DNA from: Thermus arciformis
Lineage (GTDB): Bacteria; Deinococcota; Deinococci; Deinococcales; Thermaceae
Direction of reading: 5' to 3'
DNA length: 64,000 nucleotides
Assembly (NCBI RefSeq): GCF_900102145.1
Contig: NZ_FNBC01000007.1
Location: 1 to 64,000, forward strand
A model generated the notes under the pieces. The model made no database searches. It saw only the letters and a list, made by a program, of their open reading frames with translations, and had not been told where the DNA came from. Below, in pieces: positions 1-64,000 of this stretch (position 1 is its first letter; each line of letters opens with the position of its first letter). The position numbers were made by a program, and so were the translations under genes.

Positions 1-2
1 GC

Positions 3-83
3 CGGGTCCTTGCCCAGGACCCCGAGACCCTCAGGCGGCACACCCTGTTCCACTGGTGGCCTAGGACGAAGGAATTAGCATAA
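3..83 (+). pseudogene. C-terminal tail of an upstream reading frame, possibly the transposase N-terminal part
   Basis: From base 3 one frame stays open for 26 codons and stops at 81-83, ending HTLFHWWPRTKELA. Its start lies off the window. It sits one frame from the transposase ORF that follows. A -1 shift near 80 would join it to that ORF just before the first catalytic-Asp motif. It may be the N-terminal half of the same transposase separated by a frameshift, or the end of an unrelated gene. Only the open frame is seen; the link is inference. Confidence 0.3.
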
Positions 84-121
84 AAGGGTATCAAACAGCC
101 CCCAGGGACCCCTACCTGGCC

Positions 122-997
122 GTGGACCTCATGCCCTCCCCCCACACCGGCCCCCAAATCCAGGGCCTCGGCCAGGTCTACCACTCCGGCCGCAAGGCCC
201 CCGTTTGGGGACACCTCTTCCTCTCCCTCACCCTCGTCTACCCTCACCAGGACCCCTACCCCCTGGCCCTCAAACCCTTCCTCAACCCGGGCATGGAAAC
301 CCCTCTCTACCCCGCGAAGACCCCCTCCGAGGCCCTGCTGGATGAGGTCTTTGACCTCCTGGCCCTGGAGCCCGGCCTGAACCTCAAGGCGGTGGTGGCC
401 GACGCCCAGTTCAGCGGAGGACTTACCCTGAGGTCCCTCATTCGGGCCGGGGTTCCCTTCGTGGGCCGGATGCGGAGCCGGGTGAAGGTCCGGCCCCTGG
501 AGCCGGAGGTGGGGGAGAGCCTTTCGGTGGGGGAGCTCCTTCAGGCCTACCCTCCCGGGAGGGCCCGGTACTACCGGCGCTTTGGGGCCTACGCCAAGCG
601 GGTGCGGGTGGAGTGGCCCCAGGTGGGGTGGGTGGACCTGGTGCTGGTCTGGGTGGGGCGCGGGGCTGGGTGGTGGGGCTTTGCCCTGGTCTCCACCCTG
701 GCGGGGGGTGTGCAGGAGGTGCTGGAGGCGTGGTTTTGCCGTTGGAAGGCGGAGGTGGTGCATAGGCTTTACAAGCAGAACCTGGGGCAGGGAAGGAGCC
801 AGGCGCGTTCGTTTGCGGCGCAGCTCATGCACGCGGAGCTGGTGGTACAGGCCTTTCACGCGATGAGGGAGGTGCGGCTGGCCTTTCCGGGGATGGCGTG
901 GCGCCACGCCCAGAGGGTAGCTGGGGAGAGGCTACTGACCGAGATAAAAGCCACCTCGCCCCCAAGGAGGAGGCTCGGGAAGGAGGGTGAGAGGTAG
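122..997 (+). CDS. IS4/IS701-like DDE transposase, N-terminally truncated
   Basis: The 291 residues carry the catalytic half of a DDE transposase. A first Asp sits in YLAVD (this motif begins just before the GTG at 122), a second in VVADAQFSG at about residue 94. A Glu-containing block, WKAEVVHRLYKQ followed by LGQGRSQARSF, matches the C-terminal signature of IS4/IS701-type enzymes. Family members are usually around 400 residues, so the N-terminal part is missing. The frame is open only back to a TAG at 62-64, so the start is a formal choice. It is probably inactive or needs frameshifting. I could not define the element's right terminal repeat in the 110 bp after the stop. Confidence 0.7.
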   Translation: MDLMPSPHTGPQIQGLGQVYHSGRKAPVWGHLFLSLTLVYPHQDPYPLALKPFLNPGMETPLYPAKTPSEALLDEVFDLLALEPGLNLKAVVADAQFSGGLTLRSLIRAGVPFVGRMRSRVKVRPLEPEVGESLSVGELLQAYPPGRARYYRRFGAYAKRVRVEWPQVGWVDLVLVWVGRGAGWWGFALVSTLAGGVQEVLEAWFCRWKAEVVHRLYKQNLGQGRSQARSFAAQLMHAELVVQAFHAMREVRLAFPGMAWRHAQRVAGERLLTEIKATSPPRRRLGKEGER

Positions 998-1076
998 GGT
1001 GAAAACTCCTGCCCTATGTTTCCGGTTTCCTTCACCCTAGGGGCCCTAGGAGGCCCCAGGGACCTTGCGCCGGGGC

Positions 1077-1104
1077 CCCCATGCTGGCGCAAGCCAGCAT
1101 GGGG
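1077..1104. terminator. Perfect 12-bp hairpin with GCAA loop
   Basis: CCCCATGCTGGC pairs exactly with GCCAGCATGGGG around a GCAA (GNRA) tetraloop. It lies between the transposase and the convergent TPR gene and so can end both transcripts. No T-run follows on either strand, as for the other candidate terminators here. Confidence 0.7.
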
Positions 1105-1109
1105 TGGTA

Positions 1110-1544
1110 TTACTGGCCCGCCTCCACCGCCTGGGCCTGGGCCGCCCAGCGCTCCGCCTCGGCCCGGTCCCCGCGCTGGTTGGCGTAGAAGGCCAGGGTA
1201 CGGGCCACCTTGGCCGCCGCCTGCCTGGCGGCCTCGTCCCAGGTGCCTCCCTTCTCCCGGTAGTTCATCCAGGCCTCCCAGGCGCGGATGGCCCACTGGG
1301 TCTCGGTGTAGATCTCGGCCAGAAGGCGAAGGGCCCGGAGGTCGTTGGGGTTCTGCTTCGCCAGGGCCTCCGCCGCCTCCAGGGCCCGCTTCCAGGGGGC
1401 GAGGTCCACGAACCCCACGGGGTAGGCCTTCCGGGCCTCCTGCCGCAGGGCTTCTACCCCCTCCAGGGTGAGGCCTCCCGCCTGCTGGGCCACTCCCAGG
1501 CTAAGAAGCGCCGCCATCCCCCAAACCAGATACGCCTTCTTCAT
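1110..1544 (-). CDS. Secreted TPR-type repeat protein
   Basis: 144 residues. An N-terminal signal peptide (MKKAYLVWGMAALLSLGVA, cleavage likely near residue 20) is followed by alpha-helical repeats of TPR type, for example ALEAAEALAKQNPNDLRALR. It is presumably an exported or lipid-anchored scaffold protein; its partner is unknown. The start is set by an AGGAGG site 8 nt upstream. A near-consensus promoter (TTGACA, 17 bp, TATCCT) precedes it, so it is expressed separately from aroH. Confidence 0.75.
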   Translation of the reverse strand: MKKAYLVWGMAALLSLGVAQQAGGLTLEGVEALRQEARKAYPVGFVDLAPWKRALEAAEALAKQNPNDLRALRLLAEIYTETQWAIRAWEAWMNYREKGGTWDEAARQAAAKVARTLAFYANQRGDRAEAERWAAQAQAVEAGQ

Positions 1545-1568
1545 CCCGCACCTCCTTTAGCCTTTTTC

Positions 1569-1597
1569 AGGATACGCCCGGGGGACCGGCGTGTCAA
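1569..1597 (-). promoter_or_regulatory. Promoter of the TPR protein gene
   Basis: On the minus strand TTGACA (1592-1597) and TATCCT (1569-1574) are 17 bp apart, followed 24 bp on by the ATG with an AGGAGG site between. The -35 box sits just past the aroH stop codon. Confidence 0.7.
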
Positions 1598-1600
1598 GGC

Positions 1601-1969
1601 TCATTGGGCGCTTTCCAGATCAGGCCGGAGCCGCACCGCTTCCCTCAGGTAGACGTGGCGCACCCGGTCCTGGGGGGTGTCGGTGTTCCAGAGGGCGAGG
1701 ACCCGGATCACCCGGGGGAGGCTTCCCGGCACCGGCACCTCCCGGGCGGAGAGGAGGGGGACCCGGTGCATGCCGATCTGCCGCGCGGCCTCGGCGGGGA
1801 AGGCGGAGGTGAGGTCCTCGGTGACGGTGAAGATGATGGCGGCGAGCTCCTCGTGGCTTTGGATGCCGTTGGCCTCCAGCATCTTCAGGAGAAGCTCCCG
1901 GGTGGCCTGGTGGATGGCCTCCGGCGTGTCCTCCTCCACGGTGATGGCGCCCCTGATGCCCCTGACCAT
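1601..1969 (-). CDS. aroH: Chorismate mutase, AroH type
   Basis: 122 residues, the length of the T. thermophilus and B. subtilis AroH-class enzymes, which convert chorismate to prephenate in Phe/Tyr synthesis. The N-terminal VRGIRGAI block and the C-terminal PRVIRVL and [12 protein letters not shown] blocks are characteristic and hold the active-site arginines. The frame is open further upstream, but the ATG at 1969 gives the family length and begins exactly at the conserved MVRGIRGA. It is monofunctional and trimeric in the family. It is divergent from the LmbE gene. Confidence 0.95.
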
Positions 1970-2015
1970 AGTTAGGCCCCATGCTAAGGGGTTTCCCCCT
2001 TGGGGGCAAGGCGGG

Positions 2016-2021
2016 TAGACT
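2016..2021 (+). promoter_or_regulatory. -10 box of the leaderless LmbE gene
   Basis: TAGACT ends 6 nt before the ATG at 2028, too close for a Shine-Dalgarno leader, so the transcript should start at or next to the start codon. Confidence 0.55.
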
Positions 2022-2027
2022 GGCCCC

Positions 2028-2690
2028 ATGAACCTTCTGGCGGTCTTCGCCCATCCCGACGACGAGATCGGCGCCGCGGGCACCCTGGCCCTTCACGCCC
2101 GGAAGGGGGACCGGGTGATGCTGGTCTGGATGACCCGGGGGGAGCTCGCCAGCCAGTTCGGGGACGCGCCGCCCGAGGAGGTGGCCCGGGTGCGGGAAGG
2201 GCACGGGGCCCACGTGGCGGGGCTCATCGGGGCCGAGCCCCGCTTCTTGCCCTTCCGGGACACCCTGCTCACCGGGGGCCGGGAGGAGGCCCTGGCCCTG
2301 GCCCGGCTCATGGCCGAGTTCCGGCCGGACGCCGTGATCACCTGGGACCCCCTGGACGTCCACCCGGACCACCGGGCCACCCACCAGGCGGTGCTTTCCG
2401 CCCTGAAGCTCTGCCGCATCCCCAAGCTCGTGGGGGAGGCCCACCGGAAGCCCGTGCGCCTCTACCACTACCCGAGGCGGGAGCTTTTGCGCCCCTGGGT
2501 GTACGTGAACGTGGCGGAGACCCAGGAGGTGGCGGAGAAGGTGTTCGCCTTCTACCGGGAGTTCTACGGGTGGGCCTTCAGCCTCGAGGACTTCCGGGCT
2601 CGGCGCCGCCTTCTGGGGCAGGAGGCGGGGGTTCCCTTTGCGGAGGCCTTTCAGACGGAGGCTCCTCCTGCGTGGCCAGGGCTTCCCTGA
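2028..2690 (+). CDS. LmbE/PIG-L family N-acetylglucosamine deacetylase
   Basis: 220 residues. The zinc-binding AHPDDE motif lies at residues 8-13 and the second motif HPDHRATH near residue 110, as in GlcNAc-Ins/GlcNAc-malate deacetylases. In Deinococcus-Thermus one such enzyme (BshB) serves bacillithiol synthesis, but the family has paralogues with other substrates, so the exact role is open. Its 3' end overlaps the convergent ClC gene by 113 bp. Confidence 0.85.
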
Positions 2691-3939
2691 GGCCTTCCGA
2701 GGGGTGGGCAGGGCTCAGCACGTAGGCCAGGAGGACGGCGGGAAGGACGAGGGGCAAGGTGGCGTACCCCCCCCACTCCGCGGCCAGCACTGTGGCGGCG
2801 AAGGGGGCCCGGGCCACCCCGGCCAAGACGGCGCTTCCCCCGGCTAGGGCCAAGGCCTCCGGGGGCAGGGCCAGGGGCCCCGAGAGCCGGGCGAGGAGGG
2901 CCCCCAGGAGGCCGCCCAGGACCAGGGCCGGGGTGTAGGGGCCCCCGTAGGCCCGCGCCCCCTGGGCCAGGAGGACCAGGGCGAGCTTGGCGAGGAGCAA
3001 GGAGAGGAGGGCGGAGAGGCCAAGAAGAGGGGTGGTGGCCACCGCCACCCAGCCGAGGCCCGCCCCTAAGGCCTCGGGCACGAGGAGGAGGCTAAGCCCC
3101 AGGGCCAGGCCCAAAAGCCCGTGCCGCAGGGGAAAGGCCAGGGGCTTAAGCCGCCTTCGCAGGAAGCGGCTTCCCTCCGTGAGGGAGGCGGCGAGGAGGG
3201 CCGCCAGGAGGCCCGTGAGCATCCCCGCGGGCAGGGCCTCGAGGCCCACCTCCACCCGGAAGGGCAGGAGGGGGGTGTAGCCGAAGAAGGCCCCGTACAC
3301 GGCGAAGCCGGAAAGGGCCCCGATGAGGGCCGGGGTGAGGGCCCGGGCCTCCAGGAGGAGGCTTTGGTAGAGGATCTCTGTGGCCAGGAGGGCCCCCGCC
3401 ACGGGGGCGTGGAAGGCGGCCCCAAGCCCCGCGGCAAGCCCGGCGAAGGCCAGCCCCCCGCCCACCCGGGGAAAGCGGCGGTCCAGGGCGCTTCCCAGCC
3501 AGAGGCCGAGCACCCCAAAGGGCCCTTCCCGCCCCAGGGGGGAGTAGAGGGCGAGCTGCAGCACCCCCCCCAGGACCGACCGGGGGTGGGCGAGCCTCGA
3601 GGCCTCCCGCCCTTCCCGGGCCAGGAGGAGGAGGGCGGAAAGCCCCTGGCCGCTTCCCAGGAGGCTGATGAGGGCAAAAAGGAGGGGGAGGAGAAGGGCC
3701 AGGGGCCAGAAGCGGGGCCCGGTGAAGGCCTGCAAAAGCCCCCCTTCCCCCGGGGGTTCCGGGGGGAGGTAGCCGAAGGCGAGCCCCGCGGCCTCTCCCA
3801 GGGCGCGCAGGGCCAGGTTGAGGAGGGCCACCCCAAGCCCGGCCGCGGCCCCCGTGAAGGCGCTGTAGAGGATGAGGGGGCCTAAGTGGCGCGTCCCCTC
3901 GTCCAAGAGGGGGAAGCGGTTGGGCGGGCGGGGCGGCAT
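2578..3939 (-). CDS. ClC-family chloride channel/transporter
   Basis: 453 residues, hydrophobic throughout (ten or more helices). GREGPF carries the gating glutamate, and GGPYTPALVLGG corresponds to the GxFxP filter. Compared with E. coli ClC-ec1, the serine loop GSGIP reads GSGQG. The internal proton glutamate (second Glu of IIEEM) is Ile (ATEIL), while the filter Tyr near the C-terminus (GGYATLP) is kept. That pattern suggests altered anion preference or loss of H+ coupling. It is the last gene of the serS operon; its ATG overlaps the amidohydrolase stop by one base. Confidence 0.88.
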   Translation of the reverse strand: MPPRPPNRFPLLDEGTRHLGPLILYSAFTGAAAGLGVALLNLALRALGEAAGLAFGYLPPEPPGEGGLLQAFTGPRFWPLALLLPLLFALISLLGSGQGLSALLLLAREGREASRLAHPRSVLGGVLQLALYSPLGREGPFGVLGLWLGSALDRRFPRVGGGLAFAGLAAGLGAAFHAPVAGALLATEILYQSLLLEARALTPALIGALSGFAVYGAFFGYTPLLPFRVEVGLEALPAGMLTGLLAALLAASLTEGSRFLRRRLKPLAFPLRHGLLGLALGLSLLLVPEALGAGLGWVAVATTPLLGLSALLSLLLAKLALVLLAQGARAYGGPYTPALVLGGLLGALLARLSGPLALPPEALALAGGSAVLAGVARAPFAATVLAAEWGGYATLPLVLPAVLLAYVLSPAHPSEGLREALATQEEPPSERPPQREPPPPAPEGGAEPGSPRG

Positions 3940-5048
3940 CAGAGGGAGTGTACCAAAGCCAGGGGCGTCCCCCGGGTGAGCCTGGGCGTGGGGAGGCCCA
4001 AGGCCCGGTACCCTCCCCGGGTGAGGGCCCGCACCAGGAGGCGGGGCTCCGCCCGGCCCCAGAGGAAGCGGGCCTCGTTCTTCACGTCCAGGTCGGGGCT
4101 TGAGCCCCTAGAGTCCGTGCCCAGGGCGAGCTCCACCCCGTGCTTGGCGTAGAGGGCGAGGGGGGCCTCCCCCACCTCCAGGTTCGCGTTGGACCGGGGG
4201 CAGAGGACCACCTTGGTCCCCGTCTCGGCGAGGAGCCCCACCTCCTCCTCGTCCACCTGGACCCCGTGGACGAGGAGGGTGGTGGGCCCCAGGACCCCGA
4301 GGGCGTGGAGGTGGCGGACGGGGGTCGTGCCCGGGGGGGTCCAGGGGGTCTGGGCGAAGCGGCCGTACACCTCCCGCAAGGGGCCCTCCCCCCGAGCGAG
4401 GAAGGCCACCTCCTCGGGGCTTTCCGCCGCGTGGACCATGAGGGGGATCCCCTCGGCCCTGGCCCACTCCGCAAGCCGCTTGAGGAGGAGAGGGCTCACG
4501 GAGTAGGGGGCGTGGGGGGAAAGCCCCACCCTTACCTTCCCTTCCCGCCTCCGCCAGGCCTCCACCTTCCGCCGCACCGCCCTATAGACCTCCTCCGCCA
4601 GGGAGGGCTCCGGGGCGAAGACCTCGTAGAAGGCCACCCCGGGGAGGGGGCTTTCCTCGAGGAGGAAGTCCATCCCCTCGTCCTTGAAGACGATGTCGGC
4701 GAAGGCTCCCGCCCCGGAGGCCAGAAGCTCCTCCAGGCCCCGCTTCGTCCCTTCCAGCCCCCGCCGTTCCCGGTGGGCCACCACGTGGCGCAGGAAGCCC
4801 GCGAAGGGCCCCCGGTAGAGGGGGAGGAGGGTGAGGTCCAGGTGGGTGTGGGCGTTCACCGGGGGCGGGAGGAGGGCAAGGCCCTTGTGGACCACCTCCG
4901 CTTCGGGAAAGCGGGCCCTTAGCTCCTCCAGGCTTCCCTGGCCCACCACGAACCCGCCCTGCACCGCCAAGGCCCCCCGGAGCATGGGGGTGCCGAAGCC
5001 GGTGTAGACCACCTCGGCGGTCCAGAGCTCAGTCCTTAGCCAGGACAT
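3939..5048 (-). CDS. Amidohydrolase (cytosine/aminofutalosine deaminase-like)
   Basis: 369 residues. The TIM-barrel amidohydrolase motifs are present: NAHTHLD near residue 65 (metal HxH), LSPHAPYSVS, HAAES and LGTDSRGSSP (metal Asp). The closest family I recognise is the aminofutalosine/5'-deoxyadenosine deaminase group. Thermus makes menaquinone by the futalosine route, so a role there is plausible but unproven. It overlaps the upstream GNAT gene by 20 bp, indicating translational coupling. Confidence 0.8.
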   Translation of the reverse strand: MSWLRTELWTAEVVYTGFGTPMLRGALAVQGGFVVGQGSLEELRARFPEAEVVHKGLALLPPPVNAHTHLDLTLLPLYRGPFAGFLRHVVAHRERRGLEGTKRGLEELLASGAGAFADIVFKDEGMDFLLEESPLPGVAFYEVFAPEPSLAEEVYRAVRRKVEAWRRREGKVRVGLSPHAPYSVSPLLLKRLAEWARAEGIPLMVHAAESPEEVAFLARGEGPLREVYGRFAQTPWTPPGTTPVRHLHALGVLGPTTLLVHGVQVDEEEVGLLAETGTKVVLCPRSNANLEVGEAPLALYAKHGVELALGTDSRGSSPDLDVKNEARFLWGRAEPRLLVRALTRGGYRALGLPTPRLTRGTPLALVHSL

Positions 5049-5783
5049 ACCGGTTGGGGTGGCGGAGGAAGTCCACCAGGCGGTAGCCCCGGGCGAAGTA
5101 GTGGGGGAGGACCAGGCGGCTGTGCTCCCGCCACGTTAGGGCCAAAGCGGGGTCTTCCCGGAGGATCCTCCCCCAGTCCTCGGGGATCTGGAAGAGGAGC
5201 CTCTCGGCCTCGAGGTCAAGCCTCGCCTCCAGGGGCACCTCCCCCTCCACCCGGTTCACCTGGGGGAGGCCCGCCACCTCGGGCTCGGGCGGGGGGGCGT
5301 AGATGCGGGCGTAGACCCTTTCCGAGAGGAGGTCCCACTCGGCGAGGAGCCGGTCCGAGGGGGCCCCGGCGTTGATGCCCGACATGGGGCCGTAGTGGTC
5401 GGGGAAGTAGGTCCTGGCCGTGGCCCCGAGCTTCCGCAGGTTGAAGTTGGCGTTCGCTCCCCGCATGGGGTCAAAGGTCCAGACCACCTTCCGAATGCCC
5501 CGGGCGAGGCACCAGTCCCTTTGGAAGCGCTTAAGGAGGAGGGCCGCCCCCGTGCCCCTGTAGGCCTCCAGGACGCCCAGCATGTGGGAGTGGTGGAGGG
5601 CGGGGTCTTTTGTGGGGAAGCCGAAGACGAAGCCCACCATCCTCCCCTCGGCGAAGGCCCCGGCCACAAGCCCCCCCTCGTCCTGGACGGCGATGAGGAG
5701 GCCCCGCGGCACCAGGTCGCTTTCCGCGCGCCCCCAGACCTCCCGCTGGAGGGCCACCACCTCCTCCATCTCCTCCCAGCCCC

Positions 5784-5811
<28 letters not shown>
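5029..5811 (-). CDS. GNAT-family acetyltransferase (COG3375 type)
   Basis: 260 residues. The GNAT acyl-CoA-binding region is seen around [16 protein letters not shown], followed by [18 protein letters not shown], which marks the COG3375 group. Genes of this group often sit next to N-acylamino-acid racemases, as here, suggesting N-acetylation of amino acids or derivatives feeding the racemase; this is inference from context. It overlaps the upstream racemase gene by 28 bp. Confidence 0.78.
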
Positions 5812-8421
<2,610 letters not shown>

Positions 8422-8428
8422 GGGGGCT

Positions 8429-8434
8429 ATCTTA
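8429..8434 (-). promoter_or_regulatory. -10 box of the leaderless gatC-serS operon
   Basis: TAAGAT on the minus strand ends 7 nt before the gatC ATG and overlaps the stop codon of the upstream DUF554 gene. Confidence 0.5.
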
Positions 8435-9175
8435 GCTCAGCCACTCCGCCAAGGCCCAGACCAAGGGGGCGAGGAGGAGGGCGGGGAGGAAGGAGCCCAC
8501 CCGCACCTTGGTGAGCCCCAGGAGGTTGATGCCCACCCCGAGGACCATGAGCCCCCCCACCCCGGTCACCAGGAGGACCCGGGGGTCTTGGGCGGGGTCG
8601 GGGAGGGCCTGGCTCAAGGTGCCCGCCAGGAGGGCCACCCCCCCCTGGTAGAGGAGGATCACCAGGACGCTGAAGCCCACCCCCACGCCGAAGGAGCTGG
8701 TGAGGGCGATGGCGGAGAGGCCGTCCAGGGTGGCCTTGAGGAGGAGGAGGCTTGCGTCCCCCGTGAGGCCGTTTTGGATGGAGCCCAGAAGGGTCATGGG
8801 CCCCACGCAGAAGAGGAGGCTCGCCGCCACGAAGCCCTCGGTGAAACTCCCCCCGCCCCGCACCGCCCGCTTGATCCTCTCCCCGAGGCCCTCGAGGCCC
8901 TCCTCCACCCGGGCCCACTCCCCCAAAAGCCCCCCCAGGACCAAGGCGACGAGCCCCAGGACCACCCCGTCCACCGCCCCGCCCTTGGCCTTTCCCAGGG
9001 CCTGGGCCATGGAGAGGCCGATGAAGAGGGTGGTGAGCCCCACCCCTTGCACCATGATCCGGGCCATCCTTTCGGGAAGCCTTCCCCTTAGGGCGAGGCC
9101 GAGCCCCGTGCCCAGGGCCACGGTGGCGGCGTTCACCAGGGTCCCCGAGAGCTTGTCCAGGAGGGTGAGTTCCAT
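8432..9175 (-). CDS. DUF554 family membrane protein
   Basis: 247 residues with about seven transmembrane segments. Conserved blocks such as LSGTLVNAATVALGTGLGL at the N-terminus and the GAVDG and TLLGSIQNGLTGD loops identify the DUF554 (YdfK-like) family, whose function is not established. A TAGAAT box 7 nt before the ATG makes the message leaderless. It is divergent from mnmD with only 14 bp between the starts. Confidence 0.85.
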   Translation of the reverse strand: MELTLLDKLSGTLVNAATVALGTGLGLALRGRLPERMARIMVQGVGLTTLFIGLSMAQALGKAKGGAVDGVVLGLVALVLGGLLGEWARVEEGLEGLGERIKRAVRGGGSFTEGFVAASLLFCVGPMTLLGSIQNGLTGDASLLLLKATLDGLSAIALTSSFGVGVGFSVLVILLYQGGVALLAGTLSQALPDPAQDPRVLLVTGVGGLMVLGVGINLLGLTKVRVGSFLPALLLAPLVWALAEWLS

Positions 9176-9182
9176 GGGGGGT

Positions 9183-9188
9183 ATTCTA
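9183..9188 (-). promoter_or_regulatory. -10 box of the leaderless DUF554 gene
   Basis: TAGAAT on the minus strand, 7 nt upstream of the ATG at 9175. It lies inside the 14-bp gap to the divergent mnmD gene, so the two promoters must overlap. Confidence 0.5.
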
Positions 9189-9189
9189 A

Positions 9190-9849
9190 ATGGGAATGGA
9201 GCGCCTCCTCACCGCGGACGGCACCCCCACCCTCTTCCACCCCGCTTACGGGGAGGCCTACCACCCGAGGCAGGGGGCCCTCCTCCAGGCGCGTAGGCTC
9301 TACCTGGAGAAGACCCTCACCCACCTCCACCCCGCCCCCAGGGTCCTGGAGGTGGGCTTCGGGCTCGGGGTGAACTTCCGGGTGGCCCTGGAAAGCGCCC
9401 TGTCGCGGGGAGTGCGGCTTTCCTACCTGGCGGTGGAGCGCGAGCCCTTGCCCAGGGAGGCCCTGGCGCAAATCCCTCTCCCTTTGCCCCGAGCGGAAGC
9501 GGTCTTCGCCGACCTCCTTAGGGCCTGGCCCACCTCTTGCTTCCAGGGGTCCTGGGGGGAGCTACGGCTCCTCTTCCTGGACGTGCGGGAGGCGGTCTTG
9601 CCCTCCCGCTGGGCCACGGCGGTCTACCTGGACCCCTTCAGCCCCAGGGCCAACCCCGAGGCCTGGTCCCTCCCCGTCCTCTTAAAGCTCCGGAGGAGTC
9701 TGAAGCGGGGCGGGAGGCTTGCCACCTACTCCGCCCAGGGGGCCTTCAGGCGGGCCCTCCGGGAGGCGGGGTTTGCCCTGCACCGGGTCCCTGGGGTGGG
9801 GAAGCGGGAGTGGACGGTGGGTATCGCGCGAGGAGCTCCTCCCGGCTGA
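9190..9849 (+). CDS. mnmD: tRNA 5-methylaminomethyl-2-thiouridine methyltransferase, MnmD type
   Basis: 219 residues. The SAM-binding loop VLEVGFGLGVNFRVAL and the family signature YLDPFSPRANPEAWS identify the methyltransferase half of MnmC as a stand-alone protein. It methylates nm5s2U34 to mnm5s2U34 in the wobble position of some tRNAs. The oxidase half (MnmC1) is absent, as in other bacteria with stand-alone MnmD. The last 104 bp overlap the convergent deacetylase gene. Confidence 0.85.
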   Translation: MGMERLLTADGTPTLFHPAYGEAYHPRQGALLQARRLYLEKTLTHLHPAPRVLEVGFGLGVNFRVALESALSRGVRLSYLAVEREPLPREALAQIPLPLPRAEAVFADLLRAWPTSCFQGSWGELRLLFLDVREAVLPSRWATAVYLDPFSPRANPEAWSLPVLLKLRRSLKRGGRLATYSAQGAFRRALREAGFALHRVPGVGKREWTVGIARGAPPG

Positions 9850-10939
9850 GGTAGGCCATCCGGGCCGGGGGCCTTTTCCGCTTGGGGAGCTCCCCCCGGT
9901 AAAGCCAGAGGAACCAGGCGCTGGCGAGCCCCGCCACGAGCCTTGGCCAGAAGGGGAGGTCTTGGGTCTTGAGGCCCAGGATCCTTCCCCCGTCCGCCAG
10001 GTAGGTGTACCCGTAGACGAGGCGCACCTCGGGGTCTTCGGCCACCCTCTCCGCCACCTTCGCCAGGCTTCGCCGCAGGTGGCGGACCGCCTCAAAGGGG
10101 GCAAGCGCCATCACCCGCTGGCTTTCCAGGTGGAGCTCAAAGGCGGGGACGCCCCGGGGAAGCCCGGGGAGGGCGGGGCCGGGGAAGGGCTTTTTCTCTA
10201 TCCGGAAAAGGTCAAAGGGGCCAAGCCCCGCCCGCACCACCCGGTGCCTCCGGTTGTACCGCTCCTCAAACCCCTGGAGGCCCCGGATGAGGGCGAGCCT
10301 CGGGGTGAGGGGCAAGGGGGCGAGGTCGTCCAGGGTGGTGGGCCGGTACCCCAGGCGGAGCATCTCCGGGAGGGCCCGCTCCAGGAGCCTCAGGGTGCGC
10401 TCCGGCCCGTCGTGGAGGAGGACGATGGACCCGGGGCGCAGGTAGAAGAGGAGCCTTTCGGCGAGCTCCTCGGGGGGCAGGGGGAGCCAGTCCTTGCTTT
10501 CTAGGTCCCAAAGGGCCACCCGCTTGCCCAAAAGCCGGGCGAAGAGGCGGGTGAAGGGGGTGTGGAGGCCGTGGGGAGGGCGGTAGTAGCGCCCGGGGTT
10601 TTGGGCCATGTGCCGCCACTCCAGCCAGGGGAGGAGGAGCCAAAGGGGGCGGTGCCCCTCCCCGTGGTCCTCCACCTGGTGGCCTTCCCGCCTAATGGCC
10701 TCCACCAGGTCCGGCCTGGCCCGGGCCCTCTCCCCGGTGAGGAAGAAGGTGGCCTTGACCCCGTGCCGGGCGAGGAGGGCGAGGAGGGCTTCCGTCCTTT
10801 CCGAGGGGCCGTCGTCAAAGGTGAGGGCCACCTTGGGCTCCCGCCGGCTTCCGTGGGCGTAGGCCCTAAGGCCCAGGAAGCGGAAGAGGAGGTCCGAGAG
10901 GCCGTAGAGGAGAAGGACCAGACCCAAGGCTAGCTCCAT
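9746..10939 (-). CDS. Polysaccharide deacetylase (NodB fold) with long C-terminal extension
   Basis: 397 residues. An N-terminal membrane segment (about 3-20) precedes a NodB domain: motif 1 TFDDGP near residue 41, motif 2 HGEGH (usually HSxxH), motif 3 RPPHG and motif 5 LHDG. Residues from about 205 on are not part of NodB and match nothing I recognise. The final residues are Pro/Gly-rich where the gene overlaps mnmD. It probably deacetylates a cell-envelope glycan. The start overlaps the MFS gene end by 10 bp. Confidence 0.8.
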   Translation of the reverse strand: MELALGLVLLLYGLSDLLFRFLGLRAYAHGSRREPKVALTFDDGPSERTEALLALLARHGVKATFFLTGERARARPDLVEAIRREGHQVEDHGEGHRPLWLLLPWLEWRHMAQNPGRYYRPPHGLHTPFTRLFARLLGKRVALWDLESKDWLPLPPEELAERLLFYLRPGSIVLLHDGPERTLRLLERALPEMLRLGYRPTTLDDLAPLPLTPRLALIRGLQGFEERYNRRHRVVRAGLGPFDLFRIEKKPFPGPALPGLPRGVPAFELHLESQRVMALAPFEAVRHLRRSLAKVAERVAEDPEVRLVYGYTYLADGGRILGLKTQDLPFWPRLVAGLASAWFLWLYRGELPKRKRPPARMAYLSREELLARYPPSTPASPPQGPGAGQTPPPGGPA

Positions 10940-12096
10940 CGCGCCCTCCCCAGGACCACGGCGTAGAAGAGGCTCAGGGCCAAAAAGATGGCGCTACCCA
11001 CCAAAAAGGGGGCGTGGAGGCCGAAGGCTTCCCACAACGCCCCTCCCGCCACCGGCCCCAAGGCCACCCCCAGGCCCTCCACGGTCATCAAGGTACCCCA
11101 GACGGCGGCCCGGTTCTCCTGGGGCAGGTTTTTGGCCAGGAAGCCGTTCCAGCCCGGCATGAAGAGGCTAAACCCCACCCCGGCCAGGAGGGCCAAAAGG
11201 GCCACCTCTCCCCAGGAGGAGGCGAAGGCCAGGCGGCCCATGGCCAGGCCCAAGAGGCCAAGCCCCCCCACCAGGGCCAGCCGGTAGCCCCTTCGGTCCA
11301 CCAGGCGCCCGGTGAAAGGAAGGAGGCCGAAGGCGAGCCCCCCTCCCAAGAGGAGGAGAAGGCCAAGCTGAAGGGGCTCGAGGCCCAGGCTTTCCTTGGC
11401 GAAGCGGAGGAGGAAGAGGGAGACCAGGGCCGGGGCGAAGGTCTGGCCGAAGGCCGCGGGCACGAAGAGGAGGAGGCGGACGAGGGGGTAGCGCTCCCTG
11501 GAGGGGGGCGGCACGGGGATCCGGAGGCGCAGGAGGCTCAGGGCGAGGGCCAGAGCCAGGGCCTGGGCCCCGAGGAGGAGCTTTAGCCCGAGCTCGGGGT
11601 GGCCCTGGGCCACCTGGCCCACCCCCACCAGGCCGATCCCCACCCAGGGCATCACCAGGGTGAGGGTGAAGGAAAGGGCCCGGGCCTCCCGCCCCGGGAG
11701 GGCAATGCGGCTGGTGTAGGTCATGAGGCCCGGGTAAAGGGTGGACATGGAAAGCCCCCAAAGGAGCCCCAAGGCCCACAAAAGCCAGGCTCCCTGGGCC
11801 ATGGGGGTGAGGAGGAGGGCCAAAAGGCCCGCGAAGGCGGCCAGGCTCAAGGTGAGCCCGAAGCCCACCCGCTCGGCCATAAGCCCCCCGAAGCTTTTGG
11901 AGAGGTTTTCGGCCAGCTGGTGCAGGGTGTAGGCCAGGGTAAAGGCGGTGGGCCCCAGGTGGAGCCTTTCCGGGGCGTAGAAGGGCAGGAGGCCCGCGAA
12001 GTAGCCGCTCCGCACGCCTTCCATCAGGCCCACGGCCAGGAGAAGGCGCACGAGGGCGGAAAGCCCCTCCCGGGCCCACGGCAGGTAGCGAAACAC
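10930..12096 (-). CDS. Major facilitator superfamily transporter
   Basis: 388 residues, twelve predicted membrane segments in two halves. The loop after TM2 has an MFS motif A-like segment (GGLMAERVGFG), repeated in the second half as GRLVDRRGYR. The substrate cannot be read from sequence. It starts with GTG 5 nt after a TATACT box and is co-transcribed with the deacetylase, so it may move the same envelope precursor or an unrelated drug or metabolite. Confidence 0.82.
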   Translation of the reverse strand: MFRYLPWAREGLSALVRLLLAVGLMEGVRSGYFAGLLPFYAPERLHLGPTAFTLAYTLHQLAENLSKSFGGLMAERVGFGLTLSLAAFAGLLALLLTPMAQGAWLLWALGLLWGLSMSTLYPGLMTYTSRIALPGREARALSFTLTLVMPWVGIGLVGVGQVAQGHPELGLKLLLGAQALALALALSLLRLRIPVPPPSRERYPLVRLLLFVPAAFGQTFAPALVSLFLLRFAKESLGLEPLQLGLLLLLGGGLAFGLLPFTGRLVDRRGYRLALVGGLGLLGLAMGRLAFASSWGEVALLALLAGVGFSLFMPGWNGFLAKNLPQENRAAVWGTLMTVEGLGVALGPVAGGALWEAFGLHAPFLVGSAIFLALSLFYAVVLGRARWS

Positions 12097-12098
12097 GC

Positions 12099-12107
12099 TA
12101 GAGTATA
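12099..12107. promoter_or_regulatory. Overlapping divergent -10 boxes (MFS and glycosyltransferase 2)
   Basis: TAGAGT on the plus strand (12099-12104) ends 6 nt before the GTG at 12111. TATACT on the minus strand (12102-12107) ends 5 nt before the GTG at 12096. With only 14 bp between the two genes, both messages must be leaderless and the two polymerases would compete. Confidence 0.55.
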
Positions 12108-12110
12108 CCC

Positions 12111-12794
12111 GTGCGCATCAGCGTGGTGATCCCCGCCCACAACGAGGAGGCCTACCTGCCCGGGGCCTTAAAGGCGGTCTTCGCCCAGACCCTTCCGCCC
12201 TTTGAGGTCATCGTGGTGGACAACGCTTCCACGGACCGCACCCGGGAGGTGGCCGAGGCCTTGGGGGCGCGGGTGGTCTTCTGCGGGAGGAAGGGGGTGG
12301 CCTACGCCCGCCAGGCGGGGCTTCTCGCCGCCCGGGGGGAGTGGGTGGCCATGACCGACGCCGACTCCCTGCCCACGCCCCGCTGGCTGGAAAGGCTCGC
12401 CCAGAGGGCTTTGGGGGCGGTGGCCGTCTACGGCCCTTTGCGCTTTTACGGGGTCTCCCCCTTGGAGGCCGCCTTTTCCGAGTGGGGCTACCGGGCCTTC
12501 CTGAGCCTCATGGCCCTTTTGGGGCGGCCCAACCTCGCCGGGGCCAACATGATGGTCCTGAAGGAGGCGGCCCTGGAGGTGGGGGGCTTCCCCGAGGTGG
12601 AGGCCCGGGAAGACGTCCTCTTGGGCTGGAGGCTCAAGGCCTTGGGCCCCGTGCGCTACGCGAGGGACGCCCTCGTCCTCACCTCCGCCCGCAGGCTCAA
12701 GGGGGGATGGGGGCGGTTCCTCCTGAGGCAGGCTAGAAACCTCCTGGGCGATCCTCGAGGCTATTTCGGGGAAGCCGGGGAAAGGGAAAGATGA
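12111..12794 (+). CDS. Family 2 glycosyltransferase
   Basis: 227 residues starting [17 protein letters not shown], the GT-A fold N-terminus, with the nucleotide-sugar Asp in VVDNAS and the metal DxD-type motif TDADS near residue 82. It transfers an activated sugar to a lipid or glycan acceptor, probably at the inner face of the membrane. A short hydrophobic stretch follows near residue 130. It overlaps the convergent GT4 gene by 62 bp, and both are likely envelope glycolipid enzymes. Confidence 0.85.
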
Positions 12795-13944
12795 GCCTCC
12801 GGGGCTCGGCCCTCAGGATCTCATTCGCCTCGTCGTAAACGGCCACGATCTCTTCGGCGATGCGCTCCGCCGAGCGCTTTAGGGCCCAGGCCCGGGCCTG
12901 CAGGCTGAAGCGCCTGCGCTTCTCCTCGTCCCTCAGGAGCTCTAGGGCCTTTTCCGCCAGGGCCCGGAAGTCTCCTGGGGGGACCAGGTACCCGGTCTTG
13001 CCGTCTTCCACCCCCTCCAACACGCCTTCCGCCCCCACCGCCACCACCGGCACCCCCATGGCCTGGGCCTCCCAGACCACGAGGCCCTGGGTCTCCGTTT
13101 CGCTGGCGAAGAGGAAAAGCTCCGCCAGGCGGTAGTAGCCGCCGATCTTCCGGTAAGGCACGGGCCCCAGGAAGAGGACCCGGTCGGCGATCCCGAGTTC
13201 CTTGGCGAGGGCCTCGAGGTGGGGAAGCTCGGGGCCTTCCCCGATGTGCACCAGGAAGACGTCCTCCTCCTTGGCGAGCTCCGCCACCGCCTTGAGGACC
13301 ACGTCAAAGCTTTTCTCCTTCCCCAGCCGCCCCACGGTGATGAGGCGCCTCTTTCCCTCGGGCCAAGGGGAAGGGGAGGGAAGGGGGGCCTCTTCCAGGA
13401 GGCGGTTATCTATGCCGGTGGGGATGACCCGGATGGGGCGCTCTATGCCGTAGCTTTCCGCCAGGCGCTTCACGGGCTCCGTGGGGGCGATGACCACCTC
13501 CACCCGGTTGTAGAAGGCCTTGGCCAGGCGGGGCACGATCCCCGTGTACTTGTCCAAAAAGGCGAGGCCCGGCACGTAGTGGGCGTACTTCTCGTAGTGG
13601 GTGTGGAAGGTGGAGACGTGGGGGAGGTTCTTGCTCCGGGCGAGCCGCAAGCCCCACACCCCGAGGGTGAGGGGGGTGTGGGTGTGGATGAGTTCCAACT
13701 CCGTGGGCAGGTACCGGGCCGAGGGGAGGGCGATCTGCTGCCCCTCGTAGAAGGGGTAGGCCACGGAGGGGACCCGCACCACCCCTTCCTCGTTCTCCGG
13801 GGCCTCGGGGTGGGCCGGGGCCAGGACCCAGGCCTCGTGGCCCATGCGCCGGAGTTCCCTCAGGAGGAGGTAGACGCTCGTGGTCACCCCGTTGGGGTTC
13901 GGGAAGTAGACGTCGGTGAAGAGGCCTACGCGGTAGAGGCGCAT
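12733..13944 (-). CDS. Family 4 glycosyltransferase (glycolipid synthase type)
   Basis: 403 residues from the ATG at 13944; the frame is open further but the family N-terminus [19 protein letters not shown] begins there. GT-B fold marks: [13 protein letters not shown] and the C-terminal [20 protein letters not shown] (EX7E). It resembles diacylglycerol glucosyl- and galactosyltransferases, and Thermus membranes are rich in glycolipids, so that role is likely. It follows the LpxB-like gene by 7 nt. Confidence 0.85.
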
Positions 13945-13951
13945 GCGTGGC

Positions 13952-15127
13952 TTAGCATAACCCGCGGACCCGTTCCAGGCGGTGCAGGTCCTCCTGGATG
14001 TGGCGGGCCGCTCCCAAGATGCCCCCCGGGGGTCCGATGCGCTCCCGACCGGCTTGGCTGGCCTTCCGGTACAAGCCTTCCTCTCTGAAGAGGACGAGGG
14101 CTCGCTCGGCCACGTGTTTGGGATCGGGCTCCGCCAAGTGCAGGGCTTCCCCGAGAAGCCTCTTTTGCCTCTTGGCGAAGGCCCGGGTGTACTGGGGACC
14201 CGGGGTGGGGAAGGCCACCACGGGGATGCCAAGGCCCGCCGCTTGTTCCGTGGCCGTGCCCGCGGTGGCCAAGGCCAGGCGGCTGCGGTGCAGGATGGCC
14301 GAGAAAGCGCCCCGGAGGACCCATGCGGCCTTGCCCTCCTTCTCCAAGCGCAGTATGCCAGGACCCGCCTCCTGGCCCTGCCAGCCCGGAAGCGTGGGGA
14401 GGGCGTCCCAACCTTTGGCCCAGGCCACGGCGGGGGTCAGGGGCAGGTGGAGCGCCGCCTCCAGCATCAGGGGGAGGCTGAAGGCCTCATCCCCCCGGGT
14501 TCCAGGCAGGAGGGCTAAGAGGTCTCCTTCGCCCACCCAGCGGGTAATGTCCTGTTCCGGTGGGGGTAGGAGGTCCATGGCGAAGCTCCCGTACCAGTAG
14601 GCGTGGGCGATGCCCAGGTTCCGGAGGCGTTTTAAGCTGGGTTCGTCCCGCACAAAGACCGCCCGAGCTTTTCGGTGCAGAAAACGCTCGTAAGGGGTGA
14701 AGTCGCTTCCGCCCCAGTCCAGGAGGAGCTCCAGGGGCCTGGCCCCTTCCAGATAGTGGGCCGAGACGAGGGGATTCACGTGATAAAGAGGTCTTCCCCG
14801 GGCTGCCAGGGCACCCACGCTTAGGGCGTAAGCGTCTCCCACCACCACCACGGCCTCGGGTTGGGAAGAAAGGGCGGCTCGCCACTGGGCCAGGCTCATG
14901 GAGAGGAAGCCCGCCTTTAAATCCGAAAGGGTATTTTTGAGGCTGCCAAAAAGGAAGCCACCAGAGGGCATTTCTTTTCTCGGCCCCAGGATTTCCTGGG
15001 CTACGCCCTCGTATGCCCGTCCTCGGCCCACCAGGGGTAGGGCCCATGTTGGGTGGCTCAAGGATGCGGCGATTTTTGCCCCAATGGCGTCTTCGGTGGG
15101 ACCGTTGGAGACGAACAAGAGCTTCAC
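13952..15127 (-). CDS. LpxB-like glycosyltransferase (lipid-A-disaccharide synthase-related)
   Basis: 391 residues. The N-terminal LFVSNGPTEDAIGAKIAASL and the C-terminal ATAGTATEQAAGLGIPVVAF match the family annotated as lipid-A-disaccharide synthase-related, found in bacteria without lipid A, including cyanobacteria and Thermus. It probably uses UDP-sugar to build a membrane glycolipid. The stretch around 14900-15000 looks less GC-rich than its neighbours. It overlaps pcp by 4 bp and leads into the GT4 gene. Confidence 0.8.
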   Translation of the reverse strand: MKLLFVSNGPTEDAIGAKIAASLSHPTWALPLVGRGRAYEGVAQEILGPRKEMPSGGFLFGSLKNTLSDLKAGFLSMSLAQWRAALSSQPEAVVVVGDAYALSVGALAARGRPLYHVNPLVSAHYLEGARPLELLLDWGGSDFTPYERFLHRKARAVFVRDEPSLKRLRNLGIAHAYWYGSFAMDLLPPPEQDITRWVGEGDLLALLPGTRGDEAFSLPLMLEAALHLPLTPAVAWAKGWDALPTLPGWQGQEAGPGILRLEKEGKAAWVLRGAFSAILHRSRLALATAGTATEQAAGLGIPVVAFPTPGPQYTRAFAKRQKRLLGEALHLAEPDPKHVAERALVLFREEGLYRKASQAGRERIGPPGGILGAARHIQEDLHRLERVRGLC

Positions 15128-15702
15128 AGGGCCTCCAGGGCCAGCCTCACCGCCCGGGCCTGCTCCCTTAGGGGCACGTAGCTTCCCCCCTTGTCCAGGG
15201 CCAGGGTTTCGTCCGGGGGAAGGTGGAGGAAGCCCACGGGGACGCTCTCGGGCAGGTGGTACAGGGAGAGGTAGAAGACCTGGTTGCAGAGGTAGCTCCC
15301 CGCGGAAAGGCTTGGCCTTCCGGGGATCCCCGCCTCCCGCCAGCGGGCGAGGATGCGCTTGATGGGGAAGCGGGCCTCGAGGGCCAAGGGCCCCCCGGGG
15401 ACCACCGGGGTGTCCTGGAGCGTCCTTCCGCCGTTGTCGGGGCGCTCAAAGTCCAGGAGGTTCACCGCCAACCGCTCCAGGGAAAGGAGGGGCCTCCCCT
15501 CGGCAAGGCCCAGGTGGAGCACCGCCTGGGGCCTTTCGGCGTAGAGGGCCTGGAGGGCTTCCCCCACCTTCTTTGCGTCCACGGGGAGGAGGGCCTTGCG
15601 GAGGGGAAGGCCTCCCAGGGCCTCGGGCAGGAGGTCCAGGACTGCCTGGGAGGGGTTGTGGGAAAGCCCCCCGAAGGGCTCAAAGCCGGTGACCAAGAGC
15701 AT
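15124..15702 (-). CDS. pcp: Pyroglutamyl peptidase I
   Basis: 192 residues, C15 cysteine peptidase that removes N-terminal pyroglutamate. The catalytic triad is readable: Glu76 (SLERLAVN), Cys139 (GSYLCNQVFY) and His160 (VGFLHLP). N-terminal VTGFEPFGG is the family signature. A consensus TATAAT 9 nt before the ATG gives a leader of only two or three bases. It is the first gene of a transcript that continues into the LpxB-like and GT4 genes. Confidence 0.95.
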   Translation of the reverse strand: MLLVTGFEPFGGLSHNPSQAVLDLLPEALGGLPLRKALLPVDAKKVGEALQALYAERPQAVLHLGLAEGRPLLSLERLAVNLLDFERPDNGGRTLQDTPVVPGGPLALEARFPIKRILARWREAGIPGRPSLSAGSYLCNQVFYLSLYHLPESVPVGFLHLPPDETLALDKGGSYVPLREQARAVRLALEAL

Positions 15703-15711
15703 GCTTCCGCC

Positions 15712-15717
15712 ATTATA
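15712..15717 (-). promoter_or_regulatory. -10 box of the pcp operon
   Basis: Perfect TATAAT on the minus strand, 9 nt before the pcp ATG, placing the transcript start within about three bases of the start codon. Confidence 0.65.
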
Positions 15718-15728
15718 GCGTGAGGGTA

Positions 15729-15745
15729 TTTTGACCTGGTATAAG
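15729..15745 (+). promoter_or_regulatory. Putative fatty-acid regulon operator over the degV promoter
   Basis: The 17-mer TTTTGACCTGGTATAAG matches the site before fadN at 13 of 17 positions and the acd-etf site at 13 of 17. Its core ACCTGGT is palindromic. The right end (TATAAG, 15740-15745) is also the -10 box, 8 nt from the GTG start, so a bound repressor would block polymerase directly. Confidence 0.5.
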
Positions 15746-15753
15746 ATGGGGGT

Positions 15754-16590
15754 GTGGACCTAGGGCTGGTGACCGACACCGCTTCGGACCTTTCCCCAAA
15801 GGTGCTTCAGGAGGAGGCCGTGGGCCTGGTGCCCATCTACGTGCGCCTGGCCGGGCGCCGCTACAAGGACTGGCAGGAGCTCACCCCCGACGCCCTCTAC
15901 CAGGCCATGCGGGCCGGGGCCGAGCCCGTGACCGAGCCCCCCAGCGTGGAGGACTTCGCCGAGGTCTACGAGCGCCACCTCCAGGTCTACGACCGCCTGC
16001 TTTCCCTCCACGTCTCGGGGGAGCTTTCCAAGACCGTGGAGAGGGCCCGGGAAGCGGCCCTTAGGGTGGCCCCCACCCGCATCCGGGTGGTGGACTCGGG
16101 GATGGTCTCCGCAGGTCTTGGGGCCATGGTCCTCCGGGCGGTGGAGTTGCTGAAGAAGGGCGCCGAGGAGGAGGCGGTGGTGCGGGAGATGGAGAGGCTT
16201 AAACGCTCCAGCCTCTACTTCAGCGTGGCCGACCTCTCCCACCTCGCCCGAAACGGCCGCCTCCCCCGCTTTGGCGAGGTGGTGGGAAACCTTTTGGGCC
16301 TGAGGCCCATCCTCCGCATTGAGAAGGGGCACACCCGCTTCCTCCGGGTGGTCCGGGAGGGCGCGGTCCCCGAGGCCCTCGCCCGGCTTGTCCTGGAGGA
16401 GTTCAGGGGCCGCGCCGCCCGCATCACCATCGCCCACTCCGACGCCTCAAGCGAGTGGATTGAGGGGCTAAAGCGGAGCCTGGAAAGCGCCCTGCGCCTG
16501 GAGCGGGGCCGCATCACCCGCTCGGGGGCCACCATCACCGCCAACGTGGGGCTTGGGGCTTTGGCGGTCCACGCCTACGCGCTAGAATAG
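15754..16590 (+). CDS. DegV family fatty-acid-binding protein
   Basis: 278 residues. Family marks are the N-terminal LGLVTDTASDLSP, the TEPPSVEDF loop, LHVSGELSKTV and VDSGMVSAGLG. DegV proteins bind one long-chain fatty acid, and in Firmicutes the FakB members present it to the kinase FakA. No FakA is in this window. The GTG start has no Shine-Dalgarno and is 8 nt from TATAAG, so the message is leaderless. The promoter site shared with the fad and acd operons supports a fatty-acid role. Confidence 0.88.
   Translation: MDLGLVTDTASDLSPKVLQEEAVGLVPIYVRLAGRRYKDWQELTPDALYQAMRAGAEPVTEPPSVEDFAEVYERHLQVYDRLLSLHVSGELSKTVERAREAALRVAPTRIRVVDSGMVSAGLGAMVLRAVELLKKGAEEEAVVREMERLKRSSLYFSVADLSHLARNGRLPRFGEVVGNLLGLRPILRIEKGHTRFLRVVREGAVPEALARLVLEEFRGRAARITIAHSDASSEWIEGLKRSLESALRLERGRITRSGATITANVGLGALAVHAYALE
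16583..16588 (+). promoter_or_regulatory. Possible mfd promoter -10 box
   Basis: TAGAAT overlaps the degV stop. A transcript from it would start near 16595 and begin with the UUCG hairpin. The -35 region is not convincing. Confidence 0.35.
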
Positions 16591-16593
16591 CCC

Positions 16594-16611
16594 TTGGCCC
16601 TTCGGGGCCAA
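16594..16611 (+). terminator. UUCG-loop hairpin between degV and mfd
   Basis: TTGGCCC pairs perfectly with GGGCCAA around a TTCG tetraloop closed by C-G, an unusually stable arrangement. It falls between the degV stop (16590) and the mfd ATG (16618) with no T-run. It may end degV transcripts or form the 5' end of the mfd message. Confidence 0.5.
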
Positions 16612-16617
16612 AGCGGC

Positions 16618-19554
16618 ATGGAAATCGCCTTGGAGAAGCTTCACGGCCACCGCCTGGCCCTTCCGCAGGTGGTGGCGGCCCTGCTTTTCGCAAAGGAGCC
16701 GCCCCCAGCCCTCCTCCTCGTCCCCGAGGCGCGGCTTAGGCGCTACCGGGACCTCTCCGCCTTCGGGGCCAGGGTCTACCTGAACCCCGGCCTCGAGGCC
16801 CTGGAGGAAAAGGCCCTCTTCGTCCTCTCCTACGAGGAGGCCCTAAGCCCCTTCCCCGAGGACCCCGAGGCCTGGCGGCTTCTTCTGGAGGTGGGCCGCG
16901 CCTATCCCCGGGAGGCCCTCCTCTCCCGCCTCCTCAAGCTGGGCTACGCCCGGGACGAGGACTACCGCGTCCTGGGGGAGGTGGTGGAGCTCGGCGAGGT
17001 GCGCCTGGAGTTCTTCGGGGACGAGCTGGAAAGGCTTTTGGTGAGGGGGGAGGAGAGGCGGCGCCACATCCTCCTGCCCAAGCCGGGGAAGGCGGAGGGC
17101 TTCACCTCCAAGAAGGTCCTCCACTTCCCCGGCCCCGTCTACCTGGACACCCCCGCCCTCGCTCCCGAGGCCCTTTGGCCCCTCCTTGCGGGAAGGCCCG
17201 TGGTGGCCCTGGGCGGCGGGGTGGAGCTCCCCCCTTTGGAGCTCGGGGCGAGGCCCCTTCCCCCCTACCGGGGAAGCCTGAAGGCCCTGGAGAAGGACCT
17301 CGCCTGCTGGCTGGAGGCGGGAAAGCGGGTCCACCTCTTCGTGGGCCACGCCCGCACCCTGGACTACCTCAAAAGGCGCCTCCAGGCCTTCTCGCCCCTC
17401 GTTCTAGACCGGTTCCCCGGGCCCAAGGGGCGGCTTGCCCTCCTCCCCGGGGACTTTGAGGGCGGGGCGGAGTGGGGGGAGTGGGTCCTCCTCACCGAGG
17501 CCCTGGTCTTCGCCACCGGGGGGGTGCGGGCCAGGGTCCGGGTAGGGGAGGGGCTCAGCGACCCCGGGGCCCTTTCCCCGGGGGACTACCTCATCCACCC
17601 GGAGCACGGCATCGGGCAGTACCTGGGCCTGGAGACCCGGGAGGTCCTGGGGGTCAAGCGGGACTACCTGGTCCTGCGCTACAAGGGGGAAGGGAAGCTC
17701 TACCTCCCCGTGGAGCAGCTTCCTCTCCTCAAGCGCCACCCCGGGACCACGGACGACCCCCCGGAGCTTTCCTCCCTGGGCAAGGGGGAGTGGCAGCGGG
17801 CCAAGGAGAAGGCCAGGAAGGACGTGGAGGAGCTCGCCGGGCGCCTCCTCGTCCTTCAGGCCAAGCGCAAGGCCACCCCGGGCCGGGCCTTTCCCCCCTT
17901 GCCCGAGTGGGACCCTCTGGTGGAGAAGGGGTTCCCCTACGAGCTCACCCCCGACCAGAAGCGGGCCCTGGAGGAGGTCCTCCGCGACCTGGAAAGCCCC
18001 CACCCCATGGACCGCCTGGTCTCGGGGGACGTGGGCTTCGGCAAGACGGAGGTGGCCCTGAGGGCCGCCCACCGGGTGGTGGGGCACGGGGCCCAGGTGG
18101 CCTTCCTCGTGCCCACCACCCTCCTCGCTGAGCAGCACGGGAAGACCTTTAGGGAGCGCTTCCAGGGCCTCCCCGTGAGGGTGGCGGTCCTTTCCCGCTT
18201 CACCCCGCCCAAGGAGGAGGAGGCCATCCTGAAGGGCCTCGCCGAGGGCACGGTGGACATCGTCATCGGCACCCACCGCCTCCTCCAGGAGGACGTGCGC
18301 TTTAGGGACCTCGGCCTCCTCATCGTGGACGAGGAGCACCGCTTCGGCGTGGCCCAGAAGGAGCGGATCCGGGAGCTCAAGGCGGAGGTGGACACCCTCT
18401 ACCTCTCCGCCACCCCCATCCCCCGAACCCTCTACTCCGCCCTGGTGGGCTTGAAGGACCTCTCCAGCATAAAGACCCCGCCCCCTGGCCGTAAGCCCAT
18501 CCGGACCTTCCTCGCCCCCTTTGACCCCCTCTTGGTGCGGGAGGCCATCCTCTTTGAGCTGGAGCGGGGGGGTAAGGTCTTCTACGTCCACGACCGGGTG
18601 GCCTCCATAGAGGCCAGGCGGCGCTTTCTGGAAGGGCTCGTCCCCGAGGCCCGCATCGGGGTGGTGCACGGCCAGATGCCCGAGGGGCTCATTGAGGAGA
18701 CCATGCTCCTCTTCGCCGAGGGGGCCTACGACGTCCTCCTCGCCACCACCATCATTGAGGCGGGCCTGGATGTGCCCGAGGCCAACACCATCCTCATTGA
18801 GCGGGCGGACCGCCTGGGCCTCGCCACCTTGTACCAGCTCCGGGGCCGGGTGGGACGGAGGGAGGAGGAGGCCTACGCCTACCTCTTCCACCCGCCTCGC
18901 CTCACCGAGGCCGCGGAGAAGCGCCTCGCCGCCATCGCCGACCTCTCCGACCTGGGCTCGGGCCACCTCCTGGCGGAGAAGGACATGGAGATCCGGGGCG
19001 TGGGGAACCTCCTGGGCCCGGAGCAGCACGGGCACATCCGGGCGCTTTCCCTCGAGGTCTACACCGAGCTTCTGGAAGAGGCCATCCGAAAGCTCAAGGG
19101 GGAGGTCAGGGAGGAGCGGCCCCACGTGACGGTGGACCTCGCCCTCTCCGCCCGGCTGCCCGCGGAGTACGTGCCGAGTCTCGAGGCCAGGAGCCGTTAC
19201 TACAGCCGCTTCGCCGAGGCGAAAAGCCTCGCCGAGCTTTCCCGCCTGGTGCGGGAGCTCAAAGCGCGCTACGGGCCTCTCCCTGAGGAGGCGGAGAACT
19301 TCGTGGCCCTCGCCCGGCTCCGCCTGGTGGCGGAGAGGAAGGGGGTGGTGTCCATCACGGAGGGCCTCACCCACCTGGAGGTGGTCTTCCCCCGCTACCC
19401 CCTGGACTACGACGCCCGCGGCCTAAAAGGGCTTCCTTACCGGGTGGAGCTCACCCAGTACCCGCCCGGGTTCCGCCTGGAGAAGAAGGGCTTAAGGCCC
19501 CGGGACTACCCCGAGGCCCTGATGGAAGCCCTTTACCTCTTCGCCGACCGCTAG
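16618..19554 (+). CDS. mfd: Transcription-repair coupling factor Mfd
   Basis: 978 residues from the ATG at 16618, the T. thermophilus TRCF length. The order is an N-terminal UvrB-like module, a RNA-polymerase-interacting domain (about 320-380, [17 protein letters not shown]), a SF2 translocase with Walker [13 protein letters not shown], box [11 protein letters not shown], motif [13 protein letters not shown] and motif [10 protein letters not shown], then a C-terminal regulatory domain. It removes RNA polymerase stalled at lesions and recruits UvrA. A longer start 8 codons upstream would lie inside the UUCG hairpin and is unlikely. Confidence 0.97.
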
Positions 19555-19587
19555 CCGCCGGAGTCCGGTTTGAGCTGGAAGCGGCCC

Positions 19588-19603
19588 AGGGTGGCGCCGC
19601 CCT
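19588..19603 (+). terminator. Weak mfd terminator hairpin
   Basis: AGGGTG and CGCCCT can pair (one G-U) around GCGC, followed by TTG, directly before the fad promoter -35 box. Confidence 0.35.
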
Positions 19604-19633
19604 TTGACAGGCGGAGCGTTTTGGGGTTAAACT
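19604..19633 (+). promoter_or_regulatory. Promoter of the fadN-fadA-fadE operon
   Basis: A perfect TTGACA (19604-19609) is 18 bp from TAAACT (19628-19633). The expected start near 19640 leaves a short leader with an AAGGAGG site before the ATG at 19658. Confidence 0.6.
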
Positions 19634-19648
19634 TTGACTCAGTATAAG
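19632..19648 (+). promoter_or_regulatory. Putative fatty-acid regulon operator before fadN
   Basis: CTTTGACTCAGTATAAG is a pseudo-palindrome (CTTnnACTnAGTnnAAG) lying over the expected transcription start. It agrees with the acd-etf site at 14 of 17 positions and with the degV site at 13 of 17. TetR-type repressors are the usual regulators of such genes; the protein is not in this window. Confidence 0.6.
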
Positions 19649-19657
19649 GAGGTGGCC

Positions 19658-21949
19658 ATGATCAAGAAGGTAGGCGTGGTAGGCGCGGGGACCATGGGAA
19701 GCGGGATCGCCGCCCTGGTGGCCAGCGCCGGGATCCCGGTGGTCCTCCTGGACATCCCCGGGAAGGAGGACCGCAACGAGTACGCCAAGCGGGGCCTGGA
19801 GCGCGCCCTCAAGGCCAAGCCCGCGGCCTTCATGGACCCCGAGCGGGCCCGGTACATTGAGATCGGCAACACCGAGGACGACCTGGAGAAGCTCAAGGAC
19901 TGCGACTGGGTGGTGGAGGCCATCATTGAGAAGCCCGAGCCCAAGCAGGCCCTCTACGCCCGCCTGGAAGGCCTCCTGAAACCCACCGCCATCATTAGCT
20001 CCAACACGAGCGGCATCCCCATGAGGGTGCTTCTGGAGGGGCGCTCCGAGGGCTTCCGCCGGCGCTTCCTGGGCACCCACTTCTTCAACCCGCCCCGCTA
20101 CCTCCACCTCCTGGAGCTCATCCCCACCCCCGAGACCGACCCCAAGGTCCTGGAGGCGATCCGCCGCTTCGGGGAGAGGAACCTCGGCAAGGGCACCGTT
20201 CTCGCCAAGGACGCCCCCGGCTTCATCGCCAACCGCCTCGGGGTCTACGGGATGGTGCAGGCGGTGCGCCTCATGGAGAAGCACGGCCTCACCATTGACG
20301 AGGTGGACGCCCTCACCGGGCCCCTCCTCGGCCGCCCGAACTCCGCCACCTTCCGCACCGCCGACCTCACGGGCCTGGACGTGCTGAAGCTCGTGACCGA
20401 GGAGCTTGCCCAGGCCACCGGGGAGGACTTCGCCCTGCCCGAGTGGGTCCACCGGCTCGTGGAGGAGGGCCGCTTAGGGGAGAAGGCGGGGGCCGGGTTC
20501 TACAAGCGGGTGAACGGGGAGATCTACACCCTGGACTACCGGACCCTGGAGTACGCCCCCCGGACCAAGCTGGAGCTTCCCGAGCTTCGCGCCCTCCGGG
20601 ACCTTCCCCTGAGGGAGCGCCTCGCCAAGGCCTTGGACCTTCCCGGCAAGTACGGGGCCTTCCTCCGGGAGCTTTTCGCCAGGACCGCCCACTACACCCT
20701 GGAGAAGGCTCCGGAGATCGCCTACGACCTCGTCTCCGTGGACCAGGCCCTGGAGTGGGGTTTCGGCTGGGAGGAAGGCCCCTTCAAGAACATGGACGCC
20801 GTGGGGCTTTCCCGGGTGGAGGCCCTTTTCGCCGAGGAGGGCCTCGAGGCCCCCGAGCTTCTCCGGAAGGCCCAGGGGGCCTTCTACAAGGACGGCGCCT
20901 ACCTGGGGTTTGACGGGGCCTACCACCCCTTGCCCAAGCGGGAGGGCGTCCTCTCCCTGAAGGCCCTCAAGTCCGAGGGCAAGGTCCTCCTGGAGGGCAA
21001 GGAGGCGGCCCTTCTGGACCTGGGGGATGGGGTGGCCCTTTTGGAGTTCCGCACCAAGATGAACGCCATCGGGGAAGGGGTCATCCGCATGCTCCAGAAG
21101 AGCCTGGAGTACGTGGAGGAGAAGGGCTACCTGGGCCTCGTCATCGGCAACGAGGACCCCAGGGCCTTCTCCGCCGGGGCCAACCTGGCCCTCATCCTCT
21201 CCCTGGCCCAGGAGGGGGACTGGGACGAGCTCGCCCTGGCGGTGCGCCAGTTCCAGAAGGCCTCCATGTCCCTCCGCTATAGCCCCTTCCCCGTGGTGGT
21301 GGCCCCCTTTGGCCTCACCCTGGGGGGCGGGGCGGAGTTCACCCTGCACGCCGACGCCGTCCAGGCCCACGCCGAGCTCTACATGGGCCTGGTGGAGGCC
21401 GGGGTAGGGCTTCTGCCCGCGGGGGGCGGCACCAAGGAGATGCTCCTCCGCTTCACCCAGGAGCTTGCCCCCTACGAGGAGGCCGACCCCTTTGAGGCGG
21501 TGAAGCGGGCCTTTAACCTCATCGCCATGGCCAGGACCTCCACGAGCGCCCTCGAGGCCCTGAAGATGGGCTTCCTCCAGGACCGGGACCGGATCAGCAT
21601 GAACCGGGATTTCCTCATCGCCGACGCCAAAAGGCGGGTTTTGGAGCTCGCCCCCGACTACCGCCCGCCCCTGCCCCCGAGGGTCCGGGTCTTGGGGAGC
21701 GAGGCCTTGGGCAACCTCCGCTACGCCGTCTGGGCTTTCCGCGAGGCGGGGGAGATCACGGACCACGACGTGAGGATCGGTCTGGAGATCGCCTACGTCC
21801 TCTCCGGGGGCGAGGGCCCCGTGCGGGAGGTCTCCGAGTGGGACCTTCTGGACCTGGAGCGGGAGGCCTTCTTGAAGCTCCTCGGCACCCGGAAGACCCA
21901 GGAGCGCATCGCCTACACCCTGAAGACGGGCAAGCCGCTTAGGAACTAA
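19658..21949 (+). CDS. fadN: 3-hydroxyacyl-CoA dehydrogenase / enoyl-CoA hydratase fusion (FadN type)
   Basis: 763 residues. The N-terminal NAD-binding VGVVGAGTMGSGIAAL and catalytic-His loop LGTHFFNPPRYLHL mark the hydroxyacyl-CoA dehydrogenase. Its C-terminal helical domain runs to about residue 330, and a crotonase domain follows with oxyanion-hole glycines (FSAGANLAL, LGGGAEFTLHAD) and LVEAGVGLLPAGGGT. The dehydrogenase-first order differs from E. coli FadB and matches B. subtilis FadN. The ATG at 19658 is chosen for its AAGGAGG site. It is the first gene of a fadN-fadA-fadE operon. Confidence 0.93.
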   Translation: MIKKVGVVGAGTMGSGIAALVASAGIPVVLLDIPGKEDRNEYAKRGLERALKAKPAAFMDPERARYIEIGNTEDDLEKLKDCDWVVEAIIEKPEPKQALYARLEGLLKPTAIISSNTSGIPMRVLLEGRSEGFRRRFLGTHFFNPPRYLHLLELIPTPETDPKVLEAIRRFGERNLGKGTVLAKDAPGFIANRLGVYGMVQAVRLMEKHGLTIDEVDALTGPLLGRPNSATFRTADLTGLDVLKLVTEELAQATGEDFALPEWVHRLVEEGRLGEKAGAGFYKRVNGEIYTLDYRTLEYAPRTKLELPELRALRDLPLRERLAKALDLPGKYGAFLRELFARTAHYTLEKAPEIAYDLVSVDQALEWGFGWEEGPFKNMDAVGLSRVEALFAEEGLEAPELLRKAQGAFYKDGAYLGFDGAYHPLPKREGVLSLKALKSEGKVLLEGKEAALLDLGDGVALLEFRTKMNAIGEGVIRMLQKSLEYVEEKGYLGLVIGNEDPRAFSAGANLALILSLAQEGDWDELALAVRQFQKASMSLRYSPFPVVVAPFGLTLGGGAEFTLHADAVQAHAELYMGLVEAGVGLLPAGGGTKEMLLRFTQELAPYEEADPFEAVKRAFNLIAMARTSTSALEALKMGFLQDRDRISMNRDFLIADAKRRVLELAPDYRPPLPPRVRVLGSEALGNLRYAVWAFREAGEITDHDVRIGLEIAYVLSGGEGPVREVSEWDLLDLEREAFLKLLGTRKTQERIAYTLKTGKPLRN

Positions 21950-21961
21950 GGGGGATTGAAG

Positions 21962-23155
21962 ATGCGGGAAGCGGTCATCGTAAGCGCAGTGCGGAGCCCC
22001 GTGGCCCGGGGCAAGAAGGACGGGGCCTTGGCCACCTTGCACCCCGTGGACCTCTCCGCCCAGGTGATGCGGGCCGCGGTGGAGCGGGTGGGCCTGGACC
22101 CCAAGGAGCTCGAGGACGTCCTCTGGGGGTGCGCCATGCCCGAGGCGGCCCAGGGGCTGAACATCGCCCGCCTGGCCCTCCTCCGGGCGGGCTTCCCCGT
22201 GGAGGTGGCGGGGGCCACCATCAACCGCTTCTGCTCCAGCGGCCTCCAGACGGTCGCCATGGCCGCCCAGGCGGTGATGACGGGGATGGCGGACGCCGTC
22301 TTGGCGGGCGGGGTGGAGATGATGAGCCAGGTGCCCATGTCGGGCTTCCACACCCGGCTCCACCCCGACCTCACCCCCACGGAGTGGAGCCCCGAGACCT
22401 ACTCCACCTACATCGGCATGGGCTTCACCGCCGAGAGGGTGGCGGAGCGCTTCGGCATAAGCCGCGAGGACCAGGACCGGTGGGCCTTGAGGAGCCACCA
22501 GAAGGCGGCCCAGGCCTGGGCCGAGGGGCGCTTCCCTGAAGTGGTCCCCATCCGGGTGCCCAAGGTGACCTACCGGGGGACCAAGAAGGAGGTGGAGGAG
22601 GTCCTCTTTGATCGGGACGAGACGGTCCGCCCCGACACCTCCTTGGAGGCTTTGGCCAAGCTCCGCCCCGCCTTCAAGAAGGGGGGCACCGTGACCGCGG
22701 GGAACGCCAGCCCCTACTCCGACGGGGCGGCGGCGGTGGTGGTCATGAGCCGGGAGAAGGCGGAGGCCTTGGGCCTCAAGCCCCTCGCCCGCTTCGTGAG
22801 CTTCGCCGTGGCCGGGGTGGAGCCCGACGTGATGGGGATCGGCCCGGTGAAGGCGGTGCCCAAGGCCCTGAAGCGGGCGGGCCTCACCCTGGACCAGATC
22901 GCCCTCATTGAGTTCAACGAGGCCTTCGCCGCCCAGGTCCTGGCGGTGATGCGGGCCCTGGAGATGCCCGAGGAGAGGACGAACGTCAACGGCGGGGCCA
23001 TCGCCTTGGGCCACCCCCTGGGGGCCACGGGGGCCAAGCTCACCGCCCAGCTCTTAAGCGAGCTTGCCCGGAGGGGCGGGGGGTACGGCCTCGTCACCAT
23101 GTGCATCGGCGGCGGCATGGGCGCCGCGGGCGTGTTTGAGGTTTATCCGGCCTAA
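21962..23155 (+). CDS. fadA: Acetyl-CoA acyltransferase (3-ketoacyl-CoA thiolase)
   Basis: 397 residues. The nucleophile is Cys91 in [10 protein letters not shown]. The second active-site blocks [16 protein letters not shown] (His) and [16 protein letters not shown] (Cys) are intact, and NEAFAAQ is present. It splits 3-ketoacyl-CoA to acetyl-CoA and a shortened acyl-CoA in beta-oxidation. It lies 12 nt after fadN and 11 nt before fadE. I use ATG at 21962 rather than the TTG two codons earlier. Confidence 0.95.
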
Positions 23156-23166
23156 GGAGGAGGACC

Positions 23167-24900
23167 ATGACCGAGGAGAAGAAGCTTTGGCAAAAAGGCG
23201 GCGGCTGGCTTTTGGAGGTCCCGGAGCGGGTCTACACCCCGGAGGACTTTGACGAGAGCGTCAAGGAGATCGCCCGCACCACCCGCACCTTCGTGGAGCG
23301 GGAGGTGCTTCCCCTTCTGGAGCGCATGGAGCACGGGGAGCTTGAGCTCAACGTGCCCCTGATGCGCAAGGCGGGGGAGCTCGGGCTTCTTGCCATTGAC
23401 GTCCCCGAGGAGTACGGCGGCCTGGACCTGCCCAAGGTGATCTCCACCGTGGTGGCCGAGGAGCTTTCGGGAAGCGGGGGCTTCTCCGTCACCTACGGCG
23501 CCCACACCTCCATCGGCACCCTGCCCCTCGTCTACTTCGGCACCGAGGAGCAGAAGCGGAAGTACCTCCCCAAGCTCGCAAGCGGCGAGTGGATCGCCGC
23601 CTACTGCCTCACGGAGCCGGGCTCGGGTTCCGACGCCCTCGCCGCCAAGACCCGGGCCACGCTTTCCGAGGACGGCAAGCACTACGTCCTGAACGGGGTC
23701 AAGCAGTGGATCTCCAACGCGGGCTTCGCCCAGCTCTTCACCGTTTTCGCCAAGGTGGACGGGGAGCACTTCACCGCCTTCCTGGTGGAGCGGGGCACCC
23801 CCGGTCTCTCCTTCGGCCCCGAGGAGAAGAAGATGGGCATCAAGGCCTCCAGCACCCGCCAGGTGATCCTGGAGGACGTCAAGGTGCCCGTGGAGAACGT
23901 CCTCGGGGAGGTGGGCAAGGGGCACAAGATCGCCTTTAACGTCCTCAACGTGGGCCGCTACAAGCTCGGGGCGGGGGCCGTGGGCGGGGCGAAGCGGGCC
24001 CTGGAGCTTTCCGCCCAGTACGCCAACCAGCGGGTGCAGTTCGGCCGCCCCATCGGCCGCTTCGGCCTCATCCAGCAGAAGCTCGGCGAGATGGCGAGCC
24101 GCATCTACGCAGCGGAAAGCGCCGTCTACCGCACCGTGGGCCTCATTGACGAGGCCCTCGCGGGGAAGAAGGGCCCCGAGGCGGTCATGGCGGGCATTGA
24201 GGAGTACGCCGTGGAGGCCAGCATCATCAAGGTGCTGGGCTCCGAGGTCCTGGACTACGTGGTGGACGAGGGGGTGCAGATCCACGGGGGCTACGGCTAC
24301 TCCCAGGAGTACCCCATTGAAAGGGCCTACCGCGACGCCCGCATCAACCGCATCTTTGAGGGCACCAACGAGATCAACCGCCTCCTCATCCCGGGCATGC
24401 TCCTCCGCCGGGCCCTGAAGGGCCAGCTCCCCCTCCTGCAGGCCGTCCAGCGGCTCCAGAAGGAGCTTCTGGAGCCGAGCTTTGAGGAGCCCGAGGACCT
24501 CGAGCTCCACCAGGTCCAAAACCTGAAGAAGCTCGCCCTCATGGTGGCCGGGCTCGCCGTGCAGAAGTACGGCCAGGGGGTGGAGGAGGAGCAGGAGGTG
24601 CTGGGGGCGGTGGCCGACATCCTCATTGACGCCTACGCCGCGGAGAGCGCCCTCCTCCGGGCCAGGCGGCTTGGCGGGCTCGCCCAGGTCCTCGCCCGCA
24701 TCTACCTGGCCCAGGCCCTGGACCGGGCCCAGGCGGGGGCGCTTTCGGTGCTGCCCCGCCTCGTGGAAGGGGACGAGGCCCGGGTGGTCTACTCCGCCGC
24801 CCGCAGGCTCACGAAGCGCGAGCCCCTGGACCTCGTGGCCCTGCGCCGCCAGGCGGCGGAGGCGGTGCTGGAGGCGGGGGGCTACCCGATTCCCCGTTAA
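23167..24900 (+). CDS. fadE: Acyl-CoA dehydrogenase, long-chain FadE type
   Basis: 577 residues, longer than the usual 380 because of a C-terminal helical extension (about 415-577), as in VLCAD-like and B. subtilis FadE proteins. Family blocks: YCLTEPGSGSDA (FAD/substrate), KQWISNAGFA, GVQIHGGYGYSQEYPIERAYRDARI and FEGTNEINRL with the catalytic-base Glu region. It makes trans-2-enoyl-CoA and passes electrons to ETF (the etfBA genes at 42-44 kb). AAGGAGGAGG lies just before the ATG. A strong hairpin follows the stop. Confidence 0.94.
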   Translation: MTEEKKLWQKGGGWLLEVPERVYTPEDFDESVKEIARTTRTFVEREVLPLLERMEHGELELNVPLMRKAGELGLLAIDVPEEYGGLDLPKVISTVVAEELSGSGGFSVTYGAHTSIGTLPLVYFGTEEQKRKYLPKLASGEWIAAYCLTEPGSGSDALAAKTRATLSEDGKHYVLNGVKQWISNAGFAQLFTVFAKVDGEHFTAFLVERGTPGLSFGPEEKKMGIKASSTRQVILEDVKVPVENVLGEVGKGHKIAFNVLNVGRYKLGAGAVGGAKRALELSAQYANQRVQFGRPIGRFGLIQQKLGEMASRIYAAESAVYRTVGLIDEALAGKKGPEAVMAGIEEYAVEASIIKVLGSEVLDYVVDEGVQIHGGYGYSQEYPIERAYRDARINRIFEGTNEINRLLIPGMLLRRALKGQLPLLQAVQRLQKELLEPSFEEPEDLELHQVQNLKKLALMVAGLAVQKYGQGVEEEQEVLGAVADILIDAYAAESALLRARRLGGLAQVLARIYLAQALDRAQAGALSVLPRLVEGDEARVVYSAARRLTKREPLDLVALRRQAAEAVLEAGGYPIPR

Positions 24901-24909
24901 GTGCCTCAC

Positions 24910-24944
24910 ACCGCCCCGTGCGGGCTTGCCCCGCACGGGGCGGT
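24910..24944. terminator. Bidirectional terminator between fadE and cysS
   Basis: ACCGCCCCGTGCGGG pairs perfectly over 15 bp with CCCGCACGGGGCGGT around CTTGC, followed by CTTT on the plus strand. It lies between two convergent genes and can serve both. Confidence 0.85.
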
Positions 24945-24946
24945 CT

Positions 24947-26389
24947 TTAGCCCTCCAGGTGCCACTTGGGGCCTTCTTTGGTGTCCTCCACGACCACGCC
25001 GAGGGCCCTTAGCCTCTCCCGGATGAGGTCGCTTCTTTCGTAGTCCTTGGCCCGCCTGGCCTCTTCCCGAAGCTCCAGGAGGAGCTTGATGAGGCCTTCC
25101 AGAAGGGGCCCCGAGACCTTTTCCTCGAGGACCCTCTCGGGAAAGAGGCCGAGGATCCCCTCCCCCAGGGTGTGGAAGACCGCCTCGGCCCGGGCGAGGC
25201 TTTCCCCCCTGGCCTCGGGCAGGAGCTTGTGGAGCTCGGGGAGGAAGGTGAAGAGGGCGGCCAGGGCCTCGGGGGTGGAGAGGTCGTCCTCTATGGCCTC
25301 CATGAAGGCCTTTTCCAAGGCGTCCAGGGCCCTTTCCAGCTCGGGGGTGGTGCCGGGGGGAGCGGCCTTCTTGCGCCTTCGCACCTCCCGGTAGGCGTGG
25401 AGGAGGCGGGCGTAGCCCCTTTTGGCGCTTTCCAACCCTTCCCAGGTGAAGTCCATGGGGCTTCGGTAGTGGGTCTGGAGGAGGTAGAAGCGGAGGGCCA
25501 TGGGCTCGTGGGCCTTGAGGAGGTCGTGGAGGAGGACCAGGTTCCCCGTGCTCTTCGCCATCTTCTCCCCCTCCAAAAGCACGTGGTTGTGGTGCATCCA
25601 GTGGCGGGCGAAGCGGAAGCCCGCGGCCTCCGCCTGGGCGATCTCGCACTCGTGGTGGGGAAACTGCAGGTCAATCCCCCCGGCGTGGAGGTCAAAGCCC
25701 TCCCCCAGGTACTTGAGGCTCATGGCCGTGCACTCAATGTGCCAGCCGGGGTACCCTTCCCCCCAGGGGCTCTTCCAGCGCATGAGGTGCCCCGGCTCCG
25801 CCGCCTTCCAGAGGGCGAAGTCCAGGGGGTCTTCCTTCTCCTCCCGCACCTCCACCCGGGCTCCCGCCCTGAGCTCCTCCAGGCGTTTTCCCGAGAGCTT
25901 CCCGTACTCGGGGAAGGAGCGCACCCGGAAGTAGACGCTTCCCTTCCGCTCGTAGGCCACGCCCCGCGCAAGAAGCCTTTCCGTGAGCTCCAGCATCTCC
26001 GGGATGTGGCCTGAGGCCCTCGGGGCGATGGAGGGCCTGAGGACGTTCAGGGCCTGCATGGCGTCAAAGTAGCTCCAGGTGTACTTCTCGGCCACCTCCA
26101 TGGGCTCAAGCCGTTCCAGCTTGGCCCGCCTTACGATCTTGTCCTCGCCCTCGTCGGCGTCGTCGGTGAGGTGGCCCACGTCGGTGATGTTGGAAACGAA
26201 GCGCACCTTGTAGCCCTTGTGGAGGAAGTAGCGCCTTAGGACGTCGTAGACCACGGGCCCACGGGCGTGGCCCAGGTGGGGGTCGGAGTAGACCGTGGGG
26301 CCGCAGACGTAGATCCCCACGTGGCCGGGGACCGCGGGCTCAAAGGGCACCTTGCGGCGCGCCAGGGTGTCGTAGATCACGAGGCCCAT
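24947..26389 (-). CDS. cysS: Cysteinyl-tRNA synthetase
   Basis: 480 residues from the ATG at 26389. The class I HIGH motif reads HLGH in [11 protein letters not shown] and KMSKS reads KMAKS ([10 protein letters not shown]). The catalytic zinc ligands are supplied by [15 protein letters not shown] and [10 protein letters not shown]. The frame is open to 26863, but the family begins at the IYDTLARRK block. A TATAAT box 7 nt before this ATG makes it leaderless and confirms the start. Confidence 0.97.
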
Positions 26390-26396
26390 ATGGGGG

Positions 26397-26402
26397 ATTA
26401 TA
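26397..26402 (-). promoter_or_regulatory. -10 box of leaderless cysS
   Basis: Perfect TATAAT on the minus strand, 7 nt before the cysS ATG. Confidence 0.65.
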
Positions 26403-26411
26403 GGCCCGTGG

Positions 26412-26417
26412 CATAAT
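26412..26417 (+). promoter_or_regulatory. -10 box of leaderless hslO
   Basis: CATAAT ends 8 nt before the ATG at 26426 and lies 9 bp from the divergent cysS -10 box. Confidence 0.5.
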
Positions 26418-26425
26418 GGCGGGGT

Positions 26426-27451
26426 ATGGGACGGATCCTTAGGGGCCTTGCGGGCGGAGGGGACCTGCGGGTGGTGGCCGCCGAAACCACGGACGTGGTG
26501 GAGGAGGCGAGGCTTCGCCACGGCCTTTCCCCCACGGCCACCGCCGCCCTGGGCCGGGCCATGACCGGGGCGCTCCTCCTCGCCCAGCTCCTCCTCAAGA
26601 CCCCCAAGGAGCGGATCACCCTCCGCGTGGAGGGGACGGGGCCCTTGGGGGGGATCCTGGTGGAGGCCGACCCCCAGGGGAACGTCCGGGGGTATGTGAA
26701 AAACCCCGAGGCCGAGGTCCCCTTGAGGGAGGACGGAAAGCTGAACGTGGGGGAGCTCGTGGGGGCCGGGGTCTTGCGGGTGGACCGGAGCCTCCCCAAT
26801 GGGGAGGTCTACACGAGCACCGTACCCTTGGTCTCGGGGGAGATCGCCGAGGACCTCGCCCACTACCTCTGGCAGTCGGAGCAGATCCCCTCGGCGGTGC
26901 TCCTCGGCGTGCGGGTCAAAGGGGAGGGGGAGGTGGAGGTAGCGGGGGGTGTGGCCGTCCAGGTGATGCCCGGGGCCAAGGAGGAGGTCTTGGGCCGCCT
27001 CGAGGCCAACCTCAAGGACCTCCCCGGCCTCACCCCCCTCCTTCGGGAGCGGGGCCTAGAGGGGGCTTTGGAGGCCCTTCTTGCGGGCCTGGGCTTTGAG
27101 CGCACCGACCTCCGCGCCCTGGGCTACCTCCAGAACGAGATCCCCGCCCGCTTCCGCTGCCGCTGCAACCGGGAGAAGGCCCTGGAGGCCCTGGTCTTCT
27201 TCACCCCGGAGGAGCGGGAGGAGATGATCGTGAAGGACGGCGGGGCGGAGGTGGTCTGCCACTGGTGCGGGGAGGTCTACCGCTTCTCCCCGGAGGAGGT
27301 TCGCTCCCTGGTGGCCGAGGTGCGCTGCCCCGACTGCGGGGCCCTTTGGCTCTACCCTAAGGGGGACGGCACCCTCGCCCGCATTGAGGGGGAGACCTGC
27401 CGCTGCGGCCGCAAGGTGGAGCTTCCCTCGGAAAGCCGCCCCCAGGCTTGA
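26426..27451 (+). CDS. hslO: Hsp33 redox-regulated chaperone with an extra C-terminal cysteine cluster
   Basis: 341 residues against about 290 for most Hsp33. The holdase domain (1 to about 235) is followed by the usual zinc switch, Cys245-x-Cys247 and Cys278-x2-Cys281, which releases zinc and activates the chaperone under oxidation and heat. About 45 further residues add Cys301-x2-Cys304 (RCPDCGALW) and Cys325-x-Cys327 (TCRCGRKV), a second four-cysteine set in reversed order. It is divergent from cysS and leaderless. Confidence 0.92.
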   Translation: MGRILRGLAGGGDLRVVAAETTDVVEEARLRHGLSPTATAALGRAMTGALLLAQLLLKTPKERITLRVEGTGPLGGILVEADPQGNVRGYVKNPEAEVPLREDGKLNVGELVGAGVLRVDRSLPNGEVYTSTVPLVSGEIAEDLAHYLWQSEQIPSAVLLGVRVKGEGEVEVAGGVAVQVMPGAKEEVLGRLEANLKDLPGLTPLLRERGLEGALEALLAGLGFERTDLRALGYLQNEIPARFRCRCNREKALEALVFFTPEEREEMIVKDGGAEVVCHWCGEVYRFSPEEVRSLVAEVRCPDCGALWLYPKGDGTLARIEGETCRCGRKVELPSESRPQA

Positions 27452-27476
27452 CCATCCCGTGGGCCAAGGAAGCGGG

Positions 27477-27482
27477 TAAACT
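27477..27482 (+). promoter_or_regulatory. -10 box of leaderless uspA
   Basis: TAAACT ends 6 nt before the ATG at 27489. Confidence 0.5.
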
Positions 27483-27488
27483 AGGACC

Positions 27489-27902
27489 ATGTTCAAGACC
27501 ATCCTCCTGGCCTACGACGGCTCGGAGCACGCCAAGCGGGCGGCGGAGGTGGCCAAGGCCGAGGCGGAGGCCCACGGGGCGAGGCTTGTCGTGGTCCACG
27601 CCTACGAGCCCGTGCCCGACTACCTGGGGGAGCCCTTCTTTGAGGAGGCCTTGAAGCGCCGCCTGGAGCGGGCGGAAAAGGTCCTGGCCGAGGCGGTGGC
27701 CCTCACCGGGGTGCCCCGGGAGGACGCCCTCCTCCTGGAGGGCCGCCCGGCGGAGGCCATCCTCCAGGCCGCCTTGGGGGAGAGGGCCGACCTCATCGTC
27801 ATGGGCACCCGGGGCCTTGGGGCGGTGGGAAGCCTCTTCCTGGGAAGCCAGAGCCAGAAGGTGGTGGCCGAGGCTCCCTGTCCCGTGCTCCTGGTGCGCT
27901 AG
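27489..27902 (+). CDS. Universal stress protein, UspA family
   Basis: 137 residues, single USP domain. N-terminal ILLAYDGSEHAKRA and the C-terminal ATP-binding G-2x-G-9x-GS run (MGTRGLGAVGSLFLGS) indicate the nucleotide-binding branch. It is probably a soluble dimer involved in general stress. It is leaderless, followed 9 nt later by the PLP enzyme gene. Confidence 0.93.
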   Translation: MFKTILLAYDGSEHAKRAAEVAKAEAEAHGARLVVVHAYEPVPDYLGEPFFEEALKRRLERAEKVLAEAVALTGVPREDALLLEGRPAEAILQAALGERADLIVMGTRGLGAVGSLFLGSQSQKVVAEAPCPVLLVR

Positions 27903-29150
<1,248 letters not shown>

Positions 29151-29153
29151 GTA

Positions 29154-29181
29154 CCCCACCGCGGCGAAAGCCGCGGTGGGG
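29154..29181 (+). terminator. Terminator of the uspA-PLP enzyme unit
   Basis: CCCCACCGCGGC pairs perfectly over 12 bp with GCCGCGGTGGGG around a GAAA (GNRA) tetraloop, three bases after the stop codon. Confidence 0.85.
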
Positions 29182-29199
29182 GCCCCAAAAGAACCTCCC

Positions 29200-29262
29200 C
29201 GAGCCTTATTTCGGGCAACTCGTGTTGCGAAATCAACGTGCAACCACGATGCCCCAGGCTCG
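29200..29262. other. Nested three-stem imperfect palindrome, unknown function
   Basis: In a non-coding gap, three coaxial stems nest around one loop: CGAGCCT with AGGCTCG (29200-29206/29256-29262), GGGCA with TGCCC (29213-29217/29250-29254), and TCGTGTTGC with GCAACCACGA (29220-29228/29240-29249, one bulged base), loop GAAATCAACGT. It is separate from the terminator just upstream. It could be a small RNA, a repeat element, or the remnant of a transposon end. I found no second copy in this window. Confidence 0.5.
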
Positions 29263-29302
29263 CCCGGGCGTTTACGTCCCTGCCCGCTTCGTTGCCTCAC
29301 CT

Positions 29303-29322
29303 CCGCCTCTAAAGTTAGGCGG
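29303..29322 (-). terminator. Possible ampT terminator
   Basis: CCGCCT pairs with AGGCGG around an 8-nt loop, 28 bp after the ampT stop on the minus strand. It is weaker than the other terminators here. Confidence 0.35.
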
Positions 29323-29349
29323 GAGGGAGGAAGGGGGGAGTAAAGCCCT

Positions 29350-30576
29350 TTACACCACCCACCTTCCCCGGCGCATGAGGGGAGTGCGGGTGCCGTCCTC
29401 GTAAAGCCCGTCCACGTCCATCTCCTCGGAGCCCACCATCCAGTCCACGTGGATGAGGCTCTCGTTCCCACCCCGCCTCCGGAACTCTTCCCCCGAGGGG
29501 CGGCCCTCCAGGTTTTCCGCGTAGGCCTGGCCGAAGGCGATGTGGCTTGCGGCGTTTTCGTCAAAGAGGGTGTCAAAGAAGACGAGGCCTGTCTTGGCGA
29601 TGGGGTTGTCCGCGGGGACCAGGGCCACCTCCCCGAGGCGCCTCGCCCCCTCGTCCGTGTCCAGAAGCCGCTTCAACACCTCCTCGCCCTTCTCGGCCCG
29701 CACCTCCACGGCGAAGCCCCTCTCAAACCGGGCGAAGATCCCCTCCACCAGGGTGCCCCCCAGGGCCAGGGGGCGGCTTGCGCGCACCACCCCCTCCACC
29801 CGCTCCCGGTGGGGGGCGGTGAAGACCTCCTCCGTGGGCAGGTTGGGGTTGCAGAGCCGGCCCCCCTTGGTGGGGGTGGCCCCGCCCTGCCAGAGGTGCC
29901 CTTCGGCGAGGCCCACCACGAGGTCCGTCCCCGGCCCCCGGAAGTGGAGGGCGTGGAAGCGGCGGGCGTTCAGGTAGGCCACCTTCTCGTGGAGGGCGCG
30001 GTCGTGGGCCTCCCAGGCGGCAATGGGGTCTTCCTGGTCGGCCCGGGTGGCCTGGAAGATGGCCTCCCAGAGCCTCCTCACCGCCTCCTCCTCAGGGAGG
30101 TCCGGGAAGACCGCCCTCGCCCAGCCGGGGTGGGCGAAGGGGACGATGGTCCAGTTGCTGACGAACTCCGTGATGGCCTCGAGGGCGGGCTTGTAGGCGC
30201 GGGCGTTGGCCTTTTGCGCCCGGCCCACCCTCTCCGGGGGAAGCCCTTCTAGGGCCTTGGGGTCGCTCCCCGAGACGGCAAGCCTCGCCGCCCCTTCCCT
30301 GAAGGCCTTGGCCATCCCCTCGTAGAGCCAGGCCGGGGCCTTGTCCAACCCCTCCTCCGGCGCCAGGGCGAGGCGCTTGCGGGCAAGCTCCTGGTCCCCG
30401 TAGATCACGGTGAAGAGGCTCGCCCCCTCCCGGTAGGCCTTCTCCGCGAGAAGGCGCACGAAGTCCACGGCCTCAACGGGGGCGGTGGCGATGACCTCTT
30501 GCCCCTTCTCCAGGTTGAGCCCCACGCGGATGGCGAGTTCCGCCAGCTTTTCCAGGTTGCGCTTGAAGGCGTCCAC
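29350..30576 (-). CDS. ampT: Aminopeptidase T (M29 family)
   Basis: 408 residues from the GTG at 30576, the length of T. thermophilus aminopeptidase T. The M29 metallopeptidase pattern is seen in the C-terminal half: GTDLVVGL, LPTEEVFTAP (metal Glu), NPNLPTEE, GNESLIHVDWMVGS (His and Asp ligands). It removes N-terminal residues from peptides with two metal ions and is a thermostable dimer in the family. The frame is open far upstream, but the conserved N-terminus FKRNLEKLAELAI begins at this GTG. Confidence 0.94.
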   Translation of the reverse strand: MDAFKRNLEKLAELAIRVGLNLEKGQEVIATAPVEAVDFVRLLAEKAYREGASLFTVIYGDQELARKRLALAPEEGLDKAPAWLYEGMAKAFREGAARLAVSGSDPKALEGLPPERVGRAQKANARAYKPALEAITEFVSNWTIVPFAHPGWARAVFPDLPEEEAVRRLWEAIFQATRADQEDPIAAWEAHDRALHEKVAYLNARRFHALHFRGPGTDLVVGLAEGHLWQGGATPTKGGRLCNPNLPTEEVFTAPHRERVEGVVRASRPLALGGTLVEGIFARFERGFAVEVRAEKGEEVLKRLLDTDEGARRLGEVALVPADNPIAKTGLVFFDTLFDENAASHIAFGQAYAENLEGRPSGEEFRRRGGNESLIHVDWMVGSEEMDVDGLYEDGTRTPLMRRGRWVV

Positions 30577-30607
30577 GCCCCAAGTCTTCGCCCGGAAGGG
30601 CCTTCCG

Positions 30608-30739
30608 TCAAGGCCTGGGGCAGCTTCGGGGCCGGGCGAGGAGGAGGACGAGGCCCGCGAGGAGAAGGAGGAAGGGGCGGTAGGCCTCGAGGGCCACCCC
30701 CAAGGCGGCCAGGGCGAGGGCCAGGAGGTAGCGGAGCAT
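30608..30739 (-). CDS. Small membrane protein, 43 aa
   Basis: An ATG-started ORF codes for 43 residues: MLRYLLALALAALGVALEAY, a short turn, then FLLLLAGLVLLLARPRSC. This gives two short hydrophobic helices with a basic C-terminus. It fills most of the gap between divergent nifJ and downstream ampT (31 nt before the ampT start). I recognise no family. Leu/Ala-rich two-helix ORFs also arise by chance in GC-rich DNA, so confidence is moderate. Confidence 0.45.
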   Translation of the reverse strand: MLRYLLALALAALGVALEAYRPFLLLLAGLVLLLARPRSCPRP

Positions 30740-30807
30740 GCTCCCATTCTACCCCTGGGACATTCCTCACCTGGGGGAGGGGATAGGGTAGGGTAGAGGT
30801 GAAGCCT

Positions 30808-33800
30808 ATGCGCCCCATCACCGTGGACGGCAACGAGGCGGTGGCCCGGGTGGCCTACCGCCTGAGCGAGGTCATCGCCATCTACCCCATCACCCCCAGC
30901 AGCCCCATGGCCGAGCTTTCCGACGAGTGGGCGGCCAAGGGGGAACCCAACCTCTTCGGCCTGGTGCCCAAGGTGGTGGAGATGCAGTCCGAAGGGGGGG
31001 CGGCTGGGGCCTTGCACGGGGCTTTGCAGGAAGGGGTTCTCGCCACCACCTTCACCGCCAGCCAAGGCCTCCTCCTCATGATCCCCGACATGTACAAGAT
31101 CGCCGGGCAGGCCCTCCCCGGGGTGATCCACGTGGCCGCCCGGGCTCTGGCCACCCACGCCCTCTCCATCTTCGGGGACCACCAGGACCTCTACGCCGTG
31201 CGCCCCACGGGGTGGGCCATCCTGGTCTCCGACTCCGTGCAGGCGGCCCAGGACCTGGCGGCCGTCGCCCACGTGGCGGCCCTAAAGGCCAGCCTTCCTT
31301 TCCTCCACGCCATGGACGGCTTCCGCACCTCCCACGAGGTGCAGAAGATCCAGCCCCTCTCCGACCGGGAGCTCAAGGCCCTTTTCCCCTACGAGGCCCT
31401 CGAGGCCTTCCGCAAGCGGGCCCTCACCCCCGAGGCCCCCGTGATCCGGGGCACGGCGCAAAACCCCGACCACTACTTCCAAAACCGCGAGGCCATCAAC
31501 CCCTACTACCTGCGCCTCCCCCGGGTGGTCCAGGAGGCCATGGACCGCTTCGCCGAGGTCACGGGCCGGCGCTACCGCCCCTACGAGTACGTGGGCCACC
31601 CGGAGGCGGAGCGGGTGGTGGTGGTCATGGGCTCCGCCTCCTTGGCGGTGGAGGAGGCGGTGGCCCACCTCCTGGAGCGGGGGGAGAAGGTGGGGATGGT
31701 GCGGGTGCGCCTCTTTCGCCCCTTCCACCCGGAGGGTTTCCTGGCGGCCGTCCCGGCCACCGCCCGCAAGGTGGCGGTCCTGGACCGGGGCAAGGAGCCG
31801 GGGGCCGTGGGGGAGCCCCTCTTCCAGGAGGTGGCGGCCGCCTTCGCCCTCCGGGGCCAAGGGGTGCCCCTCCTGGTGGGCGGGCGCTACGGGCTTTCCT
31901 CCAAGGAGTTCACCCCGGCCATGGCCCTGGGGGTCTTCGCGGAGCTGGAGAAGGACCGCCCCCGCCACGGCTTCACCGTGGGCATCGTGGACGACGTCAC
32001 AGGGTCAAGCCTCCCCTACCCCGAGGTGGACTTTGAGGACCCGGCCTCCGTGCGGGCGGTCTTCTTCGCCTTGGGCTCCGACGGCACCGTCTCCGCTAAC
32101 AAGAACACCATCAAGATCATCGGGGAGGAGACCCCCCTCTTCGCCCAGGGGTACTTCGTCTACGACTCCAAGAAGTCGGGCTCCCGCACGGTGAGCCACC
32201 TGCGCTTCGGCCCCAACCCCCTGAACAAGCCCTACCTGGTCCAGCGGGCGAGCTTCGTGGGGGTCCACCAGTGGGGTTTTTTGCAAAGGCTCCCCATGCT
32301 GGGGGTGGCCGAGGAGGGGGCCACGGTCCTCCTCAACAGCCCCTACCCCAAGGAGGAGGTCTGGGACCGGTTGCCTAGGCCGGTGCAGGAGGAGATCCTC
32401 AGGAAGAACCTGAAGGTCTACGTGGTGAACGCCTACGAGCTCGCCCGGAAGGTGGGCCTCCCCGGGCGCATCAACACCATCATGCAGGCCGCCTTCTTCA
32501 AGCTCTCCGGGGTCCTCCCCGAGGAGGAGGCCAAGGCCCGCATCAAGAAGGGCATTGAGAAGAGCTACGGCAAGCGGGGCAGGGCCGTTTTGGAGCGCAA
32601 CTTCCAGGCGGTGGACCTGGGCTTTTCCGCGGTGGAACCCCTCCCCATCCCAGGCCAGGTGACCTCCACCCAGGAGCTCATCCCCCCCATGGTGGGGGAG
32701 GCCCCGCCCTTCGTGCGGGAGGTCCTCGGGCCCATCGCCTTGGGCCTCGGGGACGCCCTTCCCGTCTCCCTCTTCCCCCCGGACGGCACCTACCCCACGG
32801 GCACGGCCCGCTACGAGAAGCGGGGCATCGCCGAGTTCGTGCCCACCTGGGACCCCAACGTCTGCGTGCAGTGCGGGAAGTGCGTTTTGGTCTGCCCCCA
32901 CGCGGTCATCCGGGCCAAGGTGGTGCCGGAGGAGGCCTTGGCGGGGGCCCCGGAGGGCTTCCCCCACCGCAAGGCCATGTGGAAGGAGCTTTCCGGGGAG
33001 TTCGTCCTCGCCATCAGCCCCGACGACTGCACGGGGTGCTCCCTCTGCGTGGAGGCCTGCCCGGCCAAGGACAAGACCAACCCCAGCCGCAAGGCCCTGA
33101 ACCTGGCCCCCAGGCTGGAGGTGCGGGAGGAGATGAACCGGCACTGGGACTTCTTCCTCTCCCTCCCCGAGACCCCCAGGGCCGGCCTCAAGCTCCACAC
33201 GGTGAAGGACGTGCAGCTTTTGGAGCCCCTCTTTGAGTTCCCCGGGGCCTGCGCGGGCTGCGGGGAGACCCCCTACCTGAGGCTCCTCTCCCAGCTCTTC
33301 GGGGACCGGCTGATCATCGCCAACGCCACCGGGTGCAGCTCCATCTACGGGGGGAACCTCCCCACCACCCCCTGGAGCAAGAACAAGGAGGGGCGGGGCC
33401 CGGCCTGGGCCAACTCCCTGTTTGAGGACAACGCGGAGTTCGGCCTGGGCATGCGCCTGGCCCTGGACAAGAAGGCCGAGTACGCCAGGAGGCTTCTCCC
33501 GGAGTTCCGGGAGGTTTTGGGGGAGGAGCTTTTGCAAAGGCTCCTTCGGGAGGTGGGCTTTGAGGAGGTGGAGGCGCGGCGCAAGGACGTGGCCCTCCTT
33601 CGGGAGAGGCTCGCCCACCTGGACGACCCCCGGGCCAAAGACCTCCTGGCCGTGGCCGAGGCCCTCATCCCCCACTCCGTCTGGATCGTGGGCGGGGACG
33701 GCTGGGCGTACGACATCGGCTACGGGGGCCTGGACCACGTGTTGGCCAGCGGGGCCAACGTGAAGGTCCTGGTCCTGGACACGGAGGTCTACTCCAACAC

Positions 33801-34311
33801 CGGTGGCCAGGCCTCCAAGGCCACGGGCCTGGGGGCGGTGGCCAAGTTCGCCATGGCGGGCAAGCCCACCCCCAAGAAGGACCTGGCCTTCATGGCCATG
33901 AGCTACGGCCACGTCTACGTGGCCCAGATCGCCATGGGGGCCAACGACGCCCACACGGTGCGGGCCTTCCTCGAGGCCGAGGCCCACCGGGGCCCCGCCC
34001 TCCTCATCGCCTACAGCCACTGCATCGCCCACGGCATTGACATGGCCAAGGGCATGGAGCACCAGAAGCTGGCGGAGCGCTCGGGGTACTGGCCCCTCTT
34101 CCGCTACCTGCCGGGGGAGGGCCTGAAGCTGGACTCCAAGCCCCCGACCCTCCCCTTGCGGGACTACCTCTACGCGGAAAACCGCTACCGCCTCCTCCTG
34201 CAGACCCACCCCGAGGGGGCCGAGGCCTTCCTGAGGCTCGCCGAGGAGGCGGTTCGGGAGCGGTGGGCGAGGCTGGAGCGCCTTGCGGCCAAGGAGGCCC
34301 TGGAGGTGTGA
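30808..34311 (+). CDS. nifJ: Pyruvate:ferredoxin (flavodoxin) oxidoreductase, single-chain
   Basis: 1167 residues, all domains of the homodimeric enzyme in one chain: N-terminal pyrimidine-binding half (VDGNEAVARVAYRLSEV, YPITPSSPM), an acceptor domain, a two-[4Fe-4S] ferredoxin domain (CVQCGKCVLVCP, CTGCSLCVEACP at about residues 690-760), the proximal cluster (CAGCGETPY) and the TPP-binding C-terminal half (GDGWAYDIGYGGLDH, SNTGGQASKAT). It converts pyruvate to acetyl-CoA with reduction of ferredoxin or flavodoxin. GAGGTGA precedes the ATG at 30808; a GTG three codons earlier overlaps that site. A DHODH-like gene follows after one base. Confidence 0.95.
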   Translation: MRPITVDGNEAVARVAYRLSEVIAIYPITPSSPMAELSDEWAAKGEPNLFGLVPKVVEMQSEGGAAGALHGALQEGVLATTFTASQGLLLMIPDMYKIAGQALPGVIHVAARALATHALSIFGDHQDLYAVRPTGWAILVSDSVQAAQDLAAVAHVAALKASLPFLHAMDGFRTSHEVQKIQPLSDRELKALFPYEALEAFRKRALTPEAPVIRGTAQNPDHYFQNREAINPYYLRLPRVVQEAMDRFAEVTGRRYRPYEYVGHPEAERVVVVMGSASLAVEEAVAHLLERGEKVGMVRVRLFRPFHPEGFLAAVPATARKVAVLDRGKEPGAVGEPLFQEVAAAFALRGQGVPLLVGGRYGLSSKEFTPAMALGVFAELEKDRPRHGFTVGIVDDVTGSSLPYPEVDFEDPASVRAVFFALGSDGTVSANKNTIKIIGEETPLFAQGYFVYDSKKSGSRTVSHLRFGPNPLNKPYLVQRASFVGVHQWGFLQRLPMLGVAEEGATVLLNSPYPKEEVWDRLPRPVQEEILRKNLKVYVVNAYELARKVGLPGRINTIMQAAFFKLSGVLPEEEAKARIKKGIEKSYGKRGRAVLERNFQAVDLGFSAVEPLPIPGQVTSTQELIPPMVGEAPPFVREVLGPIALGLGDALPVSLFPPDGTYPTGTARYEKRGIAEFVPTWDPNVCVQCGKCVLVCPHAVIRAKVVPEEALAGAPEGFPHRKAMWKELSGEFVLAISPDDCTGCSLCVEACPAKDKTNPSRKALNLAPRLEVREEMNRHWDFFLSLPETPRAGLKLHTVKDVQLLEPLFEFPGACAGCGETPYLRLLSQLFGDRLIIANATGCSSIYGGNLPTTPWSKNKEGRGPAWANSLFEDNAEFGLGMRLALDKKAEYARRLLPEFREVLGEELLQRLLREVGFEEVEARRKDVALLRERLAHLDDPRAKDLLAVAEALIPHSVWIVGGDGWAYDIGYGGLDHVLASGANVKVLVLDTEVYSNTGGQASKATGLGAVAKFAMAGKPTPKKDLAFMAMSYGHVYVAQIAMGANDAHTVRAFLEAEAHRGPALLIAYSHCIAHGIDMAKGMEHQKLAERSGYWPLFRYLPGEGLKLDSKPPTLPLRDYLYAENRYRLLLQTHPEGAEAFLRLAEEAVRERWARLERLAAKEALEV

Positions 34312-34312
34312 G

Positions 34313-35311
34313 ATGGACTTGAGGACCACCTATCTCGGCTTAGAGCTGGCCCATCCCCTGGTGGCTTCCGCCTCCCCCTACACGGAGAAGCTGGAAGGCT
34401 TCCTCCGCCTGGAGGACGGGGGGGCGGCGGCCATCGTCATGCACTCCCTCTTTGAGGAGCAGGTGACCCTCGAGGAGGAGATGCTGGACCACTACCTCCA
34501 CTACGGCCACGAGAGCTACGCCGAGGCCCTCTCCTACTTCCCCCGGGCCCACGAGTACCGCCTCACCCCCGAGCGCCACCTGGACCTCCTGGCCCGGGCC
34601 AAGGAGCGGGTTTCCGTCCCCATCATCGCAAGCCTCAACGGGGTGAGCCGGGGAGGGTGGGTGGAGTACGCCAGGCTCTTCCAGGAGGCGGGGGCCGACG
34701 CCTTGGAGCTCAACCTCTACTACATCCCCACGGACCCCGCCTTGTCCGGGGCCGAGGTGGAGGCCATGTACCTGGACACCATCCGGGCCGTGGTGGAAAG
34801 CGTGGCGATCCCGGTGGCCGTGAAGGTGGGCCACGCCTTCACCGCCTTCGCCCACTTCGCCAAGGGGGTGGAGGCCACAGGGGCCAAGGCCCTCGTCCTC
34901 TTCAACCGCTTCTACCAGCCGGACTTTGACCTGGAGACCCTCTCCGTGGTGCCCACCCTGACCCTGTCCCGCCCCTACGAGGTCCTTTTGCGCCTCCACT
35001 GGGTGGCCCTCCTCTACGGCCGGGTGAACCTGGAGCTTGCCCTCACGGGCGGGGTCCACTCGGGCAAGGAGGCGGCCAAGGCCCTTCTGGCAGGGGCCCA
35101 GGTGGCCATGATGACCTCCGCCATCCTGGAGAAGGGCCCCCGCCACTTCCAGACGGTGCTCGCCGAGCTTGAGGCCATCATGGAGGAGAAGGGCTACGGG
35201 AGCGTGGCCGAGATGCGGGGGGCCATGAGCTATGGGCGGGTGGCGGAGCCCGCCGCCTTTGAGCGGGCCAACTACCTCAAGGTTCTGGGCTCGTACCGCC
35301 TTCTTCCCTGA
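34313..35311 (+). CDS. Dihydroorotate dehydrogenase-like flavoprotein
   Basis: 332 residues, FMN TIM-barrel of the DHODH/PreA type (LGLELAHPLVASASPYT at the N-terminus; VAVKVGHAFTAFAHFA and LALTGGVHSGKEAAKALLAGAQVAMM binding FMN phosphate). No iron-sulfur cysteines are seen. This subgroup is commonly linked to nifJ in other bacteria and its substrate is not settled, so pyrimidine synthesis should not be assumed. It begins one base after the nifJ stop and overlaps the convergent small gene by 35 bp. Confidence 0.85.
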   Translation: MDLRTTYLGLELAHPLVASASPYTEKLEGFLRLEDGGAAAIVMHSLFEEQVTLEEEMLDHYLHYGHESYAEALSYFPRAHEYRLTPERHLDLLARAKERVSVPIIASLNGVSRGGWVEYARLFQEAGADALELNLYYIPTDPALSGAEVEAMYLDTIRAVVESVAIPVAVKVGHAFTAFAHFAKGVEATGAKALVLFNRFYQPDFDLETLSVVPTLTLSRPYEVLLRLHWVALLYGRVNLELALTGGVHSGKEAAKALLAGAQVAMMTSAILEKGPRHFQTVLAELEAIMEEKGYGSVAEMRGAMSYGRVAEPAAFERANYLKVLGSYRLLP

Positions 35312-35525
35312 GGGCGTAAAGGCCTTTCCCCAGGGCCACCACCGGGCTTCGGTGCCAGCGGGCCAGGGCGGAAAGGCGGATCTTGGCGATCTTCTCCGGT
35401 TCCTTCACGTCCTTCCAGAGCCCGTCCTCCTTGAGGAGGCGGCCGATCTCCGCGTAGTGGAGGGGCCTTCCCGCCTCTTTGAGGAGCTCCAGAACCTTTT
35501 TACGAAACCGGTCCGGCCTCGGCAT
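35277..35525 (-). CDS. Small HARE-HTH-like winged-helix protein
   Basis: 82 residues. PDRFRKKVLELLKEAGRPLHYAEIGRLLKEDGLW followed by a basic helix and a YALREEG wing fits the HARE-HTH / winged-helix fold seen in RNA polymerase delta and restriction-associated proteins. It is a possible DNA- or polymerase-binding regulator. Its 3' end overlaps the DHODH-like gene by 35 bp on the opposite strand. A TAGACT box lies 12 nt before the ATG, and it is divergent from polX. Confidence 0.7.
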   Translation of the reverse strand: MPRPDRFRKKVLELLKEAGRPLHYAEIGRLLKEDGLWKDVKEPEKIAKIRLSALARWHRSPVVALGKGLYALREEGGTSPEP

Positions 35526-35547
35526 GGGGCTTCGTCCAGTCTACCCG

Positions 35548-35553
35548 TATAGT
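35548..35553 (+). promoter_or_regulatory. -10 box of leaderless polX
   Basis: TATAGT ends 6 nt before the polX ATG at 35560. Confidence 0.55.
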
Positions 35554-35559
35554 GGGGGT

Positions 35560-37287
35560 ATGCGGAACCAGGAGCTCGCCCGGATCTTTGAGGAGATCGG
35601 GCTCATGAGCGAGTTTCTGGGGGACAACCCCTTCCGGGTCCGGGCCTACTACCAGGCGGCCCGCACCCTCTACGACCTGGACACCCCCATAGAGGAGATC
35701 GCCAAGAGGGGCAAGGAGGCCCTCATGGGGCTTCCCGGGGTGGGGCCGGACCTCGCGGACAAGATCCTGGAGTTCCTCCGCACGGGGAAGGTGGGGAAGC
35801 ACGAGGAGCTTTCCCGGAAGGTCCCGCGGGGGGTCCTCGAGGTGATGGAGGTCCCCGGGGTGGGGCCCAAGACGGCCCGGCAGCTCTTCCAGGAGCTCGG
35901 CATAGACTCCCTGGAAAAGCTCAAGGAGGCCCTGGAGCGGGGGGACCTCCTGAAGCTCAAGGGCTTCGGCCCCAAGAAGGTGGAAAGGATCCGGGAAGGC
36001 CTGGCCCTGGCCCAGGCGGCGGGGAAGCGGAGGCCCTTGGGGGCGGTGCTCTCCCTGGCGCGAAGCCTCCTCGAGGCCATAAGGGGCCTTCCCGGGGTGG
36101 AGCGGGCGGAGCTTTGCGGCTCGGCGAGGCGCTATAAGGACACCGTGGGGGACCTGGACTTTTTGGTGGCGAGCAGAGAGGGCGAGCGGGTGGTGGAGGG
36201 CTTCGTGCGCCTTCCCCAGGTGAAGGAGGTCTACGCCAAGGGAAAGGAAAGGGCCACGGTCTTTTTGAAAAACGGCCTCCAGGTGGACCTGAGGGTGGTC
36301 CCCTTGGAAAGCTACGGGGCGGGCCTCCAGTACCTCACGGGGAGCAAGGAGCACTCCATAAGGCTCAGGGCCTTGGCCCAGGAGAAGGGCCTGAAGCTTT
36401 CCGAGTACGGGGTCTTCCGGGGGGAGCAAAGGATCGCCGGGGAGACGGAGGAGGGGGTCTACGCCGCCTTGGGCCTTCCCTGGATCCCGCCCCCCCTCCG
36501 GGAGGACCAGGGGGAGATAGAGGCGGCCCTTTCGGGAAGGCTTCCTAGGCTCCTTGAGCTTTCCCAGATCAAAGGGGATCTTCAGGTCCACTCCACCTAC
36601 TCCGACGGCCAGAACACCTTGGAGGAGCTCTGGGAGGCGGCGAGGGCCCTGGGCTACCGGTACCTGGGGGTCACCGACCACTCCCCGGCGGTGCGGGTGG
36701 CGGGGGGGCCTTCCCCCGAGGAGGCCTTGAAGCGCGTGGAGGAGATCCGCCGCTTCAACGAGACCCACGGCCCCCCCTACCTCCTCGCCGGGGCCGAGGT
36801 GGACATCCACCCCGACGGCACCCTGGACTACCCGGACTGGGTCTTAAGGGAGCTGGACCTGGTTTTGGTCTCCGTCCACTCCCGCTTCAACCTCCCCAAG
36901 GCCGACCAGACCAGGCGCCTCCTCAAGGCCCTGGAGAACCCCTTCGTCCACGTCCTCGCCCACCCCACGGCGAGGCTTTTGGGCCGCCGCGCCCCCATTG
37001 AGGCCGACTGGGAGGCGGTCTTCCGGAAGGCCAAGGAAAAGGGCGTGGCGGTGGAGATTGACGGCTACTACGACCGCATGGACCTCCCCGACGACCTCGC
37101 CCGGATGGCCTACGGCATGGGGCTTTGGGTAAGCCTCTCCACCGACGCCCACCAGACCGACCACCTCCGCTTCATGGAGCTCGCTGTGGGCACGGCGCAA
37201 AGGGCCTGGATCGGCCCCGAGCGGGTGCTCAACGTTTTGGACCTAAAGGATCTCCTCTCCTGGCTCAAAGCCCGGCGAGGCGCTTAG
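35560..37287 (+). CDS. polX: Family X DNA polymerase with PHP exonuclease domain
   Basis: 575 residues, the T. thermophilus PolX length. Two helix-hairpin-helix motifs (LMGLPGVGPDLADKI and EVPGVGPKTARQL), the polymerase palm GSARRYKDTVGDLDFLV with two catalytic Asp, then a PHP domain from about residue 335 (LQVHSTYSDGQNTLEEL, GVTDHSP, HPTARLLGRR, DAHQTDHL) that supplies manganese-dependent 3'-5' exonuclease. Its role is gap filling in base-excision repair. It overlaps convergent udgB, another BER gene, by 23 bp. Confidence 0.96.
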   Translation: MRNQELARIFEEIGLMSEFLGDNPFRVRAYYQAARTLYDLDTPIEEIAKRGKEALMGLPGVGPDLADKILEFLRTGKVGKHEELSRKVPRGVLEVMEVPGVGPKTARQLFQELGIDSLEKLKEALERGDLLKLKGFGPKKVERIREGLALAQAAGKRRPLGAVLSLARSLLEAIRGLPGVERAELCGSARRYKDTVGDLDFLVASREGERVVEGFVRLPQVKEVYAKGKERATVFLKNGLQVDLRVVPLESYGAGLQYLTGSKEHSIRLRALAQEKGLKLSEYGVFRGEQRIAGETEEGVYAALGLPWIPPPLREDQGEIEAALSGRLPRLLELSQIKGDLQVHSTYSDGQNTLEELWEAARALGYRYLGVTDHSPAVRVAGGPSPEEALKRVEEIRRFNETHGPPYLLAGAEVDIHPDGTLDYPDWVLRELDLVLVSVHSRFNLPKADQTRRLLKALENPFVHVLAHPTARLLGRRAPIEADWEAVFRKAKEKGVAVEIDGYYDRMDLPDDLARMAYGMGLWVSLSTDAHQTDHLRFMELAVGTAQRAWIGPERVLNVLDLKDLLSWLKARRGA

Positions 37288-37924
37288 CCTCTTTGAGGAC
37301 CTCCAGGAACATCTCCCGGGTGAGCCTTCCCGTCTGGGTGTTCTGCCGGGAGACGTGGTAGCTTGCGAGGAGGTGCCTTCCCCCGGGGAGAGGGTAGTGG
37401 GCCCCGTGGCGGAAGGGGTAGGCGCTCTTCCTCAGGCCGAAGTGGGCGAGGAGGGCCTCGAGGGCCACCCTCCCCAGGGCCAGGTAGACCCGCACCTCGG
37501 GGAGGAGGCCGAGCTCCAGCGCCGTCCAGCGGGCGCAGGCGCGGAGCTCCTCGGGGGTGGGCTTGTTCTCAGGCGGGGCGCAGCGCACCGCCGCGGTGAG
37601 GTAGACCCCGTGGAGCCTGAGGTCGTCCCCGGGAAGGCTTTCCGGCTTGCTGGCGAGGCCCGCCTCGTGGAGCAAGGGGTAGAGGAAGGCCCCGGAGGCG
37701 TCCCCGGTGAAGGGGCGGCCCGTGCGGTTGGACCCGTGGGCCCCGGGGGCGAGGCCGAAGAGGAGGATCTTGGCCTGGGGATCGCCGAAGCCCGGAACCG
37801 GTTTGGCCCAGTAGGGCTCGCCCCGGAAGGCCCGCTTCCTCCCCACCACCTCCTCCCGCCAGGCTACGAGCCTGGGGCAGAGGCGGCAGGCGGCAAGCTC
37901 CGTGCGGAAGGCCTCGAGGTCCAC
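37265..37924 (-). CDS. udgB: Uracil-DNA glycosylase family 5 (UDG-B)
   Basis: 219 residues, as in T. thermophilus UDGB. Three of the four [4Fe-4S] cysteines lie at ACRLCPR and VRCAPPEN; motif 1 GLAPGAHGSNRTGRPFTGD (with Ala/Gly replacing the catalytic acid of family 1) and motif 2 HVSRQNTQTGRLT are typical of family 5. It removes uracil and some other deaminated bases. The GTG start has a TACCCT box 7 nt upstream. Convergent with polX. Confidence 0.94.
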   Translation of the reverse strand: MDLEAFRTELAACRLCPRLVAWREEVVGRKRAFRGEPYWAKPVPGFGDPQAKILLFGLAPGAHGSNRTGRPFTGDASGAFLYPLLHEAGLASKPESLPGDDLRLHGVYLTAAVRCAPPENKPTPEELRACARWTALELGLLPEVRVYLALGRVALEALLAHFGLRKSAYPFRHGAHYPLPGGRHLLASYHVSRQNTQTGRLTREMFLEVLKEAKRLAGL

Positions 37925-37940
37925 GCCTAAAAGGGTAGCA

Positions 37941-37967
37941 AACCCCCCGCCCCAAGGGCGGGGGGTT
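37941..37967 (-). terminator. Terminator after the SdrD/GFWSNKNG surface gene
   Basis: AACCCCCCGCCC pairs perfectly over 12 bp with GGGCGGGGGGTT around CAA, just past the stop codon of the minus-strand surface protein gene. Confidence 0.75.
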
Positions 37968-37980
37968 AGGCCCGGTGGCC

Positions 37981-38631
37981 TCAGTAGGGGGAGTCAAAGG
38001 GGCAGGCCTCGGGGCCGGGCTGGACGAAGGTCCGGTTGTTGTTGGCCCAGTCAAAGGCGTCCTTGAGGGCCTCCTGGTAGCTCCGCCAGGGGTCGCCGCT
38101 GTAGGCGGTGGGGTGGAGGCCAAGCTCGGCGTTGGCCTCTTCCAGGAGGGCGCTCACCGTGGCGAAGCCCGCGGGGTTCGCGCTTTGCGTCCCCGGGGCG
38201 TAGATGAGGGCGCTCCCGCTCACGAAGCCCGCCCGCACGTTCAGGTACATGGCCGCCATCTGGGCGGAGAGCATGTAGGCCATGTTGGTGGCGTTCGCCC
38301 CGAGGAGCCAGGAGCGGAACCCGCTGTAGCCCGTGGGGTCAAAGGGGTTCCCGGAGGTGTCCACCAGGTTGAGGGCCCTGAGCTCGGCCAGGATCGCGTC
38401 CATCCCTAGGCCGTTCATGGTGTTCTGGCCGTTCTTGTTGCTCCAGAAGCCCAGGGTCCTCCCCCCACCCGGGCCCAGGCAGACGTTGCCGAAGTCCGGG
38501 CCGTGGACATCGGAGGAGCCCACGGTCGCCTCGCCAGAGGTGGGGGTGGTGGGGAGCCACCTGCCTGCGGGCCACCACCCGGGAGGCGGGGGCACCTCGC
38601 TTAAGGTGTAGGTCCCGGAGTCCTTGGGCAC
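37981..38631 (-). CDS. Surface-protein fragment with GFWSNKNGQ-type domain, N-terminally truncated
   Basis: 216 residues. It starts in the middle of a beta-sandwich repeat (the frame upstream reads GNLVPKDSGTYTLSEVPPPPGW, typical of SpaA/SdrD-like domains) and has no signal peptide. Then comes a conserved extracellular domain RTLGFWSNKNGQN, followed by SGFRSWLLGANATNMAYMLS and GSALIYAPG. It was once the end of a larger exported protein. The frame is open back to a TAA near 38695, so the GTG at 38631 is only formal. Confidence 0.7.
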   Translation of the reverse strand: MPKDSGTYTLSEVPPPPGWWPAGRWLPTTPTSGEATVGSSDVHGPDFGNVCLGPGGGRTLGFWSNKNGQNTMNGLGMDAILAELRALNLVDTSGNPFDPTGYSGFRSWLLGANATNMAYMLSAQMAAMYLNVRAGFVSGSALIYAPGTQSANPAGFATVSALLEEANAELGLHPTAYSGDPWRSYQEALKDAFDWANNNRTFVQPGPEACPFDSPY

Positions 38632-38681
38632 CAGGTTTCCCCTTAAGGGTGGGCCCCGGGCCCGCGTGGGCTCAAGCGACT

Positions 38682-38720
38682 TTGGACTTAGGCCTTATGA
38701 AAAGAAAGGCCTAGGTCCAA
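38682..38720 (-). terminator. Terminator of the LuxR-type gene
   Basis: TTGGACTTAGGCCTT pairs over 15 positions (one G-U) with AAGGCCTAGGTCCAA around ATGAAAAGA, 18 bp past the regulator's stop on the minus strand. Confidence 0.7.
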
Positions 38721-38738
38721 GGGCGTAAGCCCCAAACC

Positions 38739-39257
38739 CTAGGAAAGGAAGCGCACGTGGGTGAGCTCCGAGCGGCGCTTTATTCCGAGCTTTTGGAAGA
38801 CGAGGGTGAGGTGGGCCTTGACGGTTTTCTCGGAGATGCCGAGCTCCTTGGCGATCTCCTTGTTGCTGAGGCCCAAGGCGGCCAAGGCGGCCACCTCCTT
38901 CTCCCGGAGGGTGAGATGAGGAGGAGGTTCCTCCAGGGCCTCGGCCACCTTGCGGCGCTCGGCCCAGACCTCCCCCTGGGCCACGGCCTTCAGCGCCTTC
39001 ACCAGCACCTCGAGGCCTTGGTCCGGGTAGAGGTAGCCCCGGTACCCCCGCTTGAGGGTCTGGGGGGCTTGGTCGTTTTCCCGAAGGAGGGCCAGGGAGG
39101 GGAGGGGTGGGGGAGGGGGCACCTCCCGTTCCACCAGGACCAGGGCCACCTGGGCACCCAAGGGGTGGGGGGCGGCCTCGAGGCCCTCCGCCTTTAAGGC
39201 CTCGGCCACGGCCTCCTTCAAGGCGAGGGAGGGAAACTGGAGCCAGACCCGGATCAT
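38739..39257 (-). CDS. LuxR/NarL-type regulator with degenerate receiver domain
   Basis: 172 residues. The C-terminal HTH (LTLREKEVAALAALGLSNKEIAKELGISEKTVKAHLTLVFQKLG) is a clear NarL/FixJ domain. The N-terminal 105 residues have the receiver outline (ending GYRGYLYPDQGLEVLVKALKAVAQGEVW). The phosphoacceptor Asp position reads VALVLVEREV with no Asp, the acidic pair is missing and the conserved Lys is Tyr. It should act without phosphorylation. It lies between two truncated surface genes on the same strand and may have regulated them. Confidence 0.85.
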   Translation of the reverse strand: MIRVWLQFPSLALKEAVAEALKAEGLEAAPHPLGAQVALVLVEREVPPPPPLPSLALLRENDQAPQTLKRGYRGYLYPDQGLEVLVKALKAVAQGEVWAERRKVAEALEEPPPHLTLREKEVAALAALGLSNKEIAKELGISEKTVKAHLTLVFQKLGIKRRSELTHVRFLS

Positions 39258-39287
39258 GGCCTGGCCCCAGTTTAGCCTAAAGGAGCC

Positions 39288-39881
39288 CTAACGGGTCAGG
39301 TTGAAGTGGGTCTTGGCCAGGAGGATCCCGGCGTAGCTGACCTCCGTGCGGTAGCAACCCAGGTTCCAGGCGCTTTGGGTTTTGAGGTTGAAGATGTACT
39401 GGCCGCTTTCGGGGTCGTAGCGCCAAGTGGTGGAGCCGCTGGGGTAGTCGTTGCCGCTAATGTCGGAAGCGGGTTCGGCATCGCAGGCGCCCAAGGGGTA
39501 GAGGACCAGCCGAAGGCCTTCCGCCAGGTCCGTGGCCGGGGTCCCGTCGGCGTAGCGGGGCGGGTAGAGCTTGTGGGGCACGGTGGAGCCCCGCTTGTGG
39601 GCGCTGTAGGGCGGGGCCATGCGCAAGGGGGACAGAAAGCCCGCGGGGTGGACATCCAGGGTCACGTGGACCGTGAAGCTCGCTTGGCTCACGTTGGGAG
39701 GAGGAGGCGCCGAGCTTACGGGGGCGCGGTAGGTGGCGCTGTCCGTGGCGGTGCAGACCACGGTCTGGGTGGCCCCGATGGGGATGTACGTTCCCTCTGC
39801 CGGCACGCAGGTGAGGCTCACGGGCTCGGAGACCCCACCGGGGTCGCTGGCGCTGAGTTCCGCCAGATAGGTCTGCTTCAC
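39288..39881 (-). CDS. HYR/PxKF-domain surface protein fragment
   Basis: 197 residues. It begins inside a HYR immunoglobulin-like repeat (LSASDPGGVSEPVSLTCVP then GATQTVVCTATDSA) and ends with a PxKF domain (KRGSTVPHKLYPP, SGQYIFNLKTQSAW, LAKTHFNLTR). There is no signal peptide, and the formal GTG start lies inside the AGGAGGTG sequence with a TAG seven codons upstream. So it is the C-terminal end of a larger exported adhesin-like protein. The stop is 30 bp before the regulator start. Confidence 0.7.
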   Translation of the reverse strand: MKQTYLAELSASDPGGVSEPVSLTCVPAEGTYIPIGATQTVVCTATDSATYRAPVSSAPPPPNVSQASFTVHVTLDVHPAGFLSPLRMAPPYSAHKRGSTVPHKLYPPRYADGTPATDLAEGLRLVLYPLGACDAEPASDISGNDYPSGSTTWRYDPESGQYIFNLKTQSAWNLGCYRTEVSYAGILLAKTHFNLTR

Positions 39882-39924
39882 CTCCTTGCCTAGAGGCTAT
39901 CCAGGCCCATCCAAAAGGGAAACA

Positions 39925-39948
39925 GACCAAAGTCCTAAGACTTTGGTC
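39925..39948 (-). terminator. Terminator of the acyl-CoA carboxylase gene
   Basis: GACCAAAGTC pairs perfectly with GACTTTGGTC around CTAA, 16 bp after the carboxylase stop on the minus strand. Lower GC than most hairpins here. Confidence 0.7.
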
Positions 39949-39964
39949 CTACGGGGGAAGGTGC

Positions 39965-41530
39965 CTACAGGGGGATGTTGTCGTGCTTCTTCCTGGGCCT
40001 CTCCTCCTGCTTCTCCCAGAGCATCCTTAGGTGCCCGTAGAGGACGCGCCGGGTGTGGGTGGGGTCAATGACATCGTCAATGTAGCCCCGCCCCGCCGCC
40101 ACCCAGGGGTTGTCAAAGGCCCGGCGGTACTCCTCAATCTTCCTCCTCCGGGTCTCCTCGGGGTTAGGGGAGGACTGGATCTCCCTGCGGTAGATGATGT
40201 TCGCCGCCCCCTCCGCCCCCATCACCGCCACCGCCGCCGTGGGCCAGGCCAGGACCACGTCCGCCCCCATGTCCTTGGAGTTCATGGCGAGGTAGGCCCC
40301 CCCGTAGGCCTTGCGGGCGATGAGGGTGATCTTGGGCACCGTGGCCTCGGCGTAGGCGAAGAGCATCTTGGCCCCGTGGCGGATGATCCCCCCGTGCTCC
40401 TGGGCCACACCGGGCAGGAAGCCCGTCACGTCCACCAGGGTGAGGAGGGGGATGTTGAAGGCGTCCATGGTGCGGATGAAGCGGGCCGCCTTGTCCGAGG
40501 CGTTGATGTCCAGGGCCCCGGCCATGAAGCGGGGGTTGTTGGCGATGACCCCCACGGGGTACCCCCCAAGCCGCCCCAGGCCCACGATGATGTTCCGGGC
40601 GAAGCGGGGCTGGATCTCCAGGAACTCCCCGTCGTCCAGGAGGGTGCGGATCACCTGGTGCATGTTGTAGGGGCGGCGGGCGTCGGGATGGACGATCTCC
40701 AGAAGCTCCGGGGTGGGGCGGAAGGGGTCGTCCGTGGGGGTGAGGACGGGGGGCTTTTCCCGGCTGTTTTGGGGCAGGTAGGAGAGGAGCTTCTTGATGA
40801 GGTCCAGGACCTCCTTGTCGTCCTTCCCCTCCAGGTGGGCCACCCCGCTTTTCTCCATGTGGACGTCGGCCCCCCCGAGCTCCTCAAAGGTCACCTCCTC
40901 CTTGGTGACGCTCTTGATCACCTCGGGGCCGGTGATGAACATGTAGCTCGTGCCCCGGCTCATGAGGACGAAGTCGGTCATGGCGGGGCTGTAGACCGCG
41001 CCCCCGGCGCAAGGTCCCAGGATGGCGGAGATCTGGGGGACGACCCCGGAGTAGATGGCGTTCCGGTAGAAGACCTCCCCGTAGCCCGAGAGGCTGTCCA
41101 CCCCTTCTTGGATCCGGGCCCCGGCGGAGTCGTTCAGGCCGACGATGGGGGCCCCCACCTTGGCCGCGAGGTCCATGAGGCTCGCGATCTTGCGGCCGTG
41201 CATCTTGCCCAGGGAGCCGCCCAGCACGGTGAAGTCCTGGCTGAAGACGAAGACCGGGCGGCCCCCAATGGTGCCGTAGCCCGTCACCACCCCGTCCGCG
41301 GGGGCCTCTATCCCCTCCATGAGCCCGGTTTCCAGGTGCTCGGCGAAGGGCATGAGCTCCACGAAACTCCCCGGGTCCAGGAGGTAGTCTAAGCGCTCCC
41401 TCGCGGTGAGCTTGCCCTGCTGGTGCTGCTTCTTTATGCGCTCCTCGCCCCCTCCTAGGAGCACCTTTTTGCGCCTTTCTTCCAGCTCCGCAAGAAGCTC
41501 GTCCAGGATGAGCCGGGCGTTATCGGCCAT
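39965..41530 (-). CDS. Acyl-CoA (propionyl/methylmalonyl-CoA) carboxylase beta subunit
   Basis: 521 residues of the crotonase-fold carboxyltransferase family. Residues about 30-250 hold the N-lobe (QGKLTARERLDYLLDPGSF, VVTGYGTIGGRPVFVFSQDFTVLGGSLG, LNDSAGARIQEG) and the C-lobe follows (FLPGVAQEHGGIIRHGAKML, AYGGAYLAMNSKDMGAD). It carboxylates an acyl-CoA using carboxybiotin from an alpha subunit not in this window. I choose ATG at 41530: the upstream ATG at 41542 lies inside the TATCAT -10 box. Confidence 0.92.
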   Translation of the reverse strand: MADNARLILDELLAELEERRKKVLLGGGEERIKKQHQQGKLTARERLDYLLDPGSFVELMPFAEHLETGLMEGIEAPADGVVTGYGTIGGRPVFVFSQDFTVLGGSLGKMHGRKIASLMDLAAKVGAPIVGLNDSAGARIQEGVDSLSGYGEVFYRNAIYSGVVPQISAILGPCAGGAVYSPAMTDFVLMSRGTSYMFITGPEVIKSVTKEEVTFEELGGADVHMEKSGVAHLEGKDDKEVLDLIKKLLSYLPQNSREKPPVLTPTDDPFRPTPELLEIVHPDARRPYNMHQVIRTLLDDGEFLEIQPRFARNIIVGLGRLGGYPVGVIANNPRFMAGALDINASDKAARFIRTMDAFNIPLLTLVDVTGFLPGVAQEHGGIIRHGAKMLFAYAEATVPKITLIARKAYGGAYLAMNSKDMGADVVLAWPTAAVAVMGAEGAANIIYRREIQSSPNPEETRRRKIEEYRRAFDNPWVAAGRGYIDDVIDPTHTRRVLYGHLRMLWEKQEERPRKKHDNIPL

Positions 41531-41540
41531 AGGTGAGGGC

Positions 41541-41550
41541 ATGATACAAT
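41541..41550. promoter_or_regulatory. Overlapping divergent -10 boxes (carboxylase and membrane protein genes)
   Basis: Minus-strand TATCAT (41541-41546) ends 10 nt before the carboxylase ATG. Plus-strand TACAAT (41545-41550) precedes the 41601 gene, which has a longer leader with its own GGAGG site. Confidence 0.5.
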
Positions 41551-41600
41551 GCCCTTGGGCCTGGAGGAAAGCCCGGGCCTAGAGGGAAAGGAGGTGTTCC

Positions 41601-42014
41601 ATGAAAAGGTGGCTTTACGCCCTTTTGGCCCTCGTGCTTTTGGTCCTCTTGGGCTGGGCGGGCTATGAGGCCTACGCCTCCTACCGGGACCTGGCGGCCC
41701 GGGTGGCCCTTCTGGAGGCCCAGGTTCAGGCCCATGAGGAGGCTTTGAAGGGCCTTGCCGATCGGCTTTCCCGGGTGGAGGGGGAGGTCTTCAAGGCCCC
41801 AAGCCCCCCGCTTTCCCTGCCCGAGGTGCCCGCGCCCCAGGGGGCCCCTTCTTGGCCTTACGTGGTGGGGCTTCTGGTGGTCTTGGCGCTTCTCTACCTC
41901 GTCTTCCGCCTCCTCCGGCAGGGGGCTAGGAAGCCGGAGAAGACCGGGGAAGCCCCTTCCCAGGGCCTCGAGGAGGCCCGGATGGAGGAGGAGGGCGGCC
42001 CTCCCCGCAGCTGA
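41601..42014 (+). CDS. Membrane-anchored coiled-coil protein
   Basis: 137 residues: transmembrane helix at 5-24, a coiled coil at about 28-67 (LAARVALLEAQVQAHEEALKG), a Pro-rich hinge, a second transmembrane helix at about 85-107 and a charged tail. It is not a family I can name. It may be a small scaffold in the inner membrane. AAGGAGG lies 9 nt before the ATG. It is divergent from the carboxylase gene and followed by a terminator. Confidence 0.75.
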   Translation: MKRWLYALLALVLLVLLGWAGYEAYASYRDLAARVALLEAQVQAHEEALKGLADRLSRVEGEVFKAPSPPLSLPEVPAPQGAPSWPYVVGLLVVLALLYLVFRLLRQGARKPEKTGEAPSQGLEEARMEEEGGPPRS

Positions 42015-42017
42015 ATA

Positions 42018-42045
42018 CCCCGCTCTGGCTTTAGCCAAAGCGGGG
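42018..42045. terminator. Bidirectional terminator between the 41601 gene and etfA
   Basis: CCCCGCT/AGCGGGG and TGGC/GCCA pair with one mismatch between them around TTTA, 3 bp past the stop of the plus-strand gene and 22 bp past etfA. Confidence 0.7.
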
Positions 42046-42067
42046 ACCCCAACCGGGGCAAAAACGC

Positions 42068-43012
42068 CTAGTCTTTGAGCTTTTTAACCGCCTCAATGAG
42101 GGCGGGGAGCACCTGGTGCACGTCCCCCACGATGCCGTAGTCGGCGTGCTTGAAGATGGGGGCCTCGGGATCTTTGTTCACCGCCACGATGTACTTGCTC
42201 TTGTTCATCCCCGCCAGGTGTTGCACCGCCCCGGAGACCCCCAGGGCGATGTAAAGGGAGGGCTGGACGGTCTTGCCCGTCTGGCCCACCTGCTCGGCGT
42301 AGGGACGCCAGCCCGCGTCCACCACCGCCCGGGTGGCCCCCACCGCGCCCCCGAGGAGGGCGGCGAGCTCCTCCACCCGCTTGAAGGCCTCCGCGCTTCC
42401 CATGCCCCGGCCCCCTGTGACCACCACGTCCGCCTCGGTGAGGGAGACGCCCTTCTTCTCCTCCTGGAGGCGCTCCAGGACCTCCACCGTGGGCACCTCG
42501 GGCACGCTGAGGGCCACCACCTCGGCCTCGCCCCCAAGGGGCTCCGCGAGGGGAGTGGTGTTGGGCTTCACCGTGAGGACCACGGGAAGGGGGGCCCGCA
42601 CCTTCTCCGTGACCCGGTTCAGGTAGGCGTAGCGGGTGGCGTAGACCTGGCCGCCCTCGGCCCAGGAGTCCAGGGTGTCCTCAAGAAGCCCCGCCTTCAG
42701 GGCGTAGGCCACCCGGCCCAGGTAGGTGCGGCTTTGCCTGGAGGAGGGGGCCACCACCGCCTTGGCCCCGCTGGCCTCGGCGGCCTTGAGCACCCCGGCC
42801 GCCCACCGCTCGGCGGTGTAGGGGCCTAGGGTGGCGGTGTAGAGAACCTCCACGTATTTGCGGGCCTCCTCCACGGGGGCCTTCTCCTCGGCCAGGAGCA
42901 CCCCGGCCACCTTCTCCCCGAAGGCCTCGGCGAGCCTGCGGGCCCGGGTCAGGGCCTCGAGGCTTCCCTTCCTGAGCCGGTTTCCGTCGTGGTCCAAGAC
43001 TACGAGCACCAT
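42068..43012 (-). CDS. etfA: Electron transfer flavoprotein alpha subunit
   Basis: 314 residues from the ATG at 43012, chosen over a GTG two codons upstream that lies inside the AGGAGGTG ribosome site. The FAD-binding C-terminal domain is clear: VVTGGRGMGSAEAF, GATRAVVDAGWRPYAEQVGQTG, PSLYIALGVSGAVQHLAGM and VAVNKDPEAPIFKHADYGIVGD. With EtfB it carries electrons from acyl-CoA dehydrogenases toward the quinone pool. It follows etfB by 9 nt. Confidence 0.96.
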   Translation of the reverse strand: MVLVVLDHDGNRLRKGSLEALTRARRLAEAFGEKVAGVLLAEEKAPVEEARKYVEVLYTATLGPYTAERWAAGVLKAAEASGAKAVVAPSSRQSRTYLGRVAYALKAGLLEDTLDSWAEGGQVYATRYAYLNRVTEKVRAPLPVVLTVKPNTTPLAEPLGGEAEVVALSVPEVPTVEVLERLQEEKKGVSLTEADVVVTGGRGMGSAEAFKRVEELAALLGGAVGATRAVVDAGWRPYAEQVGQTGKTVQPSLYIALGVSGAVQHLAGMNKSKYIVAVNKDPEAPIFKHADYGIVGDVHQVLPALIEAVKKLKD

Positions 43013-43021
43013 AGGCACCTC

Positions 43022-43765
43022 CTAGATGACCTTGGCCTCCTCGTGGAGGAGCCGCACGAGCTCTTCCGCCGCTGCCACGGGGTCCTTGCCGTCCAGGATC
43101 TTGCCGAGCCTGGCCTTTTCCTGGATCTCCTGGGCGAGGAGCTCCACCTTGGGGCTCACCGCCGCCACTACTTTGCGAATCTCCTTCTTCTTGGCCTTCA
43201 TGATCCCAGGGAGGGTGGGGTAGCGGGGCTCGTTCAGGCCCTGCTGGGTGGTGAAGACGGCGGGAAGCCGCACCCTAACCCACTCCGCCCCCTCGTCCAG
43301 GTCGTGCTTGGCCTTGGCCGTGTCCCCCTCCAGCTCGAGGGCGGTGGTCCAGGCCACCACCGGCACCCCCAGGGCCTCCGCCAGGGCGCCCCCCAGGGCT
43401 TGGCTGTCCCAGTCCGCCTGCTGCCCCCCGGTGAGGACCAGGGTGGGGGCCTCCTCCTTCAGGACCTCCACCAGGGCCTCGGCCACGGCCACGGGGTCGG
43501 CAAAGCCCTCGTAGACCACGTGGACCCCGCGGTCCATCCCCATGGCCAAGGCGGTGCGGATGGCCTCCTCGGTGCGCTCGGGGCCGAAGCCCACCACCAC
43601 CGCCTCCCCGCCGTGCTTCTCCTTGAGGCGGAGGGCCTCCTCCACCGCGTACTCGTCCATCTGGTCCAGGATCATCGTGGCCCCGGAGAGGTCCACGCGG
43701 TCCCCCTGGACCCTGAGCCTGCTCTCGCCGTCGGGCACCTGCCGGATCACCGCCACGAACTTCAT
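43022..43765 (-). CDS. etfB: Electron transfer flavoprotein beta subunit
   Basis: 247 residues with the family signature VAVIRQVPD at the N-terminus, MILDQMDEYAVEEALRLKE, the AMP-binding region VLTGGQQADWDSQALGGALAEALG and the recognition loop LPAVFTTQQGLNEPRYPTLPGIMKAKKKEI. It forms a heterodimer with EtfA. It starts at ATG with GAGGTGA upstream, 11 nt after the acyl-CoA dehydrogenase gene, in an acd-etfB-etfA operon. Confidence 0.96.
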   Translation of the reverse strand: MKFVAVIRQVPDGESRLRVQGDRVDLSGATMILDQMDEYAVEEALRLKEKHGGEAVVVGFGPERTEEAIRTALAMGMDRGVHVVYEGFADPVAVAEALVEVLKEEAPTLVLTGGQQADWDSQALGGALAEALGVPVVAWTTALELEGDTAKAKHDLDEGAEWVRVRLPAVFTTQQGLNEPRYPTLPGIMKAKKKEIRKVVAAVSPKVELLAQEIQEKARLGKILDGKDPVAAAEELVRLLHEEAKVI

Positions 43766-43776
43766 CCCTCACCTCC

Positions 43777-44922
43777 TCACTCCGCCAGGACGTGCCTGGC
43801 GATGATGAGCCTCTGGATCTCGTTGGTCCCCTCGTAGATCTGGTTGAGCTTCACGTCCCTGAGGAGCTTTTCCACGGGGAACTCCCGCACGTAGCCGTAG
43901 CCGCCGTGGATCTGGATGGCCTGGTTGGCCGCCTCAAAGGCCATCTCCGAGGCGTAGGCCTTGGCGATGGCGCTGGCGTGGGCGTGGGGAAGGCCCTGGT
44001 CCGCGAGCCAGGCGGCGTAGTAGGTGTACATGCGGGCGGTCTCAATGCCGATGAGCATGTCGGCGAGCTTGAACTGGATGGCCTGGAAGTTGGCGATGGG
44101 CTGGCCGAAGGCCTCCCGCTCCTTGGCGTACTTCCTGGCCTCGTCCAGGGCCCGCCTCGCCACCCCCACGCTTCCTGCGGCCACGGGGATCCGGGTCTTG
44201 TTCAGGGTCTGCATGGCGATCTTAAAGCCCTCCCCCTCCTCCCCCAGGCGGTTTTCCACCGGCACCTTCACGTCCTCAAAGACGAGCTCGTAGGTGCCCG
44301 AGGCCCTTTGCCCCATCTTCCCGTGGATCTTGACGGCCTTGAAGCCGGGGGTGCCCCGCTCCACCACCAGGGCCACCACCCCCTTGTGGCGAAGCTCGGG
44401 GTTCAGCGTGGCGAAGACCACCACCCACTCCGCCTCCCCGCCGTTACTGATCCACATCTTGGTGCCGCTTAGGACGTAGTGGTCGCCCTGGCGGATGGCC
44501 CGGGTCTTTAAGGCGGCGGCGTCGGAGCCATTTCCGGGCTCGCTTAAGGCGAAGGCGGCGAGGGCGGGCTTCTTTGTGAGGGGCCTCAGGAAGCGCTCTT
44601 TCTGCTCGTGGGTCCCCGCGAGGAGCACCGGGGTGATGCCCAGGTCGCTCGCCATGGGAATGGTGTAGATGCCCATGCAGGCGTAGGCCAGCTCCTCCCC
44701 CACGATGACCTCGTCCAGCATCTTGAGCCCCATCCCCCCGTACTCCTCCGGGATGATGGCGTTCAGGAGGCCCACCTCGTGGAGCTTCTCAATCACGGGC
44801 CAGGGGACCTCCTCCTTCTCGTCGTACTCCCGGGCCACGGGGAGGATGACCTCCTTGGCGAAGCGCCGGGCCAGGGCCTGGAGCTGCCTTTGCTCCTCCG
44901 TGAGGCTGAAGTCTATGGGCAT
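43777..44922 (-). CDS. Acyl-CoA dehydrogenase (short/medium-chain type)
   Basis: 381 residues, the standard tetrameric length. FALSEPGNGSDAAALKTRA and TKMWISNGGEA bind FAD and substrate; IQIHGGYGYVREFPVEKLLRDVKLNQIYEGTNEIQRLI carries the catalytic Glu. It probably oxidises short, medium or branched acyl-CoA and feeds the ETF encoded next to it. AGGAGGT lies before the ATG. The promoter (TTGCCA, 17 bp, TAGACT) is overlapped by the site shared with degV and fadN. Confidence 0.94.
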   Translation of the reverse strand: MPIDFSLTEEQRQLQALARRFAKEVILPVAREYDEKEEVPWPVIEKLHEVGLLNAIIPEEYGGMGLKMLDEVIVGEELAYACMGIYTIPMASDLGITPVLLAGTHEQKERFLRPLTKKPALAAFALSEPGNGSDAAALKTRAIRQGDHYVLSGTKMWISNGGEAEWVVVFATLNPELRHKGVVALVVERGTPGFKAVKIHGKMGQRASGTYELVFEDVKVPVENRLGEEGEGFKIAMQTLNKTRIPVAAGSVGVARRALDEARKYAKEREAFGQPIANFQAIQFKLADMLIGIETARMYTYYAAWLADQGLPHAHASAIAKAYASEMAFEAANQAIQIHGGYGYVREFPVEKLLRDVKLNQIYEGTNEIQRLIIARHVLAE

Positions 44923-44951
44923 CCCGCACCTCCTTCCGCCGGGGGCTCCCC

Positions 44952-44968
44952 CTTTGACCGAGTCTAAG
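44952..44968. promoter_or_regulatory. Putative fatty-acid regulon operator before acd-etfB-etfA
   Basis: CTTTGACCGAGTCTAAG (plus strand) matches the fadN site at 14 of 17 positions. It covers the minus-strand -10 box TAGACT of the acd operon. The similarity is therefore not a by-product of promoter elements in the same orientation. Confidence 0.6.
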
Positions 44969-44989
44969 ATTTTTGGAAGCCCCTGGCAA
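44961..44989 (-). promoter_or_regulatory. Promoter of acd-etfB-etfA
   Basis: On the minus strand TTGCCA (44984-44989) and TAGACT (44961-44966) are separated by 17 bp. The leader then holds an AGGAGGT site before the ATG at 44922. Confidence 0.6.
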
Positions 44990-45004
44990 CCCCGGCCCCC
45001 ATGC

Positions 45005-45010
45005 TACCAT
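45005..45010 (+). promoter_or_regulatory. Extended -10 box of the histidine kinase operon
   Basis: TGCTACCAT, an extended -10 with TACCAT at 45005-45010, ends 9 nt before the ATG at 45020. No good ribosome site is present, so the leader is minimal. Confidence 0.5.
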
Positions 45011-45019
45011 TGGGGCAAG

Positions 45020-47914
45020 ATGCGGCTTGTGGGGCAGATGGAGGTCCTGGCCCGGTTTCAGCGGGCGCTTCTCAAGGACCTCGAGCCCACCCAGATCCTC
45101 CGGAACCTCCTGGAGGTGGCCACGGAGGAGGGGGTGGAGCGGGCGGCCCTCTTCCTCTACCACCCCGAGACCCGGGAGCTCGTGGGGGAGGTGGCCTCGG
45201 GGCGGGGGCGGCACTACACGGTCTCGGCCATCGCCTTGCCCCTCTACGCCAAGGGGCCGGTGCAGGAGGCTTTTTTCGCCGAGGGGCCCTTGAAGCTTAG
45301 GGAGGAGTGGCTTCTTCCCGTGGTGGGCGAGGAGGCCTCCTTCTGCTGGGCCGACCCCGAAAGCCGCTGCGCCGAGCGCCCCCGGGCCACCCGGGAAAGC
45401 CGCCCCTTGGTCTGCCCCTCCTGCCCCCGGTTCGCCGCCAAGGGGGTGCTGGCCCTGGAAGGGGTTCCCCCCTCCCTCCAGCCCCTTCTCCCCCTCCTCG
45501 CCCAGCTCACCGCCTTGGCCCTAAAGAATGGGGAGCTCTTCGCCCAGAGGAACCAGGCCCTGGCCCGCCTTTCCCGGCACGTGGAGGCCCTGGCCCACGT
45601 GAGCGCCCTCACCCGCGAGGTGGCCCGGGCCCTGGACCCCAACGCCGTGCTGGAGACCCTGGCCCGGGCCCTGGTGGAGCGCCTTGGCTTTTACCGGGCC
45701 ACCGTGGCCCTGGTGCGGGGGGAGAGCCTCCTCGGCCACCTCACCGTGAAGGGAAGGCAGGTCTTCTGGACCGAGGGGAAAAGCGCCCTTCACCTCGCCC
45801 TGGCCTCCTCCCCCGACCCCATGGCCCGGGCCGCCCGGGAGCGGCGAAGCCTCCTGGTGCCCCGGGAGGCCCTTCCCCCTGGGGTGGCCCAGGGGATGGG
45901 GCCCACCGTGGCCTTCGTGCCCGTGGTGGCCGAGGAGGCCGTCCTCGGGGTCTTGGCCGTGGACCACGGGCCCGGAGGGCCTCCCGTTTCCGAAGAAGAG
46001 GTGCGCTACCTGGAGCTTCTGGCCGGGGCGGCGGGGGTGGCCTTCCGCAACGCCGAGCTCTACCGGGAAAAGACCCGCCTCTCCTTAGCCCTGGCCGCGG
46101 AGAGGACCCGGCTTTCCCAGGTCCTGGAGGAGCTTCCCGACGGCGTGGTGGTCCTTTTCGGTGAGCGGGGTTTCGCCAACGGCCGGGCCCGGGAGGCCTT
46201 GGGCTTGGGGGCGGAGGTGGCCTTGGAGGACCTTCCCGCCGCCTTGGCCCCCGCCTTGGAAGGGGGGAGGCTGGAGCTCGCCCTGGGCGGGGCCACCTAC
46301 AGCGTGCGGGGGCGGCAGGTGGGGGAGGCGAGGATTTTGGTCCTCCACGACATCACCGAGCGCACCCGCATGGAGCGGGCTCTAAGGGACCAGGTGGCCT
46401 TCACCCAGGCCCTGGTGGACGTGGCCCAGGAGGCCCTCCGCCAGCGGGACCTTCCCTCCTTGGGCCGGGCCATCGTGGATCGGCTCTTGGCCCTCTTCGC
46501 CGCCCAGGAAGGGGTGCTCCTTGCGGAAAGCGGGGGGAAAGGGGAGGTGCTCTACAGCACCTGTGCCCTTCCCGAAGAGCTTCCCCGGCCCAACCTCCTG
46601 GAGCGGGCCCTGGGGGAGGAGGCCCCCTTGGGGGTGGAGGCCTTGGCCCCAGAGGACTGCGCCCTGGCGGAGGCCTTGGGCCTAAAGAGCGCCCTCGTGG
46701 TCCCCTTCCGGACGCAAGGGTTCCGGGGGGCCCTCCTCCTTGGCTACCGCCAGGGGCGGCGCTTTTCCGAGAGGCTCCTCCACCGCCTGGGGCAGGTGGC
46801 CACCCTCCTCGCCCTGGTCTTGGAGAAGGGGCGCTTCCTGGCCCTTCTGGAGGCCGAGGAGGAGCGCCTGAAGGCCCTTCTGGAGCACTCCCAGGACGTG
46901 GTCTACGTGCTGGACCAAGAAGGCTTCATCCGCTTCGCGAGTCCCAGCGTGCGCACCCTTTTGGGCTACGAGCCCGAGGGGTACAAGGAGGCCCCGGTGA
47001 AGGCCTTGGACTTCGTCTACCCGGAGGACCGGCCCAAGGCGGAAGCCCTGCTTGGGGAGCTCCTTTCCCAGCCGGGGCACACCCTCACCGGGGAGTTCCG
47101 GGTCCTCCACAAAGACGGCACCCCCATCCCCATGGAGGCCTGGGGGCGGAACCTCCTCCAGGACCCCAGGGTGGGGGGGGTGGTGGTGGACTTGAGGGAC
47201 CTCAGGCCCAGGCTGGAGGCGGACCGGGTCAAGGGGGAGTTCATCGCCGCGGTGAGCCACGAGCTCCGCACCCCCCTCGCGGTGATCATGGGCCTGGCGG
47301 AACTCTTGCAGGAGGAGGCCCTTTCCCCAAGCGCCCAGGAGTCCGTGGAGCTCATCATGGAAAGCGCCTTCCGCCTCAAGACCATGGTGGACAACCTCCT
47401 GGACACAAGCCGCCTCGAGGCGGGCCGCTTTGAGATCTCCCGGCGCCCCGTGCACCTTAAGCCCCTCCTCCTGGACCTGGCCCGGAGCTTCCAGGGGGTG
47501 GCCCGGCTTTCCGGGGTGGAGTTCCGGGTGGAACTGGAGGAGCTCCCCCTCGTGGAGGTGGACCCGGACCGCATCGTCCAGGTGGTGGGAAACCTCCTCT
47601 CCAACGCCTTCAAGTTCACCCCGCCCGGGGGGAGGGTCACCCTCTCCGCCAGGCGGGTGGGGGATGAGCTTTTCCTGGAGGTGGCGGACACGGGCCCCGG
47701 CATCCCCAAGGAGGAGCTTCCCCGGCTTTTCCAGCGCTACGCCCGGGCCAAAAACGCCCGCGCCCGGGGGGTTTCCGGCACCGGGCTTGGCCTTTTCATC
47801 TCCAAGCACATCGTGGAGGCCCACGGGGGGCGGATAGAGGTGGAAAGCGAGGAGGGCAGGGGAAGCCTCTTCCGGGTTATCCTACCCTTGTATGGCCCGC
47901 ATCCTCCTCGTTGA
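45020..47914 (+). CDS. Multi-GAF/PAS sensor histidine kinase with a four-cysteine cluster
   Basis: 964 residues, no membrane segment, so cytoplasmic. Order by inspection: GAF (about 1-185), GAF (200-360), a short PAS-like segment (to 440), GAF (450-600), PAS (615-730, VVYVLDQEGFIRFASPSVRTLLGY), HisKA with phospho-His747 (AAVSHELRTPLAVI) and HATPase (NLLSNAFKFTPPGG, DTGPGIP, SGTGLGLFISK). Within the first GAF, Cys109, 117, 132 and 135 (spacing CX7CX14CX2C) could hold zinc or an iron-sulfur cluster. The response regulator gene overlaps the 3' end by 23 bp. ATG at 45020 follows the -10 box closely. Confidence 0.92.
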   Translation: MRLVGQMEVLARFQRALLKDLEPTQILRNLLEVATEEGVERAALFLYHPETRELVGEVASGRGRHYTVSAIALPLYAKGPVQEAFFAEGPLKLREEWLLPVVGEEASFCWADPESRCAERPRATRESRPLVCPSCPRFAAKGVLALEGVPPSLQPLLPLLAQLTALALKNGELFAQRNQALARLSRHVEALAHVSALTREVARALDPNAVLETLARALVERLGFYRATVALVRGESLLGHLTVKGRQVFWTEGKSALHLALASSPDPMARAARERRSLLVPREALPPGVAQGMGPTVAFVPVVAEEAVLGVLAVDHGPGGPPVSEEEVRYLELLAGAAGVAFRNAELYREKTRLSLALAAERTRLSQVLEELPDGVVVLFGERGFANGRAREALGLGAEVALEDLPAALAPALEGGRLELALGGATYSVRGRQVGEARILVLHDITERTRMERALRDQVAFTQALVDVAQEALRQRDLPSLGRAIVDRLLALFAAQEGVLLAESGGKGEVLYSTCALPEELPRPNLLERALGEEAPLGVEALAPEDCALAEALGLKSALVVPFRTQGFRGALLLGYRQGRRFSERLLHRLGQVATLLALVLEKGRFLALLEAEEERLKALLEHSQDVVYVLDQEGFIRFASPSVRTLLGYEPEGYKEAPVKALDFVYPEDRPKAEALLGELLSQPGHTLTGEFRVLHKDGTPIPMEAWGRNLLQDPRVGGVVVDLRDLRPRLEADRVKGEFIAAVSHELRTPLAVIMGLAELLQEEALSPSAQESVELIMESAFRLKTMVDNLLDTSRLEAGRFEISRRPVHLKPLLLDLARSFQGVARLSGVEFRVELEELPLVEVDPDRIVQVVGNLLSNAFKFTPPGGRVTLSARRVGDELFLEVADTGPGIPKEELPRLFQRYARAKNARARGVSGTGLGLFISKHIVEAHGGRIEVESEEGRGSLFRVILPLYGPHPPR

Positions 47915-48269
47915 GGACGAGCCCCTGGTGGCCCACATGGTGCGGCGCCTCCTGGAACGGGCGGGCCACCAGGTGGACTGGGCCCCTTCCGGCCAGAGGG
48001 CCCTGGAGCGCTTCGGGGAGGGCTACGACCTCCTGATCTGCGACCTGGTGATGCCGGGGATTTCCGGCCTCGAGGTCATCCGCAAGGTCCGGGAGCGGAG
48101 CCCCATCCCCATCCTGGCCCTTTCCGCGAGCGTTTCCGCCCAAAGCCAGGAGGAGGCCCTGAGGGCCGGGGCCCAGGCCTTCTTGGGCAAGCCCTTTGAG
48201 GGCCAGGCCCTCCTGGCCCAGCTGCAGCGGCTCCTTGGCTATACTGGGGGGGAAGGGGGAAACCTATGA
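47892..48269 (+). CDS. Single-domain response regulator (CheY-like)
   Basis: 125 residues, a receiver domain only: acidic pair in LLVEDEP, phosphoacceptor Asp near residue 52 (LLICDLVMPG), Ser/Thr switch in ILALSAS and Lys in GKPF. There is no output domain, so it must act on another protein. Its gene overlaps the kinase by 23 bp and the TRAP binding protein by 4 bp, making the kinase its obvious partner. Confidence 0.94.
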   Translation: MARILLVEDEPLVAHMVRRLLERAGHQVDWAPSGQRALERFGEGYDLLICDLVMPGISGLEVIRKVRERSPIPILALSASVSAQSQEEALRAGAQAFLGKPFEGQALLAQLQRLLGYTGGEGGNL

Positions 48270-49342
48270 AAAGGAGGAGCTTCCTCAAGGGTCTTGGCGT
48301 GGGCGTGGCGGCGAGCCTTTCCTACGGGGCCTTTGCCCAGGCGAGCCCCCAGGTGCGCTGGCGGCTCGTCTCCAGCTACCCGAGGAGCCTGGACACCCTC
48401 TATGGCGGGGCCGAGGACCTGGCCAAGAGGGTAGCGGAGCTCACGGGGGGGCGCTTCCAGATCCGCGTCTACCAGGCGGGGGAGATCGTTCCCGGGGGGC
48501 AGGTGCTGGACGCGGTGCAGCAGGGCACGGTGGAGGCGGGGCACACCTACGGGCCCTTCTACGTGGGCAAGAACCCGGCCCTGGCCTTTGACGGGGGGGT
48601 GCCCTTCGGCATGACCTACCGGCAGCACAACGCCTGGATGCTCCTGGGTGGGGGGCTTGAGCTCCTCCGGGAGGTCTACGCCGACTTCGGGGTGGTCCAG
48701 TTCCCCGGGGGCAACACCGGGGCCCAGATGGGGGGGTGGTTCCGCAAGGAGATCAAGGGCCTCGCCGACCTCAAGGGCCTCAGGATGCGCATCCCTGGCC
48801 TCGGGGGCCTGGTGATGGGGAGGCTTGGGGTGGTGCCCCAGACCCTGGCCGCCGGGGACATCTACCCCGCCTTGGAGCGGGGCACCATTGACGCCACGGA
48901 GTTCTCCGGCCCCTACGACGATGAGAAGCTGGGCTTCTACAAGGTGGCCAGGTACTACTACTACCCCTCCTTCTGGGAGCCCAGCGCCCAGCTCTCCTTC
49001 CTGGTCTCCCAGCGGGAGTGGGCCCGCCTGCCCAAGGAGTTCCAGGAGGCCTTCCAGGTGGCCGCGGCGGAGGTCAACCTCACCATGATGGCCAAGTACG
49101 ACGCGCAAAACCCCCCGGCCCTCCAGCGCCTCCTCAAGGCGGGGGTGCGCCTCAGGAAGTGGCCCAACGAGATCCTGCGGAAGGCCCTGCAGGAGGCCCA
49201 GGCCCTCTACGAGGAGCAGGCGGCCAAGGACGCCACCTACAAGAAGGTCTACTCCGCCTACTGGGCCTTCCGGAACGAGCTCTACCGCTGGTTCGCCGTG
49301 GCCGAGCTGGGCTACGAGACCTTCGCCTTCCCCGCCGTTTAG
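48266..49342 (+). CDS. TRAP-type substrate-binding protein (DctP family), TAT-exported
   Basis: 358 residues. The N-terminus KRRSFLKGLGVGVAASLSYGAFA is a twin-arginine signal, so it is exported folded. The mature part has TRAP solute receptor marks: LAKRVAELTGGRFQIRVYQAGE, LKGLRMRIPGLGG (substrate-carboxylate Arg), ALERGTIDATEFSGPYDDEKLGF. Mono- or dicarboxylates such as lactate or 2-oxoacids are typical ligands. No DctQ/DctM permease gene is nearby; it is the last gene of the kinase-regulator operon. It converges on the formate-dehydrogenase genes with a 4-bp overlap. Confidence 0.9.
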   Translation: MKRRSFLKGLGVGVAASLSYGAFAQASPQVRWRLVSSYPRSLDTLYGGAEDLAKRVAELTGGRFQIRVYQAGEIVPGGQVLDAVQQGTVEAGHTYGPFYVGKNPALAFDGGVPFGMTYRQHNAWMLLGGGLELLREVYADFGVVQFPGGNTGAQMGGWFRKEIKGLADLKGLRMRIPGLGGLVMGRLGVVPQTLAAGDIYPALERGTIDATEFSGPYDDEKLGFYKVARYYYYPSFWEPSAQLSFLVSQREWARLPKEFQEAFQVAAAEVNLTMMAKYDAQNPPALQRLLKAGVRLRKWPNEILRKALQEAQALYEEQAAKDATYKKVYSAYWAFRNELYRWFAVAELGYETFAFPAV

Positions 49343-51381
49343 TCGGCCTTCTCCAGGCGCACGGCGCTCACCTTGTACTCGGGGATGCGGCTTACGGGGT
49401 CCAGGGCGTCCAGGGTGAGGCGGTTCGCGGGAGCCTCGGCGAAGTGGAAGGGGGCGTAGACCACCCCTTCCGGGGTGCGCTCCGTGACCCAGGCCCTGGC
49501 CCTGATCCGCCCCCTCCGGCTCACCACGTACACGGGCTCCCCGTCCTCGAGGCCAAGCCGTTTGGCGTCTATGGGGTTCACCTCCACCTTGAGCTCGGGG
49601 TAGGCCTGGTTCAGCTGGCTGTTGCGGCTCAGCGTCCCACCGTGCCAGTGGAAGAGGACCCGGCCGGTGGAGAGGGTGAGGGGGTAGTCCGGGGAGGGGG
49701 TCTCCGCCGGGGGGGTATAGGGGGCGGGGAAGAAGCGGGCCTTGCCCGTGGGGGTGTTGAAGCCCTCCCGGAAGAGGACCGCCTCCCCGGGGTGCCCCTC
49801 CTCCGGGCAGGGCCAGCGCACCCCTTGGGCCTCGAGGCGGGCGTAGGAGATCCCGCCCACCATCTCGGGAATGGCCCGCCGCACCTCCTCCCAGATGGTC
49901 TCGGGCCCGGGATAGGTGGGCCAAGGGCGGCCTAGGGCCTGGGCCAGGCGTTTCCCCAGCTCCTGGGTGATCCACCAGTCGGGCCGGGCCTCCCCCGGGG
50001 GGTCTAGGAGCTTCCGCACCCGCTGCACCCGGCGGTCGGTGTTGGTGAAGGTGCCTTCCTTTTCCAAAAAGCTCGCCGCGGGCAGGACCACGTCGGCGAA
50101 GGGGGTGGTCTCGTTTTCCAGGATGTCCTGGACCACCAGGAAGGGGAGGGCCAGGAGTTTTTCCTTCACGTGGTCCTGGTAGGGCTCGCTGGTCACGGGG
50201 TCCTCCCCGATGAGGTAGATGGCCTCCACCTCGGGGATGGCGGCGAAGACCTCGGTCATGCGCAGGCCCGGGGCCTCGGGGAGGGGTACGCCCCAGAGGG
50301 CCTCAAAACGCCGCCTCGGCCCCTCCTCGGCCACCCTGAGGTAGCCGGGGTAGACGTCGGGCAGGGCCCCCATGTCCCCGGCCCCCTGGACGTTGTTCTG
50401 GCCCCGCAAGGGGTTGAGCCCCGCCCCTTCTTTCCCCACCTTGCCCGTGAGGAGGGCCAGGTTCACCAGGGCTTGGGCGGTGGCCGTGCCCTTGGTGTGC
50501 TGGGTCACCCCCATGGCCCAGTAGGCCCCGGCCCGCTCCGTGGTGGCGTAGAGGCGGGCGGCCTCGGCGATCCCTTCCTTGGGCACCCCGGTGACCTCCT
50601 GGGCGGCCTCGAGGGTGTACCCCTCCAGGGAGGCCCGCCACTCTGCGAACCCCTCGGTGCGGGCCTCCACGTAGGCCCGGTCCCAAAGGCCCTCCTCCAG
50701 GAGGTAGCGGGCCATGGCGTTCAGGAGGAAGACGTCCGTGCCTGGCCGCACCCTGAGCCACAGGGTGGCGGCCTCGGCCATCCCCGTGTACCGCGGGTCC
50801 ACCACGATCATCCTGGCCCCCTGGCGCACCCGCTTCTTGATCATGGCGGCGATCACCGGGTGGGTCTCGGTGGTGTTGGAGCCCACCACCAGGAAGAGGT
50901 CCGTCTTCCACACGTCCTCTATGGGGTTGGTCATGCTGGCCCCGCCCAAGGAGCGGCTCAGGGCGGCGGTGGAGGAGGAGTGGCAGAGCCTGGAGCAGTG
51001 GTCCACGTTGTGGGTGGAAAGGAGGGCCCGGGCCAGCTTCTGGGCCAGGTAGACCTCCTCGTTGGTGGTCTTGGCCGAGGGGAAGACGGCGATCCCCCCC
51101 GGGCCCTTCCGCCTGAGGACCTCCAGGAGCTTTCCCGCCGCGAAGTCCAAGGCCTCCTCCCAGGTGGCCCGGCGCAAGGGGGCCCCCTTCCTTTCCCGCA
51201 CCATGGGGTAAAGGAGGCGCTTTCCGGAGAAGGGGAAGTCCAGGCCGAAGCGGCCCTTCACGCAAAGCGCCCCGTGGTTGGGGGGGAGGTCCGGGGCCAG
51301 GACCCGGACCACGCGGCCTTCCCTCACCTCGGGCTCCACCTGGCAGCCCACGCCGCAGTAGGGACAGGTGGTGCGCATCAT
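49339..51381 (-). CDS. Formate dehydrogenase catalytic subunit (molybdopterin oxidoreductase)
   Basis: 680 residues. An N-terminal [4Fe-4S] site (CPYCGVGCQVE ... ALCVKGRFG) and the molybdenum-ligand region DHCSRLCHSSSTAALSRSLG with a Cys where E. coli FdhF has selenocysteine. GSNTTETHPVI, GMGVTQHTKGTAT-like and GQNNVQGAGDMG bind the guanine dinucleotide cofactor. It oxidises formate to CO2 or does the reverse; nitrate or another substrate is less likely given its NuoF-type partners. The N-terminal ferredoxin extension found in long FdhA proteins is encoded separately next door. ATGA overlap with that gene. Confidence 0.88.
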   Translation of the reverse strand: MMRTTCPYCGVGCQVEPEVREGRVVRVLAPDLPPNHGALCVKGRFGLDFPFSGKRLLYPMVRERKGAPLRRATWEEALDFAAGKLLEVLRRKGPGGIAVFPSAKTTNEEVYLAQKLARALLSTHNVDHCSRLCHSSSTAALSRSLGGASMTNPIEDVWKTDLFLVVGSNTTETHPVIAAMIKKRVRQGARMIVVDPRYTGMAEAATLWLRVRPGTDVFLLNAMARYLLEEGLWDRAYVEARTEGFAEWRASLEGYTLEAAQEVTGVPKEGIAEAARLYATTERAGAYWAMGVTQHTKGTATAQALVNLALLTGKVGKEGAGLNPLRGQNNVQGAGDMGALPDVYPGYLRVAEEGPRRRFEALWGVPLPEAPGLRMTEVFAAIPEVEAIYLIGEDPVTSEPYQDHVKEKLLALPFLVVQDILENETTPFADVVLPAASFLEKEGTFTNTDRRVQRVRKLLDPPGEARPDWWITQELGKRLAQALGRPWPTYPGPETIWEEVRRAIPEMVGGISYARLEAQGVRWPCPEEGHPGEAVLFREGFNTPTGKARFFPAPYTPPAETPSPDYPLTLSTGRVLFHWHGGTLSRNSQLNQAYPELKVEVNPIDAKRLGLEDGEPVYVVSRRGRIRARAWVTERTPEGVVYAPFHFAEAPANRLTLDALDPVSRIPEYKVSAVRLEKAD

Positions 51382-51980
51382 CCCACCTCCAAGGCCAGGG
51401 GCCTAAGGGCCCCCGTGGGGCAGACCTGTACGCAGTTGCCGCAGAAGACGCAAGGGGTTTCCGGCAGGGGACGGTCCAGGGGGGTGGTGGGGTGGGCCTG
51501 GAGGCCCCTTCCCGCCAGGGTCAGGGCGTAGACCCCCATGATCCCGTCCCCGCAGGCGTCCACGCAGCGGCGGCAGTTCACGCACTTGGCGTAGTCCCGC
51601 AGGAAGAAGGGGTTGTCGCGGATGGGGGGGCGTCCCCGCCGGCTGGGCGCCTCCTTCCAGCGCCCGGGCTCGGCCCCGTAGGCCGCCATCAGGCCCAGGA
51701 GCCCTGGGGCCAAGGAGAGGTCGGTGGTGAGGGCAAGCCACTCCAAAAGGGTCCGGCGCAGGGCCTTTAGCCCCTCCGTGTCCGTGCGCACCTCCATCCC
51801 CTCCCGAACCTCCGTGGCGCAGGCGGGGGCCAGGCGGCCGTTCACCTCCACCAGGCAGAGGCGGCAAACCCCCCGGGTCTCCGTGTGGGGGTGGTGGCAG
51901 AGGGTGGGGACCGGGGCCACCTCCAGGAGGAGGGCCCCTTCCTTGGCCTCCACTTCCTTCCCGTTCACCTTAAGCCGCAC
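51378..51980 (-). CDS. HoxU/NuoG-like iron-sulfur subunit of the formate dehydrogenase complex
   Basis: 200 residues. N-terminal [2Fe-2S] domain (LCHHPHTETRGVCRLCLVEV ... APACATEV), then two [4Fe-4S] motifs, CVNCRRCVDACGDG and CVFCGNCVQVCPTGA. The layout is that of the N-terminal third of NAD-linked FdhA or of HoxU. It should carry electrons between the molybdenum subunit and the NuoF-like flavin subunit. It overlaps both neighbours (11 bp upstream, 4 bp downstream). Confidence 0.9.
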   Translation of the reverse strand: MRLKVNGKEVEAKEGALLLEVAPVPTLCHHPHTETRGVCRLCLVEVNGRLAPACATEVREGMEVRTDTEGLKALRRTLLEWLALTTDLSLAPGLLGLMAAYGAEPGRWKEAPSRRGRPPIRDNPFFLRDYAKCVNCRRCVDACGDGIMGVYALTLAGRGLQAHPTTPLDRPLPETPCVFCGNCVQVCPTGALRPLALEVG

Positions 51981-53442
51981 CTTCCACCTCCAACAGGCTT
52001 CGGTAAGCCCAGAAGGCCGACTGGCCCAGGCCGCAGAGGCTTCCCCTCAAGGTGGCGGCCAGGTCCTGGAGGAGGGAAGGGTCCCGCTCCCGCCGCCTCA
52101 CCATCCCCACCTGTACCGCGGTGCCCAGGGGGCAGGGGAAGCACTTGCCGCACGACTCCTCCTGGAAGAAGTGGGCCAGCCCCTCCAGGACCTCCCAGAG
52201 GTCCACGTCCTTCCCGAAGGCCACGATGGCCCCGGCCCCCAGGGGGAGCCTGCCCCCGTAGGCCAAGGGGAGGTCCCAGTCCCGGGTGAAGACCCCGGCG
52301 GCCCCGCCCAGGAGCACCGCCTGAAGGGCCTCGGGCTCCCCTCCCGCCCGCCTCAGGGCCTCCCCCAGGGGCGTGCCCAGGGGGAGCTCGTAGAGGCCGG
52401 GCCGGGCCACGTCCCCGCTGATGGAGAAGAGCTTGGGCTCTTTCCGGCGCCAGGCCTCGGGGCCTTCCCGGAGGAGGAGGGGAAGGTTCGCCAGGGTCTC
52501 CACGTTCTGCACCAGGGTGGGCCTCCCCCAAAGCCCCCGCTCCACGGGGAAGGGGGGCTTTAAGCGGGGCTCGGCCCGCTTGCCCTCCATGGACTCCAAA
52601 AGGGCGGTCTCCTCCCCGCAGATGTAAAGCCCGCCGCTTCGGAAGACCTCCGTGGGGACGAAAAGAAAACCCGCCTCCTCCAGCTCCCGGATGGCCCTTT
52701 CCAGGCCCAGGATGGCCGCCTCAAACTCCTCCCGCACGTAGAGGTAGACCCGGCTCGCCCCCACGGCCAAGGCGGCGAGGAGGGCTCCTTCCAGGACCAG
52801 GAAGGGGTGGTGTTCCAGGAGGAAGCGGTCCTTGAAGTTGCCGGGCTCGGACTCGTCGGCGTTCACCACCAGGTACTTGGGGGCTTGCCCTTGGGCCACG
52901 GCCCGCATCTTCACGTGGGTGGGGAAGGCCGCCCCGCCCCGGCCCAAGAGACCCGCCTCCTCCACCGCCTTCAGGACCTTGCCCGGATCCAACAGGCCCC
53001 CCTTCCAGGCCCGAAGCCCCCCAAGCCCCCCCAGGGCCAGGTACTGGGCCAGGGTGGGGGCGGGCTCGGGGGGAAGGAGCCCGTGGCCCCGGCCCAGGGC
53101 GAAGGGGAGGCGGAACTCCCTAAAGGGCACCCACCGCCCCTCCCATTCCAGAAAGCGCCCCTTTTCGGTGAAGCGCAGGTAGACGGGGGAGAGGGCCTCG
53201 AGGCCCAAGGGGGGATAGGTGCCTTCCGCTTCCTCCCGAAGCCGGGAAAACCCCCTGGCCCGGGCCACGGGGTCGTCCACCAGAAGCCGCCCCTGGGGCA
53301 GGCCCCGGTAGCGGGGGTAGTAGGCCACCACCCCCCAGGCCTGGGCCAAGGGCACCCCGGCCAGGCGGGCGGCCTCCGCCACCTTTTCCTCCGTGAGAGG
53401 TAGGCGCTCGTCCAGGAGGGGAAGGAGGCTTGGTTGTTCCAT
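51970..53442 (-). CDS. NuoF-like flavin subunit with a cysteine-less NuoE-like N-terminus
   Basis: 490 residues. From about residue 140 it is NuoF/HoxF: GRGGAAFPTHVKMRAV and NADESEPGNFKDR bind FMN/NADH, GGLYICGEETALLESMEGKRAEPR, a SLBB part, and the [4Fe-4S] ligands ESCGKCFPCPLG plus a later Cys in SLCG. The first about 75 residues resemble the helical N-domain of NuoE (LTEEKVAEAARLAGVPLAQAWGVVAYYPRY) but the region holds no cysteine, so the NuoE [2Fe-2S] cluster cannot form. It probably reduces NAD+ with formate electrons. Leaderless ATG. Confidence 0.88.
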   Translation of the reverse strand: MEQPSLLPLLDERLPLTEEKVAEAARLAGVPLAQAWGVVAYYPRYRGLPQGRLLVDDPVARARGFSRLREEAEGTYPPLGLEALSPVYLRFTEKGRFLEWEGRWVPFREFRLPFALGRGHGLLPPEPAPTLAQYLALGGLGGLRAWKGGLLDPGKVLKAVEEAGLLGRGGAAFPTHVKMRAVAQGQAPKYLVVNADESEPGNFKDRFLLEHHPFLVLEGALLAALAVGASRVYLYVREEFEAAILGLERAIRELEEAGFLFVPTEVFRSGGLYICGEETALLESMEGKRAEPRLKPPFPVERGLWGRPTLVQNVETLANLPLLLREGPEAWRRKEPKLFSISGDVARPGLYELPLGTPLGEALRRAGGEPEALQAVLLGGAAGVFTRDWDLPLAYGGRLPLGAGAIVAFGKDVDLWEVLEGLAHFFQEESCGKCFPCPLGTAVQVGMVRRRERDPSLLQDLAATLRGSLCGLGQSAFWAYRSLLEVEGAA

Positions 53443-53448
53443 GCCCCC

Positions 53449-53454
53449 AGTCTA
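53449..53454 (-). promoter_or_regulatory. -10 box of the leaderless fdh operon
   Basis: TAGACT on the minus strand ends 6 nt before the ATG at 53442, in the short gap after galK. Confidence 0.5.
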
Positions 53455-53457
53455 CCT

Positions 53458-54501
53458 CTAGAGAATCCTAAGCCCGGGGAAGGAGCGGAAGAGGCCTTCC
53501 CGGAAGGCCTCCCACCGGGTCTCCTCCACGAGGGCCACCACCGCCCCCCCAAACCCCGCCCCCGTGAGCTTGGCCCCCAGGGTCCCGGCCTTTAGGGCCG
53601 CCTCCACCAGGCGGTCCAGCTCGGGGAGGCTCACCTCGTAGTCCTGGGCCAGGGAGCGGTGGCTCGCTGTCATGAGCTCCCCGAAGGCCCGGGCGTCCCC
53701 CCGCCTTAAGGCCTCCACCCCCCGGAGGACCCTCAGGTTCTCGCTCACCACGTGCCGGGCCCGCCGGTCCAGGGGCGGGGGAAGGCTTTCCACCAGGCAG
53801 AGGTCGGCCACGTCCCTTAGACTCCGCACCCCGAGGCGCCTCGCCGCCTCCTCCGCCTCCTGGCGACGCTGGTTGTACCCGGCCTCCGCCAGGCGGCGCC
53901 CAAGCCCCAGGTCCAAGACGACCACCCGCACCCCCGGGGGAAGGGGAAGGTTCTCGTAGGCCAGGGTGCGGGTGTCCAGGAAGAGGGCCTGCCCCGGCTG
54001 GCCCAGGCTCGCCGCCATCTGGTCCATGATCCCGCACCGGACCCCCACGTACTCCACCTCCGCCTTCTGGGCGAGGCGGGCCACCTCCAGGTCGGAGAGG
54101 GGGAGGCGGTGGAGGGTGCGGAGGGCCCTTAAGGCCGCCACCTCGAGGGCGGCGGAGCTGGAAAGCCCCGCCCCCATGGGGAGGTCGCTTCGGACGTAGA
54201 ACCGGGCCCCTTCCACCCCGTGCCCGGCCTCCCTAAGGGCCCAGACCACCCCCAAGAGGTAGTCCAGGAAGTCCCCCTGGGGAGGGCTTTCCAGGGGCCT
54301 CGCCCGGAGCTCCCCCAGGTTTTCGCTGTAGGCCTCCACCCGGCCCTTGGCCCTTCCCGCCTCCACCCGGGTGAAGTAGGGGAGGGGGGTGGGGAGGACG
54401 TAGCCTTCCTGGTAGTCCGTGTGCTCGCCTAAAAGGTTCACCCGCCCGGGGGCCTGGGCGCTGGCCTCGGGCAGGGCGCCGAAGATCTCCTTGAAGCCCA
54501 T
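53458..54501 (-). CDS. galK: Galactokinase
   Basis: 347 residues, GHMP kinase. Signature APGRVNLLGEHTDYQEG near the N-terminus, ATP loop LPMGAGLSSSAALEVA, catalytic Asp in GVRCGIMDQMA, and the C-terminal GAKLTGAGFGGAVVAL. It phosphorylates galactose at C1, feeding the Leloir pathway; galT and galE are not in this window. A CATAAT box 6 nt before the ATG makes it leaderless. Confidence 0.96.
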   Translation of the reverse strand: MGFKEIFGALPEASAQAPGRVNLLGEHTDYQEGYVLPTPLPYFTRVEAGRAKGRVEAYSENLGELRARPLESPPQGDFLDYLLGVVWALREAGHGVEGARFYVRSDLPMGAGLSSSAALEVAALRALRTLHRLPLSDLEVARLAQKAEVEYVGVRCGIMDQMAASLGQPGQALFLDTRTLAYENLPLPPGVRVVVLDLGLGRRLAEAGYNQRRQEAEEAARRLGVRSLRDVADLCLVESLPPPLDRRARHVVSENLRVLRGVEALRRGDARAFGELMTASHRSLAQDYEVSLPELDRLVEAALKAGTLGAKLTGAGFGGAVVALVEETRWEAFREGLFRSFPGLRIL

Positions 54502-54507
54502 GCCCCC

Positions 54508-54513
54508 ATTATG
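54508..54513 (-). promoter_or_regulatory. -10 box of leaderless galK
   Basis: CATAAT on the minus strand, 6 nt before the galK ATG, overlapping the stop codon of the zinc-binding protein gene. Confidence 0.5.
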
Positions 54514-55360
54514 GGCAAAGGGCCTTCAGGTTGTGGTCCAGGAGGTCCAGGTAGCCCTTTACCCGGGCGTCCAGGGTGTCGGTGTAGAGGACCGCCACCC
54601 GGGCCCCGATGGCCTCGGCCAGGGTCTTCAGGGCCCTCCCTTGGAACTGGGGCTCGGCGAGGACGAGCTTCACCCCTTCCTTCCCGGCCTTTTCCAGGAG
54701 GGCGAGGAAGCCCTTGCTCCCCACCTCCTGGGCCCCCCCATGGCTCAAGACCCCCACCACCACCAGGCCGTAGCGCCTTGCGAAGTAGCGGAAGGCGTCG
54801 TGCTGGGCCACCACCTTCACCCCCTGGAGGCGGCAGGCGCGGAAGGCCTGGTCCCGCTTCTCCACCTCCTTCCGGAAGCGCTCCAGGTTGGCCCGGTACT
54901 GGGCCTGGCCCGCCGGGTCCAGGGCGGAAAGCTCCCGTTGGATCCTTTCCGCGTAGCGCAGGGCGTAGGTGGGGTCCAGCCACAGGTGGGGGTCGCAGGG
55001 GCCGTGGTCGTGGTCCTCATGCTCTTCCCCATCGCAGATGAGGTCCGGCTGGCCTTCCCCGAGCTTCACCACCCGGGCCCCCTTGGGCAAGAGGGGAAGG
55101 AGCTTGGGGAGGAAGGGCTCGAGGCCAAGCCCGTTGGCGAAGAGGAGCCGCGCCTGGGCCAGGGCCTTGGCCACGGAAGGGGTGGGCTCAAAGGTGTGGG
55201 GGTCGGCCCCTGGGGGGACCACGGCCACCACCTCGGCCCGGCCTCCCCCCACCTGCCGCACCAGGTCCGCCAGGATGGGGGTGGTGGCCGCCACCCGCAC
55301 CTGGGCCAGGGCGGGCACCAGGAGGAAGCCGAGGGTCCAAAGGGCGCGCGGAAGGCTCAT
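54509..55360 (-). CDS. znuA: Zinc/manganese ABC transporter substrate-binding protein (ZnuA type)
   Basis: 283 residues with a signal peptide (about 1-19). Cluster A-1 metal-binding fold: metal His in GADPHTFEPTP, a His/Asp/Glu-rich loop (EEHEDHDHG, near residue 112) typical of zinc rather than manganese receptors, a second His in CDPHLWLDP, VAQHDAFRYF and the Asp in YTDTLDA. It captures metal outside the membrane. The permease and ATPase genes are elsewhere. It has a strong promoter and a leaderless start. Confidence 0.92.
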   Translation of the reverse strand: MSLPRALWTLGFLLVPALAQVRVAATTPILADLVRQVGGGRAEVVAVVPPGADPHTFEPTPSVAKALAQARLLFANGLGLEPFLPKLLPLLPKGARVVKLGEGQPDLICDGEEHEDHDHGPCDPHLWLDPTYALRYAERIQRELSALDPAGQAQYRANLERFRKEVEKRDQAFRACRLQGVKVVAQHDAFRYFARRYGLVVVGVLSHGGAQEVGSKGFLALLEKAGKEGVKLVLAEPQFQGRALKTLAEAIGARVAVLYTDTLDARVKGYLDLLDHNLKALCP

Positions 55361-55367
55361 GTCAATA

Positions 55368-55396
55368 GTGATAAGTCATTTTCAAATACTTGTCAA
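55368..55396 (-). promoter_or_regulatory. znuA promoter
   Basis: Minus-strand TTGACA (55391-55396), 17-bp spacer, TATCAC (55368-55373). Initiation would fall at or beside the ATG (55360). This AT-rich patch stands out from its surroundings and carries TGAC twice 11 bp apart, so a metal-responsive repressor may bind here. Confidence 0.65.
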
Positions 55397-55420
55397 GCCC
55401 GGCCCGGGGCCAAAGGGCCC

Positions 55421-55426
55421 TATAAT
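55421..55426 (+). promoter_or_regulatory. -10 box of the leaderless aminotransferase gene
   Basis: Perfect TATAAT, 8 nt before the ATG at 55435. No convincing -35. Confidence 0.6.
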
Positions 55427-55434
55427 CGGGGCAA

Positions 55435-56754
55435 ATGGACCTCAAGGCCCTCCACCGGAAGCGGGTCCTCACCCCCTGGCAGGCCCAGAAGCCCCTGGAC
55501 CCTCCCCTCGTGGTGCGGGGGGAGGGGGTTTGGCTCTACGACGAAAGGGGGCGGCGCTACCTGGACTTTTCCGCGGGGCTCGTGGCGGTGAACCTGGGCC
55601 ACGGCCACCCCCGGATGGCCCGGGCCATCGCCGAACAGGCCGCCACCCTGGCCTACGCCGCCCCGAGCCTCTTCCACGACAAGCGGGCCCTCCTCGCCGA
55701 GGCCCTCTCCCAGCTGGCCCCTTGGCCCGAGGGGGGGCGGGTCTTCTTCACCCCCTCGGGCACCGAGGCCAACGAGGACGCCTTGAAGTTCGTCCGCCAC
55801 CTCACGGGCCGCTTCAAGGTCCTCGCCGCCTACCGCTCCTTCCACGGGGCCACCCACGGCGCGGCGGCCCTCACCGGGGAGAACCGCCGCTTCCCCGCCG
55901 AGCCCGCCATCCCCGGGGTGGTGCACTTCTTCGCCCCCTACCCCTACCGGAGCCCCTTCTACACGGAAGACCCCCGGGAGGAGGTGGCGCGGGCCCTGGA
56001 CCACCTGGAGAGGGTCCTCCTCCACGAGGACCCCAAGCGGGTGGCGGCCATCTTCCTGGAGCCCGTGGTGGGCTCCAACGGGGTCATCGTCTACCCGGAG
56101 GGCTACCTCCAGGGGGTGCGGGAGCTTTGCCACCGCCACGGGATCCTCCTGGTCTTTGACGAGGTGATGACGGGCTTTGGCCGGGTGGGGGCGGCCTTCG
56201 CCGCTTTGCGCTTCGGGGTGGTGCCGGACCTCATCACCTTCGCCAAGGGGGTGACCTCGGCCTACGTGCCCTTGGGCGGGGTGCTCCTCCGGGAGGGGCT
56301 CGCCCAGGCCTTTGACGAGGTGCCCCTCCCCACGGGGCACACCTACGCGGGCCACCCCCTGGCGGTGGCCGCGGGGCTTGCCGCCCTCGAGGCCTACCGG
56401 GAGGAAGGGCTTTGGGAGCGGGCCCGGGCCATGGAGGGCTTCTTCCGCTCCGCCCTGGAGGAGCTGCAAAGGGCCCACCCCCTGGTGGGGGAGGTGCGGG
56501 GGCTTGGGGCCTTCTACGGCCTCGAGCTGGTGAAGGACCGGGCCAGCAAAGAGCCCCTTTCCCCCTGGCACGCCCCCTTTAGTCCCGCCATGCAGGCCCT
56601 CCTGAAGGCCCTCTTCCAGGAGGGGGTCTACCTCTTGGCCAAGCACAACGTCCTCATCGTGGCCCCGCCCCTCACCATCCGGGAGGAGGAGTTTTTGGAA
56701 GGGGTGGAACGCCTCTCCCGGGCCCTGAGGCGGGTGGAGGTGGAGGTAGGCTAG
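55435..56754 (+). CDS. Class III PLP aminotransferase
   Basis: 439 residues, fold type I class III. YLDFSAGLVAVNLGHGHPRM, FTPSGTEANEDALKFVR, FDEVMTGFGRVG and the Schiff-base lysine in DLITFAKGVTSAYVPLGG. Substrates in the family include beta-alanine, GABA, taurine and diamines, and I cannot choose from sequence. The nearby PucR, GabT and pot-type genes make an omega-amino acid or polyamine product reasonable. Leaderless start; the COG3044 ATPase follows after 4 nt. Confidence 0.9.
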   Translation: MDLKALHRKRVLTPWQAQKPLDPPLVVRGEGVWLYDERGRRYLDFSAGLVAVNLGHGHPRMARAIAEQAATLAYAAPSLFHDKRALLAEALSQLAPWPEGGRVFFTPSGTEANEDALKFVRHLTGRFKVLAAYRSFHGATHGAAALTGENRRFPAEPAIPGVVHFFAPYPYRSPFYTEDPREEVARALDHLERVLLHEDPKRVAAIFLEPVVGSNGVIVYPEGYLQGVRELCHRHGILLVFDEVMTGFGRVGAAFAALRFGVVPDLITFAKGVTSAYVPLGGVLLREGLAQAFDEVPLPTGHTYAGHPLAVAAGLAALEAYREEGLWERARAMEGFFRSALEELQRAHPLVGEVRGLGAFYGLELVKDRASKEPLSPWHAPFSPAMQALLKALFQEGVYLLAKHNVLIVAPPLTIREEEFLEGVERLSRALRRVEVEVG

Positions 56755-56758
56755 AGGG

Positions 56759-58423
56759 GTGCGGCGCTACGAGGACCTGCTTCGCCTCCTGGCCTCCCTC
56801 GAGGGCCGCCCCTACCCCTTCTACAAGGACCTCAAGGGGGTCTGGCAGGCCGAGGGCTTCGCCCTCCGCTTCGTCCACGTGCAAGGGGACCCCTTTGCCG
56901 CCCCCAGCGTCTTGGAGGTGCGCTACCCCCGGGAGGCCCTAAAGCGGCTTCGGGTCTACGCCCGCCCCGAGGGGCGGGTGGCGGTGGAGGACTTCCTCCT
57001 CCGGAGCCTCAAGGCCCGGCTTCGGGCCCTTTCCCGCCCCTTGGGGAGCGGCCACTCGGGGGAGGTGCACGTGGCCGTGGAAAGCCCCAAGGTGCTTGGG
57101 CGCTCCGGGGCCCACCTGAAGGAGGCGGGGCTTTTCCTCCGCTTCCGCCTGGGGCTTCCCGCCCAGGGCCGGCGCATCCTGGGCAAGGAGGCGGCGAGGC
57201 TTTTCCGCGCCTTGGAGGAGCACCTTCTGGGTTTTCTCCAGGACCTGGACGAGGGGGGGCTTCTCCGCCACGTGCGCCAGGCGGAGGACTTCGCCTTCAT
57301 CCAGGAGCGCCTCCCCGAGCAGGGCCTGGTGGCCTTCGTGGGGGAGGGGAGCGTCCTTCCCCGGGAAAGCGGGGTGAGCCAGAGGCCCCTGCAGGGGGCG
57401 GTGCCCTTCCAGAGCCCCCCTTCCCTAAGGGTTTCCTTCCGCGCGCCCCACGCCGGGGAGGTGTGGGGCATGGGGCTTCCCCGGGGCCTCACCCTGATCA
57501 CCGGGGGCGGCTTCCACGGCAAGACCACCCTCCTGGAGGCCCTGGTCCACGGGGTCTTTCCCCACGTGCCGGGGGACGGGCGGGAGTGGGTGGTGACGGA
57601 CCCCCTCGCCCAGAGGGTCCAGTCCGAGGACGGGCGGAGCGTGAAGGGGGTGGACCTGAGGCCCTTCGTCCACGACCTTCCCCTGGGCCAGGACACCGCC
57701 TTCTTCTCCACGGAGGACGCCTCGGGCTCCACGAGCCTGGCCGCGGCCCTCCTCGAGGCCCTGGAGCTCGGCACCCGGGTCCTCCTCCTGGACGAGGACA
57801 CCTCCGCCACCAACCTCCTGGTGCGGGACGCCCGGATGCAGGCCCTGGTGCGGCGGGAGACCCTCACCCCCCTCCTGGACCGGGTGGGGGACTTCAAGGC
57901 CCTCGGGGTGAGCCTCGTCCTGGTGGTGGGGGGCGTGGGGGACTACCTGGACCTGGCGGACACCGTGGTCCTCATGGAGGCCTACCGCCCCCGGGAGGTG
58001 ACGGCCGAGGCGAAGGCCATCGCCCGGGCCCACCCCACGGGCCGGGCCTTCGGCGAGCCCCGCTACCCCTTGCGGGTGGTCTCCCGCGCCCCCTTGCCCG
58101 GGAGCTTTGACCCCAGGCGGGGGCGGAAGGCGCGGGTGAAGGGCCGGGGCCTCCGGGAACTCCTCTACGGGGAGGAGGTGGTGGACCTCTCCGCCCTGGA
58201 CCTCTTTGAGCACGCCCAGGTGCGGGCCATCGGGGCCTTTTTCCGGAGGATGCAAGGCCTGGCCGACGGAAAGCTCCCCCTCAAGGCCCTGGTGGAGCGG
58301 GCCCTGGCCCTGGAGGACCTCTTCGCCCTCGAGGAGGCCCCCGAGCTTTCCCAGGTGCGCCTCTTGGAGCTCGGGGGGGCGGCGAACCGCCTCCGGGCCC
58401 TGGAGGTGTGCCAGGAGGGATAG
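56759..58423 (+). CDS. Predicted ABC-class ATPase (COG3044)
   Basis: 554 residues, GTG start. A unique N-terminal domain (about 1-235) comes before the P-loop GGGFHGKTTLLEAL, followed by SGSTSLAAALLEAL (an ABC-signature-like region) and Walker B RVLLLDEDTSATNLLVRD. A long C-terminal part includes VLVVGGVGDYLDLADTVVLME. This is the COG3044 group, soluble ABC-class ATPases of unknown role with an RNA-binding trypanosome relative. It is 1 nt before pucR and 4 nt after the aminotransferase, clearly one operon. Confidence 0.85.
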   Translation: MRRYEDLLRLLASLEGRPYPFYKDLKGVWQAEGFALRFVHVQGDPFAAPSVLEVRYPREALKRLRVYARPEGRVAVEDFLLRSLKARLRALSRPLGSGHSGEVHVAVESPKVLGRSGAHLKEAGLFLRFRLGLPAQGRRILGKEAARLFRALEEHLLGFLQDLDEGGLLRHVRQAEDFAFIQERLPEQGLVAFVGEGSVLPRESGVSQRPLQGAVPFQSPPSLRVSFRAPHAGEVWGMGLPRGLTLITGGGFHGKTTLLEALVHGVFPHVPGDGREWVVTDPLAQRVQSEDGRSVKGVDLRPFVHDLPLGQDTAFFSTEDASGSTSLAAALLEALELGTRVLLLDEDTSATNLLVRDARMQALVRRETLTPLLDRVGDFKALGVSLVLVVGGVGDYLDLADTVVLMEAYRPREVTAEAKAIARAHPTGRAFGEPRYPLRVVSRAPLPGSFDPRRGRKARVKGRGLRELLYGEEVVDLSALDLFEHAQVRAIGAFFRRMQGLADGKLPLKALVERALALEDLFALEEAPELSQVRLLELGGAANRLRALEVCQEG

Positions 58424-58424
58424 G

Positions 58425-59810
58425 ATGCCCGGGCTTCCCTTGGGCGAGCTTTTGCGGCTTCCCTCCCTTTCCCGGGCCCGCCCCCTCGCCGGGGACCTGG
58501 GGCGGTTGGTGACCTGGGTGCACGTGGTGGACGTGCCCGAGCCCGCCCCCTGGGTGCGGGAGGGGCAGCTGGTCCTCTCCACGGGGTACGCCTGGCCGCG
58601 GGAGGAGGGCGCCCTCCGCCTCTTCGCCCAGGCCCTCGCCCGGGCGGGGCCCGCCGGGGTGGTCCTGGCCGTGCCCCAGTTCTTTGAGAACTTTCCCCGG
58701 GCGGCCTTAGAGGTCCTGGCCCAGGAGGGGGTTGCGGTCTTAGAGCTTCCCTGGGAGGTTCCCTTCGCCCAGGTGGTGGAGGAGGTCCTGCGGAGGCTTC
58801 TCGCCCGCCAGCTGGAGGTGCAGGAGAGGGTCCAGGTGCTGCACCGGGCCCTCATGGCTTCCCTTTTGGCCCGGGAGGACCTGGCCTCCTTCCTCGCCCG
58901 CTTGTCCCAGCTTCTGGGCAAGGAGGTGCGCTGGGCCGAAGCCAAGGAGGGGGGGTTCGCCGTGCCCGTGCCCCAGGGCCGGGAGCCCGGAGGGTACCTG
59001 GTCCTGGAGGGGGCCGTGGAGGATTTGGACGTGCAGATGCTGGAAAACGCTGCCTTGGTGGCGGGGCTCATCCTGGCCCACCAGCGGGCCCTGGCGGAGC
59101 AGGAGGCGAGGCTCGGGTACGCCTTTTTAGACGCCTTGTTGGAGGGGCGGCGCCAGGCCCTGACCCCGGAGCGGGCCTTGGCCTTTGGTCTGGACCTGGG
59201 CTTGCGGTACCGCCTGGGGGTGGCCCTCCTGCCCTTGGACCTCCCCTTGAGCCAGCGCGGCTTCCAGGAGCGGGAGCGGGCCTTGGGGGAGGTCCGCGAT
59301 CTCCTGCGGCGCAAGGGGGCGGGGGCGGTGGTCTCGGCGAGCCTCAACCAGGTGCGCTTTCTCCTTCCCGAGAGGCTGGACCCCGAGGCCTTCGTCCGGG
59401 AACTCGCCCGCCCCTGGGCCTTTTACTTCTCCCGGGCCCATCCTGCGCAGGAGCTTTCCACGGCCCTTGCCGAGGTGGAGCGCTTCTTTTGCCTCCCCAC
59501 CCCGGGGGTTTACGTGTACGAGGCCCACCTGGTGCCCCGCTTCCTCCAGGGGGACCTCGAGGCCCGCCGGGAACTCCTGGCCCTCTTGGCAAGCCTCCGG
59601 CCCCAGGAGCGGGCGGCCCTCCTGGCCTGGGTTCGGGCGGGCTTCCGCCACCAGGAGGCGGCCCGGGCCCTGGGGGTGCACCTGAACACCCTGCGCTACC
59701 GCCTGCGCCGGGTGGGGGAGCGCCTGGGCCTTTCCTTGGGGAGCCCGGAGGACCGCTTCCTCCTGGAGCTGGCCGCGCGCGTTTGGTCACTGGAGCACAA
59801 AGAACCCTGA
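58425..59810 (+). CDS. PucR family transcriptional regulator
   Basis: 461 residues from the ATG at 58425, after AGGAGG. The N-terminal PucR domain (LPLGELLRLPSL ... VREGQLVLSTGYAWP) senses a ligand; a GGDEF-like middle segment precedes the C-terminal HTH_30 (AARALGVHLNTLRYRLRRVGERLG). Such proteins activate purine, GABA or polyamine catabolic genes. The adjacent gabT-potABCD block is its likely target. The long open frame upstream of the ATG is inside the ATPase gene and not used. Confidence 0.9.
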   Translation: MPGLPLGELLRLPSLSRARPLAGDLGRLVTWVHVVDVPEPAPWVREGQLVLSTGYAWPREEGALRLFAQALARAGPAGVVLAVPQFFENFPRAALEVLAQEGVAVLELPWEVPFAQVVEEVLRRLLARQLEVQERVQVLHRALMASLLAREDLASFLARLSQLLGKEVRWAEAKEGGFAVPVPQGREPGGYLVLEGAVEDLDVQMLENAALVAGLILAHQRALAEQEARLGYAFLDALLEGRRQALTPERALAFGLDLGLRYRLGVALLPLDLPLSQRGFQERERALGEVRDLLRRKGAGAVVSASLNQVRFLLPERLDPEAFVRELARPWAFYFSRAHPAQELSTALAEVERFFCLPTPGVYVYEAHLVPRFLQGDLEARRELLALLASLRPQERAALLAWVRAGFRHQEAARALGVHLNTLRYRLRRVGERLGLSLGSPEDRFLLELAARVWSLEHKEP

Positions 59811-59815
59811 GGCGT

Positions 59816-59831
59816 TTTGTTCGCTTTGTCC
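59816..59831 (+). promoter_or_regulatory. Direct repeat before gabT, possible PucR operator
   Basis: TTTGTTC and TTTGTCC repeat with a 9-bp period in the 71-bp pucR-gabT gap. An inverted copy of the TTTGT core (ACAAAG) lies at the end of pucR. It is a candidate binding site for the neighbouring regulator. Confidence 0.35.
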
Positions 59832-59881
59832 ATTCCCTGGCCCTTCCTCGAGGCGTACCCTGGTTCTCCAAAGGAGGCAAG

Positions 59882-61171
59882 GTGGCCCTGGTGGACTCGC
59901 GCAACCAAGCCCTTTGGCAGCTCAGGGAGCGGTACGTGCCCCGGGGGGTGGCCCAGGCCCACCCCGTGTTCGTGGCCCGGGCCCGGGGGGCGCGCCTTTG
60001 GGATGTGGACGGCAGGGAGTATCTGGACTTCGCCGGGGGCATCGGGGTGATGAACGTGGGGCACGGGCATCCCCGGGTGCTTCAGGCGGTCCAGGCGCAG
60101 CTGGAGCGCTTCACCCACACCTGCTTCCAGGTGGCCCCTTACGAGGGGTACGTCCGGCTGGCCGAGCGCCTCGCCCACCTTGCTCCGGGGGAGTTCCCCA
60201 AGAAGACCCTCTTCCTCACCACCGGGGCCGAGGCGGTGGAAAACGCCGTGAAGATCGCCCGGGCCTACACGGGAAGGCCGGCGGTGGTGGCCCTTACCCA
60301 CAGCTTTCACGGACGCACCCTTCTGGGGATGTCCCTCACGGGGAAGGCCTCTTACTACAAGCAGAACTTTGGCCCCTTCGCCCCCGAGGTCTACCACGCC
60401 CCGGCCCCTTACCCTTACCGCGGGGTGTCCGACGGGATGGCTTTGGAGGGGTTAGACGAGCTCTTTCGCACCCAGGTGGACCCGGAGCGGGTCGCCGCCC
60501 TCATCCTGGAGCCGGTTTTGGGAGAAGGGGGGTTCATTCCTCTTTCCCCCGAGTACCTTCGGGCGGTGCGGGAGCTTACCCAAGGCCACGGCATCCTCTT
60601 GGTGGCGGACGAGATCCAGTCCGGTTTCGGGCGCACCGGGAGGATGTGGGCCATAGAGCACAGCGGCGTGGTCCCGGACCTCTTGACCTTCGCCAAGAGC
60701 GTGGCCGCGGGGCTTCCCCTTTCCGGGGTGGTGGGGCGAGCGGAGGCGATGGACGCCCCTAAGCCTGGGGGCCTTGGGGGCACCTACGCCGGCAACCCTC
60801 TGGCCTGCGCCGCCGGCCTGGCGGTTCTGGACGTGTTCCGCGAAGAGGGGCTTCTGGACCGGGCCCGGGCCTTGGGGGAGGAGCTTTGGCGGCGCCTTCT
60901 TGCCTTACAGGATCGCTTTCCCCAGATAGGGGAGGTGCGGGGGCTTGGCCCCATGGTGGCCATGGAGCTGGTGCGGGACCCCAAGACCAAGGAGCCCTTC
61001 CCCGAGCTCGCCCAGCGCCTCTTGGAGAGGGCCAGGGAGCGGGGGCTCCTTCTCCTCAAGGCGGGGATGTACGGCAACGTGATCCGGGTGCTGGTGCCCC
61101 TGACGGCCTCTTTGGAGGAAGTGGCGGAAGGCCTTGGGCGCTTGGAAGCCGCCCTGGCCGAGGCTTTGTGA
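59882..61171 (+). CDS. gabT: 4-aminobutyrate aminotransferase-like class III aminotransferase
   Basis: 429 residues from the GTG at 59882, four bases after GGAGG; a GTG three codons later is the alternative. VDGREYLDFAGGIGVMNVGHGHPRV, FLTTGAEAVENAVKIAR, VADEIQSGFGRTGRMWAIEH and the PLP lysine in LLTFAKSVAAGLPLSGVVG closely follow GabT/PuuE enzymes, which convert GABA to succinate semialdehyde. Downstream uptake genes of the polyamine type agree with GABA or putrescine use. The frame is open upstream into pucR but out of its reading phase. Confidence 0.88.
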   Translation: MALVDSRNQALWQLRERYVPRGVAQAHPVFVARARGARLWDVDGREYLDFAGGIGVMNVGHGHPRVLQAVQAQLERFTHTCFQVAPYEGYVRLAERLAHLAPGEFPKKTLFLTTGAEAVENAVKIARAYTGRPAVVALTHSFHGRTLLGMSLTGKASYYKQNFGPFAPEVYHAPAPYPYRGVSDGMALEGLDELFRTQVDPERVAALILEPVLGEGGFIPLSPEYLRAVRELTQGHGILLVADEIQSGFGRTGRMWAIEHSGVVPDLLTFAKSVAAGLPLSGVVGRAEAMDAPKPGGLGGTYAGNPLACAAGLAVLDVFREEGLLDRARALGEELWRRLLALQDRFPQIGEVRGLGPMVAMELVRDPKTKEPFPELAQRLLERARERGLLLLKAGMYGNVIRVLVPLTASLEEVAEGLGRLEAALAEAL

Positions 61172-61237
61172 AGCGGAGGGGACGTGTTTTTGGGCTTTGG
61201 CGCCTCAAGAAGGTCGGCCCGCCCCCGGGGTGATGCG

Positions 61238-62269
61238 GTGGACGAGGCCCAGGGGAAGGCGACGGCGGGGCTGATCCTCCAGGGCCTGCGCAAGCGCTTT
61301 GGGGAGCTGGAGGTATTGAAGGGTGTCTCCTTGGAGGTGCACCGGGGAGAGTTCTTCACCCTCCTCGGCCCCTCGGGGTGCGGCAAGACCACCCTGCTTC
61401 GCCTAATAGGAGGGTTTGAGGTCCCGGACGAGGGCCGGATCCTGCTGGGGGGGCGGGACCTCACGGGGCTTCCCGCCCACCTCCGGCCCGTGAACACCGT
61501 GTTTCAGAACTACGCCCTGTTCCCTCACCTCACCGTGTACGAGAACGTGGCCTTCGGCCTCCGGAGCCGCCGCTTCCCGGAGGCCGAGGTGCGGGCCAAG
61601 GTGGAGTACGCCTTGGGCCTTCTCCACCTGGAGAGCCTGGTTCACCGCTATCCCCACCAGCTTTCCGGGGGGCAGAAGCAGCGGGTGGCCCTGGCCCGGG
61701 CCCTGGTGAACGAGCCCGAGGTTCTCCTCCTGGACGAGCCCCTTTCCGCCTTGGACGCCAAACTGCGGGCCGAGGTGCAGGTGGAGCTTCGCAACCTGCA
61801 AAGGCGCCTCCAGGCCACCTTCATCCTCGTCACCCACGACCAAGAGGAGGCCATGGCGGTCTCGGACCGGATCGGGGTCATGGAGGCGGGAAGGCTTTTG
61901 CAGGTGGGTACCCCCGAGGAGGTCTACGAACGGCCCCGAACCCGCTTCGTGGCGGAGTTCCTGGGGGTGGCCAACCTGATCCCGGCCCGGAGGGTGGGGG
62001 AGGGGGTGGAGACCCCCTTTGGCTTCTTCCCCCTCCAGGTGCCCTGGGAGGAGGGGACCTTGGCCCTTCGGCCCGAGCGGGTGGAGCTTCACAAGGAGCC
62101 CGTTCCGGAGACCTTCAGGGCCAGGGTGCGGGAGGTGGTGTACCGGGGGGCTTACCTGGAGGTTTTCCTGGACCCCCCTTTGCGGGCCCGCACCGCTTTG
62201 CGCGTGGTGCCCGGGGAGGAGGTCCACGTGCGCCTTTCCTTGGGGGGGTTGGTGGTCCTCCATGAGTAA
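61238..62269 (+). CDS. potA: Polyamine-type ABC transporter ATPase (PotA)
   Basis: 343 residues from the GTG at 61238; GTG at 61184 is an alternative, but the intervening residues do not look coding. Walker A GPSGCGKTTLL, signature LSGGQKQRVALARAL, Walker B LLLDEPLSALDAKL, His-switch VTHDQEEAMA, then a C-terminal TOBE domain (LALRPERVEL). It powers a spermidine/putrescine/GABA-class importer. The stop overlaps the potB start by 8 bp. Confidence 0.9.
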   Translation: MDEAQGKATAGLILQGLRKRFGELEVLKGVSLEVHRGEFFTLLGPSGCGKTTLLRLIGGFEVPDEGRILLGGRDLTGLPAHLRPVNTVFQNYALFPHLTVYENVAFGLRSRRFPEAEVRAKVEYALGLLHLESLVHRYPHQLSGGQKQRVALARALVNEPEVLLLDEPLSALDAKLRAEVQVELRNLQRRLQATFILVTHDQEEAMAVSDRIGVMEAGRLLQVGTPEEVYERPRTRFVAEFLGVANLIPARRVGEGVETPFGFFPLQVPWEEGTLALRPERVELHKEPVPETFRARVREVVYRGAYLEVFLDPPLRARTALRVVPGEEVHVRLSLGGLVVLHE

Positions 62270-63167
62270 GGTGGTGGTCTGGTACGGGGAGCTGACCACC
62301 AAGGGAAGCCTGGTGCGGCGAGGGCTTGCCCTGGTGATGCCTGGACTTCTTTGGCTTTTGGCCTTCCTCGTCCTGCCCGGTCTCCTCCTCATCCCCCTTT
62401 CCTTCGCCGAGCGGGGGGCCTTCGGGGAGGTGGTCTGGACCTTCAGCCTGGAGAACTACCGGAGGCTTCTCGGGTTTGGAGTCTTGGGCTTCAGCCTGGA
62501 TAACCTGCTGGCCCTCCTTCGCACCCTTTCCGTGGCCTTTTGGACCACCTTGCTTTGCGCCCTTTTGGCCTATCCCCTGGCCTTTTTCATCCGCGCCCAG
62601 CCGCCCAGGCGCCGCTACCTGTTCTTGGCCTTGGTCATCATCCCCTTCTGGACCAACCTGGTGATCCGCACCTACGCCTGGCAGCTTCTTCTGGCCCCGG
62701 AGATGCCCTTCGCCCGCCTGGCCGCGGCCCTGGGGCTGGTGGAGCCGGGGATGGCCCTCTACCCCAGCGCCTTCGCCGTTTACGTGGGCATGGTCACGGC
62801 CTTTCTTCCCTTCATGGTCCTGCCCCTTTACTCCAGCGTGGAGCGGATGGACCTGAGCCTGGTGGAGGCCGTTCAGGATCTTTACGGGGGGCCGGTGCGG
62901 GCTTTTCTCCACGGCGTCCTGCCCCAGACCCTGCCGGGGCTCACCGTGGGGGTGATCCTCACCTTCGTCCCGGCCATGGGGATGTTCGTGGTGCCAGACC
63001 TTCTGGGAGGGGCCAAGTACCTTTTGGTTGGAAACCTCATCCAGCAGGCCTTTTACACCATGCGGGACTGGCCTTACGGGGCGGCCTTGAGCCTGGTCCT
63101 CATCCTCCTCACCCTCCTGGCCCTGAGGGTCTACCGCCGCTACGGGAAGGAGGTGGATCTGGCGTGA
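62262..63167 (+). CDS. potB: Polyamine-type ABC transporter permease (PotB)
   Basis: 301 residues, six transmembrane segments. The EAA loop that contacts the ATPase reads LVEAVQDLYGGPVRAFLHGVLPQTLPG near residue 210, and FVPAMGMFVVPDLLGGAKYLLVGN is typical of PotB/PotH. It starts at the ATG inside the potA end (CATGAGTAA) and ends GTGA, sharing four bases with potC, so translation is coupled throughout. Confidence 0.92.
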   Translation: MSKVVVWYGELTTKGSLVRRGLALVMPGLLWLLAFLVLPGLLLIPLSFAERGAFGEVVWTFSLENYRRLLGFGVLGFSLDNLLALLRTLSVAFWTTLLCALLAYPLAFFIRAQPPRRRYLFLALVIIPFWTNLVIRTYAWQLLLAPEMPFARLAAALGLVEPGMALYPSAFAVYVGMVTAFLPFMVLPLYSSVERMDLSLVEAVQDLYGGPVRAFLHGVLPQTLPGLTVGVILTFVPAMGMFVVPDLLGGAKYLLVGNLIQQAFYTMRDWPYGAALSLVLILLTLLALRVYRRYGKEVDLA

Positions 63168-63955
63168 GGACCTCCTGGGTCGCCTCCTCCGTCGCCCTGG
63201 GCGCTTTGGCCTTCCTTTATCTCCCCATGCTGGCTGTGGCCCTCTTCTCCTTCAACAAGACCCGCCACGGACTTTCCTGGGGTGGGTTCACCCTGGGCTG
63301 GTACGCCCGCCTGGCGCAGGATCCGGCCATCCTCGAGGCCGCCCGCAACACCTTCCTTCTGGCTGGGGTTTCCACCCTTTTGGCCACCTTGCTCGGCACC
63401 CTCTTCGCCTTGGGCCTGGAGCGGCACCCCTTTGCTCCGCGGGTGCGGGCCTTCTTGGAAGACATTCTCCACCTTCCCGTGGTGACCCCGGACCTCATCC
63501 TGGCGGCGGCCTTGGTGGTGGCCTTCGGCTTTCTGCGGGCGGTTTCCAGCCTCTTTGAGCCCGGCTTTCTCCCCATGGTCATCGGGCACGTGACCTTCCA
63601 GGTGGCCTTCGTGGCCCTGGTGGTGATGAGCCGCCTGCGGAGCCTCCCCAAGGAGCTTGACGAAGCGGCCCGCGACCTTTACGCCACCTACCCCGACTAC
63701 CTCCGGCGGGTGCTTCTGCCCCTCTTGACCCCTGGGATCGTGGCCGGGGCCATGCTGGCCTTCACCCTTTCCCTGGACGATTTTGTCATCAGCTTCTTCA
63801 CCGCCGGGCCCACCAGCCAGACCCTGCCCCTCATCATCTACGCTTCCACCCGCAGGGGCATAACCCCCGAGATCCACGCGGTTTCCACCCTGGTGTTTTC
63901 CCTCACCCTGGTGCTCGTGCTCTTAGGAGAGCGGCTTACGAGGAGGTCGGCATGA
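63164..63955 (+). CDS. potC: Polyamine-type ABC transporter permease (PotC)
   Basis: 263 residues from the GTG at 63164. N-terminal YLPMLAVALFSFNKTR, followed by six membrane segments, the EAA loop LDEAARDLYATYPDYLRRVLLPLLTPGI, and SLDDFVISFFTAGPTSQTLPLIIYASTRRGITPEIHA, the PotC/PotI signature. It pairs with PotB to form the membrane channel. It shares ATGA with the following binding-protein gene. Confidence 0.93.
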   Translation: MRTSWVASSVALGALAFLYLPMLAVALFSFNKTRHGLSWGGFTLGWYARLAQDPAILEAARNTFLLAGVSTLLATLLGTLFALGLERHPFAPRVRAFLEDILHLPVVTPDLILAAALVVAFGFLRAVSSLFEPGFLPMVIGHVTFQVAFVALVVMSRLRSLPKELDEAARDLYATYPDYLRRVLLPLLTPGIVAGAMLAFTLSLDDFVISFFTAGPTSQTLPLIIYASTRRGITPEIHAVSTLVFSLTLVLVLLGERLTRRSA

Positions 63956-64000
63956 GGAGGATTTTGGCGCTTTTGGTCCTTGGTCTGGCCTTTGCCTTCG
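63952..64000 (+). CDS. Start of the polyamine-type substrate-binding protein, cut by the window edge
   Basis: Only 16 codons are visible: MRRILALLVLGLAFAF, a signal peptide start. Its position directly after potC with an ATGA overlap, and the AGGAGG site just upstream, make it the periplasmic receptor (PotD/PotF type) of this importer. The function rests on context, as no mature sequence is seen. Confidence 0.7.
   Translation, partial: MRRILALLVLGLAFAF

Follow-up and report, generated by a model that had tools for sequence, protein, structure and literature searches.

A conserved four-cysteine loop in the first GAF domain of a Thermus histidine kinase is a candidate single-CW metal-binding module related to the two-CW domain

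Introduction

In a stretch of 64,000 nucleotides from Thermus arciformis (the window), a gene for a soluble histidine kinase encodes four closely spaced cysteines near the N-terminus of its product. The question raised by this locus is what kind of site these cysteines form, where the motif comes from and whether it could have a sensory role. On balance we think that the beta5-beta6 hairpin of the GAF1 domain houses a metal-binding module of the single-CW type, which shares its origin with the C-terminal half of the two-CW domain, and that the four cysteines most likely form one metal centre. The features on which the argument rests are the following.

45020..47914, plus strand: soluble histidine kinase of 964 residues (open reading frame 45020-47911, stop codon 47912-47914)
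45020..45580, plus strand: GAF1 domain, residues 1-187, which bears the insertion (1ykd profile match, AlphaFold2, Foldseek)
45326..45436, plus strand: beta5-beta6 hairpin insertion, residues 103-139, with the single-CW four-Cys motif (AlphaFold2)
45344..45346, plus strand: codon of Cys109, which is followed by the invariant Trp110 (invariant in 30/30)
45368..45370, plus strand: codon of Cys117 (invariant in 30/30)
45413..45415, plus strand: codon of Cys132 (invariant in 30/30)
45422..45424, plus strand: codon of Cys135 (invariant in 30/30)

Results and discussion

The protein is a HisKA-type histidine kinase, with HisKA (5.3e-20) and HATPase_c (4.8e-32) both recognised by Pfam along with PAS (PAS_3 at residues 639-712) and two GAF-type stretches (GAF_2 at 205-342, 8.8e-18). 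We read the domain order as GAF1 - GAF2 - PAS-like - GAF-like - PAS - HisKA - HATPase_c, where the PAS-like and the third GAF-like regions are putative. The initial annotation took the kinase to be cytoplasmic, and this is supported by the lack of any transmembrane segment, since no 19-residue window exceeds a Kyte-Doolittle score of 1.97. The start at 45020 is consistent with the orthologue alignments. A TACCAT at 45005-45010, 9 nt 5' of the kinase ATG, resembles the -10 boxes of leaderless mRNAs, and the kinase mRNA may itself lack a leader.

Cys109, Cys117, Cys132 and Cys135 were found exactly as first described, with the spacing CX7CX14CX2C, and the span of 45344-45424 given to them is exact because their codons start at 45344, 45368, 45413 and 45422. 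The loop had been called Arg-rich, which holds as well (6 Arg, no Lys). The kinase has 6 Cys in total and 4 of these fall within 27 residues (p ~ 0.001 for random placement), while the remaining two are not invariant (Cys515 in 22/32 sequences and Cys547 in 25/32, versus 32/32 for each motif Cys). Conservation in orthologues had been set beforehand as one of two tests of the cluster and the outcome was strong, as all four Cys are kept in 30/30 aligned GAF1 domains, a set composed of Thermus orthologues, two paralogues at ~48% and order-wide homologues down to ~30% identity. They are among only 19 invariant columns of 187 (p ~ 8e-5 over the domain and ~0.002 within the loop alone), these being A16, L17, L46, A84, F86, P100, C109, W110, P113, C117, P121, R128, C132, C135, F138, G142, L144, L166 and A167. 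Across all the aligned sequences there is not a single insertion or deletion between the motif cysteines.

The kinase is widespread in the genus. All 27 of the genus genomes searched have a match to it and 26 of these cover the N-terminal domain, the sole exception being a 65%-complete assembly in which the kinase gene is in pieces. Shortened copies in T. parvatiensis (G016, L034/L046) and T. scotoductus DSM 8553 (G017, L033/L044) keep the four Cys. In these two the operon is partly deleted, with the kinase truncated and the regulator partial or missing, thus the system is dispensable in some species. Two genomes have in addition a paralogue at ~48% (L035, L036), again with the four Cys present. 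A Thermus genome as a rule has a single copy of the exact motif, in this kinase. A direct protein query of genome contigs gave no match, an alignment query of genome contigs gave matches in Thermus alone, and a plasmid search for relatives of the GAF1 domain found none. A profile run against 111 genomes of the phylum extended the set of homologues beyond Thermus, to further genera of its family and to two more families of the order, all with an identical CX7CX14CX2C; these include two kinases at 30-33% identity with a predicted N-terminal membrane helix (L084, L085). The domain is not universal: in one large genus of the family many genomes are without it, as is most of the remaining phylum. 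When the GAF1 profile was taken to other phyla, most of the matches were GAF domains of the common kind, in which the Cys loop is missing.

The cysteines had been assigned to a first GAF domain, and this is correct judging from profile and structural models, with no support from Pfam, which found 0 families in residues 1-187 and no GAF above its gathering score (homologues L078 and L083 were sub-threshold). The best PDB relative by sequence profile is the CyaB2 GAF structure 1ykd (E 2.5e-6). The AlphaFold2 model of GAF1, built from the 30-sequence alignment, has a pLDDT of 88.1 and a pTM of 0.84, with pLDDT of 91-94 over residues 111-150, and a Foldseek search with it returned GAF domains at a probability of 1.00 (a phytochrome-type sensor kinase, PtsP, PDE5A and others). 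The host domain is thus modelled as a GAF fold. When the Thermus sequences alone were used for the PDB profile, the only matches were to the zinc loop of USP30, at E 0.3, and these were rejected. The model places the Cys loop between strands 96-102 and 140-147, with short helices at 109-116 and 128-134, the second Cys pair being at the end of the latter. In GAF2 of the same kinase the beta5-beta6 hairpin is only a few residues long.

A rigidly predicted loop of this kind could have a purely structural explanation, where a Zn2+ ion merely pins a long hairpin insertion in a thermophile protein and any sensing relies on a small-molecule ligand of the GAF pocket. The conserved CPxC knuckle, the thermophilic host and the lack of an obviously redox-specific feature would all agree with this, and inserted loops often contain Zn(Cys)4 sites. 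However, CX7C is an unusual pair for a zinc site, and the same motif recurs in the two-CW modules of many other phyla, and in standalone small proteins, which do not have the long hairpin. We consider this explanation possible but less likely than our own.

The initial annotation did not recognise the spacing, and this can now be amended, since the two-CW domain (NCBIfam NF045718) has it in its second, C-terminal half, which reads CW-x6-C-x14-C-x2-C. Standalone two-CW proteins have this pattern as their second half with the Cys and Trp invariant (in a set of 17 sequences), and the exact spacing and the Trp are found in 30/30 of the GAF1 domains. In both, an aromatic residue is located 2-3 positions past the last Cys, and the two-CW domain is likewise found in sensor proteins and within GAF hairpins. 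The Thermus form differs in that the N-terminal two-CW half, which has a CW of its own and three Cys in all, is missing, as only ~6 residues separate beta5 from C109. The window domain gives no hit to NF045718, and L084 and L085 reach 15.0 and 14.8 bits over model positions 41-76, where the curated cut-off is 35 bits. Because the domain fails this model and is without the first half, we file the Thermales/Deinococcota form, by its sequence, as a single-CW, GAF-embedded variant and not as a two-CW domain.

The connection came from the profile search into other phyla, where L102, a membrane-anchored GAF-like diguanylate cyclase, has the same spacing following a second Cys cluster, the pair of clusters being NF045718. 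Searching the phylum of L102 gave a family of proteins (L170-L177) and two long kinases (L191, L198), and in all of these, as in L102, a complete two-CW domain is found in the same beta5-beta6 GAF hairpin. Matches to NF045718 were obtained for L191 (6.5e-8), L198 (2.5e-6) and L175 (6.7e-5).

Could the likeness be accidental, with the loop an unrelated four-Cys motif specific to the order? This would agree with the loop-only HMMs, which gave no cross-match to two-CW above the decoys, and with the comparison of the Thermus loop to the standalone two-CW proteins by hhalign, which was gapless but only at P = 0.025. Against it, the spacing is identical, the hairpin is the same in L102, L191 and L198, and L198 and the window loop have CW-x2-P-[DE]-[ST]-R-C in common. 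Comparing the Thermus loop plus the following strand to the GAF-embedded two-CW domains by hhalign gave P = 2.5e-5 over 43 gapless columns, and an HMM of the loop and strand found L198 at E 4.6e-5 and L175-L177 at ~5e-4 with the best decoy at 0.011, though part of this score is due to the shared GAF strand. We accept the homology only by way of these GAF-embedded relatives and the following strand. Common origin is further favoured because the insertion site is equal, which is itself evidence. Convergence is unlikely, and the Thermus loop and the two-CW second half likely have a common origin. No solved relative of the two-CW domain was found in the PDB. The AlphaFold2 model of a standalone two-CW protein was poor (pLDDT 69) and was kept out of the fold search.

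Two-CW modules are found in many other phyla, in diguanylate cyclases, HD-GYP-type proteins and kinases (domain names read from sequences), as well as in small standalone proteins. L191 and L198 are kinases of ~970 residues with an N-terminal CXXCH, a HAMP-like region, a GAF domain with an inserted complete two-CW, another GAF, PAS and the kinase domains, and so possibly have two redox inputs in one protein. L128, a protein of 163 aa that joins an XRE-like helix-turn-helix to a downstream two-CW domain, is a possible transcription factor under direct CW control. Single CW halves also occur upstream of a GAF domain, not inserted in it, in other phyla (L135 and G244:C76:316362-316802), therefore single-CW modules are not confined to Deinococcota. 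The second Cys is absent from the two-CW second half of L122, L131 and L178 (Tyr in L178), and given these natural three-Cys versions four ligands are not universal.

For the Thermus loop we consider metal binding likely. Because the Thermus form keeps all four Cys without the first half, the CW half would seem to be a self-sufficient four-Cys site. As to the metal, Zn and Fe-S are alike compatible with the sequence, and nothing that we computed separates them. An Fe-S or other redox-active centre we put at somewhat short of an even chance, while a zinc site, whether structural or a redox switch, is possible but less probable. A redox setting would suit the module because the L191 and L198 kinases carry the N-terminal CXXCH (c-haem-like) motif. 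An O2-labile cluster is unsupported by the distribution, since genomes with the two-CW domain do not lack a haem-copper oxidase more often than others (COX1 in 11/25 of the carriers outside Deinococcota versus 111/269 genomes overall). A literature search found no publication on the two-CW domain and no demonstration of metal in any two-CW protein.

The idea of the initial annotation, an iron-sulfur or zinc centre that detects oxygen, NO or redox state, agrees with all of our observations, and redox or gas sensing by the loop is plausible. The four invariant Cys would hold one metal centre where the last strands of the GAF sheet end, near the C-terminal helix through which the domain continues into the remaining kinase. 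If this centre is changed by oxidation, by attack of a ligand, or by gain or loss of the metal, GAF1 could be altered, which in turn would change autophosphorylation at HisKA and then phosphotransfer to the overlapping response regulator. A metal-free thiol switch, where oxidation forms disulfides between Cys pairs and so changes kinase activity, is improbable: all four Cys are invariant and Cys in an Arg-rich loop could have a low pKa, but four Cys at fixed spacing, together with W, P, R and F residues that never vary, look more like the ligands of a folded site than like one or two disulfides.

Two genes immediately downstream form an operon-like layout with the kinase.

47892..48269, plus strand: single-domain response regulator of 125 residues, overlapping the kinase by 23 nt (PF00072 at 4.6e-26)
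48266..49342, plus strand: TRAP-type solute-binding protein of the DctP family with a Tat-like signal, overlapping the regulator by 4 nt (PF03480 at 1.1e-59)

No output domain was found in the regulator. The DctP gene is alone, without TRAP membrane subunits downstream of it, because the next genes are on the other strand. Wherever the kinase is intact in the Thermus context loci, and also in genome G071, the order kinase-regulator-DctP is found together with the divergent acyl-CoA dehydrogenase/ETF genes. Downstream of the paralogous kinases L086 (G019) and L087 (G005) there are two single-domain response regulator genes in a row.

Comparison to known sensors gives precedents rather than a match. 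AirS of Staphylococcus aureus, a [2Fe-2S] sensor kinase (PMC4601167), also has a four-Cys cluster in its N-terminal region starting with CX7C, but its CX7CXCX17C spacing, on which the comparison is based, is not that of the window kinase. CSK/Hik2 is, like the window kinase, soluble with an N-terminal GAF; its [3Fe-4S] cluster has a single Cys ligand, C19, and no Cys motif according to its authors (PMC6949291), whereas the window has four motif Cys. The PAS sensor NreB is without the window motif as well. Since CX7CX14CX2C is found in none of these three, function cannot be transferred from them, and the known [Fe-S] GAF/PAS kinase families were rejected on spacing as a home for the window kinase. 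Metal centres in GAF sensor domains include the mononuclear iron of NorR and the haem of DosS/DosT (PMC4601167); NorR uses mostly Asp/Arg ligands with one Cys, and neither has a four-Cys loop. Within the genus, DnrS of Thermus thermophilus is a proposed oxygen regulator of nitrate respiration with an N-terminal GAF and a proposed redox centre (PMC5748679, PMC6282519). Though it shares the N-terminal GAF it is a transcription factor and not a kinase, and it appears to be without the motif because the one exact copy that a Thermus genome has is, as a rule, that of the kinase.

Conclusions

Taken at its broadest, the CW half-module could be a self-contained four-Cys centre for sensing redox state or gases that has been grafted into the GAF beta5-beta6 hairpin, making a new class of GAF metal sensor which is single-CW in the Thermales/Deinococcota kinases and complete two-CW in diguanylate cyclases and haem-linked kinases elsewhere. 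We put this forward as a tentative idea that is possible but short of probable. The two-CW domain is a named entry in NCBIfam, and the Thermus GAF1 represents a minimal, thermostable half-module in a soluble protein. With such a half-module and the overlapping regulator gene, the metal content, the redox behaviour and the control of the kinase become directly measurable. If the centre proves to be redox-active, this would explain a class of signalling proteins that is found in several phyla.
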